NCBI GenBank assembly: GCA_021810045.1
Contig: JAJZJR010000013.1
Location: 1 to 52,500 of the forward strand
DNA length: 52,500 bases
DNA from: Thermoplasmata archaeon
GTDB taxonomy: Archaea; Thermoplasmatota; Thermoplasmata; Thermoplasmatales; Thermoplasmataceae
Direction of reading: 5' to 3'
In this document: one piece after another, positions 1 to 52,500 of the stretch
Position numbering within the stretch: position 1 is the stretch's first letter
How the letters are laid out: every line of letters begins with the position of its first letter
Translations under genes and position numbers: made by a program
The notes under the pieces: model-generated
Seen by the model: only the letters and a program-made list of their open reading frames with translations
Databases searched by the model: none
Told to the model about the DNA's origin: nothing

Positions 1-243
1 CGAACAACAAACGATCTGAGGTTGGTTCAAATCCTGTTGGGGCATGCCCGCATTGAGACCACTACAATCTATGAACATCTTTCTACAAAAGAAGCAGCGG
101 AGAAAGGAATCCCCGCTGTCGAGAAACTTTTTCGTGGGGATGAAGAAATGATTGATTGGGTACGAATTCCCGCGGGAGCCGTTCAGAATAAGTGGGGACA
201 CTGGGATTTGAACCCAGATCTGCGGGTCTCTTCCGGTTCATAG
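1..243 (+). CDS. Tyrosine recombinase/integrase, C-terminal fragment (5' end outside window)
   Basis: The reading frame is already open at base 1 and ends at the TAG at 241-243. The visible residues carry the end of the catalytic domain: the LLGHA histidine motif followed by the nucleophile region IYEHLS, with Tyr as the presumed DNA-cleaving residue. This is the normal order in phage- and XerC-type tyrosine recombinases, which cut and rejoin DNA through a 3'-phosphotyrosine. After the motif the frame continues through a charged tail (about residues 40-57 of the visible part), and the last 17 codons are simply the complement of the tRNA-Trp 3' exon and part of its intron. An integrase abutting a tRNA 3' end is the usual picture of an element integrated in a tRNA gene, so this is probably an integrated-element or remnant integrase. 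Whether the N-terminal catalytic residues are intact cannot be seen. Confidence 0.8.
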   Translation, partial: RTTNDLRLVQILLGHARIETTTIYEHLSTKEAAEKGIPAVEKLFRGDEEMIDWVRIPAGAVQNKWGHWDLNPDLRVSSGS

Positions 244-332
244 TTCCAGTCACTCATCATTTAATCAGGTGACCCGTAGTTAATCATAACCTGACTGGAG
301 CCCATCAGGATGCCTGATTACCCCATGTCCCC
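193..332 (-). tRNA. tRNA-Trp (CCA) with a 67-nt intron in the anticodon loop
   Basis: On the minus strand the 5' end GGGGACA (332-326) pairs with TGTCCCC (194-200), with discriminator A at 193. The T arm is CTGGG-TTCAAAT-CCCAG. The D arm contains the AATCAGGCAT loop. The anticodon loop reads CTCCAG, giving anticodon CCA. Exon 1 is 332-295 (38 nt), the intron 294-228, and exon 2 227-193 (35 nt). The lower anticodon-stem pair is weak (A-C and a T-G pair below three G-C pairs). The CCA end is not encoded. Archaeal tRNA-Trp commonly carries an intron after position 37, and EndA, encoded at 21190-22134, would remove it. Exact splice positions are inferred from tRNA numbering and could move by a base. 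Confidence 0.85.
228..294 (-). ncRNA. tRNA-Trp intron acting as a box C/D methylation guide RNA
   Basis: Read 5' to 3' on the minus strand the intron has ATGATTA (287-281, box C), CTGA (268-265, box D'), ATGATGA (260-254, box C') and ATGA (241-238, a degenerate box D). The stretch before D' is complementary to GACCCG of the 3' exon, and the fifth base upstream of D' faces nucleotide 39. The stretch before D (TGACTGGA) is complementary to TCCAG plus the first three intron bases, and the fifth base upstream of D faces C34. Established knowledge: in Haloferax and other Euryarchaeota the pre-tRNA-Trp intron guides 2'-O-methylation of positions 34 and 39. Both guides obey the N+5 rule here, which also supports the tRNA identity. 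Confidence 0.8.
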
Positions 333-684
333 TTTTCCTGCAATCGCTTGTGTCTCAAGATTTCCGATTGGCTGATTGGAGTCAAATCGGTTTCTTGCCT
401 CGCATCAAACTGAGAGCAGGCTCTTGAGAATGTACTTGGGATATAAATAGCTATTTCGACTTTTTCGTAATCTTATGGTTCAGTTTAGCAAGATCATAGG
501 TTCTTATATCAACCTCGATCTTTCCTATATATTGAGAAAATCCGGAACTCATGATTAATATTCAGCCGTATTAACAAATGAGAAAGTGAGCTTTTTCAGC
601 TTCTTTTTTGGATATAATTAACAAAACTATAAGTTAGTGTTTGGGAGTTTAGAAAATAGAACTCCCTGTAAAAAAAGGCAAGGA
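333..684. other. Gene-poor stretch between tRNA-Trp and eL41
   Basis: I see no conserved protein gene here. It holds one 33-codon minus-strand reading frame (451-552, listed separately) and an AT-rich box with ATATAAATAG at 441-450, too far (about 110 bases) from the tRNA start to be its ordinary promoter. The rest is AT-rich sequence without repeats that I could recognise. Confidence 0.4.
451..552 (-). CDS. Possible small protein, 33 residues, unknown
   Basis: A minus-strand ATG at 552 opens 33 codons ending in TAG at 451-453; an in-frame TGA lies four codons before the ATG. The product begins MSSGFSQYIGKIEVD and ends in a lysine-rich tail (KITKKSK). The composition looks protein-like, with alternating hydrophobic and charged residues, but the length is short and no family is recognised. 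A degraded gene end or chance reading frame is equally possible. Confidence 0.2.
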   Translation of the reverse strand: MSSGFSQYIGKIEVDIRTYDLAKLNHKITKKSK

Positions 685-753
685 TTATGCCTTGTTTGCC
701 TTTCTTTGTCTCTTCAATCTTCGAATTCTCTTTTTTCTCCATTTCCAGCGCAT
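685..753 (-). CDS. rpl41e: Large ribosomal subunit protein eL41 (22 residues)
   Basis: The minus-strand frame from ATG at 753 to TAA at 685-687 encodes 22 residues beginning [18 protein letters not shown]. This is the unmistakable sequence of eL41, the smallest ribosomal protein, a single basic helix that sits between the two subunits; archaeal homologues start MRWKWRKKR as well. Of 22 residues, 13 are Lys or Arg. The gene is below the length cut-off of most gene finders and is easily missed. A 21-codon frame lies immediately upstream, its stop two bases from this ATG. No neighbouring ribosomal gene is present. Confidence 0.9.
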
Positions 754-754
754 T

Positions 755-820
755 TTACCGCGCTTTTTCCAGTCTCTTGAACTTCGCTTCAATATTGCAC
801 CTCTGAAATTTAATGATCAT
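755..820 (-). CDS. Possible 21-codon reading frame upstream of eL41
   Basis: An ATG at 820 on the minus strand starts 21 codons, including the basic run KFKRLEKAR, and ends in TAA at 755-757, one base before the eL41 start codon. The tight spacing would allow translational coupling. No family is recognised and the sequence may only be the eL41 leader; an in-frame stop lies just upstream, so the frame cannot be longer. Confidence 0.2.
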
Positions 821-961
821 CCATTCACACTATGTGTAATGAAGGATTGTGAGTTTTCCCATATCTGTTGCTTTTATTTGAATGTTACAGGATGAACACG
901 GATCGGTATCATATAGGTGAGACTATCCCAATGTTTATTTATGCCTAAAAAATGATCAAAA

Positions 962-1303
962 GTGCCGGAAGAAGTGGACAAATATCTTAAAAATTTTCTC
1001 AAGGCAATGCCCTCTGAAGACCTTTACTTTGAAGCCATTCATGACATAATGAAAGACCTTGTTAAGGAATATATAAAGCGTAAGATCAACCAGAACGAAA
1101 CTATCAGGACAGAAATAATGTCTATCCTGGAGAAGTTCCTGGAAAGCAAATTCAAGGAATATGATGCTCTTGCAAGAATGGCGAAGGTCACAGCAGAGAT
1201 TGGTCTGATTACTGCACCAACAAGCATAAAGGACGAGGCTGTTTCAGATCTTGTGAACACTTTCAGGAAAGAACTTGAGGAAATTATAAAGAAAACTTTC
1301 TAA
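962..1303 (+). CDS. Conserved-looking helical hypothetical protein, 113 residues
   Basis: GTG start at 962; an in-frame TGA at 953-955 excludes anything further upstream. The TATA-like TTTATTTAT near 932-940 lies about 25 bases before the GTG, as expected of a leaderless archaeal transcript, so the start is well supported. The protein is short, charged and predicted almost entirely alpha-helical, with heptad-like spacing of Leu/Ile/Met through residues 25-70 and again 90-113, so a helical bundle or coiled-coil dimer is likely. There are no Cys residues, membrane segments or signal peptide. I do not recognise the family. It stands alone, downstream of the divergent eL41 region and convergent with the TDT transporter. 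Confidence 0.65.
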   Translation: MPEEVDKYLKNFLKAMPSEDLYFEAIHDIMKDLVKEYIKRKINQNETIRTEIMSILEKFLESKFKEYDALARMAKVTAEIGLITAPTSIKDEAVSDLVNTFRKELEEIIKKTF

Positions 1304-1410
1304 TTTATTCACTTTGCAAGGAACCATTTCAATCAGGAAAAGCGATATCCCAACGTTTCTGATGTCCTGGATGGGCAAAATATACTATAAAGAAATTAAA
1401 AAATATCCGG

Positions 1411-2493
1411 TTATGCCCCCTTGCTCATTCCAACTATGGTTTTTCTCACATATATCACAGTACTGATCCATCCATAAACCCACAATATGTTAAGGAGGGC
1501 CGTAATCATAAGAAATATCCAGAAAAGCCATCCAAAGTTGACTACGGACATTATCCTGAGCGTTGATGTTGCGAAAAGGCCCAATGGAAAACCATAGGCC
1601 CAGACACTCATGTTCCCTTTTGATGGCTTGGCCAGCATAATGATAAGAACCACGAGAAAATTCCAGACTTCAAATCCCCATAGCATTACTGTAAGAAGCC
1701 CGAGATTTGTTGTGGTCAGGATGGAGTTCCAGCTTGAACCGAACCCGGATATTGAAAATAAATTGATGACGATGAGGCTTGCTATCCCCACTGGAAGCAT
1801 AGTTGTTGGGAGGGATTCATGCATCTTGGTGGAAACATGTCCGGATAGAGCCAGGGAACCTATGAAGATAAACAGAAAGAAGAAAATCCCAAGTCCCATA
1901 ACCACCAGGAACGATAGAAACTGGCCTGTGACACCGGCATAGTATGGTATAAGGTATTGTGCAAGAAATACGCTGGTGCCTATCGCCAGTGGGGGGATCA
2001 CAATTGCGTAGTTTATCTCCATTGGCTTGATCTCTTTTGTGTACAGCCTGTAACCCAGTAAGACACCAAGAAGGAGAGATAGGGCATAAAACACAAGGAA
2101 AGTGAATACAGATACCCTGGCAGAGATTGGACTGATGCCGAAAAAGAAAAGAAGTTGTGAGTTTCCTACAAACCCCATTATTGGAATCAATGAAATAAAA
2201 CTGAGACGGGTAAGATTGTCCCAGTGAAATCCTCCATTCAGCCTGTTTCCTGAAGTGATACCCCTGGTAATCCACATTGCGAATATGAAGAGGAAAAGTG
2301 CTATCGATGTGAAGGTGAGGGCCTCTGCTACATAACGAAAGGCTAAATTGGAATAATGTCCGAACATCATTATATATACCTGGGAAAGGGCCAGAGTCGA
2401 TATGGGGATACCAAACCATTCCGAGCCGAAAATCTGGAGCATACTCCTTTCAGCTTTGTTCTTAACGATGGGTTTTGGACCTTCATCATTCAT
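1411..2493 (-). CDS. TDT/SLAC1-type membrane transporter (TehA/Mae1 family)
   Basis: The 360-residue protein is strongly hydrophobic with about ten membrane segments, after a short charged N-terminus. The first segment pattern (WFGIPISTLAL) and the late segment with AKPSKGN...FPLGLFATST resemble the tellurite-resistance/dicarboxylate transporter (TDT) family, which includes TehA, yeast Mae1 and plant SLAC1 anion channels. Members move C4-dicarboxylates, sulfite or other small anions; the substrate here is unknown. Its ATG overlaps the stop of the preceding AhpD-like gene by four bases (ATGA at 2490-2493 on the minus strand), so the two are probably co-translated. An Lrp-type regulator lies just upstream. 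Family assignment rests on segment pattern only. Confidence 0.6.
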   Translation of the reverse strand: MNDEGPKPIVKNKAERSMLQIFGSEWFGIPISTLALSQVYIMMFGHYSNLAFRYVAEALTFTSIALFLFIFAMWITRGITSGNRLNGGFHWDNLTRLSFISLIPIMGFVGNSQLLFFFGISPISARVSVFTFLVFYALSLLLGVLLGYRLYTKEIKPMEINYAIVIPPLAIGTSVFLAQYLIPYYAGVTGQFLSFLVVMGLGIFFFLFIFIGSLALSGHVSTKMHESLPTTMLPVGIASLIVINLFSISGFGSSWNSILTTTNLGLLTVMLWGFEVWNFLVVLIIMLAKPSKGNMSVWAYGFPLGLFATSTLRIMSVVNFGWLFWIFLMITALLNILWVYGWISTVIYVRKTIVGMSKGA

Positions 2494-3236
2494 TTCTGAA
2501 ACCCACTTTCGCTGAGCTTCTTCAGTATTTCTGAAGAACTGATGAATGCCCTGTTTCCTGATATAAATCTTGCAACAGAAATGGCATCTTCAATTTCTGG
2601 AAGTGTTCCCCCGATTCTGATAAATTGTGATAGATAGGTTTTGGAACAGACTTCTGAACTTATTGACACACTTACCGCATATGCAATAAGGAAAACTGAT
2701 TTCATATCCAGGCTAAGAGGGTGAAGAAGTTCTGACTTCTCCTTCACATGTTCGGCGAATAGATTGAAGGAAATTCTGGAAAGGGCGGTTAATGTTTCTG
2801 GAAGGGTGTCCATGCCACTTTCTCTTTTCACGTTTCTTATGATTTTTTCAACCTCATTCCTTTCATCAGACAGGTGAAAGTTCTTTTCCATTATGGGGAG
2901 AGTTGAGGGAAGTGTGGACATTGTATTGGACATGAGGACCATTTTTGTTGCTTTCAGTGCATCGAGAATTTCGGGAGGTTCCGCCCCGAATTTTAAGGCA
3001 AGTCTGAAGTGCAGTGAAACAGAATTATTCTGGCCGTTTGCCGAAGATACTGCAATAGCAATCAATGACAGAATTTTTTTGCTTACGTTGTTCCTACCCA
3101 GATAAAGGGCAATATTTTCCCTGAATTGCTCCAAGGCCAATGACTCATTGAGCCTCCCCAGATATCCAACAATCTCCGGAACCTGGCCAAGTGTATTCCT
3201 TGCGTATTCCTCCATTTCCTTGAATTCACTACTCAT
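2490..3236 (-). CDS. Tandem carboxymuconolactone decarboxylase/AhpD-like protein without the CxxC site
   Basis: 248 residues made of two AhpD-like repeats (about 30-115 and 150-240). The first has the family pattern LSLIAIAVSSANGQNNSVSLHFRLALKFGAEPPEILDAL in register with the AhpD/CMD core (split here for description: ISLIAIAV-type helix, then SLHFRLALKFG). Classical AhpD peroxidase-reducing proteins have CxxCxxxH; here the first repeat has N-N-S-V-S-L-H instead, keeping only the His, and the second has a single Cys (SSEVCSKTYLSQ). So thiol-disulfide chemistry of the AhpD type is unlikely and the role is unknown. The gene is coupled by a four-base overlap to the TDT transporter, and lies downstream of an Lrp-type regulator in the same direction. 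Confidence 0.65.
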   Translation of the reverse strand: MSSEFKEMEEYARNTLGQVPEIVGYLGRLNESLALEQFRENIALYLGRNNVSKKILSLIAIAVSSANGQNNSVSLHFRLALKFGAEPPEILDALKATKMVLMSNTMSTLPSTLPIMEKNFHLSDERNEVEKIIRNVKRESGMDTLPETLTALSRISFNLFAEHVKEKSELLHPLSLDMKSVFLIAYAVSVSISSEVCSKTYLSQFIRIGGTLPEIEDAISVARFISGNRAFISSSEILKKLSESGFQK

Positions 3237-3346
3237 ACCGTATGGATGGAAAACAGGCAGAAAAACCGACTGATAAAAATTTGGGTGGACAGTTATAAGA
3301 CTGACACAAAAATTGTGGAATAGAATGCATTTGCAAGCATAGTATT

Positions 3347-3781
3347 CTACAGCGGAGTGTCAAGAATGACCTCAAAGACAACATCATAGATGCCAAACTG
3401 AGGAAGGGTTTTCCTTGCGTATTCCCTGATTCCGTTGCAGTTTTGCCCAACAACTTCCAGATAAAACCTTCGTTGACCGGTTGCGATAAACAGTCTTTTG
3501 AATTCGGGATTTGATTTTGCAAAAGATATGAAAGGATCAATATTTTTCTCTGGAACATTGAACATGATCAGTGCCCTGCAGCTTAGGCCAATGCCTGAGT
3601 AATTCACATCAGCCTTGCATTTTCCTATTATACCTCTTTTCTTAAGCATAACTACTCTGTCCCGAACCATCCACAAATCATGTCCGGTTTCTTCTGCTAT
3701 TTCCCTGTAGGTCTTGGAACAGTCTGATTCCAGAACTCGAATAATCTGGAAGTCAAGGTCATCAGGCCTAAATTCTTTCAT
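3347..3781 (-). CDS. Lrp/AsnC-family transcriptional regulator
   Basis: 144 residues: an N-terminal winged helix-turn-helix (about 7-60, DLDFQIIRVLESDCSKTYREIA then the recognition helix MVRDRVVMLKKRGII) and a C-terminal RAM-type ligand/oligomerisation domain (about 68-142). This is the standard domain order and length of Lrp/AsnC regulators, which sense amino acids or other small molecules. It is encoded 110 bases before the AhpD-like/TDT pair on the same strand and is a natural candidate to control it. The spacer holds AT-rich promoter-like sequence, so the pair probably has its own promoter. Confidence 0.85.
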   Translation of the reverse strand: MKEFRPDDLDFQIIRVLESDCSKTYREIAEETGHDLWMVRDRVVMLKKRGIIGKCKADVNYSGIGLSCRALIMFNVPEKNIDPFISFAKSNPEFKRLFIATGQRRFYLEVVGQNCNGIREYARKTLPQFGIYDVVFEVILDTPL

Positions 3782-3858
3782 GTAAAAATTATGACCACTG
3801 TTTATAATAGTCTTGTCAATAATATTTGAATTGGAGAGAAAAACAGTTTCTGCTTAAT

Positions 3859-5274
3859 TCATTGCTGCACTTCAAAATTCTTCAGTATTGTTGATTTTGA
3901 ATGCAGGTCAAACATTGTAAGAATTGAAGGATTTGGTGCAAAATTCATCATTTTCTGGTAATCTGTCTGTGATTGCCAGGTAGATGAGTTAACGTATCTC
4001 ACTCCCTTGTAATTTCCGAGATAATGCGAATGAATATGCCCAGTTATGAAAATATCCGGAACCTCTTCAATTACGTGATAATCATTTGGTGAAGGTATAA
4101 GTGGTGTTTTACCACCATATTTTGGTGCGAGGTGCCTTCGTCTGAGGACTTCCTCTATGGCTTTTCCTATGGAAGTGAAGTTTGCACCGGGAACCAGTTC
4201 CACCATATCGTTCAGAGACATTCCATGATAAAGGAGAACATTCTTGCCTTCAAGCTTCAGAGTGTAAGGATTAGGGAGCATTACTGAGTTATCAGGAAAT
4301 ATCTCCTGTATCTTGCCCGAGAAGTTGGGCTGTGGCTCTGCAAGTCTCACCGTGTCATGATTTCCAGGCATAACAAAGACCTGTATATCTTCGGGTATTT
4401 CCTGGAGATAGCTTGCAAGCAACTCATACTGCTCCAGAGGATTGACAAGTTCCAAATCCTCCTCCTGACCCGGATATACTCCAATACCGTCTATAACGTC
4501 GCCACTGAGGATGAGATACTTCAGGTGCTCTGCTTCATTCTCAGACCTCTTGATCCACCCAATCATTCGCCTGAAATCATCTTTCCTGAATGTTTTTGAA
4601 CCAACATGAATGTCAGATAAAGAGGCAACATAAACAGGGTCCCTCTTGGTTTCTTCAATTAGCTTGTAAGGTATATCCGGCCTTACTATTTCATTTGGAA
4701 AAATTACCGGTTCACCTGGACCCTTGCTTACAGATCCAATTACACCTATAACTTCATCCTGCAGGATTAGTTCATTTTCAAGGCCCCGGCCTTTCATCAT
4801 AATGGCCTGGATCTGGTCGTCCATGTCTTCTATGGTTATTCTCTTGTGACCATTCTTGGTAGTATCGGATGAAGAAACCATACCTATGACTTTCACTTCA
4901 CCTGTACTTCTCTTAGCAGTCCTGATGTCGACAGAACCTCGCATTGTTGCAGACAGTGATATGATTTTACTGATCTTCTGGTACCTGCTCACAAACATTT
5001 GTCTGAAATCTTCAACAGAACTGTTAACCCGTATATCGGGAAGCTGGACTTCATAGGTGTTTCGATCAACCTTTGACTGCCCCCTTATCAGCCTGAGAAC
5101 AGTCTTTTCATCTATGTAACCTGACTGTGCTGTTTCCTCTGAAACAAGTCTTGGAATCAGCTGTCCCATGCTCCTCTCAAGAATCATGTTCAATGCGTCT
5201 GGAGAGATGAGCATTCCGTGTTTGTGAAAATAATCAAGTATGCTCACACGATCCTGGAACAGCGTACTAACCAT
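3859..5274 (-). CDS. polB: DNA polymerase D small subunit (DP1, 3'-5' exonuclease)
   Basis: 471 residues with an OB-fold region at about 125-200 and a C-terminal calcineurin-like phosphoesterase domain. The metal-binding motifs are complete: DIH (221-223), SGD (257-259), GNHD (305-308), H350-G and GHIH (412-415), so the proofreading nuclease should be active, as in euryarchaeal DP1. DP1 pairs with the large subunit DP2 to form replicative PolD; DP2 is not in this window. The N-terminal 60 residues form the region that in other archaea contacts DP2 or other replisome parts. The symbol polB is the traditional archaeal name for this subunit and must not be confused with the B-family polymerase at 38819. 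Divergent from the EamA permease, with a shared 100-base promoter region. Confidence 0.92.
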   Translation of the reverse strand: MVSTLFQDRVSILDYFHKHGMLISPDALNMILERSMGQLIPRLVSEETAQSGYIDEKTVLRLIRGQSKVDRNTYEVQLPDIRVNSSVEDFRQMFVSRYQKISKIISLSATMRGSVDIRTAKRSTGEVKVIGMVSSSDTTKNGHKRITIEDMDDQIQAIMMKGRGLENELILQDEVIGVIGSVSKGPGEPVIFPNEIVRPDIPYKLIEETKRDPVYVASLSDIHVGSKTFRKDDFRRMIGWIKRSENEAEHLKYLILSGDVIDGIGVYPGQEEDLELVNPLEQYELLASYLQEIPEDIQVFVMPGNHDTVRLAEPQPNFSGKIQEIFPDNSVMLPNPYTLKLEGKNVLLYHGMSLNDMVELVPGANFTSIGKAIEEVLRRRHLAPKYGGKTPLIPSPNDYHVIEEVPDIFITGHIHSHYLGNYKGVRYVNSSTWQSQTDYQKMMNFAPNPSILTMFDLHSKSTILKNFEVQQ

Positions 5275-5375
5275 GGTAACATTGTAATCTCATTCTCAAT
5301 ATTTAGGAGTTCGGTACTACTTTATTAGACAACATGAACACAACAAATATTAATTAAAGAATCCAATAAAGATCG

Positions 5376-6287
5376 GTGTCAAAAATTGCGGATTCACTGG
5401 CTTTCTTCGCAATGGCCTCTTTCTGGGCACTTAATTACCCTCTTGTAAAATTTGTGTATGATTACCAGTCTCCGCTTTCTTTACTTTTCTTCAGGATACT
5501 TTTTGCAACCATTTTCTCCTTCATTTTCTTCTGGAGAGGGATTAAGTTTCCTAGAGATTTGAAGACAAACCTGAGTATAATGTTCTTTGGATTCATCAAT
5601 ATAGTATTTTTCATGGGATTCTGGTTCGTTGGAGAGAGCACTGAGAGTTCATCATTGTCATCAATTATAATTTACACCTATCCGGTGATCTCTATTGTCC
5701 TTTCAGCCATATTCCTGAAGGAAAAACTAACATTCTTGAGGGCTTTGGGAACCATACTTGGATTTGCCGGCATGATACTGATCTTCATTGAACAGCTCTA
5801 CATCAAGCCAGGTATTGGCCTCTTTTTCCTCATAGCTGGGGCCACCTCTTGGGCGATTGGAACAGTATATTTCAAAAAATATCTCCTCCATGTCGGGAAT
5901 TTCACTGTGAATTCTCTTCAGTTCCTTTATACGCTTCCTTTCGTATTCCTATTCGATTTGGGCACCGGTGCAATAAACTTTGCAGCCATAAACCTGGAAT
6001 TCCTTGCAATAGTGATTTACATGGGTTCCCTTAGCACCTCTGTTGCATACTACATTTATCTTCACCTATATTCGAAATATTCAGTTTCCTCAATTTCATC
6101 TTACTTCTTTGCAGTACCTGCTCTTTCCATTGTTTTCGGATATTTTCTCATCCCCAGTGAGGTAACTACACTGTTTACCTACTTTGGATTTGGGCTGATC
6201 AGTGTTGGCATCTACATGAGCTCAAGAGGATATATATCTGCAAAGCCCAGGGCTGCAAATCAGGCTGTGGCCGACACTAATAAATAA
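5376..6287 (+). CDS. EamA/DMT-superfamily permease
   Basis: 303 residues, GTG start at 5376, with about ten membrane helices arranged as two EamA repeats (about 8-135 and 148-285). The first repeat has the typical FWALNYPLVKF...LLFFRILFA beginning. Members of the drug/metabolite transporter superfamily export amino acids, nucleosides or other metabolites; the substrate cannot be deduced. An AT-rich TTAATTAA box about 20-25 bases before the GTG fits a leaderless transcript and supports this start. A second permease of the same family is encoded at 33026-33958. Confidence 0.8.
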   Translation: MSKIADSLAFFAMASFWALNYPLVKFVYDYQSPLSLLFFRILFATIFSFIFFWRGIKFPRDLKTNLSIMFFGFINIVFFMGFWFVGESTESSSLSSIIIYTYPVISIVLSAIFLKEKLTFLRALGTILGFAGMILIFIEQLYIKPGIGLFFLIAGATSWAIGTVYFKKYLLHVGNFTVNSLQFLYTLPFVFLFDLGTGAINFAAINLEFLAIVIYMGSLSTSVAYYIYLHLYSKYSVSSISSYFFAVPALSIVFGYFLIPSEVTTLFTYFGFGLISVGIYMSSRGYISAKPRAANQAVADTNK

Positions 6288-6312
6288 CTCCTGCACACTA
6301 GCCCATAGAACA

Positions 6313-6927
6313 ATGGCAACATTAGGGGAACTTTGTGTCGCGATAAACTCATGCAAGAAGTGCGATCTTTATTTTTCAAGGAAAAATCCAGTTTGCGGAT
6401 TTGGCAACCATGAACCCAAGCTCATGATACTCGGTGAGGCACCGGGAGCTAGAGAAGATGAGATGGGGAAACCATTTGTCGGTAGAAGTGGAAAACTCCT
6501 GGACAATGTTCTGGAACACGCAGGTATATTGAAACATGAAATTTACATATCCAATTCTGTAAAATGCAGACCCAAGATAGGCAGGTCTCCCAAAGTTCAT
6601 GAGATTAAGGAATGTTCTGATTTCCTAAAAGAAGAGATAAGCCTCCTGAGACCTAGGCTAATAGTACCAATGGGGAATGCAGCAATAAAATCAGTGGGAC
6701 ACATATTTGGTTTCAATTTTGGCAGGATTTCAGAGGTCCAGGGCGGTTTCATATTCTTTAACGGCACTTATTTTGCTCCCCAGTTTCACCCGGCTGCTAT
6801 CCTTAGAGATCCAAAGAAGCTTGAAAAGTTCAAGGATAATTTTCAGAGTGTCGCAAAACTGATCGATGAAATCCCGGTTTACAGCCACGAAGAAGTAGTA
6901 GAAAAATATAAAATAAGAAAAATTTAA
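6313..6927 (+). CDS. udg: Family-4 (4Fe-4S) uracil-DNA glycosylase
   Basis: 204 residues. The four iron-sulfur cysteines of family 4 are at the expected positions: C14, C17 (CKKC), C85 (VKCRP) and C101 (ECSDF). Active-site motif 1 is GEAPGARED (41-49) and motif 2 contains the HPAAILR loop (H159). The enzyme removes uracil from DNA to start base-excision repair, important where cytosine deaminates quickly. The ATG at 6313 has the box ACTAATAAATAAC about 30 bases upstream, overlapping the end of the permease gene, so it may have its own promoter. The gene ends four bases before the convergent surface-protein gene. Confidence 0.93.
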   Translation: MATLGELCVAINSCKKCDLYFSRKNPVCGFGNHEPKLMILGEAPGAREDEMGKPFVGRSGKLLDNVLEHAGILKHEIYISNSVKCRPKIGRSPKVHEIKECSDFLKEEISLLRPRLIVPMGNAAIKSVGHIFGFNFGRISEVQGGFIFFNGTYFAPQFHPAAILRDPKKLEKFKDNFQSVAKLIDEIPVYSHEEVVEKYKIRKI

Positions 6928-6931
6928 GGAA

Positions 6932-7822
6932 TCAGTGGTTTGGACCTTTCCTTCTCATGTAAAGCATTATTGCTGCGGCACCCACAAGAATTGCACCCAC
7001 TGCGTAGTATCCAATGGGGCTTGATGGTGGCGGGTTTCCTATTACAATAGAGTTTGAAGTTGCACTGTCATATCCTGGGGCAGATATGGAATACGCTGGA
7101 TCCAGTGTATAGGAAATTGTGAAAGGTGCTATTTGGAGAAATGTTCCATTGTAACTTAATTCTATTATGTTACCGGCATTCATTGAGAATGTTGTTACAT
7201 TTGTACCTGCATCGTAAGTCCTGGTCCAGTTAGTTAATGACTTTGAAAACACTGACAGATTCAAAGTGTTCACTGTACTGCCATTTGAAACAACACCTCC
7301 ATTTGAGAGATCTAATGTGCTCACATCGTTCCCATTGAGACTCAGGCTGTTGTGTGTTGTAAACCCTCTCCAGGAGAGATTGGCCGTACCATTCTGGAAT
7401 ATTCCGCCAATTGTAGCCTCCATTAACAGTGAAGTATTCATATAGGAAACTGCCCTGCTACCTTCAGTCAAATTATGGTAGGTTCTTGAAAAACCAAGAG
7501 CTAATGATTTCAAAGTAGCATTGCCGTATTCTGCCTTTATACTGGCATTTATAATCCTGAATGCAGTTGTGCTCGAGTTCAGTTGAGTTGGACCAATTGT
7601 AACGTTAGTTGAGTGTCCAGTTATTGTAGAAGACAGATTTCCGAGAAGTGATCCTTTTTGTGTTGAAAACATGAGACTTGAATTAATGTAGGCATAAACT
7701 GTGGCTTCATTATTCTGAGGGTTTAGTTTAACCTGTATGTTTGAGGCACCGCTAATCGGTACTGCCACAGACAGGGCCATTGTAGCCACCAGTAAAACTG
7801 CCAGCAAACCTTTTCTGTTCAT
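6932..7822 (-). CDS. Secreted, membrane-anchored surface protein rich in N-glycosylation sequons
   Basis: 296 residues. A signal peptide is visible (MNRKG then a hydrophobic stretch to about residue 26, ending VPISGAS). The body is Ser/Thr/Asn-rich and beta-prone. The C-terminus has one membrane segment (YYAVGAILVGAAAIMLY) followed by MRRKGPNH, so the bulk faces outside with a C-terminal anchor. I count 15 N-x-S/T sequons, about one per 20 residues, which suits the heavily N-glycosylated cell surface of wall-less Thermoplasmatales. No family is recognised. It is convergent with the uracil-DNA glycosylase. Confidence 0.75.
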   Translation of the reverse strand: MNRKGLLAVLLVATMALSVAVPISGASNIQVKLNPQNNEATVYAYINSSLMFSTQKGSLLGNLSSTITGHSTNVTIGPTQLNSSTTAFRIINASIKAEYGNATLKSLALGFSRTYHNLTEGSRAVSYMNTSLLMEATIGGIFQNGTANLSWRGFTTHNSLSLNGNDVSTLDLSNGGVVSNGSTVNTLNLSVFSKSLTNWTRTYDAGTNVTTFSMNAGNIIELSYNGTFLQIAPFTISYTLDPAYSISAPGYDSATSNSIVIGNPPPSSPIGYYAVGAILVGAAAIMLYMRRKGPNH

Positions 7823-7877
7823 GTTAATCTTTGATCCAAATTTTTGATTATAAAATATATTGGTACAATGGTGACCA

Positions 7878-9335
7878 TTATACCTGATATATCTGGTAGT
7901 TTGGTGGTTCGCTTGTAATTCTTATGTCATGCGGGTGGCTTTCCTTGAGCCCGTTTGCACTTATTTTCACGAATCTTGATTTTGTCCTGAGTTCATCAAT
8001 ATTCCTGGCTCCGACGTAACCCATCCCGGATTTAACTCCGCCCATAAGCTGGAACAGCACTTCCTCTGTTTTGCCACGGAATGGGACCACACCTTCCACA
8101 CCTTCGGCTACGAATTTTGTGGCACCGAGCTTTCCATATCTGTCGGAAATCCCTGTCTGTATTGCACCTATTGAACCCATTCCCCTATAAGCCTTGTATT
8201 TTCTCCCGTTGAGGATAATTTCCCCACCTGGGCTTTCCTCTGTTCCGGCAAACAATGAGCCAAGCATAACTGAGTTTGCTCCTGCAGCAAAGGCTTTTAC
8301 AATATCACCAGAGAATCTAATTCCTCCATCTGCAATTACCGGAATTCCGTGACAGTTTGCAACTTCTGCCACATCTGATATTGCAGTCAGTTGAGGAACC
8401 CCAATTCCTGCAATTATTCTTGTCGTACATATTGAGCCTGGGCCAATTCCTACCCTGAGACCGTCGACACCTATGGAGATAAGATCTTCTGCTGCCTCCT
8501 TGGTTGCAATGTTTCCCGCAACAAGATCTACAGAGATATCCTTCCTCATTTTTTTCAGTGAGGCAAGTACATTCTCATTATGTGCATGTGCAGTGTCGAC
8601 AACAAGAACATCCACACCTTCCTTTTCAAGTGTGAGTGCCCTGTCAATGTCGAATGGTCCGACTGCAGCACCTACAATTAGTTTTCCAGCCTTATCTCTG
8701 CTGGCCTGTGGGAACTTTTCCCGTGTTGTGATATCTTTGGCTGTTATGAGGCCGACAACCCTGCCAGACTTGTCAACAAGAGGAAGTTTTTCGATCCTGT
8801 TTTTATAAAGGATTTCCAGTGCATCCTTGATGTCAATATTATCATGGGCAGAAATGACCTCCTTTACCATGATATCCTGAACTGTTTTTTTGTCCTTTCC
8901 TGCAAATTCAAGGTCTCTTTTTGTTACAATACCAACAAGTTTTTCTCCAGCCACTACAGGAAGGCCCCCGATATTCTTGGTCTTCATGATGTTTCTGAGT
9001 TCTGGGATAGGGGTCTCTGGTGCAACAGTGTGAACATCCCTGATTATAATTGATTCTTCTCGTTTCACCTTTCTTACAAAACTTGCCTGCTGGTTTACGG
9101 AAAGGTTTCTGTGAAGGATTCCTATGGCACCCTGTCTTGCCATGGCAATGGCCATTTCAGTTTCAGTGACAGTATCCATTGGAGAGCTTGCAATGGGAAT
9201 TTTCACATCGATATGCCTTGAAAACCTTGATGAAACATCGGCGTCCCGAGGTTCCACCGGGCTCTTTGAAGGGAGGAGGAGAACGTCGTCAAAGGTATAT
9301 CCCTCTTTAATGCTCTCGAATTTATCCTTAAACAT
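7878..9335 (-). CDS. guaB: IMP dehydrogenase
   Basis: 485 residues from the ATG at 9335. The (beta/alpha)8 barrel begins [12 protein letters not shown] and is interrupted by two CBS domains at about 90-205, which bind adenine nucleotides and regulate the enzyme. The catalytic loop GPGSICTTR holds the Cys that forms the covalent XMP intermediate (about residue 300), and the mobile flap/active site continues with ADGGI and YRGMGS. It converts IMP to XMP with NAD+, the first committed step to GMP; GMP synthase subunit B is encoded at 22800. A TTG seven codons upstream is in frame, but the TATA box at 9355-9364 overlaps it, so the ATG is preferred. Confidence 0.96.
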
Positions 9336-9354
9336 GTCCTCATAAGGGCAATCC

Positions 9355-9364
9355 AATAAATAAA
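9355..9364 (-). promoter_or_regulatory. TATA box of guaB (leaderless)
   Basis: On the minus strand TTTATTTATT is centred about 24 bases before the ATG at 9335, the usual distance from TATA box to transcription start in archaea. It places the start of transcription at or next to the ATG and rules out the upstream in-frame TTG. Confidence 0.6.
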
Positions 9365-9393
9365 CCTGTTCAGGTCACTATGGGGGCATGAAT

Positions 9394-10122
9394 TCATTGG
9401 ACTATGGACTCGATAAAACTTATGGTGCGTAGTACCTCGCTATCAAAATTATACCTGATTATCCTGAAATACTGCCTGAGTATGGAAACACTGATGCCGA
9501 GCTTTACGCTATCCTCAACAGCACATTTTTCAACAAATTCCCTGCTTTTCAATATGGCACTGTCAAGCTGCTGTATATCTGTTGAACAGTCGGAATCTTT
9601 CCTCTTAACGGTTACGCTGAAAACCGGCATTCTTGTGTAAAGTGAACTGAACTGAGTGCCAATATCCCAGATAATCACATATTGTGAAGCGAATACCTTC
9701 AGGGCCTCGTCTCCTATGACAAGAGCATAATCTGCTTCTTCCAGTAATTCATTCGCATCCCTTTTCTGGCTCCATTTCAGTTCGTAGGTGATGCCAAGCT
9801 TTTTCAATATCATCTCAAGATAAAAGGCGGTGGTTTTTGTATGTTCTGTAACTGCGATTTTCATTGGCTCTCTGATTATATTTTCCTTAGATATGAGAAG
9901 GGTGGACATTGTTGTATTCTTTGAGTGAATTGTTGCACTTTGAACAAGCTCAAGAACATCTCTGTGACTGTAATATTCAAGAAGAGATATCATAGCACAA
10001 TCTATCTTTCCGCCCAGAAGCATTTCCAGGAGTTTCTTGGGTGTATCCCGTACAATATCCGACTGATCTTCAAATGCCCGAAAAAGAGGGTCACTATGAG
10101 TGAAATTTATGAGTCCCAACAT
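9394..10122 (-). CDS. mqnA: Chorismate dehydratase, menaquinone biosynthesis (MqnA)
   Basis: 242 residues with the fold of the periplasmic-binding-like MqnA/MqnD family: it starts LGLINFTHSDPLFRAF and continues VRDTPKKLLEML..GKIDCAMISLLEYY, closely matching MqnA. MqnA dehydrates chorismate to 3-[(1-carboxyvinyl)oxy]benzoate, the entry to the futalosine route of menaquinone synthesis. It lies directly downstream of mqnE on the same strand (57-base gap), and mqnC is at 13820, so three of the pathway genes are within 5.5 kb. ATG start at 10122. MqnD is a more distant alternative, but the N-terminal signature and the radical-SAM partners favour MqnA. Confidence 0.85.
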   Translation of the reverse strand: MLGLINFTHSDPLFRAFEDQSDIVRDTPKKLLEMLLGGKIDCAMISLLEYYSHRDVLELVQSATIHSKNTTMSTLLISKENIIREPMKIAVTEHTKTTAFYLEMILKKLGITYELKWSQKRDANELLEEADYALVIGDEALKVFASQYVIIWDIGTQFSSLYTRMPVFSVTVKRKDSDCSTDIQQLDSAILKSREFVEKCAVEDSVKLGISVSILRQYFRIIRYNFDSEVLRTISFIESIVQ

Positions 10123-10179
10123 GAAGCCGTTGGTAATGCTTTGAAATCATAAAAAGAGCTACACTTATGCTACCTTGGC

Positions 10180-11295
10180 TTAAGCGTAGTGTTTAATTCT
10201 GTAAAATGTGTCTCTCTTTGCAGGAACTCTGCCTATCTGCCTTACGATATCATTGAGTTCTTCAATGGAAGTACCCTCTTTCCTGTCTGTTGCCCCGAAT
10301 ATCTTCTCGCTGAATGCAGTTCCAACCAGATCGCTTCCTCCGCCGTTTAATGCAATCTGTGCAATCTCCTTTCCTATTGCAACCCAGTATACACTTATAT
10401 TTTTCAGATCCTGGCCACCCAGTATCCTTGCCAGAGCTATGACTTTAAGATCCAGTTCTCCTGAAGCAGGGAGTTTTACGCGTCCACTCTTCTGAAGTGG
10501 AGTGTTGTCAGGACTGAACTTTAATGGTATGAATGAAAGAAAGCCTGGTACTTCCCTCTGGTTGTCTCTAAGCCTGATTATGTGATCAACAATATGTTCT
10601 ATCTTTTCCAGATGGCCATAAGTCATTGTTGAATTGCCAGGAATACCCATGCTATGAATGATTTTTGCGTCTTCCAGCCATTTTTCACCGGATATTTTCT
10701 GTGGAGTTGTCATCTGTTTCCTTACTGATTGGTCAAATATCTCTGCACCTCCACCTGTATGTGCATCCATTCCGGCCAGCCGGAATCTTTCCACTACCTC
10801 CCTGAGAGAGTTACCCGTTGTTCTTGCTATAAAATCTATCTCAGGTATTGTAAGTGCTTTGAGTGTTACATCGGGAAGATATTCCTTCACTGTTGAGAAG
10901 ACTTTTTCGTAATAATCGAGAGGCAGGTCAGAATTAAATCCTCCAACGATGTGTATTTCTGTTGCTTCCTGTTCCTTTGCCTTGGCAAGATCATTCTTCA
11001 CCTGTTCAATGGAGAGTTCGTAACCACGGTCGGTCTTACCCTTCATTGCCATGGGTACGTAGAAAGCGCAAATAGGGCAGCTGGCCGTGCAATAATTTGA
11101 GTAATTGATGTTGTAAGAAACCGCATATGATACGGTGTCCCCTACCTGCTTGGCTCTTAGGTGGTTCGCAAGTTTCATGAGGCTTGGAAGCTCAAGTTCA
11201 CCAACCAGATTCATGGCTTCCTTGTAATTTAAAGGATAATTTTCATTGAGGTATTCTTTCCAGTATTCCACCGGGTACTCAACAGACCTCTCCAT
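10180..11295 (-). CDS. mqnE: Aminodeoxyfutalosine synthase (radical SAM, MqnE)
   Basis: 371 residues from the ATG at 11295 (a GTG two codons earlier is possible). The radical-SAM cluster motif is CTASCPIC (CxxxCxxC) within NINYSNYCTASCPICAF. Further family marks are GGFNSDLPLDYY, GGGAEIFD, STMTYGH, FLSFIPLKFSPDNT and SVYWVAIGKEIAQ, the last two being the MqnE version of a region that differs in MqnC. MqnE joins the MqnA product to S-adenosylmethionine by radical addition to give 6-amino-6-deoxyfutalosine. The pairing with mqnA and mqnC separates it from the related F420-pathway enzymes CofG/CofH. Confidence 0.85.
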   Translation of the reverse strand: MERSVEYPVEYWKEYLNENYPLNYKEAMNLVGELELPSLMKLANHLRAKQVGDTVSYAVSYNINYSNYCTASCPICAFYVPMAMKGKTDRGYELSIEQVKNDLAKAKEQEATEIHIVGGFNSDLPLDYYEKVFSTVKEYLPDVTLKALTIPEIDFIARTTGNSLREVVERFRLAGMDAHTGGGAEIFDQSVRKQMTTPQKISGEKWLEDAKIIHSMGIPGNSTMTYGHLEKIEHIVDHIIRLRDNQREVPGFLSFIPLKFSPDNTPLQKSGRVKLPASGELDLKVIALARILGGQDLKNISVYWVAIGKEIAQIALNGGGSDLVGTAFSEKIFGATDRKEGTSIEELNDIVRQIGRVPAKRDTFYRIKHYA

Positions 11296-11358
11296 GGACA
11301 CAACATTTTAACATGATAGTTAATCGTTTTGGAATGAACTTATGGTTGATTGCGGTGT

Positions 11359-12393
11359 TCACTGATTTTGAGGTTTTCTGGTCCTGGTGTAGGAAATGAT
11401 CTTGATCACCCTTTCTCTTGTGGGAGGATGATCAAGGCTCCAGTGCCTTGATATATCAGATGGAGTGAAGTTCAGTCTGGAGATTTTCTGAAGAGCATTT
11501 ACAAGATCCATGCCATTGACTACGCTTGCTGCAATAAGATCAGCCTTAGCCTCAAATCTTCTCTGGATAGCTGGAATAATTAGAAAAATCGATATAAACA
11601 GGAAGATAAAACCACCCAAAGGAAGTGTCAGAGCAAGCAAAGGATAGGTACCAACATCTACAGGGTAAACCATGAGATTAGCACATATTGCAGAGATTGA
11701 CCAGGCAATTGTTGCTGTCTTCAGAACATGTTTTTCCTTGGCATGGGCAAATTCATGAGCTATAACCGCCACATTTTCTTCTGGACTGAGGTTTTCAAGA
11801 AGATAATCTGTTATAAACACAGAATATTTTCTGGTTCCCACCTGACCGGCATTGGCTATCCTGAACCTGCCAAGCTTCATTACATATAAACCCAAAGGCC
11901 CGGTACTAAGCTTTTTTGATAGTTCGTTAGCCTTTTCTACAAGATAGTGGTCATCCAGGGGTGTTGAAATCTTAACTAACCGGGAGGCTGGGAGATTGGA
12001 CAGGATAAATAGAAGTGTTAAGGCAAACAGGACATTTATTACGAATACTCTCTGCAGGCTGGACAGACTATAAAACAGTCTTAATAGAAAGAATAGAATT
12101 GGGAGAGCAAAGCTGAAGACCGCATAAGACATGGTGTTTTCAAGAACATACCTTCCAGGATTGATCTCGATATTTCTTGCTTTCTTGTCAATGTAATATT
12201 TGTAATAGGACAATAAGGAGAGCAGGAGTACCTGTGTTGCAACAAGAGGGAAAAAGTACCAGAAAGGAACTTCTGCAAATATGGCGATAATTGTTGGGAA
12301 TAATGCCACCATGGAGCTTACAAAATTTATGGCGTTGATTTTCCTGAAATAGGCCTTTATCCTTTGTTCTGCCTCATTACTTCCGGTTGCCAT
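11359..12393 (-). CDS. M48-family (HtpX-like) membrane zinc metalloprotease
   Basis: 344 residues. Four hydrophobic segments occupy the N-terminal half (about 18-140), then the protease domain with the zinc motif HEFAH in NVAVIAHEFAHAKEKH, two more hydrophobic segments (about 228-275) and the downstream Glu region RRFEAKADLIAA, which supplies the third zinc ligand in M48 enzymes. The C-terminus DHPPTRERV is the conserved HtpX/Ste24 tail. Such proteases clear damaged membrane proteins. The arrangement is HtpX-like, although the long four-segment N-terminal region is larger than in bacterial HtpX. It lies 57 bases upstream of mqnE on the same strand, so co-transcription is possible but no functional link is obvious. 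Confidence 0.85.
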   Translation of the reverse strand: MATGSNEAEQRIKAYFRKINAINFVSSMVALFPTIIAIFAEVPFWYFFPLVATQVLLLSLLSYYKYYIDKKARNIEINPGRYVLENTMSYAVFSFALPILFFLLRLFYSLSSLQRVFVINVLFALTLLFILSNLPASRLVKISTPLDDHYLVEKANELSKKLSTGPLGLYVMKLGRFRIANAGQVGTRKYSVFITDYLLENLSPEENVAVIAHEFAHAKEKHVLKTATIAWSISAICANLMVYPVDVGTYPLLALTLPLGGFIFLFISIFLIIPAIQRRFEAKADLIAASVVNGMDLVNALQKISRLNFTPSDISRHWSLDHPPTRERVIKIISYTRTRKPQNQ

Positions 12394-12555
12394 AGGAATT
12401 CACCCCAGAGTAATCGAACATCAGTATTCCATCCGGAACCAAAGTTAAAAAGATCATAGGACAGAGCGTTTTACCACCGGCCTGACATTATTGTATTTTC
12501 AGGAGCTTACTTAACCATGATTGCTAAAAGGCTCATTGGGAGGTTTCTAATCACC

Positions 12556-12590
12556 AATTGATAATCAATTTTAGTTTATAGCGTAAACTA
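12556..12590 (+). promoter_or_regulatory. Promoter with two adjacent palindromes before the propeller gene
   Basis: Two perfect inverted repeats sit side by side: AATTGATAATCAATT at 12556-12570 and TAGTTTATAGCGTAAACTA (7-5-7) at 12572-12590. The second contains the TATA-like TTTATAG about 32 bases before the ATG at 12611. Palindromes on the BRE/TATA region are typical positions for archaeal repressor operators. No regulator is assigned. Confidence 0.4.
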
Positions 12591-12610
12591 TTAAAGCACC
12601 ATAATACTAG

Positions 12611-13741
12611 ATGTGTAAATTGAAAGACAATAACCTTAAAGTTGCCCTTGCAACTAAGAATGGAGCATATCTGCTTTCTCCGGACAAGAATAGGAAGAAT
12701 TGGAAATTGAGCAAACCATTTCTTGTGGACGAGAACGTCAACAAAGTGATTGATGATTCCCATGGCACTCTTTTTGCAGCAACACTTTCTGAAGGCGTGT
12801 TCAAATCCACAGATGGAGGGGAATCATGGAAATCCTCAAGTAAAGGGCTTAACGTAAGAAAAGTCTGGGAGGTTGCAGCCAGCCCACACATTCCTGGTTT
12901 ACTATACGCAGGCACCCAGTATGGACATCTTTTTAAATCAGTAAATTCAGGGGATACATGGGAAGAGGTTACTAGTCTTTATGCTGCCCCAGACAGAGAG
13001 AACTGGGGTATAGATTGGGGATATGGCACTACTGGGCTGGCCCTGCATACAATTAGATTTGACCCCGGAAATCCGGATAGAATTTATATTGTGGCTTCGG
13101 GAAATGGCACCTACCGAAGTGACGATGGAGGAGAGACCTGGAAGTCGCTTAAGAATGGGTTAAATAGTACATGCCCAGTTGGTGAAAAAGATATGTCATA
13201 CGTGAAAGCAGGACTTTCGCCGGAAGAAGCCCTTAAGAAACATCTTTCTGATGTCCATTCCTGTTCACATAAAATTGTGGTTTCTCCAAAAAATGGAATG
13301 GTCTTTCAACAGAATCACTGTGGCACTTATTTCTCAAATGACAGGGGAGATCATTGGAATGATGTCAGCGTAAGCACAAAGCTGAGATTCGGTTTCTCCA
13401 TTGATGTTGTTGAAGATCCCACATCGAGCGTATTTGTGGTACCTGTCCCCGATACATTGAATGAATGCAAGGAACACAATGTCTGCATTCAGGGGCAGCT
13501 TACAGTTTATAGAACATCGGATGGAGGAAAAAGCTGGGACAGGTTGACCAATGGACTGCCGCAAAACGTTCACACCAATGTCCTCAGGGATTGCCTCACC
13601 CATGACAATTCGGATAATACTGGGATCTATTTTGGCACGTCTACTGGAGATCTTTATTTCTCAGAAAATCTTGGCGATTCTTGGGAAAACGTGGTTTCCG
13701 GACTGGGAAGGATCCAGGGAGTTAACGCTGTTGAAACGTGA
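12611..13741 (+). CDS. Asp-box (BNR/sialidase-like, VPS10-type) beta-propeller protein
   Basis: 376 residues with six Asp-box motifs (S/T-x-D/N-x-G-x-S/T-W): STDGGESW, SVNSGDTW, SDDGGETW, SNDRGDHW, TSDGGKSW and SENLGDSW, spaced through the whole protein. They mark blades of a beta-propeller like those of sialidases, photosystem-II assembly factor Ycf48 and VPS10 proteins. No signal peptide or membrane segment is seen, so it is probably cytoplasmic. A sialidase active site (arginine triad) is not apparent, so a scaffold or binding role is more likely than glycoside hydrolysis. It lies between menaquinone genes and has its own palindromic promoter. A Cys/His-containing insertion (around CPVGEKDM...DVHSCSHKI, residues 190-220) interrupts the propeller. 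Confidence 0.75.
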   Translation: MCKLKDNNLKVALATKNGAYLLSPDKNRKNWKLSKPFLVDENVNKVIDDSHGTLFAATLSEGVFKSTDGGESWKSSSKGLNVRKVWEVAASPHIPGLLYAGTQYGHLFKSVNSGDTWEEVTSLYAAPDRENWGIDWGYGTTGLALHTIRFDPGNPDRIYIVASGNGTYRSDDGGETWKSLKNGLNSTCPVGEKDMSYVKAGLSPEEALKKHLSDVHSCSHKIVVSPKNGMVFQQNHCGTYFSNDRGDHWNDVSVSTKLRFGFSIDVVEDPTSSVFVVPVPDTLNECKEHNVCIQGQLTVYRTSDGGKSWDRLTNGLPQNVHTNVLRDCLTHDNSDNTGIYFGTSTGDLYFSENLGDSWENVVSGLGRIQGVNAVET

Positions 13742-13819
13742 TCTGGATTTTGATCCTTTAATTTACAGCTTAACTGCCTTTAATACAAAGGGTTATTATT
13801 CTTAAATAAATGAGCAGCC

Positions 13820-14929
13820 ATGCTTCAGCAGGCAGACGCAATTGAAGATGTTTACCTGAAAGTCCTCTCCGGAGAGACACCGGACAGAGATGATATTGTT
13901 TTCATGTATGAAGAGGCAGATCTGAACTCTCTCGGAGAGATTGCAAGGGAACTTGCTGCAAAGGTTTCTGGCCGATACGTTTCTTTTGTTTCCAACATGA
14001 TACTCAATTATACCAACATATGCAATGTTCGATGCAATTTCTGTGCATTTTACAGAACCGGCCCTGAGGCGGATGCCTATACGCTCACAAAGGAGCAGGT
14101 TGTTGAAAAAGTTGCACATTACTACAATAATTTTGGCATAAGACAGCTCCTTATTCAGGGTGGTGTCAACCCCTCGCTTCCTCTTAGTTATTATACCGAT
14201 ATGTTTGCCCTGATCCATGAAAAGTTTCCGGATCTGGGAATCCATGGATTATCAACATCAGAAATTTCATTTATTTCCAGAAAAGAACACATTAGCCTGT
14301 CAGAAACCATTTCAAGACTTGCCGTAAGTGGCCTTGAGAGCATACCTGGAGCAGGAGCGGAAATATTTTCTGCTGATGTGAGAAAGATTCTGGGCAGACC
14401 ACTTAACAGCGGAGAAGATTGGTTAAAGGTTATGGAAGAAGCCCATAAGCTTGGTGTAAAGAGCTCTTCAACCATGATGTTTGGCCATGTGGAAGAAGCC
14501 GGGCATAAGGCTGATCATCTTCTTTCTCTTGTAAAACTTCAGAAGAAATACAATGGATTCATGAGTTTCACCCCATGGAATTTTGAACCTGGAAACACCG
14601 AATTGCAAAAGAAGGGACTTGTACAGTACAGAGCTGGCGGTGCAGAGGTTTTGAGAAATATTGCAATTTCAAGGATTGTTCTTAATAACTCCATCCCTGT
14701 GATACAGAGTTCCTGGCTTACAAATGGAATGCAAATGGGTCAGATGGCTGTTCTTTTTGGAGCCAATGACTGGGGTGGGACCATTTATGACGAGAAAGTC
14801 ATTCCTGCCACTGGAAAAAAAGTAGGGAATCTGAGAAAGGAACTCATTGTGAACAGCCTGTCCCAGATTGGTATGGTTCCAGTTGAGAGAGATAATCTCT
14901 ACAGAGTGGTAAAATATTACAATCAGTGA
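13820..14929 (+). CDS. mqnC: Dehypoxanthine futalosine cyclase (radical SAM, MqnC)
   Basis: 369 residues. Radical-SAM motif CNVRCNFC within LNYTNICNVRCNFCAFYR; then QGGVNPSLPLSYY, HGLSTSEISFI, IPGAGAEIFSADVR, STMMFGHVE and GFMSFTPWNFEPGNT, the typical MqnC series. MqnC cyclises dehypoxanthine futalosine to cyclic DHFL, the third step of the pathway. It is a paralogue of mqnE (10180) and both share the C-terminal ..RVPAKRDTFYR / MVPVERDNLYR ending. MqnB (futalosine hydrolase/MTA nucleosidase) and MqnD are not in this window. The last bases overlap the open reading frame of truD downstream, so the two are probably co-transcribed. Confidence 0.85.
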   Translation: MLQQADAIEDVYLKVLSGETPDRDDIVFMYEEADLNSLGEIARELAAKVSGRYVSFVSNMILNYTNICNVRCNFCAFYRTGPEADAYTLTKEQVVEKVAHYYNNFGIRQLLIQGGVNPSLPLSYYTDMFALIHEKFPDLGIHGLSTSEISFISRKEHISLSETISRLAVSGLESIPGAGAEIFSADVRKILGRPLNSGEDWLKVMEEAHKLGVKSSSTMMFGHVEEAGHKADHLLSLVKLQKKYNGFMSFTPWNFEPGNTELQKKGLVQYRAGGAEVLRNIAISRIVLNNSIPVIQSSWLTNGMQMGQMAVLFGANDWGGTIYDEKVIPATGKKVGNLRKELIVNSLSQIGMVPVERDNLYRVVKYYNQ

Positions 14930-16178
14930 AATTGACAGGGAATATGCTGCAGGCATTGCAGGATACATAACTGATACCCCGGGCATCTATGGCACTCTAA
15001 AAACAAATATTGAAGATTTTATTGTTGAAGAGATCCCGACAGATGTCCCGGTCAACCCATCTGGAAAATACACGATCCTAAAGGTTAAGCTTACAAACTG
15101 GGATACAAACCGCTTTCTCATGTTTCTTTCCCGTTATCTGAGGATAAGCAGGAAACGGATCTCATACTGTGGCACAAAGGACAAGCGGGGAATAACAACC
15201 CAATATTTTTGTGTGAACAGCGAAATTCAGCCCGAACGAATCAGTATCAAGGATGCTGAAATACTTGATTTCTTCAGATCCGACAAAATGTTAAATCTTG
15301 GTGATCTTGTTGGCAACCGGTTCACCATAGACCTGAGGGTGAAAGAAACAGACATCCCAAAAATCGGGGAGACTGTGGACCAGATAAATACTCGGGGAGG
15401 ATTTCCCAATTACTTTGGGCTTCAGAGATTTGGTAGTATCAGAACAAATACACACAAGATTGGGAAACTCATCGTATTCGGTCAATATGAAAAAGCAGCC
15501 ATGTTATACCTTTATGACCCGGAATTTGACAAGGAGGATTACAGGGCTAATTTTGCAGAGCATAATGATCCTGCCATCGCTTTGAAGGAATTCCCTGAAA
15601 GATTGAATTTTGAACGTTCTCTTCTTGGTTATATGCTTGAACATGGAAACCTGGATGACTCCTTCTCCGCGCTCCCCAAAACACTATCAATGATGTTTGT
15701 ACATGCATACCAGTCTTACCTGTTCAACAGGATTCTGTCCATGAGAATAGAGAAATACGGAAACTTACTGGATCCGTTACCTGGAGATACTGTTCTGAAA
15801 GTCGACAGGTTATTTAATGCCAATAAAGCGGATGAAATCCAGGTAAACCGCCTTAATGTTCAGAAAATTGAAAGAATGTGCAGAGATGATAGCATGAGAG
15901 TATCCATACCACTGTTCGGGTATGAGTCAAGAATTTCCTCTGGAGACCCAGGAGAACTTGAAGCAAAGATACTTGAGGAAGAGAAAGTGGAACCCGACAT
16001 GTTCCGTATACAGGGATATAGTGAACTTTCATCTAAAGGAGAACGACGAATAGCTTCCTGTAAACCTGTGGATTTCCAAACAGGAGAGAATGGAAAACTT
16101 ATTTTCAGCCTGGGAAAAGGAATCTACGCAACTTCACTCATTAGGGAAATAACAAAAAAAGTGGAAAATCAGTATTGA
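14916..16178 (+). CDS. truD: tRNA pseudouridine(13) synthase TruD, non-standard start
   Basis: The catalytic motif YCGTKDKRG holds the Asp that attacks uridine; further family motifs are NYFGLQRFG and the insertion (TRUD) domain up to residue about 380. The first ATG in this frame is at 15120, but the frame is open from 14913 and encodes clear TruD N-terminal sequence (GIYGTLKTNIEDFIVEEIP) before it. In E. coli TruD the catalytic Asp is residue 80; starting at 15120 it would be only about residue 20. Between the TAA at 14910-14912 and 15120 there is no in-frame ATG, GTG or TTG. I give the AUU at 14916, preceded by GAGTGGT, as the most plausible start; AUU at 14931 is an alternative. A sequencing error or frameshift from mqnC is also possible. 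Confidence 0.8.
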   Translation: MTISEIDREYAAGIAGYITDTPGIYGTLKTNIEDFIVEEIPTDVPVNPSGKYTILKVKLTNWDTNRFLMFLSRYLRISRKRISYCGTKDKRGITTQYFCVNSEIQPERISIKDAEILDFFRSDKMLNLGDLVGNRFTIDLRVKETDIPKIGETVDQINTRGGFPNYFGLQRFGSIRTNTHKIGKLIVFGQYEKAAMLYLYDPEFDKEDYRANFAEHNDPAIALKEFPERLNFERSLLGYMLEHGNLDDSFSALPKTLSMMFVHAYQSYLFNRILSMRIEKYGNLLDPLPGDTVLKVDRLFNANKADEIQVNRLNVQKIERMCRDDSMRVSIPLFGYESRISSGDPGELEAKILEEEKVEPDMFRIQGYSELSSKGERRIASCKPVDFQTGENGKLIFSLGKGIYATSLIREITKKVENQY

Positions 16179-16244
16179 TTTTTGACAGGAATTATTCCCT
16201 GCATGAGGGTTTATAATAAAAAATAAAGAAATGAACTAATTGGA

Positions 16245-16799
16245 TCAGATGAGTCCAACTTTTTGGAGTTCTTTCTTTACCTTGATTACTGCCTGCTCAA
16301 TCTCGCTTTCTTCCTTAGCGCCTGTGCAGACAACCTTTCCCGATCCAAACAACAGAAGAACGACTTTTGGTTCCTCTACTCTGTACACAAGGCCGGGGAA
16401 CTGTTCTGGTTCGTATTCAACATTTTCAAGTCCGAGGGACATTGCGATATCTGTAAGGTTAAGATCTGCTTCCAGATCGTATACAGCCACAATGTTCTGC
16501 ACCACAATCTCGGGGTTGTCGTAAACCTCAATTCCGGCCTTCTTGAGCTTCTGGATAATTGTTTCAATAGTGAGCCTTACATTTGCAAGGTTTTTGGCAC
16601 CTGTACAGTTTACTTTTCCACTCCTGAAAATAAGAACAGCAGTCTTGGGTTCATGGAGCCTGTAAATGAGACCTGGGAACTGTTCTGGTTCGTATTCGGA
16701 TCCATCAAGAGCTAAAGCGATTCTGCTGAGGTCCAAGTGTTCGGCAAGTGAAGTTGAAGCAACAATATTTTCGATGGCGATCTTTTCTCTCTCACTCAT
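16245..16799 (-). CDS. tbp: TATA-box-binding protein
   Basis: 184 residues made of two direct repeats of about 90 residues, each with the pattern IVAS/VAVYDLE...YEPEQFPGLIYR...VLIFRSGKVNCTGAK. This is archaeal TBP, which bends promoter DNA and recruits TFB and RNA polymerase. The two repeats are both complete: YEPEQFPGLIYRL..VLIFRSGK and YEPEQFPGLVYRV..LLLFGSGK. Its own promoter holds a symmetric 14-base TATA element (16816-16829) just upstream of the ATG. The gene is convergent with truD (66-base gap). Confidence 0.97.
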   Translation of the reverse strand: MSEREKIAIENIVASTSLAEHLDLSRIALALDGSEYEPEQFPGLIYRLHEPKTAVLIFRSGKVNCTGAKNLANVRLTIETIIQKLKKAGIEVYDNPEIVVQNIVAVYDLEADLNLTDIAMSLGLENVEYEPEQFPGLVYRVEEPKVVLLLFGSGKVVCTGAKEESEIEQAVIKVKKELQKVGLI

Positions 16800-16815
16800 A
16801 AATAACCCTATCGTT

Positions 16816-16829
16816 CTTTATATATAAAG
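16816..16829 (-). promoter_or_regulatory. Palindromic TATA element of the tbp gene
   Basis: CTTTATATATAAAG is a perfect 14-base palindrome centred about 23 bases before the tbp ATG, where a leaderless gene should have its TATA box. Because it is symmetric, direction must come from flanking BRE sequence. Confidence 0.6.
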
Positions 16830-17048
16830 TGTATTTAAACATGCTTTTAAGAGTAGGCATATCCCAACTTTGAGTAAGTATTATTTTATGGATAAATCCC
16901 TAGAGAATTCAAGTAAAATTCACAACATACAATTAAATGTCAAAATTTCCTGATTGGCCAATGTACAAAAAATAAAGACAGCATGATTAATCAGATACAA
17001 ACCACAAATTAAAATGTAAAAAATAGGTTTGATTTCGTTTTTGAGAAA

Positions 17049-17348
17049 TCACCCCATATTAAGAGCTTCTTTAGCCTCGTCGGTCATCATGCTAGGATTC
17101 CATGGAGGATCCCATACAAGCTCTACGTCAGCAGCTTCTACACTCTCAAGATTTTCAACAACCCTCTGTGCCTCGGATAGGATCCAGGGAGTCACAGGGC
17201 AGGTTGGTGCTGTCATAGTCATTTTAATGTAAACTCTATCACCGTTAATTTCAATGTCATAAACCAGTCCAAGGTTTACAACATCCATACCTATTTCCGG
17301 ATCAGACACCTCTTTCAGCTGTTCCAGAATTTCTTCCTTGGTGACCAT
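17049..17348 (-). CDS. MIP18/SufT-like (DUF59) iron-sulfur assembly protein
   Basis: 99 residues with the whole DUF59 fold: EILEQLKEVSDPEIGMDVVNLGLVYDI (family hallmark DPE-x9-LGLV), then TAPTCPV with the conserved Cys, and WDPPWNPSMMT, the usual C-terminal signature. Family members (SufT, PaaD, eukaryotic MIP18/CIA2) help mature Fe-S proteins. Fe-S clients in this window include the uracil-DNA glycosylase, ABCE1 and two radical-SAM enzymes. It is a single-gene unit; its ATG is at 17348. Confidence 0.9.
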   Translation of the reverse strand: MVTKEEILEQLKEVSDPEIGMDVVNLGLVYDIEINGDRVYIKMTMTAPTCPVTPWILSEAQRVVENLESVEAADVELVWDPPWNPSMMTDEAKEALNMG

Positions 17349-17513
17349 ATTAATCTGGTTATCAATTGAGGACTAATACTTAACAATTTTGTGCTTTGAA
17401 ACGGTTCCTAAATAACTTGTACCTTCAGTTTACATTTCTGTACCAAACTAATCAAAAGGTTTGAAGAAGTCAAATCAGAGCGGTCTTACGATGCTTCCGG
17501 CCCACCATATGAG

Positions 17514-18497
17514 TCAGTTTTTTTGATCAAAACCGAAATATCCTGATCCTATTCTTGGGACAAAGGCATTTCTCACAGCCTCATTTATAAGATGAGTTCT
17601 CTTGAGTGCCCCCTCTGTGAATGCCCCAATAACGCCTTCATGCCTCCCGATTGCTTCCACGCCATATAAGTATTTAAAGGCGGAAGATTCTTCTTCACCT
17701 GCTTTCAGTAGTGAAATTATGTCTCCAGGGATCTCGAAACCGCTACTTGTGCCCAATGTAATCCGGGAATACCTGTCCACAACTGCACAGACGTGGATAT
17801 CCAGGTGTTTGCCGGTAATGTTTTCCCTGAATATACCAGACTCAATTCCCACCCCGTAATCCCTGTCGCTTAAGGATGCAATTGCCCTCTTGACTGCCAA
17901 TCGGTAAGTGTCTTCGCCAAAAGGCTGATTCGAGTCAAGCTCATACTGAGTATTCTGTTCAACTTTGAAATTATGCATTATTGTTGACAAATATGATTCA
18001 AGAGAGCTTTTTTTAAGATCGTTATCAGTGGAAATCCCCACCATGATGGGTTTGATCCTTTTACCGTAAGTATTGAGTTCTCCTGAAATAATACGTGTAG
18101 AACTTATTGGAAAAAGATCCTCCGCAAGGATCACAGGCACAGTTATAATTTCCAGTTCTTTAAGGCCATTTGAAACTCTCTTTCTGTTTATTGCCTCTGC
18201 TCCCTTTCTGGTTTCCTTGGAAACAACTATTGCAGCATAATCTGGACTTGTTTCCGTGTTTCCTGATCTGGTGTCCAGAGGTAGAATCTCAAAATCCTGT
18301 CCAAGTTTTGACATATATCGTTCAAGATTTTTCTTTCTGGTTGTGTAGCTGTAACCCTTGTAGGCTTTGTTGTGCTTTAAAAAATCATCTGTTGTGAGGC
18401 CTACAATAACCTTGTTTCCAGTATTGAAAGCATATTTCAGCATAAGTTTATGGCCCTTATGCAAACGTGAAAATGTGCCTCCAAGTACTGTTATCAT
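17514..18497 (-). CDS. coaD: Bifunctional phosphopantetheine adenylyltransferase / non-canonical NTP phosphatase
   Basis: 327 residues in two domains. Residues 1 to about 148 are an archaeal-type PPAT: GGTFSRLHKGHKLML (HxGH nucleotidyltransferase motif) and ISSTRI, which make dephospho-CoA from phosphopantetheine and ATP. Residues about 152-327 match the DUF84 (YjjX-like inosine/xanthosine triphosphatase) family: the run VGIESGIF is its hallmark, and NQPFGEDTYRLAVKRA is also typical. Such phosphatases remove deaminated purine nucleotides from the NTP pool. Fusion of the two is known in some Thermoplasmatales; the link of coenzyme A synthesis with pool cleaning has no obvious metabolic logic. 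Confidence 0.88.
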   Translation of the reverse strand: MITVLGGTFSRLHKGHKLMLKYAFNTGNKVIVGLTTDDFLKHNKAYKGYSYTTRKKNLERYMSKLGQDFEILPLDTRSGNTETSPDYAAIVVSKETRKGAEAINRKRVSNGLKELEIITVPVILAEDLFPISSTRIISGELNTYGKRIKPIMVGISTDNDLKKSSLESYLSTIMHNFKVEQNTQYELDSNQPFGEDTYRLAVKRAIASLSDRDYGVGIESGIFRENITGKHLDIHVCAVVDRYSRITLGTSSGFEIPGDIISLLKAGEEESSAFKYLYGVEAIGRHEGVIGAFTEGALKRTHLINEAVRNAFVPRIGSGYFGFDQKN

Positions 18498-18552
18498 TAC
18501 AGAAAAGGTATTGGTAAAAAGATAAAGAATTAATGCTGCTTATAGGAAAAAA

Positions 18553-19767
18553 TTATTGGGACTGGACTACCCCGGCCTTTTTCCCAATCAGATTCCCGAG
18601 TTTTTCTATTCCCCTGTAAATCTGATCTTCCTCGGAGAAGGTGAAGTTAAGTCTCATGCTGTTGCTCTGAATACGTGCCGGGGAGAAGGCATTGCCACTG
18701 ACATAAGCCACACCTTCTTGTACCGCGTCCTTAAGCAGTTCTGTTGTGTTGATCTTCTTGTCTACGGTTGCCCACAGGAACATGCCTCCGTCTGGTCTTG
18801 ACCATGTGGAGGTTTCCGGGAAGTACTCGTCAAGTGCCTTGAGCATGGCATCTCTTTTCTTGCGGTAAAGTTCTATTGATTTGGGTATCTGCTGTTTTAT
18901 GATACCTCTCTTGAGGTACTGCCATGCAACATACTGTGAGAATGTACTTGAGGAAAGATCAAGAGCCTGTTTCAGAAGGTTGAATTTGTTGACGAACTCT
19001 TCAGGGCCTATTGTATAACCCATCCTAAGGCCTGGGCACATTACCTTGGAAAAAGTCCCAAGGTAAATTACATTGGAGTCCTTGTCAAGAGTGCTGAGCA
19101 TGGGTAGTCTTTCTCCGGAATACCTGAGCTCACCATAGGGGTTGTCCTCAACCAGAGGTATCTCGTACTGGTTAGCTATTTCAACGAGATGTTTTCTTCT
19201 TTCAAGGCTCATTGTTATGCCGGTAGGATTCTGAAAAGTAGGTATAGTGTAAATGAATTTGGGCTTCTTTCCTTCAGATGTGAGTTTTTTTATCTCTGCT
19301 TCTGCTAGATCTGTTCTCATTCCTTCATTATCCATCTGAATTGAGTGCATTTCAGCTTTGTTTGCATCGAACGCAGATATTGCACCAACGTATGTTGGTT
19401 CCTCTGTTATAATGGCGTCACCAGGGTTAACAAGAACTTTGGCAAGTTCGTAAAGGCCCTGTTGTGAACCGGATGTTACTATTATGTTCTTCTCATCTGT
19501 TTTTATCTTTTCTGTTTCCAGAACAAGTTTTTTGATTTCAGTTCTCAGCTCATTGAGGCCACCGGTGTTTCCATACTGAAGTGCAAGTGCACCATAATCC
19601 GTAAGAACATAATCCATGATTTCTCTGATATCATTCATTGGAAAAGTGAGCGGATTTGGCATACCTCCCCCAAATGAGATGAAATCCTTAGCTGAAGCAT
19701 ACTTCAGGAGTTCCCTGATTTCGGATGGCCTGATATTTTTAAGCGAATCTGAAAATCTAAACTGCAT
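18553..19767 (-). CDS. PLP-dependent aminotransferase, class I/II (LysN-like)
   Basis: 404 residues from the ATG at 19767. The fold-type-I series is complete: FISFGGGMPNP near the N-terminus, SGSQQGLYEL, YTIPTFQNPTG, EDNPYGELRY (Asp binding the PLP nitrogen) and GTFSKVMCPGLRMGY, whose Lys forms the Schiff base; the C-terminal substrate Arg is in SMRLNFTF. This subgroup includes 2-aminoadipate aminotransferase (LysN), aromatic aminotransferases and MocR-type domains; the substrate is not determined. An ATG 16 codons earlier is in frame, but TTTATAA at 19796-19802 sits about 32 bases before 19767, so the internal ATG is preferred. Divergent from the DUF981 gene. Confidence 0.85.
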   Translation of the reverse strand: MQFRFSDSLKNIRPSEIRELLKYASAKDFISFGGGMPNPLTFPMNDIREIMDYVLTDYGALALQYGNTGGLNELRTEIKKLVLETEKIKTDEKNIIVTSGSQQGLYELAKVLVNPGDAIITEEPTYVGAISAFDANKAEMHSIQMDNEGMRTDLAEAEIKKLTSEGKKPKFIYTIPTFQNPTGITMSLERRKHLVEIANQYEIPLVEDNPYGELRYSGERLPMLSTLDKDSNVIYLGTFSKVMCPGLRMGYTIGPEEFVNKFNLLKQALDLSSSTFSQYVAWQYLKRGIIKQQIPKSIELYRKKRDAMLKALDEYFPETSTWSRPDGGMFLWATVDKKINTTELLKDAVQEGVAYVSGNAFSPARIQSNSMRLNFTFSEEDQIYRGIEKLGNLIGKKAGVVQSQ

Positions 19768-19928
19768 AAAAACCGATATGTTATCATAAAAAAGGTTATA
19801 AACATGATGAGGCACATATTAACACGGATTACATTTTAGCCGCCTTTTGTGTGATATTAAATCTTTCTCTTTATATGTAACCATGGCGTTTTATAGATAC
19901 GATGAGTATCGTTTATCCGGTGAAATAA

Positions 19929-20546
19929 ATGGTCTTCGTAGACGACCTAGCAATGGAACTGTTCGCAATGTCCCTGGTGGGCGTTGTGTCTATTTATATG
20001 ACTGGCGCAGCCTTTATAAATTATAGAAGGAACGGCACAAAGGATATTGAAGAAGTTCTAAAACCAGGGATTTTCCCATTAGGAATACTTGGTACTTTCC
20101 TTCTGATAATGGGATTTTATGGAGAAATGACGTGGCCACTTCCGGGCAGTTACAATATTCTTTTTGGAGACCCTCTAATGCTGCTTGGTATTGTCATAGT
20201 AGCCATAGCTATTGCACTTGGGCTTAAGCAGAAATTACAGTACGTTGGAGTATTGGCTTTCTTTGCGGGTCTCATTGCTATTTACTATGGTGCAAATGCA
20301 TACATACAGGGAATGACAAGTGAACCGCTGGCCATGTTTGGTATGTATCTGGCATTCGGCCTTACAGGAGTTTTTACCTTCCCGGCTACACTTATATATG
20401 ACCTGTTCCCGTCGAGGAATGGAAAACCGTCATCCCTTTGGACACTCCTGCTTGTAATATTCTGGATAGGATTGGTAGTTTCCTCCTTCCTTGCTGCATT
20501 CATTGCAACATCTGCTGTGCCACAGCACCTGCTGAAACCACCATAA
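19929..20546 (+). CDS. DUF981-family membrane protein
   Basis: 205 residues with six or seven hydrophobic segments and a short, acidic first loop. The order GEMTWPLPGSYNILFGDPL, ALGLKQKLQ and FPATLIYDL fits the archaeal DUF981 family of membrane proteins, whose function is unknown. ATG start at 19929. The leader contains overlapping inverted repeats around GATACGATGAGTATC at 19896-19910. It is divergent from the aminotransferase. Family name given from recalled resemblance only. Confidence 0.65.
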   Translation: MVFVDDLAMELFAMSLVGVVSIYMTGAAFINYRRNGTKDIEEVLKPGIFPLGILGTFLLIMGFYGEMTWPLPGSYNILFGDPLMLLGIVIVAIAIALGLKQKLQYVGVLAFFAGLIAIYYGANAYIQGMTSEPLAMFGMYLAFGLTGVFTFPATLIYDLFPSRNGKPSSLWTLLLVIFWIGLVVSSFLAAFIATSAVPQHLLKPP

Positions 20547-20690
20547 ACTTTTTTCATTTTTAACCCAATCTTTTCTTTTTTTTACGAAATTAGGGATATT
20601 TTTCACGAGAAATGAAAGAAATATTAATCTCAGTTCGACCTCTAAAGCAAAAATTATAACTAAAAGGTCATAATCAAATGCCAGATATGC

Positions 20691-21215
20691 ATGGATCGCG
20701 TCACGTGGAAAATCAGTGTTGCCGGTGTAGGTGAAACCGGAAAGACATCATTGATCTCAAGAATTGTTTACGGCAGTGATGGATCCAGCGGTCCAGTAAA
20801 AGCTATTTTCAGGAAGAGGCTGAATCTTACTTACAAAAATAATAAACTTGTTGCTGACCTTCTTTTTCAGGAGATAAACGATGACTCTGATGCAGAAAGG
20901 ATGCTCCCAAGTTCCAACCTTATACTGGTGGTTGCAGACATAATGTCCAGGGAAGGATTGGAGTATGCCTCAGATATTATAATGTACGCGAAGAATTTTG
21001 AAAAGAAACCGCCAGTAGTTCTTATTGGAACGAAGACAGACCTGAGATATGAGGCAGAACTGTGGACCGAAGATTTTGAGAAAGTATCTAAGAAGCTAAA
21101 AGTTCCTTATTTTCTTGTTTCTGCAAAAACTGGTGATAATGTTTCAGATATGATGGATCAGGTCATGGAACTCATGTTAGAGAGATTTTATGCAAAAAAA
21201 CAAGTCTCCCAGTAG
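20691..21215 (+). CDS. Ras-like small GTP-binding protein with a degenerate G3 motif
   Basis: 174 residues. The P-loop GVGETGKTS is at about 12-20, the G4 motif is GTKTD (about 117-121, replacing NKxD by TKxD), and the G5 motif is SAKTG (about 142-146). Where Ras-family proteins have DxxG (G3), the sequence reads LLFQEINDDSD, so the glycine that senses the gamma-phosphate is absent and switch II is acidic. The fold is therefore GTPase-like but hydrolysis or switching may differ. The last 26 bases overlap the start of endA, so the two genes are translationally linked. Similar archaeal small GTPases are poorly characterised. Confidence 0.75.
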   Translation: MDRVTWKISVAGVGETGKTSLISRIVYGSDGSSGPVKAIFRKRLNLTYKNNKLVADLLFQEINDDSDAERMLPSSNLILVVADIMSREGLEYASDIIMYAKNFEKKPPVVLIGTKTDLRYEAELWTEDFEKVSKKLKVPYFLVSAKTGDNVSDMMDQVMELMLERFYAKKQVSQ

Positions 21216-22134
21216 GGCCATATGCCAAGACCTGATATTTAACATCCTTCAGGAAAGAAGCCCAAGTTTTCTTCTTAATAAATACAAACTCGGCAGGATT
21301 CAGGGTGGAATCATTATTCTAAATCCCCTGGAATGCTTTTATCTCTACCTGAAGAAGAAAATTTCCCCGGAAAATCCATCGCTGAACCATACAGATCAGA
21401 TACTCCAGAGGCTAGGGATCATAGGGACTTATCTGGATGTTTTCATTGTTTATGATTTACTGAAAAGTCGAGGATTCTATGTAAAGGTAGAAAATGAATC
21501 GCTTTATTACCGCAGAACTCCCCGTTCCGAATTCAAAGGCCCGGTGAAAGTAATAAGAGAATCTGGAAACATAAAATTTCAGGAGCTTTATACAAATGGT
21601 AACTGCATATATGCCGCATTAGATGATGACAATGACCTTACCATATTCATATCCGAACAATGGGACAGAACGGGCAAAGTAAATGCAGAAATCGATTTAG
21701 ATACTGAATTAAGGGAATTTGACCACTTAATCCTTGTATCTGCTGAAAGTGTCCCTGACTGGTTTGGAACTTCTCTCGGCGATATGAAAATACTAAACAG
21801 ATCAGAGGCTGGCTACATCAGGACAGCAATTGAAGGTACCGAGGAAGAGAAACTCACACAGAAAGTGTACAACGATCTGATATTGAGAAAATTTATTGTA
21901 AAAACTGGATTCAAGTACGGTTCAAATTTCAGGATTTACTCTGAAAATATAGACGAGCATGCAGATTTTCTCGTACATGTAATTGGCGAAGATGAGCAGT
22001 GGTTCAAAATCAGCAGAGCTGTGAGAGTTGCTCAAGGTGTAAGAAAAGAAATGCTTTTTTCCGGGTTCATTAATGATGCCCCCGGATATATTAAACTTAG
22101 AAGGGTAAAAGACCCCTTCAGTTCTGAAAATTAG
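21190..22134 (+). CDS. endA: tRNA-splicing endonuclease EndA (two-repeat, alpha2 type)
   Basis: 314 residues, longer than the single-domain (about 180) archaeal form. The N-terminal half (about 20-165) is a degenerate copy without catalytic residues and the C-terminal half (about 205-305) is the active copy. The catalytic triad is Y250 (FRIY), H257 (EHADFLVHV) and K286 (AQGVRKEML). Two such subunits form the alpha2 enzyme typical of Thermoplasmatales, which cuts bulge-helix-bulge introns. The intron in the tRNA-Trp at 193-332 is an obvious substrate. Its start overlaps the GTPase gene, and its stop overlaps the convergent uS2 stop by four bases. Confidence 0.9.
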
Positions 22135-22733
22135 AGCTGTGCTTCGAAGTCGTCTATTGTAGGTGTGAAGTCAGCGTAATTGGATATTGTTCCCCTGTTT
22201 TTCTGGATCTCTCTAGCAAGAAGCCAGTATATCACTGCAAGAGATCTCCTTCCTTTGTTGTTGGTGGGTATTACTATATCCACGAAGTCTGTCTTGTTGT
22301 TAGCATCGCAAAGTGCTATAATTGGAATGCCAACCTTCTTTGCTTCTTTCATTACCTGAGTATCAGCAAGCGGGTCTGTTACAAGAATAACCTTTGCTTC
22401 CCTGTAACTTTCAAGCTGGGGGTTTGTGAGTGTTCCAGGTATGAATCTTCCTACTATTGATTCTGAACCAACCACTTCGGAAAACTTTGCGACAGGCTTG
22501 AATGCATACTGTCTCTGTGCCGCAACAAGAATCTCTGTTGGTTTGAACCTGGCAAGCATTTTACCTGCCACAACTAGCATTCTGTTGGTTTTCTTTATGT
22601 CAAGAATGTACAGACCATCATTCCTGATTTTGAATATGTACTCCTGCATATCCTTGGATTTCACCTGTGTACCTATATGTACACCGGATTTCTGGTATTC
22701 TTCCTCTGAAAGTAAAAGCTCCTCTTCTGTCAT
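22131..22733 (-). CDS. rps2: Small ribosomal subunit protein uS2
   Basis: 200 residues: [63 protein letters not shown] and [26 protein letters not shown] are all typical of archaeal uS2, a peripheral 30S protein near the platform. The short acidic N-terminus [13 protein letters not shown] is also typical. Unlike many archaea, no other ribosomal gene, enolase or RNA-polymerase subunit is next to it. The stop codon overlaps that of endA (TTAG at 22131-22134), so no separate terminator can lie between them. Confidence 0.95.
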
Positions 22734-22799
22734 GCTATCACTATGATGATTCTAATCCCAATGGCGAAACTCTATATTTAAATTATCCAAGAATGTAAC

Positions 22800-23738
22800 T
22801 TACTCCCATTCGATTGTCCCAGGTGGCTTACTTGTTATATCGTAAACAACTCTGTTTATTTCTCCAACTTCGTTGGTAATTTCAGAGGAAAGATTGTCTA
22901 GAAATTCCCAGTCAGGTTTTGTAAAAGTTCCACTCATCGCGTCTGTTGTATCTATCATTCTTATTGCAACTGTGAATCCATATGTCCTTCTGTCACCGTG
23001 AATACCCGTTGACTTGACTGGAAGGAGGACTGCAAAATACTGCCAGGGCCTGTTATCCGGATCAGGATATTCCCGGATAACTCCTCGTTCCACAATTGCT
23101 GTTACTTTTCTGAGAAGGCCAGCCTTTTCCTTTGTTATCTCCCCAATGATCCTTACAGAAAGGCCAGGTCCTGGAAATGGCTGGATATCTGCAGGTAATT
23201 TGAGAAATCTTGAAATGTCCCGGATTTCATCCTTATACAGGTCCCTCAGAGGTTCCAGAAGTTTAAGGTTCATTTTTTCAGGCAAACCGCCAACATTATG
23301 ATGACTCTTTATGACATCCCTGACAGAACCACCGCTTTCTATCCAATCTGGAGCGATGGTGCCCTGAAGCAATGTTTCGGCCCCATAATCCTTTGCCACT
23401 TCCTCAAAAACGTCAATGAAAGTCTTCCCTATGATTTTTCTCTTGCTTTCCGGGTCTGTAACCCCTTCCAGAGCCTGGAAGAACTTATCAGAAGCATCGA
23501 TGATCCTGTAATTGAGGGAATATGACCTGAACAGCTTTTCAACTTTTTCAGCTTCATCCTCCCTTATGAGACCTGTGTCTATGAAAACTGTAAGAATACG
23601 GTCTCCTGCCGCCATGTTTGAGAGTACCGCCAACAGAGTACTGTCTTGACCTCCTGAACAGGCAAGAATTCCTTTTCCGTGAAGATTTTTTGCAATGTCC
23701 TCTTTTGCGTCCTGGATGAATTTTTCCACTTTAACCAT
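22800..23738 (-). CDS. guaAB: GMP synthase (glutamine-hydrolysing), ATP-pyrophosphatase subunit B
   Basis: 312 residues from the ATG at 23738 (the in-frame TTG seven codons upstream is less likely). The N-type ATP-pyrophosphatase P-loop is SGGQDST (about 29-35). The dimerisation domain holds [17 protein letters not shown] and the protein ends KPPGTIEWE, the normal GuaA C-terminus. It adenylates XMP and replaces the adenylate with ammonia to make GMP. Archaea make the glutaminase as a separate subunit, and that gene is not in this window. It completes the two-step XMP/GMP route with guaB (7878). Confidence 0.93.
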
Positions 23739-23832
23739 GGGAACGGCCTTAGATTGCAATGGAATTTAATATACTATAGTTGGGAAGTCAACGGCATGCC
23801 AAAGGATGCTATTGATTGCCGGAATAGCTTCG

Positions 23833-24486
23833 TCAGATGTAAACAAGAAGTTGTGCAGGGACATCGTCCGGATTGTGGAACATAAAATCGGGCTTCTCAT
23901 GAGCTAATGCATCAATATTCCCCTCTCCCCAGAGAGCTGCCCCTGAAATCATTCCTGCGGCCTTTGATGCCTTGATGTCCCAGATCTGATCGCCTATGTA
24001 TATGCATTCAGAGGGTTTTAGTCCCATTTTCTCAGCAGCAAGGAGCAACGGTTCCGGTTCAGGCTTGTGCTTGACTGTATCATCCTGACCCACAACAGCC
24101 TTGAAGTATCTTTTCCATTCCAGCTTTTCGATGATCTCCTCCAGTAGACTGGTCTCTCTGGAAGAAGCAATTCCCATTGGAATGCCATTCTCCAGAATTA
24201 TCCTGAGAATTTCAGAAACACCAGTATAGGCATTGATTTCAGGATCAGTTTGTTCCCATGATTGTATTATTTCCTGGTGGACCTGCATATGATTCTCGGG
24301 AAACCAGTTCCTGAATTCCTTTTTCCAGACCTTTCCTTTAAGGCCATCCATCTCCCGGTCACTGATTTCCCGTCCAAGATGTTTTGAAATTACTGGCCTG
24401 GCAATTCTTATTGTTTCTTCTTCACTGTTAACCATTGTTCCATCAAAATCGAAAATTATTGCACCAGGAGTAAAATTAGCAGACAC
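23833..24486 (-). CDS. HAD-superfamily phosphatase (phosphoglycolate-phosphatase-like)
   Basis: 217 residues with the four HAD motifs: I DFDGTM (nucleophile Asp), II SS in GIASSRETS, III the Lys in KHKPEPEPLLLAAEKMG, and IV GDQIWDIKASKAAG. A helical C1 cap lies between motifs I and II (about 25-90), as in beta-phosphoglucomutase and phosphoglycolate phosphatase. Substrate unknown. It is a single gene, with GuaAB about 95 bases further along the same strand. Confidence 0.85.
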   Translation of the reverse strand: MSANFTPGAIIFDFDGTMVNSEEETIRIARPVISKHLGREISDREMDGLKGKVWKKEFRNWFPENHMQVHQEIIQSWEQTDPEINAYTGVSEILRIILENGIPMGIASSRETSLLEEIIEKLEWKRYFKAVVGQDDTVKHKPEPEPLLLAAEKMGLKPSECIYIGDQIWDIKASKAAGMISGAALWGEGNIDALAHEKPDFMFHNPDDVPAQLLVYI

Positions 24487-24581
24487 TTGACAATATAACC
24501 TCTTGAAACCTGATGTGGTGGTTCAATATAAAAAAGCAACAAAAATTGTTGAATTTTGGTTTTATGATTTAAAAAAATAAT

Positions 24582-24597
24582 ACCTGAAAAATCAGGT
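24582..24597 (-). terminator. Hairpin plus T-run after the small membrane protein
   Basis: On the minus strand ACCTGA-TTTT-TCAGGT forms a six-pair hairpin with a four-base loop, followed within three bases by a run of seven T. It begins at the stop codon of the gene at 24592. Archaeal termination needs mainly the T-run, but this looks like a classical intrinsic terminator. Confidence 0.5.
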
Positions 24598-24906
24598 TTT
24601 CATAATTGCGCCAAGGAATATGAGCAGTCCAAGAACGGCCCCTATCACTGCGGCAACAACATAGAAGATTGTACCCAGGATCACGTTGTTAAGCAAGTGC
24701 ACACTTGGAAGTGTATAGTGTGTTACGAAGACCACAATTGCTCCAACTATTATGCCAAGTACAAGAAGAACGACTCCAACCGCTCTACTCTTTCCGCTCC
24801 CGAAATATGCTGTAAGTATTCCCAGCACAAACAGTGAGAGGGCCAGTAGAGATAGTACAACAAATCCGAATACTGTCCAGTTCCACGGTGTAAAAACAAC
24901 ACTCAT
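24592..24906 (-). CDS. Small three-segment membrane protein, unknown
   Basis: 104 residues with three hydrophobic segments (about 11-35, 42-63, 72-101) and few charges, no recognisable family. The short Trp-containing start MSVVFTPWNW precedes the first segment. It lies 13 bases after the stand-alone Lrp-type sensor domain gene on the same strand and most likely shares its transcript, ending at the hairpin at 24582-24597. Confidence 0.55.
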   Translation of the reverse strand: MSVVFTPWNWTVFGFVVLSLLALSLFVLGILTAYFGSGKSRAVGVVLLVLGIIVGAIVVFVTHYTLPSVHLLNNVILGTIFYVVAAVIGAVLGLLIFLGAIMKT

Positions 24907-24919
24907 TAATCAATGCACC

Positions 24920-25153
24920 TCAAAGTTTTATTCCAGTCAGGGTCTTGGTATCGATAACCCCGTCAATGGTCCTTATCTGTTCGATGACAATTTTTCCGAG
25001 CTCACTATAGTCCTTTGCATCCAACTTTACAATGAGATCGTATTCCCCAAACAAAGGATGAATCTCCACAACGTAATTAACCTTCGAAATTTTGTTGTAA
25101 ACCTCGTGCTCCTTACCGGGTACTGTACTCACCAAGATAAATGCAACAGACAT
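24920..25153 (-). CDS. Stand-alone Lrp/AsnC ligand-binding (RAM) domain protein
   Basis: 77 residues from the ATG at 25153 (a GTG four codons earlier is possible). The sequence MSVAFILVSTVPGKEHEVYNK...VEIHPLFGEYDLIVKLDAKDYSELGKIV...TIDGVIDTKTLT is an RAM ferredoxin-like domain, as found in Lrp regulators but without the DNA-binding half. Such single-domain proteins bind amino acids or modulate full Lrp proteins. Upstream TATA candidates are ATTTATAAA and CTTTAAAT (25175-25192). It forms an operon with the small membrane protein. A full Lrp regulator is encoded at 3347. Confidence 0.85.
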   Translation of the reverse strand: MSVAFILVSTVPGKEHEVYNKISKVNYVVEIHPLFGEYDLIVKLDAKDYSELGKIVIEQIRTIDGVIDTKTLTGIKL

Positions 25154-25321
25154 AGTTCCACCCACTGGTTTAAGCTTTAAATGATTTATAAACCTTTTCA
25201 GCCTTAGGAAGCTAATGTTTTTAGGAATAAATTAAGTCCATATTTCATTTTAAGATATATTGAAAAATAATCTAGATATTTTTAGGCAACTGTTCTCATC
25301 TGTAGATTCCCTATTTAGGTC

Positions 25322-26665
25322 TTACCTGGAACCAGATTTTTGCAGATTTCCTGCCCATTCCATCAAGGATGTCTGTTGAACATTTTCCTGTTCGCCTGAA
25401 GTAAGGTTTCTAATAGTCACTTCATTATTCTCAAGCTCTCTGTTCCCTATTATAATTGCATAGTCATATTCCTGGATGGATGCATTCTTCAGTTGTGCAG
25501 AGAGGCTTCTCCTTGAAATATCTGTGTTCACAATATATCCTGATCCCCTCAATTTCCTTGACAGGTCGATTGAGTATTCTCTTGCTTTATCTGAGGCGAC
25601 GCAGATAGAGAATCTAAGTGGTCTGTTTTGGACTTTCCAGAGATTCTGCCGCCTTGCCAGGAGTTCAAGAACAACGTCCCCCATGCCAAAACCTACGGCA
25701 GGAATATCCTGATCGGATATGAGCTTTGAAAGGTTATCATACCTGCCTCCGCCGAGAATAGAACGGAATTCCCCTTTTTTGTCAAATACCTCAAACACTA
25801 TGCCTGTATAGTATGACAACCCGCGGACAACCGAAAAGTCAATGACTATTTCCGAAGAAGTATACTTTTGGGCAAGGTTAAGTGTTTCTTCCAGTCTCCT
25901 GATAATTTCTCCAAGGTCTTCCTCTATGGAAGTGACTTTACGGATGCTCTCCATCAACACTGATATATCCCCGGGATTTTCCATTAACCCTATGAAATCT
26001 TTTATTTTATGTGCTGGAAATTCTATCTCTTTAAGCTGTGAAGAGAAATCTTCCCTGGTAATTTTCTTGAATTTATCTATAACAGAAAAGGCTCCAGCGA
26101 CATCGATCACGCCAAAACTCTTCAGTAGTGTCTCCATCAGCCGCCTGTCGTTCACTTTTACAGAATACTCTCCGCCTATGCCTATTCTGTCAAGAATGCT
26201 TGCCGCAAGACCTATTATTTCAGCGTCTGCCTCGGGCGTGTTGGGTCCAAATATGTCTGCATTAAACTGAATGTGTTCCCTGAGTCTCCCGGATTGAGGT
26301 TCCTCATACCTCCACAATTTAGGATAACAATACCATTTGACAGGCCTCGGAAGATCTTTTCTGGAAGTAAGCATCCTTACCACGGATGGAGTTGCCTCAG
26401 GAATCATGGTTACCTCCCTTCCTCCTTTGTCAACAAATGAAAATGTCTGTGATACAAGCTCTTCTCCAGATTTAAGCTTGTAGAGATCCAGTGATTCCAG
26501 ACTAGGCATGTCTATTCTCTGGAATCCAAAAGATGAAGCGACCTGATCCGCAATGTTAAGCATAAAGAATTTTGGTTCTGCTTCCTCAGGAAACATGTCC
26601 CTGAATCCCCTAAGTCTCTCAAAGGTCATTGTGTTGGTAGATTGTACTTTGGTATTAATTCTCAT
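25322..26665 (-). CDS. hisS: Histidyl-tRNA synthetase
   Basis: 447 residues of class II type. Motif 2 region RYEEPQSGRLREHIQFNADIFG is present, as are the histidine-specific sequence VRGLSYYTGIVFEVF and GGGRYDNL, followed by motif 3 GFGMGD (about residues 320-330). The C-terminal anticodon domain (about 345-440) follows. Start ATG at 26665; a second ATG twelve codons on (26629), just before FERLRGFRD, is the start used in many homologues, but the TATA-like TTTTATTTTTG at about 26703-26713 fits the earlier one. Divergent from the wHTH gene. Confidence 0.93.
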   Translation of the reverse strand: MRINTKVQSTNTMTFERLRGFRDMFPEEAEPKFFMLNIADQVASSFGFQRIDMPSLESLDLYKLKSGEELVSQTFSFVDKGGREVTMIPEATPSVVRMLTSRKDLPRPVKWYCYPKLWRYEEPQSGRLREHIQFNADIFGPNTPEADAEIIGLAASILDRIGIGGEYSVKVNDRRLMETLLKSFGVIDVAGAFSVIDKFKKITREDFSSQLKEIEFPAHKIKDFIGLMENPGDISVLMESIRKVTSIEEDLGEIIRRLEETLNLAQKYTSSEIVIDFSVVRGLSYYTGIVFEVFDKKGEFRSILGGGRYDNLSKLISDQDIPAVGFGMGDVVLELLARRQNLWKVQNRPLRFSICVASDKAREYSIDLSRKLRGSGYIVNTDISRRSLSAQLKNASIQEYDYAIIIGNRELENNEVTIRNLTSGEQENVQQTSLMEWAGNLQKSGSR

Positions 26666-26748
26666 GTTGTTTTCGGATATTGGGGTCTGACATTTTCATA
26701 CAAAAATAAAATCTGTACCTATTGCATATTTTCCCTTTCAGCAAAGGA

Positions 26749-26756
26749 TTTAAATA
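26749..26756 (+). promoter_or_regulatory. TATA box of the wHTH gene (decides its GTG start)
   Basis: TTTAAATA at 26749-26756 is centred 29 bases before the GTG at 26782. A transcript starting there would lack the in-frame TTG at 26722, so the shorter protein is preferred. Confidence 0.5.
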
Positions 26757-26781
26757 TCTTAAAACCTATATTTTTTATAAC

Positions 26782-27117
26782 GTGAACTACGAGCGATCTG
26801 TGCAGGTTTATGAAAGACTTCGAAAAGCAGGATTCAGCAAAAATAGAGCCAAAATACTGGCACTTCTTGAGCAAAAACCTGACCTGAGCCTGGCAGACAT
26901 AACGCTTACACTTGGCATTAGCAATTCCCGTGCCTCGGAAGGATTAAAGTTTCTCATGAAAGAAGGTTATCTGCAGCGCATGGAAGTGAAGTACATTATC
27001 GGTAAGGGTCGGACAAAACATATTTACAGACTCAAGAGAAAAATAGACGATATAATTGCAGATGTAAAAAGCCGCGTGGCTGTTATCATATCTTATGACA
27101 ACTATATTGAACCCTGA
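26782..27117 (+). CDS. Winged-helix transcriptional regulator
   Basis: 111 residues from the GTG at 26782. The N-terminal winged-helix region runs RAKILALLEQKPDLSLADITLTLGISNSRASEGLKFLMKEGYLQR, with ADITLTLGISNSRASEGL as the helix-turn-helix. A basic wing (KYIIGKGRTKHIYRLKRKI) follows, then a short helix. It has the size of archaeal single-domain regulators of the MarR/ArsR/TrmB-like group; no ligand domain or metal site is visible. The gene is divergent from hisS and 80 bases before a Fur-type regulator, with its own promoter. Confidence 0.75.
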   Translation: MNYERSVQVYERLRKAGFSKNRAKILALLEQKPDLSLADITLTLGISNSRASEGLKFLMKEGYLQRMEVKYIIGKGRTKHIYRLKRKIDDIIADVKSRVAVIISYDNYIEP

Positions 27118-27178
27118 GAATGCAGAGGTTGCATTTAAAACCCTATCTATATTATTTACAAATAAGCCTTAATTACTA

Positions 27179-27190
27179 ATTATTAATAAT
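27179..27190 (+). promoter_or_regulatory. Palindrome before the Fur-family gene, candidate autoregulatory operator
   Basis: ATTATTAATAAT is a perfect 12-base palindrome ending seven bases before the ATG of the Fur-family gene. The surrounding AATTACTAAT/TATTAATAATCAT is close to the AT-rich inverted repeats that Fur and PerR proteins bind. Occupation here would cover the transcription start. Confidence 0.4.
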
Positions 27191-27197
27191 CATAAAT

Positions 27198-27620
27198 ATG
27201 GAACGAGAATTCTATATCGACTCCTTAAAGAAATCAAATTTCAAAATTACTCCGCAGAGACTGTGCATTATCGACTACGTTATTGGTAATACACCTGGAC
27301 ACTTTACAGCAGATGAGATTTTCAACAGTGTAAAGGGCACTGAACCAACCATCACCCTTGCAACTGTTTACAATATTCTGAAGGCATTACACTCTGCTGG
27401 CACAATAAAGTCATTCGAGATAAATGGAACGACCTGGTTTGAGACAAATACAGAATTCCATGGCAACTTCATCTGTGCGAACTGTGGCAAGATAACAGAT
27501 GTTGATGTGGATTCAGACAGTATCCTAACAACCGTTGAGAACACAGGTTTTGAAGTTTCAGAGGCAAATCTCCTCATAAAAGGCCTATGCAGGGATTGCA
27601 GACTTCATCTGAACGATTAA
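27198..27620 (+). CDS. Fur/PerR-family metal-dependent regulator
   Basis: 140 residues: N-terminal winged helix (KITPQRLCIIDYVIG...TADEIFNSV..TITLATVYNILKALHSAG), then the dimerisation domain with two CxxC pairs, CANC and CRDC, which bind structural zinc. The segment FHGNFICANCGKI replaces the usual HHDHxxC run, so only one of the histidines normally found there is present. Metal specificity (iron, zinc, manganese or peroxide-sensing PerR) cannot be read from sequence. A palindrome in its promoter suggests autoregulation. The stop codon overlaps that of the convergent dihydropteroate synthase gene by four bases. Confidence 0.9.
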   Translation: MEREFYIDSLKKSNFKITPQRLCIIDYVIGNTPGHFTADEIFNSVKGTEPTITLATVYNILKALHSAGTIKSFEINGTTWFETNTEFHGNFICANCGKITDVDVDSDSILTTVENTGFEVSEANLLIKGLCRDCRLHLND

Positions 27621-28666
27621 GTCTCTTTTTTCATTATCCTTTTAATCACTTTTATTACATCTGAATTTTCTTTTACATCGTGAACTCTGATTATATCCGT
27701 TCCTTCCATGGCGAGATATGCTGTTGTTGCGAGAGTGGCCGAAAGTCTTTCTCCCACATCATTACCGGTTATATTTCCAAGGAAGGATTTTCTTGATGTG
27801 CCAAACAATGTCCCATAACCAATGTTGAAGCTGGAAGCATCTCTAATAAGATCAAGATTTCCTGACAGGTCTTTAGAAAAACCTACACCCGGATCCAGAA
27901 ATATATCTTCAGGGCGAATTCCACCGTTTTCCAGTCTTTCAGCACTGTCCACGAGAAATGCAAGTACCTCCGGAAATACATCTGTATAATCAGTCTTTGT
28001 CTGCATGTTTTTTGGTTCTCCTCTCATATGCATTGTTATGCACTTTAACTGGTGATTAGAAGCAGATTTTATCATTTCGGGATTTACAAAACCGGTTATG
28101 TCATTAATGTAAGATATACTGGTGCCAAATTCCTCAAGGACTTCGTGGTGTCTGGTATCCAGAGAAATGGGAATGTTCGAGTTTTTTTCCAGATATTCAA
28201 TAACCGGTCTAAGTCTTTCTGTTTCCTCACTAATACCCATCTCCTCGCTTCCTGGCCTTGTACTTTCTCCACCAACATCAATAATGTCCGGTGAGGCTTC
28301 TATGATCTTTTGCAATAATTCCAGATTTCTGTCTATTCTTGAACCAGGGAAAAATGAGTCTGGAGTTGCATTTGCTATGGCCATGACCTTTGTTGTCCGC
28401 AATGTTTTCCTGCTATGGAACTTTTTCAGGAATTTCTCAATGGTTTCTGGAATTTCAATCTTGGAAAACAATATTCCCAAAGATTCTTCTGAGGCCCTTG
28501 TCAGGTAGTGATTCAGGGCAATACCGGAGAAACTATCCCTGCCAAGGTTCATGAAAAGATTGCTGGGAAGATCACTTTTGGCGTAAATCTCCAGTAACTG
28601 ATCCGAACATTTCTCCTGAAGAAGATTTGCGTATTTTTTTCTCGCGGAAAATACCAGTTCTCTCAT
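27617..28666 (-). CDS. folP: Dihydropteroate synthase-like protein (FolP)
   Basis: 349 residues. After an N-terminal extension of about 95 residues comes the TIM-barrel pterin-binding domain: AIANATPDSFFPGSR (canonical NVTPDSF), IDVGGESTRPGS, SLDTR, NDITG, DPGVGFSK, GTSRKSFLG and RVHDV. These are the DHPS motifs for pterin pyrophosphate and p-aminobenzoate. In archaea, DHPS relatives make folate or methanopterin-type cofactors and may not use p-aminobenzoate, so the exact product is open. The SHMT at 41427 would use the resulting one-carbon carrier. The N-terminal part is typical of the archaeal form but its role is not known to me. Confidence 0.85.
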   Translation of the reverse strand: MRELVFSARKKYANLLQEKCSDQLLEIYAKSDLPSNLFMNLGRDSFSGIALNHYLTRASEESLGILFSKIEIPETIEKFLKKFHSRKTLRTTKVMAIANATPDSFFPGSRIDRNLELLQKIIEASPDIIDVGGESTRPGSEEMGISEETERLRPVIEYLEKNSNIPISLDTRHHEVLEEFGTSISYINDITGFVNPEMIKSASNHQLKCITMHMRGEPKNMQTKTDYTDVFPEVLAFLVDSAERLENGGIRPEDIFLDPGVGFSKDLSGNLDLIRDASSFNIGYGTLFGTSRKSFLGNITGNDVGERLSATLATTAYLAMEGTDIIRVHDVKENSDVIKVIKRIMKKET

Positions 28667-28891
28667 TTATAACTTATTGCTAATGCCTATTGTCTTTAAA
28701 TACTCTAATGGAAGTTGGACACTTTTTAAGTCATTTTAATAGATATATTGAGAACCAAATCATTATATTTGCACTTCTCCAAAATCCATAAAAACACCGA
28801 CAAAATGATACTTCCTACCCTTTGAGATAAACTTATTAGGAATCTTACCCTTATCAGTCTTCATATAAACAGTTTCAACAGTTGGAAAAAT

Positions 28892-29323
28892 ATGAGAACT
28901 CAAGACGATACACCTATCAAGGATCATGAAAATGGCAGAAATTTCACCAATATTGAGGAATTATCTCTTGCAATCAGTAAGGGATTGAGCCTTCAGAACA
29001 GAAGCATGAGCCAGGAAGAAGCTTTTGAAGCTGCCGAACATCTCATTAACTTTTTTGGATACAATGACCGGGTTATTGACAATATGCTAGAACCCGAGGA
29101 CCGGGATGCCTTTTACACCATGGAGGATATTGGAGTTCTTCAGACCGAACGTGAGGAAACAACTCTCTACGATGGCAGGGAATGGAGAATACATTATTGG
29201 ATCCTCAATGTGAACAGGATCATTGAGTTATCAAAGCTCAAAACCGTTGAAACAAGTGTAGAGAAGGCAGAAGCATACCAAATTTACGAAGAAATACCTG
29301 ATGAATTCTGGAAAATGAATTAG
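28892..29323 (+). CDS. DUF6015-like protein upstream of ABCE1
   Basis: 143 residues, acidic, mostly helical. The core NFFGYNDRVIDNMLEPEDRDAFYTMEDIGVL, then EREETTLYDGREWRIHYW, matches what I recall of the DUF6015 family of Thermoplasmata. No known catalytic motif is seen. The box CATATAAAC at about 28863-28871 lies 25 bases before the ATG, so the transcript starts at this gene and runs into ABCE1 ten bases later and then tgtA. Co-transcription with a ribosome-recycling factor suggests a role in translation, but this is inference. Confidence 0.6.
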   Translation: MRTQDDTPIKDHENGRNFTNIEELSLAISKGLSLQNRSMSQEEAFEAAEHLINFFGYNDRVIDNMLEPEDRDAFYTMEDIGVLQTEREETTLYDGREWRIHYWILNVNRIIELSKLKTVETSVEKAEAYQIYEEIPDEFWKMN

Positions 29324-29333
29324 GGGTGGTCTT

Positions 29334-31106
29334 TTGCATATAGCGATTCTTGACCATGATAAATGTCATCCTAAGCGTTGCAATCATGAATGTCAGTATT
29401 ACTGTCCTCCTGTAAGAAGCGGCACGCCCACTATTGAATTTCCTGAGCCTGATTCACAGGCAGTAATAAATGAAGGCTTATGCATAGGTTGCGGCATATG
29501 TGTCCACAGGTGTCCTTTCAAGGCCATCAAGATTGTTACAATTCCGGATGAACTGAATCATGACCTAACCCACCAGTATGGTTTGAATTCTTTCAGGCTT
29601 TATTCTCTGCCTGAACTTTCCAAGGGAAAGGTTACAGCACTTCTGGGCCAGAACGGTATGGGAAAGAGCACTACACTGAAAATTCTGTCCGGCCTCCTGG
29701 TCCCGAATTTCGGGAATTACGAAGAGCCCGCGTCGAAGAATTCAGTAACAGAAAAATTTGCAACATCTGTTATGGGCGATTATTTCTCTGGTCTGTATGA
29801 TGGCTCAAAGAAGGCAGTTCTAAAGGATCAGAATGTTGACCTGATTCCAAAGGTTGTATCAGGCACCATTGGAGAAGTCCTCAAGAAAGGGGACGTCCAG
29901 GGAAGATTTGATGATATCGTTTCAATGCTCAACCTTGGAGCCTCACTGAACAAGGATGTGAAGAGCTGTTCTGGAGGCGAACTTCAGAGATTCGCCATTG
30001 GGGCAACTTTGCTCAAGGAAGCAGACATCTACCTTTTCGATGAGATGTCTTCCTATCTCGATATTGCCGAAAGAATTCGTGTAGCAGGAGTCATTCAGAA
30101 ACTTGCAAAGGAAAAGACCGTGATGGTTGTGGAGCATGATCTGGCCCTTATGGACTGGATGGCAGACACGGTGCATGTGGTCTATGGGCAGACTGGAACT
30201 TACGGAATAATAAGCGGTCAAAGAACAAGCAACAAGGCAATAAACTCCTTCCTTGAGGGATACTTGAGGGAAGAGAATGTCAGGATCAGAAATTACACCA
30301 TTGATTTCCATGAGAAGTCAGACCGGAGAGTCTCGACAGGAATTGAAATAGCTTCATGGACGGACATGGAAAAAACTCTTGGGGATTTTAAGCTCAGGAT
30401 AAATAATGGCATGATACGGACAGGAGAGGTTATTGGAGTCCTGGGTAAAAATGCACTGGGAAAATCCAGCTTTGCAAAGATGCTTGCCGGTGTTACAGAA
30501 CCTGATTCCGGTTCATTATCGCGAACCTTAAAGATTTCATACAAGCCCCAGTACATTTCATCTGATTTTGATGGAACAGTATTTGCACTTTTTGCACAGG
30601 CACTTCAGGAAAGGATGCAGTCAGGACTCATCAAGAATGAAATTATACAGCCTCTTGAAATTGAGCCCCTTTATGATCAGAATGTACAGGACCTCTCAGG
30701 AGGTGAACTCCAGAGGGTTTCCATAGCACTGACCCTATCCATGGATTCAGATCTTTACATTCTGGACGAACCATCGGCACATCTTGACAGTGCTTACAGA
30801 ATGTCAGCCGCAAGGATCATTAAAAGAGTCATGGAGAACAACAAGAAAAGTGCCTTCGTTATCGATCATGATGTATACTTCATCGATCTTATTTCAGATG
30901 CCCTTATAGTGTTCGATGGAAAACCCGGCCAGGAAGGAGAGTCACATGGGCCCATTTCAATGAGGGAAGGCATGAACTTATTTCTCAAGGATGCAGGAGT
31001 TACCTTCAGGAGAGATGCCGTGACAAGGAGACCAAGAATCAACAAAACAGACAGCAGGCTGGACAAGACCCAACGTGAGTCCGGGAACTATTATTACTCT
31101 GAGTGA
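29334..31106 (+). CDS. abce1: ABCE1/RLI ribosome recycling ATPase
   Basis: 590 residues, TTG start at 29334 preceded by a strong GGGGTGGT ribosome-binding site. Two 4Fe-4S clusters are at the N-terminus: C11, C16, C20, C24 and C50, C53, C56, C60. Two ABC domains follow: Walker A GQNGMGKST (about 105-113) with signature SCSGGELQR, and GKNALGKSS with signature DLSGGELQR, then the hinge. ABCE1 splits post-termination ribosomes and is essential in archaea. It is encoded between the DUF6015-like gene and tgtA in one transcription unit. The family name rli is also used. Confidence 0.95.
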   Translation: MHIAILDHDKCHPKRCNHECQYYCPPVRSGTPTIEFPEPDSQAVINEGLCIGCGICVHRCPFKAIKIVTIPDELNHDLTHQYGLNSFRLYSLPELSKGKVTALLGQNGMGKSTTLKILSGLLVPNFGNYEEPASKNSVTEKFATSVMGDYFSGLYDGSKKAVLKDQNVDLIPKVVSGTIGEVLKKGDVQGRFDDIVSMLNLGASLNKDVKSCSGGELQRFAIGATLLKEADIYLFDEMSSYLDIAERIRVAGVIQKLAKEKTVMVVEHDLALMDWMADTVHVVYGQTGTYGIISGQRTSNKAINSFLEGYLREENVRIRNYTIDFHEKSDRRVSTGIEIASWTDMEKTLGDFKLRINNGMIRTGEVIGVLGKNALGKSSFAKMLAGVTEPDSGSLSRTLKISYKPQYISSDFDGTVFALFAQALQERMQSGLIKNEIIQPLEIEPLYDQNVQDLSGGELQRVSIALTLSMDSDLYILDEPSAHLDSAYRMSAARIIKRVMENNKKSAFVIDHDVYFIDLISDALIVFDGKPGQEGESHGPISMREGMNLFLKDAGVTFRRDAVTRRPRINKTDSRLDKTQRESGNYYYSE

Positions 31107-31118
31107 GCTTATGTTCAC

Positions 31119-33029
31119 TTGTTGCCGGAAATAAATTTCGAGATTACGGGCAAGGATGGACTTGCCAGGACTGCTAAATTCAAGACGCCTCATGGAGTAA
31201 TTGAAACACCTACCATTTTACCAGTGATAAATCCAAACATTCAGACCCTTAGCATAGATGAGATGGTTTCACTTGGCGCCCAGGCCTTCATAACAAACAG
31301 TTATATCATAAGAAGAAACGAGAAACTAAGGGAAAGAGCCGAGAAACACGGTGTTCATGCACTTATAGGATTTGAAGGGCCCATAATGACTGATTCGGGA
31401 ACTTTCCAGAGTCATGTTTATTCCGATGTTGAATACACCAATCTGGAAATTGTTGAATTTCAGAGAAAAATTGGCAGTGATATTTCAACAATTCTGGATA
31501 TATTCTCAGAACCAGATTTTTCTCACGAAAAGGCCGAATATGCAGTAAATGAGACATACTCCAGGATGAGCGAGATCCCGCAGGGAGTTGAGGACACAAT
31601 ACTTGCTGGACCTATACAGGGATCAGTCTACAACGATCTCAGAAAGAAATCCGCTGAACTCATGAGTTCATCACAGGCAGGATATCTTCCAATTGGCGGG
31701 GTTGTACCGCTACTGGAGAACTACAGGTACGACACTCTTGTCGATATAATAATAAATTCAAAGCTGAATGCAAGTTTTTCCAAGCCAGTACACCTTTTTG
31801 GCGGCGGCCACCCTATGTTCCTTTCCATGGCTGTTTTACTTGGTGTGGATGTTTTTGATTCGGCATCTTACGTGAAATATGCACGGGATGACAGGATGCT
31901 CTTTTCTGATGGTTCCAGGGATTTGAGCAGAATTTCCACATTGCCCAGGTGGAGTCCACTTTATGGTAAATTTTCTGTGAAAGAGATCAGGGAATTAAAT
32001 GCTGAAGACAGAAAAAAGGCACTTTCTCTTCACAATCTTGCAGCTATTTTCAATGAGCTTCATGAGATCAGGGAAAGAATATTCCAGCAGACACTCTGGC
32101 AGTATGTTGAGACAAAAGCAAGAAGCCATCCATATCTTTTCAAGGCCTACAAGAGGATCCTTGAGTATTCGGATATTCTTGAAAAATACGAGGACCTTTC
32201 CAAGAAAAGCACTTTTTTCTATTTTGACAGATACACCGATCAGACCCCATATGTAAGAAGGCTCAGGAGATTCTCTGATCATGTCAAAAACAATTCCCGG
32301 GAACCAGTCATTCTTGGAGATGAACACTGGCATCCAGGCAGGCCCCATGAAAAAGGCATAAAATCGGCATATGAAAATTCAGACAGACCCTTTTTCCTTA
32401 AGTGGCAGAACATGCTGATACCACTTGAGCTAGACGAAACATACCCTGTGGAGCAGATTATCTCAGCTGGAGGAGATAATATCCCTGCTGAAGAAACAAC
32501 AACCCTTCAGGATGTGGCCGTTTCCGAAACCAAACTGAGGGATTTTGATATAGACAGGGTAAGAACAATTGCTGATTACCAGTTTGGTTTTGGAGTTGGC
32601 AGAAAGCTCTTCCCTGACTGCACAGAAGTTACCAGATCCAGGAACACTGGAAGAATAAGAGGCATATTTCTTGATGGAAAACTCCTTGCAACTCTGCGTG
32701 CACATGACGGATTCTTTACCCTGACCATAGAGGGTGCCAGAAAACTCAAGGATGCATGCGAAGCCCCTTTGCACAGAGTGTCAGTTACAGACGACAGTGC
32801 AGAATTCAATGGTAAAGGATTTAACGTGTTCTTCAAATTCATCACTTCAAATGATGAATCGATTATTGCAGGGAATGAAGTACTTGTAGTAAACAGCAGG
32901 GACGAGCTGGTGGCGGTTGGAAAGAGTGTTGTCTCGGGGAAGGAGATTAAATATTTCAGGTCTGGAGTTGCTGTAAAAGTCCATAAAGGCATAATGCAGG
33001 GTGAAGAGAAAATCTCTGATTCCGATTAA
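31119..33029 (+). CDS. tgtA: Archaeosine tRNA-ribosyltransferase TgtA, zinc cysteines absent
   Basis: 636 residues, TTG start at 31119 or 31122. The TIM barrel has TDSGTFQSHVYSDVEY (catalytic Asp), ILDIFSEPDFSHEKAEYAV (nucleophile Asp region), LPIGGVVPLLENYRY, HLFGGGHP and DVFDSASYVKYARDDRML. The C-terminal half is the archaeal C1-C2-PUA extension, with the PUA domain at about 560-630. TgtA exchanges guanine-15 for preQ0 in the tRNA D loop. In Pyrococcus TgtA a CxCxxC...H site binds zinc; here the aligned stretch TLPRWSPLYGKF has no Cys, though the later His (SLHNL) is kept. The stop overlaps that of the convergent EamA permease gene. Confidence 0.92.
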   Translation: MLPEINFEITGKDGLARTAKFKTPHGVIETPTILPVINPNIQTLSIDEMVSLGAQAFITNSYIIRRNEKLRERAEKHGVHALIGFEGPIMTDSGTFQSHVYSDVEYTNLEIVEFQRKIGSDISTILDIFSEPDFSHEKAEYAVNETYSRMSEIPQGVEDTILAGPIQGSVYNDLRKKSAELMSSSQAGYLPIGGVVPLLENYRYDTLVDIIINSKLNASFSKPVHLFGGGHPMFLSMAVLLGVDVFDSASYVKYARDDRMLFSDGSRDLSRISTLPRWSPLYGKFSVKEIRELNAEDRKKALSLHNLAAIFNELHEIRERIFQQTLWQYVETKARSHPYLFKAYKRILEYSDILEKYEDLSKKSTFFYFDRYTDQTPYVRRLRRFSDHVKNNSREPVILGDEHWHPGRPHEKGIKSAYENSDRPFFLKWQNMLIPLELDETYPVEQIISAGGDNIPAEETTTLQDVAVSETKLRDFDIDRVRTIADYQFGFGVGRKLFPDCTEVTRSRNTGRIRGIFLDGKLLATLRAHDGFFTLTIEGARKLKDACEAPLHRVSVTDDSAEFNGKGFNVFFKFITSNDESIIAGNEVLVVNSRDELVAVGKSVVSGKEIKYFRSGVAVKVHKGIMQGEEKISDSD

Positions 33030-33958
33030 GCAGAAGGCGGACTGATTTCTCCTTTCCGATTCTTGAGGTACTTGTCCATAGCGGTAAAAAACATGGCCAG
33101 TATCATAACAGCTCCACCGATTATTACGAATACACCAAGCTGTTCGTGAGCAATTATCACCGCTGCAAGAGCGGCGAATATTGGCTCTCCCACAAAAATT
33201 ATTCCTGCTGCTGTGGGTTCAACATAAATAAGTGCAACCGTGCTCACATAGTAGCCAAAAACACTACCGAAGATTGCAGTGAAAATTATTGCGAATAACA
33301 CATAAAGATTGATTGTCCCCATTCCACCAGGGGTGAATGGTATTGAAAGTGTCGAAAATATTGTAACGGCTGCAATCTGATAAAAAGTGAATGTTGAAGA
33401 GTTGATGTTCCTGGAATGTTTTGAAACATATGCAATCTGGAGGGCATAACCCACTGCGCAAAGAAGCGTCAGAATATCGCCAAGCTCTGTGCCAAGATTG
33501 TTCAGGGATCCAAGAGACATAAGGATCAACCCGCCGAATGCAATTACTGATGCCATGAGATCAACCCGGGAAATTCTGGTTCTTAGGTACAGGAAGGATA
33601 TTAGCGGCAAAATAACAACGTATGCTCCTGTTATAATGCCTGAAGCAGCGGCACTTGTGTATTCCAGACCGACTGTCTGAAAGTAATAGCCAAGAAAGAG
33701 AAGAAAACCGGCAATCAATCCATGCTTTATATTGGATAATGACAGGAAACCTGTACCTTTCCGGATGAAGAAGGCCATCAGTACAGTAGCAACAAAAAAT
33801 CTTAGAGCAAGGAAAGGGCCAGGTCCAATGAACTTCAGAGCTTCCTGAATAATGGGAAATGTAACACCCCAGAAGAATGTAACCAGGAGCAGGAGACCCA
33901 TGTATAGTATCTTTCGGTCCATTGGCGTCTGTTGAGAGCCCCTGGTCTTAAATAACAT
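33026..33958 (-). CDS. EamA/DMT-superfamily permease
   Basis: 310 residues with ten membrane segments in two EamA repeats; LLVTFFWGVTFPIIQEAL and the SAAASGIITGAYVVILPLI region are characteristic. Substrate unknown. It lies 14 bases downstream of the geranylgeranyl reductase gene and may be co-transcribed with it. ATG at 33958 is given; an ATG 12 codons on (33922, MDRKILYMG) would remove the hydrophilic N-terminal stretch and is equally plausible. The stop codon is shared with tgtA by a four-base overlap. Confidence 0.8.
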   Translation of the reverse strand: MLFKTRGSQQTPMDRKILYMGLLLLVTFFWGVTFPIIQEALKFIGPGPFLALRFFVATVLMAFFIRKGTGFLSLSNIKHGLIAGFLLFLGYYFQTVGLEYTSAAASGIITGAYVVILPLISFLYLRTRISRVDLMASVIAFGGLILMSLGSLNNLGTELGDILTLLCAVGYALQIAYVSKHSRNINSSTFTFYQIAAVTIFSTLSIPFTPGGMGTINLYVLFAIIFTAIFGSVFGYYVSTVALIYVEPTAAGIIFVGEPIFAALAAVIIAHEQLGVFVIIGGAVMILAMFFTAMDKYLKNRKGEISPPSA

Positions 33959-33972
33959 TTCTGTTAACCGGT

Positions 33973-35103
33973 TCAGGAAAACATATTGAACAGGATGGAG
34001 GGATGCCTTGCAATTACTGAAATAACCAGCCTGGATGGATAATCAATATCGCCGACGTTATTGATGGTATCAAGAACATGTGGTGAAGAAAGAACCCTGT
34101 AAATGGCCCTTAGGGATTTGTCGCTTAAACGGGCGAACATTCTCTGGACAATGCCATCCATCCAGAGTTCCCTGCCTATCTCATCCTTCCAGTATTTCTG
34201 GTATCTGGAAAGAAATTCAGAACTGAAATCTGATGCTTCGAATGCCTCTGTGAGAGCCCTGGCCGCATGTTTTGCAGATACAATACCAGTGTATATCCCG
34301 CCGCCTGTCAGGGGCTTTACAATCCCACCTGCATCTCCAACGAGGAGGGACCTGTTGGCATATGTCTTCTTAAGGTAGGATATAGGTATTGGAGCCCCGT
34401 TAATGCCCAGAACTGCATCCATGGGAAAGTGTCTTGAAAGGGCTTCATAATATGACCTGGTTCCCGAACCTAGGGTCCCTACCCCTATCCTTGAAATATT
34501 TCCTGTTGGAACTGCCCAAGCGAAGAAACCCTTTGATACTTCTGATCCCAGATAAACTGAAACACTGTCCTGATCATCCATTCTGAATGCAGAATCAACC
34601 TGATAAGTTGATATGACTCTCCGAGGTTTCTCATTGAATACCTCTTTTCTTACTATACTGTTAGCTCCATCAGCCCCTATTACAACTTTGGCTTTTTCAG
34701 TCTTGAGGTTCCCGTTCTCCCTGAAGGTAACTTCAGCATATTCCCGGCCTGTAGAAACAGAAGTGACCCTTGCATTCATATGCAGATCAGAACCTGAATC
34801 CACTGCCATGGATGAAACGTCCTTGTCGAAGGCATCCCTGTAAATTATAATGGTTTCCTCAGACTTCTCAATGTGGAATGGTTCCTCACCAGGGAAGAAT
34901 ACATTTGCCCCCTTGACCCTGTTGGCAATGGAACCGCTTTTCACATAATCAAATACTCTTCTGGTAACAACACCTGTGCAATCGACAGGTCTCCCAACTT
35001 CAGGATGCTCTTCGAGGTTGAGGACATCAAATCCTTTTTTTGACAGTAAATGACTGAGGTAAGAGCCTGCTGGCCCTGCTCCAACCACTATGGCATCCTT
35101 CAT
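33973..35103 (-). CDS. Geranylgeranyl reductase-family flavoprotein
   Basis: 376 residues from the ATG at 35103. The FAD dinucleotide-binding motif VGAGPAGSYLSHLL is near the N-terminus, then NLEEHPEVGRPVDCTG, with the conserved Cys of the archaeal GGR family, followed by GADGANSIVRKE and GDAGGIVKPLTGGGI, which also contacts FAD. GGR saturates the geranylgeranyl chains of archaeal ether lipids; close relatives reduce the isoprenoid side chains of quinones. An upstream in-frame ATG exists, but CTTTTAAAG at 35124-35132 lies 25 bases before the chosen start. Ends 14 bases before the EamA gene. Confidence 0.88.
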   Translation of the reverse strand: MKDAIVVGAGPAGSYLSHLLSKKGFDVLNLEEHPEVGRPVDCTGVVTRRVFDYVKSGSIANRVKGANVFFPGEEPFHIEKSEETIIIYRDAFDKDVSSMAVDSGSDLHMNARVTSVSTGREYAEVTFRENGNLKTEKAKVVIGADGANSIVRKEVFNEKPRRVISTYQVDSAFRMDDQDSVSVYLGSEVSKGFFAWAVPTGNISRIGVGTLGSGTRSYYEALSRHFPMDAVLGINGAPIPISYLKKTYANRSLLVGDAGGIVKPLTGGGIYTGIVSAKHAARALTEAFEASDFSSEFLSRYQKYWKDEIGRELWMDGIVQRMFARLSDKSLRAIYRVLSSPHVLDTINNVGDIDYPSRLVISVIARHPSILFNMFS

Positions 35104-35123
35104 TGACCAAACAGTATAAACCT

Positions 35124-35132
35124 CTTTAAAAG
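35124..35132 (-). promoter_or_regulatory. TATA box of the geranylgeranyl reductase gene
   Basis: CTTTTAAAG on the minus strand is centred 25 bases before the ATG at 35103, giving a leaderless transcript and excluding the upstream in-frame ATG at 35202. Confidence 0.5.
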
Positions 35133-35240
35133 TTTTGAGGACTGTTGAAATTGATATGGAAGGAAAAATAACTCTCTCTTGGGTCTTCATAAGGGACTGC
35201 AAGCACTTTTATAACATGTTAAATTTTCAAGAATTAAGGT

Positions 35241-36281
35241 ATGAAACAGATTAAACCAGGCGAATTGAAAAGTCTCCTGCTTGAGGTTGCGTTTAAAGGT
35301 GGCTTACCTGTAATGATCTGGGGTGCCCCTGGAACAGGCAAATCACAGATTGTCAGGGAAGCTGCCCAGGAATATGGACTTTCAATGCTTGACCTCAGGC
35401 TTAATTATTACGAGGAATCAGACCTTCTGGGAATCCCGGTGAAGACAGAACATGGAATGGAGTTTGTAAAATATTCACAGCTGCCTGCATCAGGACGGGG
35501 CGTATGGTTCCTTGATGAACTTACCCATGCCAGAACATCTCTTCAGGGACTGGTATTCCAGCTTTTACAGGATAACGCAATTGAATCATACTCCGTCCCT
35601 GAGGGGTGGAGACATTTTGTTGCAGCATCCAATCTTGCATCACACAGAAGCATATCCAATCCCATGCCCAGTGGTCTCCAGAGCAGATTCACCGGAGGAC
35701 ATTATCTCCTGGTTCCTGATCTTGAAGACTGGACTTCCTGGGCGACAACCCATGGGATTGATAGCCGTCTGATCTCATTCATCAACTACATGGAGAAAAT
35801 GGACAGGAAACCCTGGCTTTTCAGGATGGAGGGCTCAGAACCAATACTGACTCCCAGGAACTGGGCCATTGGTGTAAATTACGCCATCCAAAATCTCCAG
35901 GGGAAACTCATGGAAAACGCCATAATGGGAATGATCGGGGAGGAGAATGGCATTGAGCTTATCCAGTTCCTGAAGGCTACGTCTGACCTGCCCGATACCG
36001 ATAAAATTCTCGCTGGAGATATTTCCTGGTTTAAATCACAACATGATCCCTCCAGATACTATCTGCTCATCAGCAGCCTTGCAAAAGAGGCCTCCCGGAG
36101 ACCGGAAAAACTGGACAGGATACTTGAAATACTCCTTCATCTCAATGACGAGTACGCTGCCCAGGCATTCTCTCTGATCGCTAAGACTCTGCCAAGGAAA
36201 AGGCTCATTGAAAGCCGGTTCCTTTCTGCAAATCTTTCAAGGTTCAAAGAAATACTTGGCGGTGTTGATGTCACTTTCTGA
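35241..36281 (+). CDS. MoxR-type AAA+ ATPase
   Basis: 346 residues. Walker A GAPGTGKS (about 28-35), Walker B GVWFLDEL (about 87-94), sensor-1 region FVAASN and arginine-finger-like LQSRFTG, then a C-terminal helical part (about 180-340) that is longer and less conserved than the usual MoxR lid. Such ATPases work with a VWA-domain partner as metallochaperone-like remodelling machines. The next gene encodes that partner and overlaps by 14 bases. The TATA candidate CTTTTATAAC lies about 30 bases before the ATG, divergent from the geranylgeranyl reductase promoter. Confidence 0.85.
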   Translation: MKQIKPGELKSLLLEVAFKGGLPVMIWGAPGTGKSQIVREAAQEYGLSMLDLRLNYYEESDLLGIPVKTEHGMEFVKYSQLPASGRGVWFLDELTHARTSLQGLVFQLLQDNAIESYSVPEGWRHFVAASNLASHRSISNPMPSGLQSRFTGGHYLLVPDLEDWTSWATTHGIDSRLISFINYMEKMDRKPWLFRMEGSEPILTPRNWAIGVNYAIQNLQGKLMENAIMGMIGEENGIELIQFLKATSDLPDTDKILAGDISWFKSQHDPSRYYLLISSLAKEASRRPEKLDRILEILLHLNDEYAAQAFSLIAKTLPRKRLIESRFLSANLSRFKEILGGVDVTF

Positions 36282-37488
36282 TGACATCCTGAAAGGAATC
36301 AGGAGTCGGCTCCTTGTATCCTATCCTTTCTTTGGTTCTGCACTCTCGGACATGAGGCTAATACCTGACAGGAACGTGAGAAGATTCTATTCTAACGCCG
36401 TTTCTATCCGATACAACGAGGAATATGTAAACACTGCCACACCGGCAGAACTTGCATACTGGTTATGCAGGGAAATACTCCATATTACCATGGATTATGG
36501 AGACAGGAAAAGGAGGAGGAGTATGGTGTTGTGGGCTCTTGCGGCTGAATACTGTGTAAACTCCATACTTGCAGAAGAGGGTCTTACAAAAGGCGTTCAG
36601 GTAAAGATTTACAGAAGGGAATTTACAGGGAAATCTGCAGAGGAGATATATTCCACTCTTGTAAGGGATTCGCTGGAGAATAAAATCCTTGAGGAAATTG
36701 AAAAAATTGATGACTGGCTTGATAAAGAAGCAGACCAATCAGACCTGAGTGAAAGGTTGCATGATTTTTCAGGTATCTCAAGAATTATGAGACTCAGTTC
36801 TGATGAGCTGCTGAGCCTGATTGAGGAATCAAGGAAGAGAGAGGATTATGGTGCCTACAAAGCCAAGACACTTGAAATTATATCAAAGGCAAGGCTCTCT
36901 GAGAGAACGATAGGGAAAAGAGGGTTTTCTGTTGATCTGCCCATAATGACGGAAAGCATGGAAACAATGAGGTGGGATGACCTACTTGCCTCATATGCAT
37001 TCAATGACAGGGAATCCCATTCCTACAGGAGGTTTCAGCGGAAATACATCAGCAGTGACATTTACCTCCCCCAGAGATTTCATCTTTTTAACAGAGTTAT
37101 TGTGTGTGTGGATGTTTCTGCATCCATAGGGGAGGATACCCTGAAGTCATTCTTTTCAGATATCATGTACCTTGTTGCGTACAGGCCTGGGGAGACACAA
37201 GTGAGACTAATCCAGATTGATGCAGAGATACAGAGTGATATTGTTATTGGATCCGAAACTACTCCTGAAGACATTCTCAGAAGGAGGGGTTTTGGAGGGA
37301 CTGATTTTACAGGCCTTTTCAGAAAACTGGAAAAGGAAAACAATAATGACCCCGTGGTAATTTTTACGGACGGAAGAGCTGTATTCCCTGATGTAAAACC
37401 TGATGGATATGATGTCCTCTGGATTACAACAGACCTTGTTATGCCATGGGGAACTAATCTAAGATATGGTGGGGAAATTGAAGCTTAA
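36268..37488 (+). CDS. DUF2201-type protein: degenerate metallopeptidase-like and VWA domains
   Basis: 406 residues from the ATG at 36268, which overlaps the end of the MoxR gene by 14 bases; an ATG 20 codons earlier would add an implausible extension. The N-terminal part resembles the metallopeptidase-like domain of DUF2201 proteins (REILHITMDYGDR...LAAEYCVN, about 68-98), but the first His of HExxH is replaced by Arg (R68, E69, H72). The C-terminal VWA-like domain has DVSAS (D282, S284, S286), GGTDF (T345) and FTDGR (D368), a full MIDAS set. A charged linker (about 135-215) separates them. The domain pair is widespread but its function is unknown. Confidence 0.8.
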   Translation: MSLSDDILKGIRSRLLVSYPFFGSALSDMRLIPDRNVRRFYSNAVSIRYNEEYVNTATPAELAYWLCREILHITMDYGDRKRRRSMVLWALAAEYCVNSILAEEGLTKGVQVKIYRREFTGKSAEEIYSTLVRDSLENKILEEIEKIDDWLDKEADQSDLSERLHDFSGISRIMRLSSDELLSLIEESRKREDYGAYKAKTLEIISKARLSERTIGKRGFSVDLPIMTESMETMRWDDLLASYAFNDRESHSYRRFQRKYISSDIYLPQRFHLFNRVIVCVDVSASIGEDTLKSFFSDIMYLVAYRPGETQVRLIQIDAEIQSDIVIGSETTPEDILRRRGFGGTDFTGLFRKLEKENNNDPVVIFTDGRAVFPDVKPDGYDVLWITTDLVMPWGTNLRYGGEIEA

Positions 37489-37885
37489 CCCTTTAATAGA
37501 TATTCTCTCAAGTGAACTGCGGGACATTCAGGTTTCAGAAACCATATCTGATGCGGGAGGTTTTCTTGTACAGTCCGACCCCAGAATGGAATTTCTCACA
37601 AGAAGTAATGAAAAGGCAGAATACAACCATAGTGCAATGCCACTCCTTGACATAACTTTCCAGGACAGTGTAATGTTCATTATTGAACTTGGAACTGAAA
37701 ACAGGAAAATACAGACAGGCAGGTTTATCCTTAATCAGGACTCCCTTTGGCTCCTTGAAAGGAAGAATGCACTATCAGAAGCGATTAGGTTGCCATTGTC
37801 TGCAATCGGGAAAATGAACCTTGACATACCAAACCATGAACACCTTCAAAAAGGTAGAATCTCAGATTTTCTTGACAGCATATGA
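37466..37885 (+). CDS. Unknown protein, third gene of the MoxR/DUF2201 operon
   Basis: 139 residues, start ATG at 37466, overlapping the DUF2201 gene by 23 bases (GTG at 37469 is a possible start too). The sequence is acidic with mixed helix and strand, no Cys, no membrane segment and no motif I recognise. A plausible beta-rich core is MLDITFQDSVMFIIELG-like (about 60-75) followed by QTGRFILNQDSLWLLERK (about 83-100). Because it is inside the same transcript it may be an adaptor or substrate of the ATPase pair, which is inference. Confidence 0.6.
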   Translation: MVGKLKLNPLIDILSSELRDIQVSETISDAGGFLVQSDPRMEFLTRSNEKAEYNHSAMPLLDITFQDSVMFIIELGTENRKIQTGRFILNQDSLWLLERKNALSEAIRLPLSAIGKMNLDIPNHEHLQKGRISDFLDSI

Positions 37886-37940
37886 CTGCGGGAACTCGTC
37901 CGCATGAAAGGTTTAAGTCCACAACCTTATATTTAACCAC

Positions 37941-38816
37941 ATGAAAGCCACAATCCTGCACAATGTTAGCCCAGATGTGGTTGAAAAATGCAGTGCAATA
38001 ACCGGAATTGAAGTAACGCTTCAGAAACCCGATGACGCAGATATACAGATTGTCCTGGCAAAATTTATTCCCACAGACAAACTCAAAGTGATACAGACCA
38101 CTAGCGCAGGTGTTGATCACCTTGAGTTCAGCAGACTCCCGGATGGTGTTGAATTATTCAGCAACGCCGGCACATTTTCAGATCCCGTTGCCGAGCACGC
38201 ATTTGCAATGATTCTGTCCCATGAAAAGAAGATATGCCACTTCTTCTCCGAAACCAGGAAAGGAAATTACAGAAAGGAGAGTGTTGGGACACTCTCTGGA
38301 AGAACCTTGGGGATACTGGGGCATGGAGGCATAGGTAGAAGTTGTGCCAGGTTGGCGAAAGCCTTTGGAATGAACGTAAACGCTTTCACAAGGAGTCCCA
38401 GAGAGGACCCCAATGTGGATAGATTTTTATCAACGGCAGAAGAGCTTGTTTCGAACTGTGACATACTGCTGCTCGCCCTGCCCAAGACCAAGGCTACATT
38501 AGGTATTGTGAACAGCGAACTTCTTGGCAGATTCAACGGAGATATTATTGTCAACATGGCAAGGTCAGATATTGTGGCCGAAAACGATCTCAAGGCTTTC
38601 CTGAAGAGAAATCCTGAGAAGGTTTACCTCAGTGATGTGTGGTGGAATGAACCGGAAGTGAAATTTCCGCTCCCGGAAAATGCATTTCTGACTCCGCATG
38701 TCGGAGGTATTTCCAAAGAATCTGCTGAGAATGCCATACTAAAGGCATGCACAAACGTAAGGAGATACCTTGACGGCCACCCTGAAAACAGGGTAAATAT
38801 TGAAGAATACAGGTGA
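37941..38816 (+). CDS. D-2-hydroxyacid dehydrogenase
   Basis: 291 residues. The Rossmann motif is GILGHGGIGRSCA (about 124-136). The catalytic set of the family is present: Arg in NMARSD (about 209), Glu in WWNEPE (about 238), and His in TPHVGG (about 254). It reduces 2-oxoacids such as glyoxylate, hydroxypyruvate or phenylpyruvate with NAD(P)H; the substrate is unknown. The length is slightly below the usual 310-330. The TATA-like TTATATTTAA lies about 20-25 bases before the ATG. It ends two bases from the convergent B-family polymerase gene. Confidence 0.88.
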   Translation: MKATILHNVSPDVVEKCSAITGIEVTLQKPDDADIQIVLAKFIPTDKLKVIQTTSAGVDHLEFSRLPDGVELFSNAGTFSDPVAEHAFAMILSHEKKICHFFSETRKGNYRKESVGTLSGRTLGILGHGGIGRSCARLAKAFGMNVNAFTRSPREDPNVDRFLSTAEELVSNCDILLLALPKTKATLGIVNSELLGRFNGDIIVNMARSDIVAENDLKAFLKRNPEKVYLSDVWWNEPEVKFPLPENAFLTPHVGGISKESAENAILKACTNVRRYLDGHPENRVNIEEYR

Positions 38817-38818
38817 AA

Positions 38819-41230
38819 TCAGAACAACCGTGACTGCATCGCACCATCTCCCTCGGCCGGAGAGTCCTTTTTCCTTACAGGGGAACCTGATGCAGGTTCT
38901 CCTTCAGTGAACTGGAACAGGCTTGCCTGATTGTTCTTATTGAATCCGTAGTCCTCGGCAATACCCTCAAGAACACGGTCAAGGGTCTCCTCCACTCTTC
39001 TTGCATAGTATTCCCAGTCTGGCTTGAACTGGAACTCTGATCCGTCTATGTAGGGTTCAACCTCCTGTGGGGATTTCTTGCTGTTTGTTACAATCCAAGA
39101 GACTTTCATTCCGGGTATGAATGTCTCACCCTGCTCAATCAGCTTCCTGGCAATCCGTACGTTTGCCAGAGACTTTTCATCCTTGTACTGGTCAAACTGC
39201 TTCACCGTTCTTGAGATAACCAGGCTCTCGATATTGATGGATGAATCTCCTCTTCTGACCAGCTCCAGGGTCTGGTTTCTGTAATTCACTGCCCCTTCAA
39301 TATCTCTGTTTAGAACGTAGTCAAACACCTTGGAGAGAGACTGACTCTGCAAATCGAAAGAATCGGTCCTGCGAACTTCATAACCTCTCACGAGAACCTC
39401 GCCATTCTGGGCTTCCGGGTAAACTATACGTCCTGCATAACGCTTCTTGGCACCATGCGAGAACAGTGGATCCATTACCTTTTCAAATTCGAGTATCACT
39501 CCTGCCTCGGATGACAGCCTGTCACTGAGTTCCTGACCGACCTGGGCAGCTTCCTTGTGGCTGGCAGCCCCTGATTCTATGAAAATGCTGTCGGTATCAC
39601 CGTAAATCACCTTGTAGTTCTCATCCTTCAGTTTATCTATGAGAGATTTGATCGTTGTCCTGGCATATGCAGTAACAGCACTCCCGATCTCAAGGTTTGT
39701 GAACCTCCAGAATGATGATGCGAGAACGCCATAGAATGTGTTCATGAGTATCTTTATGGCACCCTGGACTCCATCATAGTAGTCCTTCTCCTCCGGGGAA
39801 GAGGCAGCCTTCATCATTTTCTTGACATTATCCCTCTCGTCCATAAGTTCCCTCAGTAACCTTGGAACCAGCCCTTCCCTGTGTTCCTTATCAAGGAACC
39901 TGACACCATTTGGAGCCTCTATCTGGCCCCTGGGATCAAAGGTTGTGAAACATATGTTGTACTTCATAATCATGGAAGGATACATGCTCTTGAAGTCCAG
40001 TACCACAACATTGTCATATATACCGGCACCAATGCTGTGTACATATCCGCCTTCAATTTGTGCTGCTTTAAGGCTTCTTGCTGTCATGGGAACCCCTATA
40101 TTCTCACGATCTGCCTTTCTTATAAGCAGAGAGTCCACATAATTGCTGGTTCCACCGTTGGTAACATCATCAAGGGGCAACTTTGTAACTGTGCTCATGA
40201 ACATGTTTCTGTCCAGGAGCCTGATCTTGTTGAATATCTGAAGTGTAAGATCAGCATCCTTGATACAGTACTGTATAACTTCCTCAGGACGGTTCTGGAA
40301 TTCCTCCTCGATCTTTAGCCTGTTTATGTTATCCTTTCCTTCTCCGAGCAGTTCCTTAGCCACATAATTAAGCGTTTCATGCTTGGGGTGCAGTATTTTC
40401 TTTACGCCCCACCATGTGTCAGCAATAATGCGTCCATGCATTCTCCAATACTGACCCTGTACCCTGTGGGGTTCCTCAAAATCCCTTCCTATTCTGAATG
40501 GAATCCTGTAAAGGCCCATCCGGTATTTTACCACCGGAAGATCATAACCATCAATGTTGTATCCCGTAATCACATCCGGATCCTTTGCTGTAACGAGCTT
40601 GTTGAAACCCCAGAGGATGTCTTCTTCACTGCCTCTTATTGCACCTTTTTCCCAGTTTGTTCCATCGAATATTGAATACCCGATAACCAGAATCTGCCCG
40701 TACTGTTCATTGTTCTGGGTCTGTATGGCATTTTCAATATCGAAGCTCAGAATCTTAAGCGGGGGGTTGAAATCCGGTACATTTCTGATTTCATTTATCT
40801 TAATTACGATGTCAGTGGTGAATCGCTTCTTTTCTTCCTCCAGCTCTTCCCCTTCAATTTCCACACAGGAACCAAGATCCTTGTCATAAATGAATCTGTG
40901 ATGAAACGGAATGTCAGCAGCCATCACTCCGAATTTTCTTCCGCATTTTTCCCTAAGCTGCGGCACCATCCAGGGTGATTTGACGTAGATACGTTTCACA
41001 TCCTTCTCTGTCCCCTGGACCCAGAGCTTCTTATCCTCAAACCTGACAAATTCCTCGTCAGCCTTATACATACTCAGGCACGCCTCGCTTGGTTCAACCA
41101 GATCGAAATAAGGCTGGAATCCGAAGTAAAGTGCAGTTACTGATTTTCCATCCTGGGTTCGGCCGAATAGCTCCACGGCCACATCCTTGCGTCTGTAAGA
41201 GGCCACAAGGATACGCATCTTGACATTCAT
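38819..41230 (-). CDS. B-family DNA polymerase
   Basis: 803 residues from the ATG at 41230 (another ATG at 41218). Exonuclease motifs are SFDIENAIQ (Exo I), GYNIDGYDLP (Exo II) and YCIKDADL (Exo III). Polymerase motifs are DFKSMYPSMIMKYN (A), KILMNTFYGVLAS (B) and VIYGDTDSIFI (C). All metal-binding Asp residues are present, so it should be active with proofreading. Thermoplasmata use it with PolD; here DP1 is encoded at 3859. The C-terminus has QASLFQF, a likely PCNA-binding box, and ends QSRLF. An upstream in-frame extension of about 40 codons is rejected, since an AT-rich box at about 41254 fits the 41230 start. No intein is seen. Confidence 0.93.
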   Translation of the reverse strand: MNVKMRILVASYRRKDVAVELFGRTQDGKSVTALYFGFQPYFDLVEPSEACLSMYKADEEFVRFEDKKLWVQGTEKDVKRIYVKSPWMVPQLREKCGRKFGVMAADIPFHHRFIYDKDLGSCVEIEGEELEEEKKRFTTDIVIKINEIRNVPDFNPPLKILSFDIENAIQTQNNEQYGQILVIGYSIFDGTNWEKGAIRGSEEDILWGFNKLVTAKDPDVITGYNIDGYDLPVVKYRMGLYRIPFRIGRDFEEPHRVQGQYWRMHGRIIADTWWGVKKILHPKHETLNYVAKELLGEGKDNINRLKIEEEFQNRPEEVIQYCIKDADLTLQIFNKIRLLDRNMFMSTVTKLPLDDVTNGGTSNYVDSLLIRKADRENIGVPMTARSLKAAQIEGGYVHSIGAGIYDNVVVLDFKSMYPSMIMKYNICFTTFDPRGQIEAPNGVRFLDKEHREGLVPRLLRELMDERDNVKKMMKAASSPEEKDYYDGVQGAIKILMNTFYGVLASSFWRFTNLEIGSAVTAYARTTIKSLIDKLKDENYKVIYGDTDSIFIESGAASHKEAAQVGQELSDRLSSEAGVILEFEKVMDPLFSHGAKKRYAGRIVYPEAQNGEVLVRGYEVRRTDSFDLQSQSLSKVFDYVLNRDIEGAVNYRNQTLELVRRGDSSINIESLVISRTVKQFDQYKDEKSLANVRIARKLIEQGETFIPGMKVSWIVTNSKKSPQEVEPYIDGSEFQFKPDWEYYARRVEETLDRVLEGIAEDYGFNKNNQASLFQFTEGEPASGSPVRKKDSPAEGDGAMQSRLF

Positions 41231-41328
41231 GTTGCCATAACATTGAGTTGTAGGTTTTAATGTCTTCGAAATTTTACCATGGCATGCTGCAAAAAGTTGA
41301 TGCCCTGATGACTGACAAGTAATTTTCC

Positions 41329-41361
41329 TTGCAACTGTATGTAGTTGCAAAGGTTATATAA
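41329..41361 (+). promoter_or_regulatory. Promoter of glyA with an inverted repeat on the BRE side
   Basis: TTGCAACT at 41329-41336 and AGTTGCAA at 41343-41350 form a perfect 8-6-8 inverted repeat that abuts the TATA box GGTTATATAAT (41352-41361). A repressor or activator there would sit on the TFB contact site. The predicted transcript starts near 41387 and has a leader of about 40 bases with two T-runs and a GGGAGAGA ribosome-binding site six bases before the ATG. Confidence 0.55.
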
Positions 41362-41426
41362 TCGGTTAACAATTGATTTGCCGTGGAGATTCTTTTTTTG
41401 GATTTTTTTGAAGGGAGAGATGCCCA

Positions 41427-42605
41427 ATGAGTGAAATTTTAAAACTGGTGGAACAGCATAATAGGTATAGGTCAGAAACTCTGAATTTGCAGGCTTCCGA
41501 GAATGTTCTCAGCCCGGATGTGAGAACAGCCATGGCTTCCGACCTTGGTTCAAGGTATTCTCTTGTAATGAATGACCACGATGCATATGGTGGAACCAGA
41601 TACACTCAGGAAATCCTGGAAAAGACCATGGAACTGACCGCCAGAGTGTACAGGGCCAAGTATGCAGAGGTTAGACCAACTGGAGGCCACATAGCTTCCC
41701 AGGTAGTTCTTCTTTCCCTTATGCAGAAAAAGGGAAACTTGATGTCAATACCTGAAAAATACGGTGGTTACACCGGATACCAGAATGGATATCTTCCTCA
41801 GATGTTTGGCCTGCAGAATTATGATATCCCGTACAATCACGAAACCCAGGAAATAGACCTTGAAAAGACAGAGAAAGCAATGAAGTCTTCAAGTCCTTCT
41901 CTTTTAATACTGGGGCAGTCATTCTTTATGAGGCATTATGATCTGAAGCCTATCAGGGAACTCTGTGACAAATATGACTGTATTCTTGCATATGATGGTT
42001 CTCATGTAATGGGACTTATTGCAGGAGGGGCTTTCCAGCAGGATGCACTTGATTACTGTGATGTTCTTTTCGGATCCACACATAAAACATTTTTTGGTCC
42101 TCAGGGCGGCATAATCCTTACAAATGACGAAGATCTAATGAACAGGTTCAGAAAGAATCTCACATGGAGAACCATGGATAATTTCCACCCCTCAAGGGTT
42201 GCAGCCCTTGGAGTTGCAATGGAGGAGATGAATAACCATGGAAGGGAGTATGCCCACTGGGTCGTAAAGAACTCCAAATCACTTGGCAAACTGATATCAG
42301 AGGGCGAAGTAAAGGCGCTGTATGCCCCATGGTATTCGGAGACACACCAGGTTGCACTTGCCTCATACTCCCTTGAGAGAAGGAAACTGGACTTCAGGAG
42401 GTTTAGCGAATTGCTCGAGAAGAACAGGATTATTATAGACAGGGAAGGAAGAGTAGGAACCGCCGAAATAACAAGAATGGGAGTTACCGATATGAAGAAA
42501 GTTGCGGATTTTATCAACAGGGCTGTAGAAGGGCAGGATGTATCAAAAGAAGTACAGGAATACGTTTCAGGTCTGAAGCTGTCCTACTGGGGTGAACCTG
42601 AGTGA
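41427..42605 (+). CDS. glyA: Serine hydroxymethyltransferase-like protein
   Basis: 392 residues, a short divergent SHMT. The N-terminus LNLQASENVLSPDVRTAMASDL matches SHMT, as does GTRYTQEILEKTME. PLP binding: D190 and H193 in AYDGSHVMG and Lys220 in GSTHKTFFGPQGG. The SHMT loop with the family tyrosine is present (GGYTGYQNG). The start is set by a GGGAGAGA ribosome-binding site six bases upstream; a four-codon frame (ATG CCC AAT GAG TGA, 41420-41434) overlaps it. It makes glycine and a one-carbon unit. Its last four bases overlap the GTG of the CBS protein gene. Confidence 0.82.
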   Translation: MSEILKLVEQHNRYRSETLNLQASENVLSPDVRTAMASDLGSRYSLVMNDHDAYGGTRYTQEILEKTMELTARVYRAKYAEVRPTGGHIASQVVLLSLMQKKGNLMSIPEKYGGYTGYQNGYLPQMFGLQNYDIPYNHETQEIDLEKTEKAMKSSSPSLLILGQSFFMRHYDLKPIRELCDKYDCILAYDGSHVMGLIAGGAFQQDALDYCDVLFGSTHKTFFGPQGGIILTNDEDLMNRFRKNLTWRTMDNFHPSRVAALGVAMEEMNNHGREYAHWVVKNSKSLGKLISEGEVKALYAPWYSETHQVALASYSLERRKLDFRRFSELLEKNRIIIDREGRVGTAEITRMGVTDMKKVADFINRAVEGQDVSKEVQEYVSGLKLSYWGEPE

Positions 42606-43702
42606 AAGTCTCAGAAATAATGACCGCCAGGAACCTTGTTACTATACCTGCAACATCAACTGTTGCAGATGCCCTTTCCAAAATGAGGAGTACGGGAATA
42701 CACCAGGTCCCGATACTGAATGGAAAGCGATACTCAGGAATGCTTAGCTACAGGGAAATTTTAAGGAGAAGAAGCATAAGAAGCAATTCGAAGGTTGAAA
42801 CTTTCATGATCAAGACTGCAAAGCTCACACCGAACACGGATGTCAAATCTGCTGTGAAGCTTCTTATTGACAGCGGCCTGGCTGCTCTACCTGTTGTTGA
42901 AGCGGGACATCTGGCTGGCATACTGTCAAGAACAGATATCCTCAAAAATCTCTCAAAGGTTGTACCTTCATTCGATATGAAATGCTTTGAGGTAATGTCA
43001 TCAGATCCAGTTGTAATCCAGGATGATGAGCCCCTGCACAGAGCTCTTGAGAAATTCCGGTCACTGGATGAATCAGAAATGCCTGTTGTTTCCCCGGCAG
43101 GGAAATTCACAGGAATATTGAGGGTTGACCAGATTTCTCATGAAATGCTTCTCAATTCCACAGAAAGAGTTACGACCGGAGAGGTAATAGGAGAGGCAGA
43201 AAAGGCAAAAGTCAACATCGGCTCACTGGGGCTCAAAAATATCAGTGCTGAGCCGGACATGCCGGTGGACAAATGCGCCTCCATTCTTGTGGAAAACAAG
43301 ATTAGGGCCATTCCGGTTGTTGACAGTTCCAACAAAGTTGTTGGCGTGATTGATTCTTCAGACATAATTGGAGTCATTGACACTGGAGGAAGCAGGGATG
43401 GAGTGCTGATCCAGGTTTCAGGCCTTGAGCCATGGGATGATGACCTTTATGACATAATTTACCACAATGCCAGCAAACTCGTTTCCAGACTTCCCATGCT
43501 AGCAGGAATAAAGGGGGGCCACTTTGATTTTCACGTAGCCAAATACCACAGTGAGGGAAGAACAAAATATTCAGTGAGAACAAGACTTGCCGGAGGAAGT
43601 CTAAACATGGTCATAAATGATCATGACTGGAACTTTGGAAAGTGTGTAGATCGCATTATGGAAACTTATGAAAACCGTTTGTCCAAAAGGAGGGACAAAT
43701 AA
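42602..43702 (+). CDS. Four-CBS-domain protein
   Basis: 366 residues with four CBS domains in two tandem pairs (about 1-130 and 130-270) followed by a C-terminal region (about 270-360) that begins GVLIQVSGLEPWDDD. CBS pairs bind adenine nucleotides or S-adenosylmethionine and act as sensors. The C-terminal part resembles a small fold seen after CBS domains in archaeal proteins; its function is unknown. The GTG start overlaps the SHMT stop by four bases (GTGA), so translation is coupled and it may regulate that enzyme. The tldD gene begins four bases after its stop. Confidence 0.8.
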   Translation: MKVSEIMTARNLVTIPATSTVADALSKMRSTGIHQVPILNGKRYSGMLSYREILRRRSIRSNSKVETFMIKTAKLTPNTDVKSAVKLLIDSGLAALPVVEAGHLAGILSRTDILKNLSKVVPSFDMKCFEVMSSDPVVIQDDEPLHRALEKFRSLDESEMPVVSPAGKFTGILRVDQISHEMLLNSTERVTTGEVIGEAEKAKVNIGSLGLKNISAEPDMPVDKCASILVENKIRAIPVVDSSNKVVGVIDSSDIIGVIDTGGSRDGVLIQVSGLEPWDDDLYDIIYHNASKLVSRLPMLAGIKGGHFDFHVAKYHSEGRTKYSVRTRLAGGSLNMVINDHDWNFGKCVDRIMETYENRLSKRRDK

Positions 43703-43705
43703 TCC

Positions 43706-45091
43706 ATGGATGGGGACCTCATCCATAAAATCCTGGATTATGCTTCATCCAAATCAGCATATGCTGAAGTCAGGTATATGGGCCTCTCCGTAAATCAGCT
43801 CGGTTTCAGGAATGGTGAATTTCAAGGTCTTAGTTTCTCCTCGGAACAGGGCTACGCAATAAGGGTTTTGAACAGATCAATCAGCATGGGTTTCAGTAAT
43901 TCAAGTGACTGGAACAAAGTGAAGGGGGTCGTTGACAGGGCCATAGAAAAATCAAATTTTGAAGGGAAGAACCAGATATATCAGGGAAAGGCCATCAAAG
44001 ACAGCTGGAAAGTCAATGTAAGAAAGAAGGTAGAAGATTTCTCAATTGAGGACAAGGTATCCATAATCAAGGAAAATGATTCTGTCATGGAATCATCAGG
44101 TGCCTCAGTACGGGTAAATTCACTGACTGACAAGCGCATAAAGCAAATGTACGTAAACTCCATTGGATCCGAGATACAGGGAGATATCTCCAGGATCAAT
44201 TACTTCTACCTTGTTGGTGTTATTGAAGACGGCGAATTTGAACAGTCCGTGGAGCAATACGGCTCCTCATCAGGTTTTGAATATATAGATGGGCTCAGCC
44301 TGCCTGAACGCATAGAACAGGACATAAATGATCTTCATGAGTCAGCAGCTGCACCAAGAATAAATCCAGGCAAATTTGATATTATTGTTGGACCGGAAAT
44401 CTCTGGCATTGTTGCTCATGAATCCTGTGGACATCCTACCGAATATGACAGAATAAACGGGAGGGAGGGAGCACTTGCAGGAGAATCGTTTCTCACAGGC
44501 AGGAAGTTGCCCATGAAGATTGGTTCCCCTGCAGTCAATGTGGTAGATGACCCTTCGATGGAAGGAAGTTTCGGGTATTACACATATGACGATGAGGGTA
44601 TACCTTCTCGGAAGAGATATCTGTACAAAAATGGAGAAACGAACGAGTTCATTCTGAACCGGGAAAGTGCTGCACACCTGGGAACGGAATCCAACGCAGG
44701 AGGAAGATCCGCGTCCTGGGACATGGAACCTCTTGCAAGGATGAGTACAACTTACATTGAACCTGGAGAATACAAGTTTGACGAGTTGTTTGCCGGAATC
44801 AGGAGAGGAGTGTACATCAATTCATTTACTGAATGGAATATTGATGACATCAGATTCAACGAGAAATATGTTGGTAAAGAAGCATATTTCATTACAAATG
44901 GTGATATTTCCGGGAGAGTAAGGAGGCCTGTCATTGAAACAAACACCATCAAGTTCTACAGTTCCGTGGACGCTGTTGCAAATGATCTGGAGTTCAATGC
45001 CGGAACGTGTGGAAAGGGTGATCCAATGCAGGGCGTGGATGTCTGGATGGGCGGCCCGCATATGAGGCTCAGGGAGGTCTATCTCCAATGA
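43706..45091 (+). CDS. tldD: TldD metalloprotease
   Basis: 461 residues. The active-site motif HESCGH (about 236-241 in GIVAHESCGHPTEYD) gives the HExxxH zinc site of TldD. The C-terminal region has DVWMGGPHMRLREVYLQ, the family's zinc-site completion. TldD pairs with TldE to form a heterodimer that degrades or matures small, unfolded peptides; in bacteria it processes microcin and PQQ precursors. Its stop overlaps the ATG of tldE by four bases (45088-45091). The gene follows the CBS protein by four bases, so it belongs to the same transcription unit as glyA. Confidence 0.93.
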   Translation: MDGDLIHKILDYASSKSAYAEVRYMGLSVNQLGFRNGEFQGLSFSSEQGYAIRVLNRSISMGFSNSSDWNKVKGVVDRAIEKSNFEGKNQIYQGKAIKDSWKVNVRKKVEDFSIEDKVSIIKENDSVMESSGASVRVNSLTDKRIKQMYVNSIGSEIQGDISRINYFYLVGVIEDGEFEQSVEQYGSSSGFEYIDGLSLPERIEQDINDLHESAAAPRINPGKFDIIVGPEISGIVAHESCGHPTEYDRINGREGALAGESFLTGRKLPMKIGSPAVNVVDDPSMEGSFGYYTYDDEGIPSRKRYLYKNGETNEFILNRESAAHLGTESNAGGRSASWDMEPLARMSTTYIEPGEYKFDELFAGIRRGVYINSFTEWNIDDIRFNEKYVGKEAYFITNGDISGRVRRPVIETNTIKFYSSVDAVANDLEFNAGTCGKGDPMQGVDVWMGGPHMRLREVYLQ

Positions 45092-46398
45092 GCGATTTTG
45101 ATCTTGATCATATCCTGAAAAAACTCAAAGAAAAAGGCTTCGACGATTATGCCTTAGAGCTTTTTTCTTCACAGACCGAACAGGTAAGGTTTTCAGGAAA
45201 CAGCGAAGATCTTTATAACAATTGGAACCAGACAACACTGGTTATCTTTGCATCCAGGAAACAGAGGGTCGTTTCCACCACCGTACGGGACCCGGCAAGT
45301 CTGGATTCCAGTATACAACTTCTCTGGGATCTTTCAGGAAAGATTCCGAACAACCCTGCTTTCCAAGGTATAAATCCTGATAAACAGAAAAGGTATGGCA
45401 ACAGGAAGTTGAAGGGACAGGACTACGATCTTCAGGATTTTGCCACCACACTTATCAACTCTGCACTGGAATCAGGAGCAGAAAGAACCGCAGGCATTGT
45501 TTACAACAGGAAACACAACATAACCGTAAAAACCGAGTATAACCAGTGCTCATATACCACAGGTGGACTTGAGGCGGTAATAAGGTCATTCAAGGGAAAC
45601 AGTTCAGGCCAGGAAGCCAGGCACTTTGGCCTTTCAACAAAAGTTGATTCCTCTATGATTGCAGAAATAGGAAGAGAATCCTCTGAGCCATTGAACCACA
45701 ATAATACCCCCATAAGCATAGAGCCCGGAAAATTTGACGTGATTATGTCCCCATATGTTATTGGAAACCTGATTTCCAACAGTTCTGATTTTCTTTCATA
45801 CTATTCCGTTGAAAGCAGTTTAAGCTGCTTTGCAGACTCTCTGAACAAAGATGTATCCAGTAAGGAATTCACCCTTGTTGATGATCCTTTGGATTCAAGC
45901 GGCGTTGGATTCAGGGCGTGCGATGATGAGGCAACAGCTACCAGAAAAAATACCCTGATTGAAAATGGGGTGTTGAAAGGATTCATGCATTCATATTCAA
46001 CTTCCCGGCACGCACAAACTGCAACGACCGGAAACGCAGGAATAATCACTCCTCATGCCTGGCAACTTAAGATACTACCCGGGAAGAAATCCATCGAAGA
46101 AATCATGTTAGAAATGGATGAGGGTTTATTGATCAATAACTGCTGGTATACCAGATACCAGGATTACAGGAATGCTGTTTTCTCAACTGTCCCCAGAGAT
46201 GGTGTTTTTTATGTGAAAAATGGCGAAATACAAGGTCTTGTTTCAGGAATAAGGATAAGTGATTCGATTCCAAATGTCCTTAGAAACGTTGCGGATATTT
46301 CCAGAGAAACAAAGAATGTAAAATGGTGGGAAGAAATTTCTGCTTCATCCATGCCATATGTCCTATCTAAAAAAATTGGGATATCAAGAGCTTTCTGA
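45088..46398 (+). CDS. tldE: TldE/PmbA-like partner of TldD
   Basis: 436 residues, homologous to TldD over most of its length but without the HExxxH motif: the corresponding region (PYVIGNLISNSSDFL) has no zinc ligands. It is thus the inactive partner that shapes the substrate channel of the heterodimer. Family marks are SGVGFRACDDEATATRKNTLIENG and STSRHAQTATTGNA, and VPRDGVFYVKNGEIQG near the end. ATG start shares four bases with the tldD stop. The gene ends at 46398 and no further gene follows on this strand. Confidence 0.9.
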   Translation: MSDFDLDHILKKLKEKGFDDYALELFSSQTEQVRFSGNSEDLYNNWNQTTLVIFASRKQRVVSTTVRDPASLDSSIQLLWDLSGKIPNNPAFQGINPDKQKRYGNRKLKGQDYDLQDFATTLINSALESGAERTAGIVYNRKHNITVKTEYNQCSYTTGGLEAVIRSFKGNSSGQEARHFGLSTKVDSSMIAEIGRESSEPLNHNNTPISIEPGKFDVIMSPYVIGNLISNSSDFLSYYSVESSLSCFADSLNKDVSSKEFTLVDDPLDSSGVGFRACDDEATATRKNTLIENGVLKGFMHSYSTSRHAQTATTGNAGIITPHAWQLKILPGKKSIEEIMLEMDEGLLINNCWYTRYQDYRNAVFSTVPRDGVFYVKNGEIQGLVSGIRISDSIPNVLRNVADISRETKNVKWWEEISASSMPYVLSKKIGISRAF

Positions 46399-46548
46399 TT
46401 CGACTGGAATTTAACATCCTTTGAAGGGAAAATGTCGTAGACACTGTGAATCCAGGCGAGATTCTGGGTCTTTTTTGCGTCTTAATAAATTCTGGTTCAT
46501 CCTAGAAATGTGTGGGTATTTTTATCCACATTTACGTTATATTTTCAA

Positions 46549-46760
46549 TGCAGGATGCCAAACAGATTTATTCCCAGCTCCTTGAGCTGAAATATCCATG
46601 GAAGGTTAACCAGGTTTCCTTGGATCCGAAGGAGCAAAGCTCCCGTGTCCCGAGTGCAGGAAAGGAGTGCATGGTCTACGATCACCTTGGAGAAAGGATG
46701 TGGAGGGATCTTGACAGCATTGGGTTCAGGACCTGCATATGGAAATTTTCATGTTGGTAG
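46549..46760 (+). pseudogene. ISL3-family transposase remnant (frameshifted, truncated)
   Basis: A broken copy of an ISL3 transposase N-terminus. One frame gives YPWKVNQVSLDPKE, a second gives EGAKLPCPECRK (the first half of the zinc finger), and the first frame resumes with GKECMVYDHLGERMWRDLDSIGFRTCIW. In an intact protein these would follow each other, so an internal stretch of about ten or more codons was lost and an extra base lies near 46663. The usual remainder (about 300 codons with the catalytic DDE residues) is missing. It is bounded by the tldE end and the APC permease. I see no clear terminal inverted repeats. Confidence 0.65.
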
Positions 46761-46930
46761 TACAGACATGATGATCAGCATTCCATGCTGGAGGTACTTC
46801 GTATAAAATTATGGTAGTTAATAATTCTATGAGGATGATGGCGCCCATATACCGGAAAAACAATCATTAGAAGAGAATTTTCAGCTGGGCAAAATGTTAA
46901 AGTTCGTCAATCTAGATAAAAAATTAAATA

Positions 46931-46945
46931 CCCCAAAAAATGGGG
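46931..46945 (-). terminator. Hairpin plus T-run after the APC permease
   Basis: On the minus strand CCCC-ATTTTTT-GGGG is followed by TATTTAATTTTTT, 10 bases past the stop codon of the permease gene. It is a short stem but G+C only, with a long T-rich tail. Confidence 0.45.
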
Positions 46946-46954
46946 AAAAGGTTT

Positions 46955-48628
46955 TTACTGTTTCTCTGCAACAGAATCTAAAGGCATTTCAGCGGGAGTT
47001 CCTTCTGTTGCCATATTCTTGTATGGATCTGTCCATTCCTTGTGAGAAAACTGCTCCTTGAATCCTGAAAGTATTCCCCATGGATAGAAGACAGCTATTG
47101 TAACTATAAGCACTATGATTGTGCCTTCCAGATAGCTGAATATCTGTGGAAACTGTGATGCCTTCAGACCATCGTTGCTGGTTGCAGTCATGAACAATGC
47201 AAACGCAATGTATAACACATACCATATTGCATTCTTTGCACCAATCTTTACGCGAGAAATAGCACCGAATATGATCGAACCGGCCGCTATAAGAATCACA
47301 GCATAAGAGAGTGATGTGAAGCCTGTCCAGAATACAATCAGGGAACCAAGTCCCATTGCCGCTGGTGCGAAAAACCACATACCCCTGACTTTATCCTTGT
47401 CCTGGGTGATTCCCTGTCTTCTAGTTACCATCAATGCAACTGGCGTGGATACGAGCCCTATGTATCCGGCTGCGGTAGCATCATCGATGAAAGTATAAAT
47501 GCTTGGAACAGGAGCAGCAACAAATACCACGATTGCCCCAACTATTGCGAAAATAACCAGGGACACCACAGGAATTGCATGTTTCGGGTTGATGTTCTTA
47601 AGGCTCTTGTGGATGTATCCAGATCTTCCCATTGAGAATAGAACCCTCGTACCACTGCCAAGATAGATATACCCTGTCACAAATGGTGCAAGAAGTCCTG
47701 TAACAACTGCTGCTATGAATACATAGAATGACCCACTGTCTTTGCTGAAAACAAAGAATGGGTTCTGGCCGTTAAGAGTTGAGCCTTTTGCCGTAAGTGC
47801 ACTGAAGTGCCCAACCGGAGTTCCCAGTGCGGACCAGTTTGTTCCCATAAGAATGGCAACTGCAACACCAATGTAAATAAGTGACTCAATTATGATTGTC
47901 AGGAAAATTGCCTTTGGAACCTTATCCTTTAATTTAGCTTCTTCTGCCAGATCCGGTATTACCCTTGTTGCACCAAAGTCATACATAGCGAATGGCATAA
48001 TGGCAAAGATTGCAGTTCCGCCATATGGCAGGACTCCATTATACGCGTACAGATCCTTATAGTTGAATACCACTGCAATAAGTCCGATAACCAGGGAAAG
48101 ATAGAAAAACAGTTTTACCAGCCCCGTGATCAGAGTCGATTTTCCGAACTGCTTTATACCGAAATAGTTGAATGGTACGAAAGCCAGCAGTAAGGCAACT
48201 CCAGCGAGTACACCATAGTATGTTGGGGCGCCAGCAGATGTCATGAATATAGGATCAAAATAGTTGAATCCCAATAATATGGCAACCACTTCAACTGGAG
48301 GAATAAACAGGTACCAGACAATATCGGCCATGGCGTTGATCATGTTTGTCCATCTGCCATGGGTGTAAATTGTATACCTGGTAGGCCCTCCGGCCTCAGG
48401 ATATACCCTTGAAAGCTCCATGTATGTGAGTCCAAGGAAGGAGTAAATAATAGCACCGAAAATGAATCCAATAATTGCACCTGGTCCAGCTCCGGCTACC
48501 ATTTCTATAGTTCCGAAAAGAGCCCCATTTCCAAGCGATCCAACTACTCCAATAAGGATCAGCTGTGCGAAGGTGAGTTCCTTTCGCAGCTTAGGTCTTT
48601 TTCGTCTACCTTGAATATTCTGTTCCAT
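46955..48628 (-). CDS. APC-superfamily amino acid permease
   Basis: 557 residues, about 12-14 membrane helices. The N-terminus after a basic stretch (GRRKRPKLRKEL) runs FAQLILIGVVGSLGNGALFG, the APC helix-1 unwound region that binds the substrate backbone, then EAGGPTRYTIYTHG. The C-terminal part is longer than in typical APC transporters, by two or more segments. It imports amino acids or related compounds; the substrate is not predictable. Minus-strand AAACTTATAAGT about 25 bases before the ATG acts as TATA box, followed upstream by a very AT-rich 150-base stretch. Transcription ends at the hairpin at 46931-46945. Confidence 0.85.
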   Translation of the reverse strand: MEQNIQGRRKRPKLRKELTFAQLILIGVVGSLGNGALFGTIEMVAGAGPGAIIGFIFGAIIYSFLGLTYMELSRVYPEAGGPTRYTIYTHGRWTNMINAMADIVWYLFIPPVEVVAILLGFNYFDPIFMTSAGAPTYYGVLAGVALLLAFVPFNYFGIKQFGKSTLITGLVKLFFYLSLVIGLIAVVFNYKDLYAYNGVLPYGGTAIFAIMPFAMYDFGATRVIPDLAEEAKLKDKVPKAIFLTIIIESLIYIGVAVAILMGTNWSALGTPVGHFSALTAKGSTLNGQNPFFVFSKDSGSFYVFIAAVVTGLLAPFVTGYIYLGSGTRVLFSMGRSGYIHKSLKNINPKHAIPVVSLVIFAIVGAIVVFVAAPVPSIYTFIDDATAAGYIGLVSTPVALMVTRRQGITQDKDKVRGMWFFAPAAMGLGSLIVFWTGFTSLSYAVILIAAGSIIFGAISRVKIGAKNAIWYVLYIAFALFMTATSNDGLKASQFPQIFSYLEGTIIVLIVTIAVFYPWGILSGFKEQFSHKEWTDPYKNMATEGTPAEMPLDSVAEKQ

Positions 48629-48810
48629 GCCTTTCCTTAAACATGGGCACTTATAAGTTTTATCAGCAAAGTTTAAATATGAGATATATAAACATTCATA
48701 AAAAATATTTATTTAAAGAGAAATAGAAAATGTACATATAATTAAAATTTAATAATTTTTACAAGAATCACAATAAGAACAAATATAGAAAAATGATGAA
48801 ATTGGGATGA

Positions 48811-51216
48811 TTATAAGCTGGAGAAATTCTTACTTGCTCTGGAATAAACTGTAAGAAGTTCCTGCACCTTTCTAACACTGACAGACATGTCCTGAGTCTT
48901 GAATTGCCCAAGTTTTTCTTTCATGGCATTCTCCCTGCCAATTCCCAGTAAAGGTCCTATTGCCTCCAGGGTCCTGGATGGTACTCTTGAAGCCACATAA
49001 ACCTCTCTGAGTTGCCTAATGGCATATTCCATATTGTCAAACATGAATTTTCTTGAGGCTGGACTCTGTGAAGCTGCTGTATAAAATCTTGCAGTATCCT
49101 GTTTTTTCACTTTTCCGGTTCTTATCAGATCAAGTGCCATCTCAAGGTCTTCAACTTTCTTAAGCCACCCCATTGCACTAAGGATTCGTGTTCTGTCCTC
49201 ATCTGTTTTTGACCTTTCAAACATAGAATACATTTCAGAGAACGAGCCTCCTTTGAGGGCAAACGATAACGCAACAGATGACCGTTCATCAGGGTCAACC
49301 TCAAAATAATCCTGGAATTTCTTGCTTTGAGAACTGGCATATTGGTCATCCACAAGAATAAGTAAAGCCTTCAGTGCACCTCTGGCTACTGAGGTATTAA
49401 TGGATTCTCCCTTGGTTTTCTCACCCAGCCTGTTCAGGTGAAGCTGTGAGAATTCCCTGGCGAGTGCCTGGATTGATTTACTTTCAGGACTCATCAGAAG
49501 AAGGCTGTGGAGCTCGCCTGCAATCTCATGTATTACTATGGGTTCAGTGCTGGCCCAGATTTGCCTGATTCTGCCTACATATTCTGTTGCATTGAGGCGC
49601 CCCGATAACATTGCGTAATATGTGTCATTTGCAAGGCCCCATAAATCAAGATTCGTGAGATGTTTCATCCCGGAGACAATTTCCTCGAACTGTTCACTGG
49701 TATATAGGGTTCTGTAAAAACCTGAGTAATTTGCATTGAGCTTCACAGGGCCTTTTCCGGGAAACTTACCCTGACTGGCATCAAGGAGCATGGATTCCAC
49801 CGAATCACCCTGATAATAAGTCAATGGAATGGGCCATATCTGGCTTGTTTTTCCTCCAGATACAAGGAACTGTTCCTGTTTCAGATCTATACTGTCCTTT
49901 CCGTGGCTTACTTCCACCACTGGGTATCCCTTTATTTTGATCCATGCTTCCATGACCTTTGACACAGGCATTCCTGATACATGTTCAATGGAACTCCACA
50001 GATCTGATCCTTTTGCATTTCCGTATTTGTTGTCCTGGAGATATTTTCTGATTCCATCTCTGAAGTTTTCTGCACCTACGTAACCTTCGATCATTCTGAG
50101 AATGCTGGCTCCTTTGCCGTAACTTATCTCATCAAATATCTGAGCTATGTCATCCGGACTTTTTACATCGGCATCTATAGGATGGGTATCCTTCAGGGAA
50201 TCGTTTTTCAGGGCACCTTCTGTTCTCAGGAGAACCATATCTCCAAATGTGTCCCATTCCGGCTGTATCTCGGAAAGAGCTTTGTAAGACATAAAGGTGG
50301 CAAAGCTCTCATTCAGCCAGAGATCGTTCCACCATTTCATTGTGACAAGGTTTCCGAACCACTGGTGAGCCAGTTCATGTGCAATTACCTCACCAGTTGC
50401 TTTATAACTGAATGAACTGGTTGACTCATCGATGCTGAGATAAACCTCCCTGAATGTTATTGCACCCCAGTTCTCCATTGCACCTGCAGCAAACTCCGGA
50501 ACAGATATGAGATGTACTTTGGGAAGGGCAAAATCAATGCCGAAGTAATCTTCGAAATAATCCAGAACCTTTGAAGCTATCTCCAGAGGGAAGTCAGAAA
50601 CTGTCAGGCCACCTTTTGGTGCAGCCATAATGACATCGGTGTTCTTCCTCTTGATTGACCTCGAATCGAATTTACCTACTCCAAGATAAAGGAGATATGT
50701 AGACATTCTTGGAGTCTTCTGGAACTTGACTGTTTTTCTAGAACCATTGATTTCCTCATTGGACTTGGGCATATTTGAAATAACATCAAGGTTGCTGTCT
50801 ACTTCAACTGAAATGTCAAATGTCGCTTTATAATCAGGGTGGTCAATACACGGGAACATACGTCTGGCCCCGGTGCTTTCAAACTGTGTTGTAAATATAT
50901 TCTGATCCATTGTTTTGGCAAGATAAAGACCTGTAAGTAGACGTGGAATGGATCCGCTGAATTCTATCTCAAGCGTTCCATCCTGTCCTGCACTGTTCTC
51001 AACGGAAAGGGCCTGTTCCTCAGGAATGATGGAGAATTTCGTTTCCTTTCCTGATATTCTTACAGACTGTATCGAAAGATCAACGCTGTCCAGCCTGATC
51101 TCTTTGTCCGACCCGGTAAATGATATGGTTTCTTTTCCATTGTAACTGAGCTTTTCACTGTCTATATTGAGAAAAATTCCATAATTATGTATTTGTGTGA
51201 TAAAGCATCCCCGCAA
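48811..51216 (-). CDS. M1 aminopeptidase, tricorn-interacting factor F2/F3 type
   Basis: 801 residues. GAMENWG (about 245-251) and the zinc motif HELAH (about 280-284) with the third ligand Glu in WLNESFATF are complete. The C-terminal helical region (about 450-790) follows. In Thermoplasma the tricorn protease passes peptides to factors F1, F2 and F3, and F2/F3 are M1 aminopeptidases of about 780 residues. It is the downstream gene of a tandem pair with the gene at 51252. Only a TTG (51216) is available as a standard start before the N-terminal family sequence; the 35-base gap to the upstream gene suggests co-transcription. I cannot tell F2 from F3. Confidence 0.88.
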   Translation of the reverse strand: MRGCFITQIHNYGIFLNIDSEKLSYNGKETISFTGSDKEIRLDSVDLSIQSVRISGKETKFSIIPEEQALSVENSAGQDGTLEIEFSGSIPRLLTGLYLAKTMDQNIFTTQFESTGARRMFPCIDHPDYKATFDISVEVDSNLDVISNMPKSNEEINGSRKTVKFQKTPRMSTYLLYLGVGKFDSRSIKRKNTDVIMAAPKGGLTVSDFPLEIASKVLDYFEDYFGIDFALPKVHLISVPEFAAGAMENWGAITFREVYLSIDESTSSFSYKATGEVIAHELAHQWFGNLVTMKWWNDLWLNESFATFMSYKALSEIQPEWDTFGDMVLLRTEGALKNDSLKDTHPIDADVKSPDDIAQIFDEISYGKGASILRMIEGYVGAENFRDGIRKYLQDNKYGNAKGSDLWSSIEHVSGMPVSKVMEAWIKIKGYPVVEVSHGKDSIDLKQEQFLVSGGKTSQIWPIPLTYYQGDSVESMLLDASQGKFPGKGPVKLNANYSGFYRTLYTSEQFEEIVSGMKHLTNLDLWGLANDTYYAMLSGRLNATEYVGRIRQIWASTEPIVIHEIAGELHSLLLMSPESKSIQALAREFSQLHLNRLGEKTKGESINTSVARGALKALLILVDDQYASSQSKKFQDYFEVDPDERSSVALSFALKGGSFSEMYSMFERSKTDEDRTRILSAMGWLKKVEDLEMALDLIRTGKVKKQDTARFYTAASQSPASRKFMFDNMEYAIRQLREVYVASRVPSRTLEAIGPLLGIGRENAMKEKLGQFKTQDMSVSVRKVQELLTVYSRASKNFSSL
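49939..50065. repeat. 127-base tract identical to 52374-52500
   Basis: Inside the aminopeptidase gene this stretch, which encodes the region from SDLWSSIEHVSG to the VMEAWI segment, is identical base for base to the paralogue at 52374-52500, while the sequences on the C-terminal side differ. The second copy reaches the window edge, so the tract may be longer. Confidence 0.9.
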
Positions 51217-51251
51217 ATGATAGGGGAAAATTGAATAAGAATATATTGGAA

Positions 51252-52500
51252 TTAATGGCTGGAGGAAACAAGTCTTGAGTATATTTCCAGGATTTCCTCT
51301 CCCTTGTCTATTCCCTTGGAAAAGGCGTCCTCTCTTATTGTCTCAAGGTACTTTTTAATCTCATCCTCTCGCCCAAGCCCAAGGAACGGTATTATTGCCT
51401 CAAGCATCATTCCTGTGTATCCGGTTCCCCGGAAATATTTCTCTACAGTTCTGACTGCATCTGTCATGTGGGTGTACATCAACGTCCTTTGATCAGGGTT
51501 CATGCTGGTACCCAGGTATACCCTTACCGAATCCTGTTTCTTGATCTTGCCATTCTCAATCAGATTTACCAGTTTCCTGAAGTTCTCTTCTCCCTTGAGC
51601 CATGACATTCCGCTGATCAGTTTTATCCTGTCCTCATCGGTCTTGGACGCATCCAGGATTTTTTCAAGCTTTTCGAAGTCATTCGTTTCATCGGCATATG
51701 CCACAGCCACAGCCTGTCTAACGTCTGGATCAATGGAGAAAAATGACTCTATCTTGGGTGATAATTCTTTCGTATACTTGCTGTCTACCATTGCGAGATT
51801 CAATGCAATTGTACCCCTGAGAACGGAATCATTCTCATCTTCACCTTCCTTTTTCTCACCAAGACGCGAAAGATGTTTTTGGTAAAACGCCTTTACAACT
51901 GGAATAAGTCCTGCATGCTCTGGCAGGAGCAGGGAAAGTGTAAAGAACTGACCTGCAAGTTCCTGTGCAACAACATATTCTTTCAGATCAGTAAATGGCT
52001 TTATGCCGTCAAGATACTGGCTTAAGCTTATTTTTCCGGCCTTAAGGAATGCAAAGTAGTCATTCACTATTCCCCAGGCGTCAAGGTATGAGAGTTTTTC
52101 AATTCGTGAGTTCAGGTTTGACATTAGATCAGTTTCATAAAGAACTCTGTAGAATCCAGTCTGATCTGCATTTAATTTTATGAAACCCTTTGCATCGAGA
52201 TCCATTTCCTTGCTATCCATAAGAGCAGACTCTATTCCATGTTCTCTTAGGATAGTTATTGGGACTGGCCACTGAGATCCATCGACTATTCCGTTAAGCA
52301 TGAATCTTTCCTGAGAAATGTGAAGTCTGTCTCCATTCCTTTTCACTTTAAGAACCGGATAGCCTTTCTTCTGGATCCATGCTTCCATGACCTTTGACAC
52401 AGGCATTCCTGATACATGTTCAATGGAACTCCACAGATCTGATCCTTTTGCATTTCCGTATTTGTTGTCCTGGAGATATTTTCTGATTCCATCTCTGAAG
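51252..52500 (-). CDS. Second M1 aminopeptidase of the F2/F3 type (5' end outside window)
   Basis: The last 416 residues are visible, from the end of the catalytic domain (YLQDNKYGNAKGSDLW) through the C-terminal helical domain. The catalytic motifs lie beyond the window edge. The sequence aligns along its length with the C-terminal half of the neighbouring aminopeptidase, but is clearly diverged except in the first 127 bases, which are identical. It is upstream in the same direction, so the two probably form a tandem duplicate corresponding to tricorn factors F2 and F3. A gap of 35 bases separates the genes, without an obvious terminator. Confidence 0.85.
   Translation of the reverse strand, partial: FRDGIRKYLQDNKYGNAKGSDLWSSIEHVSGMPVSKVMEAWIQKKGYPVLKVKRNGDRLHISQERFMLNGIVDGSQWPVPITILREHGIESALMDSKEMDLDAKGFIKLNADQTGFYRVLYETDLMSNLNSRIEKLSYLDAWGIVNDYFAFLKAGKISLSQYLDGIKPFTDLKEYVVAQELAGQFFTLSLLLPEHAGLIPVVKAFYQKHLSRLGEKKEGEDENDSVLRGTIALNLAMVDSKYTKELSPKIESFFSIDPDVRQAVAVAYADETNDFEKLEKILDASKTDEDRIKLISGMSWLKGEENFRKLVNLIENGKIKKQDSVRVYLGTSMNPDQRTLMYTHMTDAVRTVEKYFRGTGYTGMMLEAIIPFLGLGREDEIKKYLETIREDAFSKGIDKGEEILEIYSRLVSSSH
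52374..52500. repeat. 127-base tract identical to 49939-50065
   Basis: Copy of the identical tract in the second aminopeptidase gene, running to the end of the window. The two genes differ from the base just before it (52373 against 49938) towards their 3' ends. Confidence 0.9.

Follow-up and report, generated by a model that had tools for sequence, protein, structure and literature searches.

The 67-nt intron of the tRNA-Trp gene in the window, by which the whole 52,500-nucleotide stretch of DNA analyzed here is meant, is very probably a dual-guide box C/D RNA within pre-tRNA-Trp, with C34 and C39 as its targets, and 2′-O-methylation is predicted at both. Directly observed are the anatomy of the intron, the register of its guides, conservation and co-variation among homologues, and the presence of the protein genes. 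The locus is an ordinary, well-supported Thermoplasmatota member of the archaeal tRNA-Trp intronic box C/D guides. Introns of this kind are known from Haloferax, Pyrococcus and "at least 29 archaea", and methylation is expected to precede splicing (PMC2584109); they are also treated in PMC4090602, PMC7994747 and PMC11408192. For Haloferax, methylation directed by the intron has been documented (PMC2584109, PMC4090602 and PMC11408192), and deletion of the intron there led to the loss of both methyl groups with no growth defect (PMC11408192). The first-pass annotation had noted that the Haloferax intron guides methylation at positions 34 and 39, which agrees with PMC2584109. The present analysis broadens the range of this self-guiding tRNA intron to a whole phylum for which modification data are few, and natural co-variation shows where selection acts: on the C stem, on one pair between boxes C and D, and on the guide duplexes at the two splice junctions.

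The tRNA-Trp gene and its intron

The source genome (2.26 Mb in 81 contigs) belongs to Thermoplasmatota, and the window is an entire contig. The pre-tRNA-Trp(CCA) gene, 140 nt with one intron, occupies positions 193..332 of the minus strand, as do all of its parts described below. It was identified from its sequence and from an end-to-end match (model positions 1-141) to a covariance model, with a score of 157 bits; this model was built from the window sequence itself together with relatives. The gene was not reported in the window by ARAGORN with bacterial settings or by Rfam at the gathering score, a shortcoming of the settings used, and the gene call therefore rests on the covariance model and the alignment. 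In same-genus genomes the pre-tRNA-Trp is 99% identical to the window copy.

Exon 1 (295..332) comprises tRNA nucleotides 1-37 and shows the expected pairing in the acceptor, D arm and anticodon arm. Exon 2 (193..227) runs from nucleotide 38 to the discriminator, with pairing in the T arm and acceptor. The acceptor stem is GGGGACA/TGTCCCC, the T arm CTGGG-TTCAAAT-CCCAG, and the anticodon loop CU-CCA-G. The anticodon CCA lies at 296..298, so that C34, the first predicted methylation target, is position 298, opposite the N+5 base of box D. The second predicted target, C39, is position 226. Between nucleotides 37 and 38 lies the intron (228..294), which holds the box C/D guide RNA and has a bulge-helix-bulge (BHB) motif at both ends.

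Box elements and guide duplexes

The intron contains, in order, box C, a 12-nt spacer, box D′, a short loop, box C′, a second 12-nt spacer and box D. Conservation was assessed among 111 distinct near relatives and 93 parsed phylum-wide homologues, and the co-variation of duplexes and stems among 38 diverse homologues. Box D′ (CUGA, 265..268) and box C′ (AUGAUGA, 254..260) show the highest conservation within the intron: CUGA is present in 111/111 near relatives and 89/93 homologues phylum-wide, and UGAUGA in 111/111 and 81/93, respectively. Box C (AUGAUUA, 281..287) is conserved and carries U at position 6, where the canonical sequence is RUGAUGA; box D (238..241) is AUGA. A C stem is formed by GGU (289..291) pairing with ACC (235..237), and all three of its pairs have changed on both sides among the homologues. 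The first-pass annotation had placed boxes C, D′, C′ and D in the 67-nt intron and had named a lack of box conservation in related species as grounds for doubt; all the boxes are present in the right register, and they are conserved both in near relatives and across the phylum. It was also right that box D is non-canonical, but it had missed that box C is non-canonical as well (UGAUUA, not UGAUGA).

The D guide, UGACUGGA (245..252), forms 8 contiguous base pairs from U33 to intron nucleotide 3, with its N+5 base opposite C34, and this duplex is present in the minimum-free-energy fold of the whole precursor. The core of the D′ guide, CGGGUC (271..276), pairs with the last intron nucleotide, A38, C39, C40, C41 and G42, and places its N+5 base opposite C39. 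Earlier reading of the letters had already proposed that both antisense stretches pair with their own pre-tRNA in this register, and the proposal stands: when the intron was subjected to 20,000 dinucleotide shuffles, matches no shorter than the observed duplexes arose 111 times for C34, 113 times for C39, and only twice for both together. The same reading had one duplex spanning the 5′ splice junction. This is true of the D duplex, but both duplexes cross a junction, the D′ duplex spanning the 3′ one.

The guide:target pairs are retained in the homologues while neighboring bases change. In the 38 diverse homologues, 99.7% of the cells of the D duplex are paired and the pair between N+5 and C34 is invariant, while one pair switches from UA to CG in 15 of the 38. 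This is the pair between intron nucleotide 2 and guide base u82 (UA 21, CG 15, UG 2). Intron nucleotide 3 and guide base u81 swap AU for GC in 7 homologues, and in one relative (L240, genome G137) a change of tRNA nucleotide 37 from G to A is matched by C to U in the guide. On the D′ side, the last intron nucleotide and guide position 3 form CG in 43, UA in 37 and AU in 3 of the 93 homologues.

Because both duplexes cross splice junctions and their intron-side bases tend to co-vary, these sequence comparisons suggest that methylation would take place before splicing, which is the already accepted model and not new. The 6-bp D′ pairing had been considered decisive for the precursor over the spliced tRNA as the target, and this argument has been weakened: in the spliced tRNA, G37 would also pair, counting wobble, in approximately as many homologues, and therefore only the co-variation, not the percentage of pairing, favors the precursor.

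The identity of position 39 had been set apart from the Haloferax case as C rather than U. C39 is indeed present, but it is not peculiar to this genome: A38-C39 was found in 93/93 parsed Thermoplasmatota homologues, a count in which a mild bias is possible since the search model was derived from C39 sequences. Archaeal tRNA-Trp is moreover listed with "Cm34 and Um39 (or Cm39)" in a review (PMC6313347), and a C39 target is therefore not new.

The terminal C/D motif

In the C/D k-turn, position 6 of box C and position 1 of box D form a Watson-Crick pair that adjoins the U.U and tandem G.A pairs. The canonical k-turn sequence RUGAUGA/CUGA is absent from the terminal motif in the window, which reads AUGAUUA/AUGA: each box deviates at one position and the two deviations compensate each other, so that the C6:D1 pair is U-A instead of G-C. 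Among the 93 phylum-wide homologues this pair is U-A in 61, G-C in 18, C-G in 5 and A-U in 4. It is thus Watson-Crick in 88/93, with all four types represented, and the remaining 5 are U.C mismatches, which count against the preferred explanation. The tandem GA of boxes C and D, as needed for the sheared G.A pairs of the k-turn, is intact in 93/93. The AUGA of the window had been described as a degenerate D box, and here the first-pass annotation does not hold, as AUGA is one half of a compensated pair; a decaying D box was likewise rejected by the co-variation count.

Within the order, AUGA always occurs with a box C of UGAUUA, and CUGA always with UGAUGA. Two types of C6:D1 pair occur within each of the families f17, f21 and f39. 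Taken together, the C stem and C6:D1 are 95.5% paired in the 38 diverse homologues, all four pairs have changed on both sides, and their co-variation score was reached by 0/500 shuffles. At least 16 changes of C6:D1 were counted on a rough tree built from the same sequences with the two positions masked. A test confined to well-supported branches was underpowered, with just 4 independent pairs (about 3.8 in the same direction, 0 in the opposite, p 0.125), and significance is therefore not claimed from it. In one genus (L018 and L023), a box C of AUGUUUA occurs with a box D of AAGA; one A of the tandem GA is lost, and the terminal motif is possibly decaying.

The same genome contains a candidate for an ordinary trans-acting C/D sRNA (L292, G000:C11:68684-68716, plus strand), judged from its arrangement of UGAUGA, 12 nt, CUGA, UGAUGA, 12 nt and CUGA. 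It shares the 12-nt guides and the box order with the intron but, unlike the intron, has canonical terminal UGAUGA/CUGA boxes and a CCAC/GTGG stem. The variant therefore belongs to the tRNA-Trp intron and not to the genome.

The internal C′/D′ motif is usually regarded as looser than the terminal C/D motif. Across the phylum, it is likely that the terminal motif has no fixed sequence and a freely exchangeable C6:D1 pair, while the internal motif stays canonical; the C stem and the BHB helix would hold the k-turn, and the boxes would need only its shape. If so, C/D RNAs with an exchangeable terminal pair escape consensus-based searches, and a practical rule would be to look for the pair and not for CUGA alone. 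Relative to the known introns as described in PMC2584109, PMC4090602, PMC7994747 and PMC11408192, the co-varying C6:D1 pair is a modest new detail.

Splicing fold and proposed mechanism

The BHB motif has 3-nt bulges, AG/U and AG/A, and a 4-nt central helix of C32-G, U33-A, C34xA and C35-G. The C34xA mismatch makes this a relaxed BHB and counts against the preferred explanation. Intron nucleotide 2 co-varies with its partner in the guide duplex and also with u99, its partner in the BHB, as would be expected of an RNA that has to adopt each of the two folds. Since the last intron nucleotide sits in a BHB bulge, splicing alone does not account for its link with D′ guide position 3.

Fibrillarin, Nop5, L7Ae and a tRNA splicing endonuclease are all encoded by the same genome, and the endonuclease domain (PF01974, 21862-22065, plus strand, in a 317-aa frame) shares a contig with the intron that it would cut. 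By analogy with the Haloferax and Pyrococcus work, RNP assembly, methylation and action in trans are expected here as well. The intron, either excised and probably circular or still in the precursor, would bind L7Ae at the terminal C/D k-turn and at the internal C′/D′ motif, and Nop5 and fibrillarin would then be recruited to the intron RNA. We infer that L7Ae binding is preserved by the U-A pair, which in the terminal k-turn of this lineage takes the place of G-C at C6:D1. The D guide would pair over the 5′ splice junction and position C34 for 2′-O-methylation, and the D′ guide would do the same for C39 over the 3′ splice junction. The precursor would switch between the guide fold and the BHB fold that is cut by the splicing endonuclease.

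Alternative explanations

It is improbable that C34 alone is guided, the D′ guide being of insufficient length to function and nucleotide 39 remaining unmethylated. The D′ duplex has only 6 bp, and across relatives its pairs upstream of nucleotide 41 (positions 42 and 43) are often mismatched; both points count against the dual-guide explanation. However, conservation within the intron is highest in boxes D′ and C′, N+5 of D′ falls on C39 throughout the homologues, the third position of the guide co-varies with the last intron nucleotide, and Haloferax modifies both positions (PMC2584109). An explanation of the co-variation between intron nucleotide 2 and the D guide by the inner helix of the BHB only, and not by the guide duplex, is more doubtful still. 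Intron nucleotide 2 does co-vary with u99 (UA 21, CG 15), but u82 lies outside the BHB and yet changes in step with it, and intron nucleotide 3 swaps together with u81.

Least credible is the proposal that the intron is retained for splicing only and that its box C/D motif is a relic that lost L7Ae binding as boxes C and D drifted. Both boxes are off consensus, and the AUGUUUA/AAGA combination of L018 and L023 would be in keeping with such a loss. The drift is compensatory, however, with C6:D1 Watson-Crick in nearly all homologues and the tandem GA unbroken in the 93 parsed; the guide:target pairs are kept while their flanks change, and all of the core proteins are encoded.

Homologues and related systems

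Sequence scans for homologues covered the phylum Thermoplasmatota. BLAST detected a homologue of the precursor or intron in 79/101 relatives, and in 42/47 of the good genomes. The covariance model matched in 278/284 Thermoplasmatota genomes that are at least 90% complete, although weak matches may be other tRNAs. A pattern search that placed no constraint on box C or on the first base of box D returned matches that were all from Thermoplasmatota/Euryarchaeota, including Ferroplasma acidarmanus, Thermoplasma sp., Aciduliprofundum/DHVE2 and Poseidoniia. The introns of Ferroplasma acidarmanus (L097), Thermoplasma sp. FL (L116), DHVE2/Aciduliprofundum (L092) and I-plasma (L141) are direct homologues, alike in their boxes and in C39. 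The DHVE2 introns differ in having canonical UGAUGA/CUGA and no 3-bp C stem, while most of the others share UGAUUA/AUGA.

The pre-tRNA-Trp intron of Haloferax volcanii (103 nt; Cm34 and Um39) resembles that of the window in its 37/38 site, its boxes C, D′, C′ and D, and its target positions, and intron bases take part in both duplexes in each case (PMC2584109). The window intron differs in its length of 67 nt, in C instead of U at target 39, and in its terminal boxes UGAUUA/AUGA. In Pyrococcus, sR50 is the pre-tRNA-Trp intron and, as in the window, a guide of its own tRNA (PMC7994747); this is another lineage, and the cases on record carry U at nucleotide 39 (PMC6313347).

In two relatives (L255 in G180 and L262 in G176), tRNA-Trp is interrupted twice: by the box C/D intron and by another intron in its T loop, near 59/60. 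A further relative carries two tRNA-Trp copies about 1.7 kb apart, of which the second (L232, G328:C10:116351-116492) has changes in the T arm and in the guide bases and is perhaps insertion-derived.

Surroundings of the gene

A TATA-like sequence, CTATTTATATCCC, precedes the gene at 437-450 on the minus strand. It is approximately 105-118 nt away from the 5′ end of the tRNA, and an 80-nt stretch lies in the interval. A C-terminal fragment of a tyrosine recombinase (22-243, plus strand; weak PF00589 match, E 0.0097) has a frame that enters the 3′ half of tRNA-Trp in antisense orientation, and recombinase genes occupy the equivalent place in related genomes (L003, L004, L005 and L023). An integration site seems to lie at the 3′ end of tRNA-Trp. 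Partial repeats of this 3′ end occur 3.4 kb from tRNA-Trp in G013 (L073) and 8.3 kb away in G017 (L074, with 21 identical bases); the distal end of an inserted element would be expected to carry such repeats.
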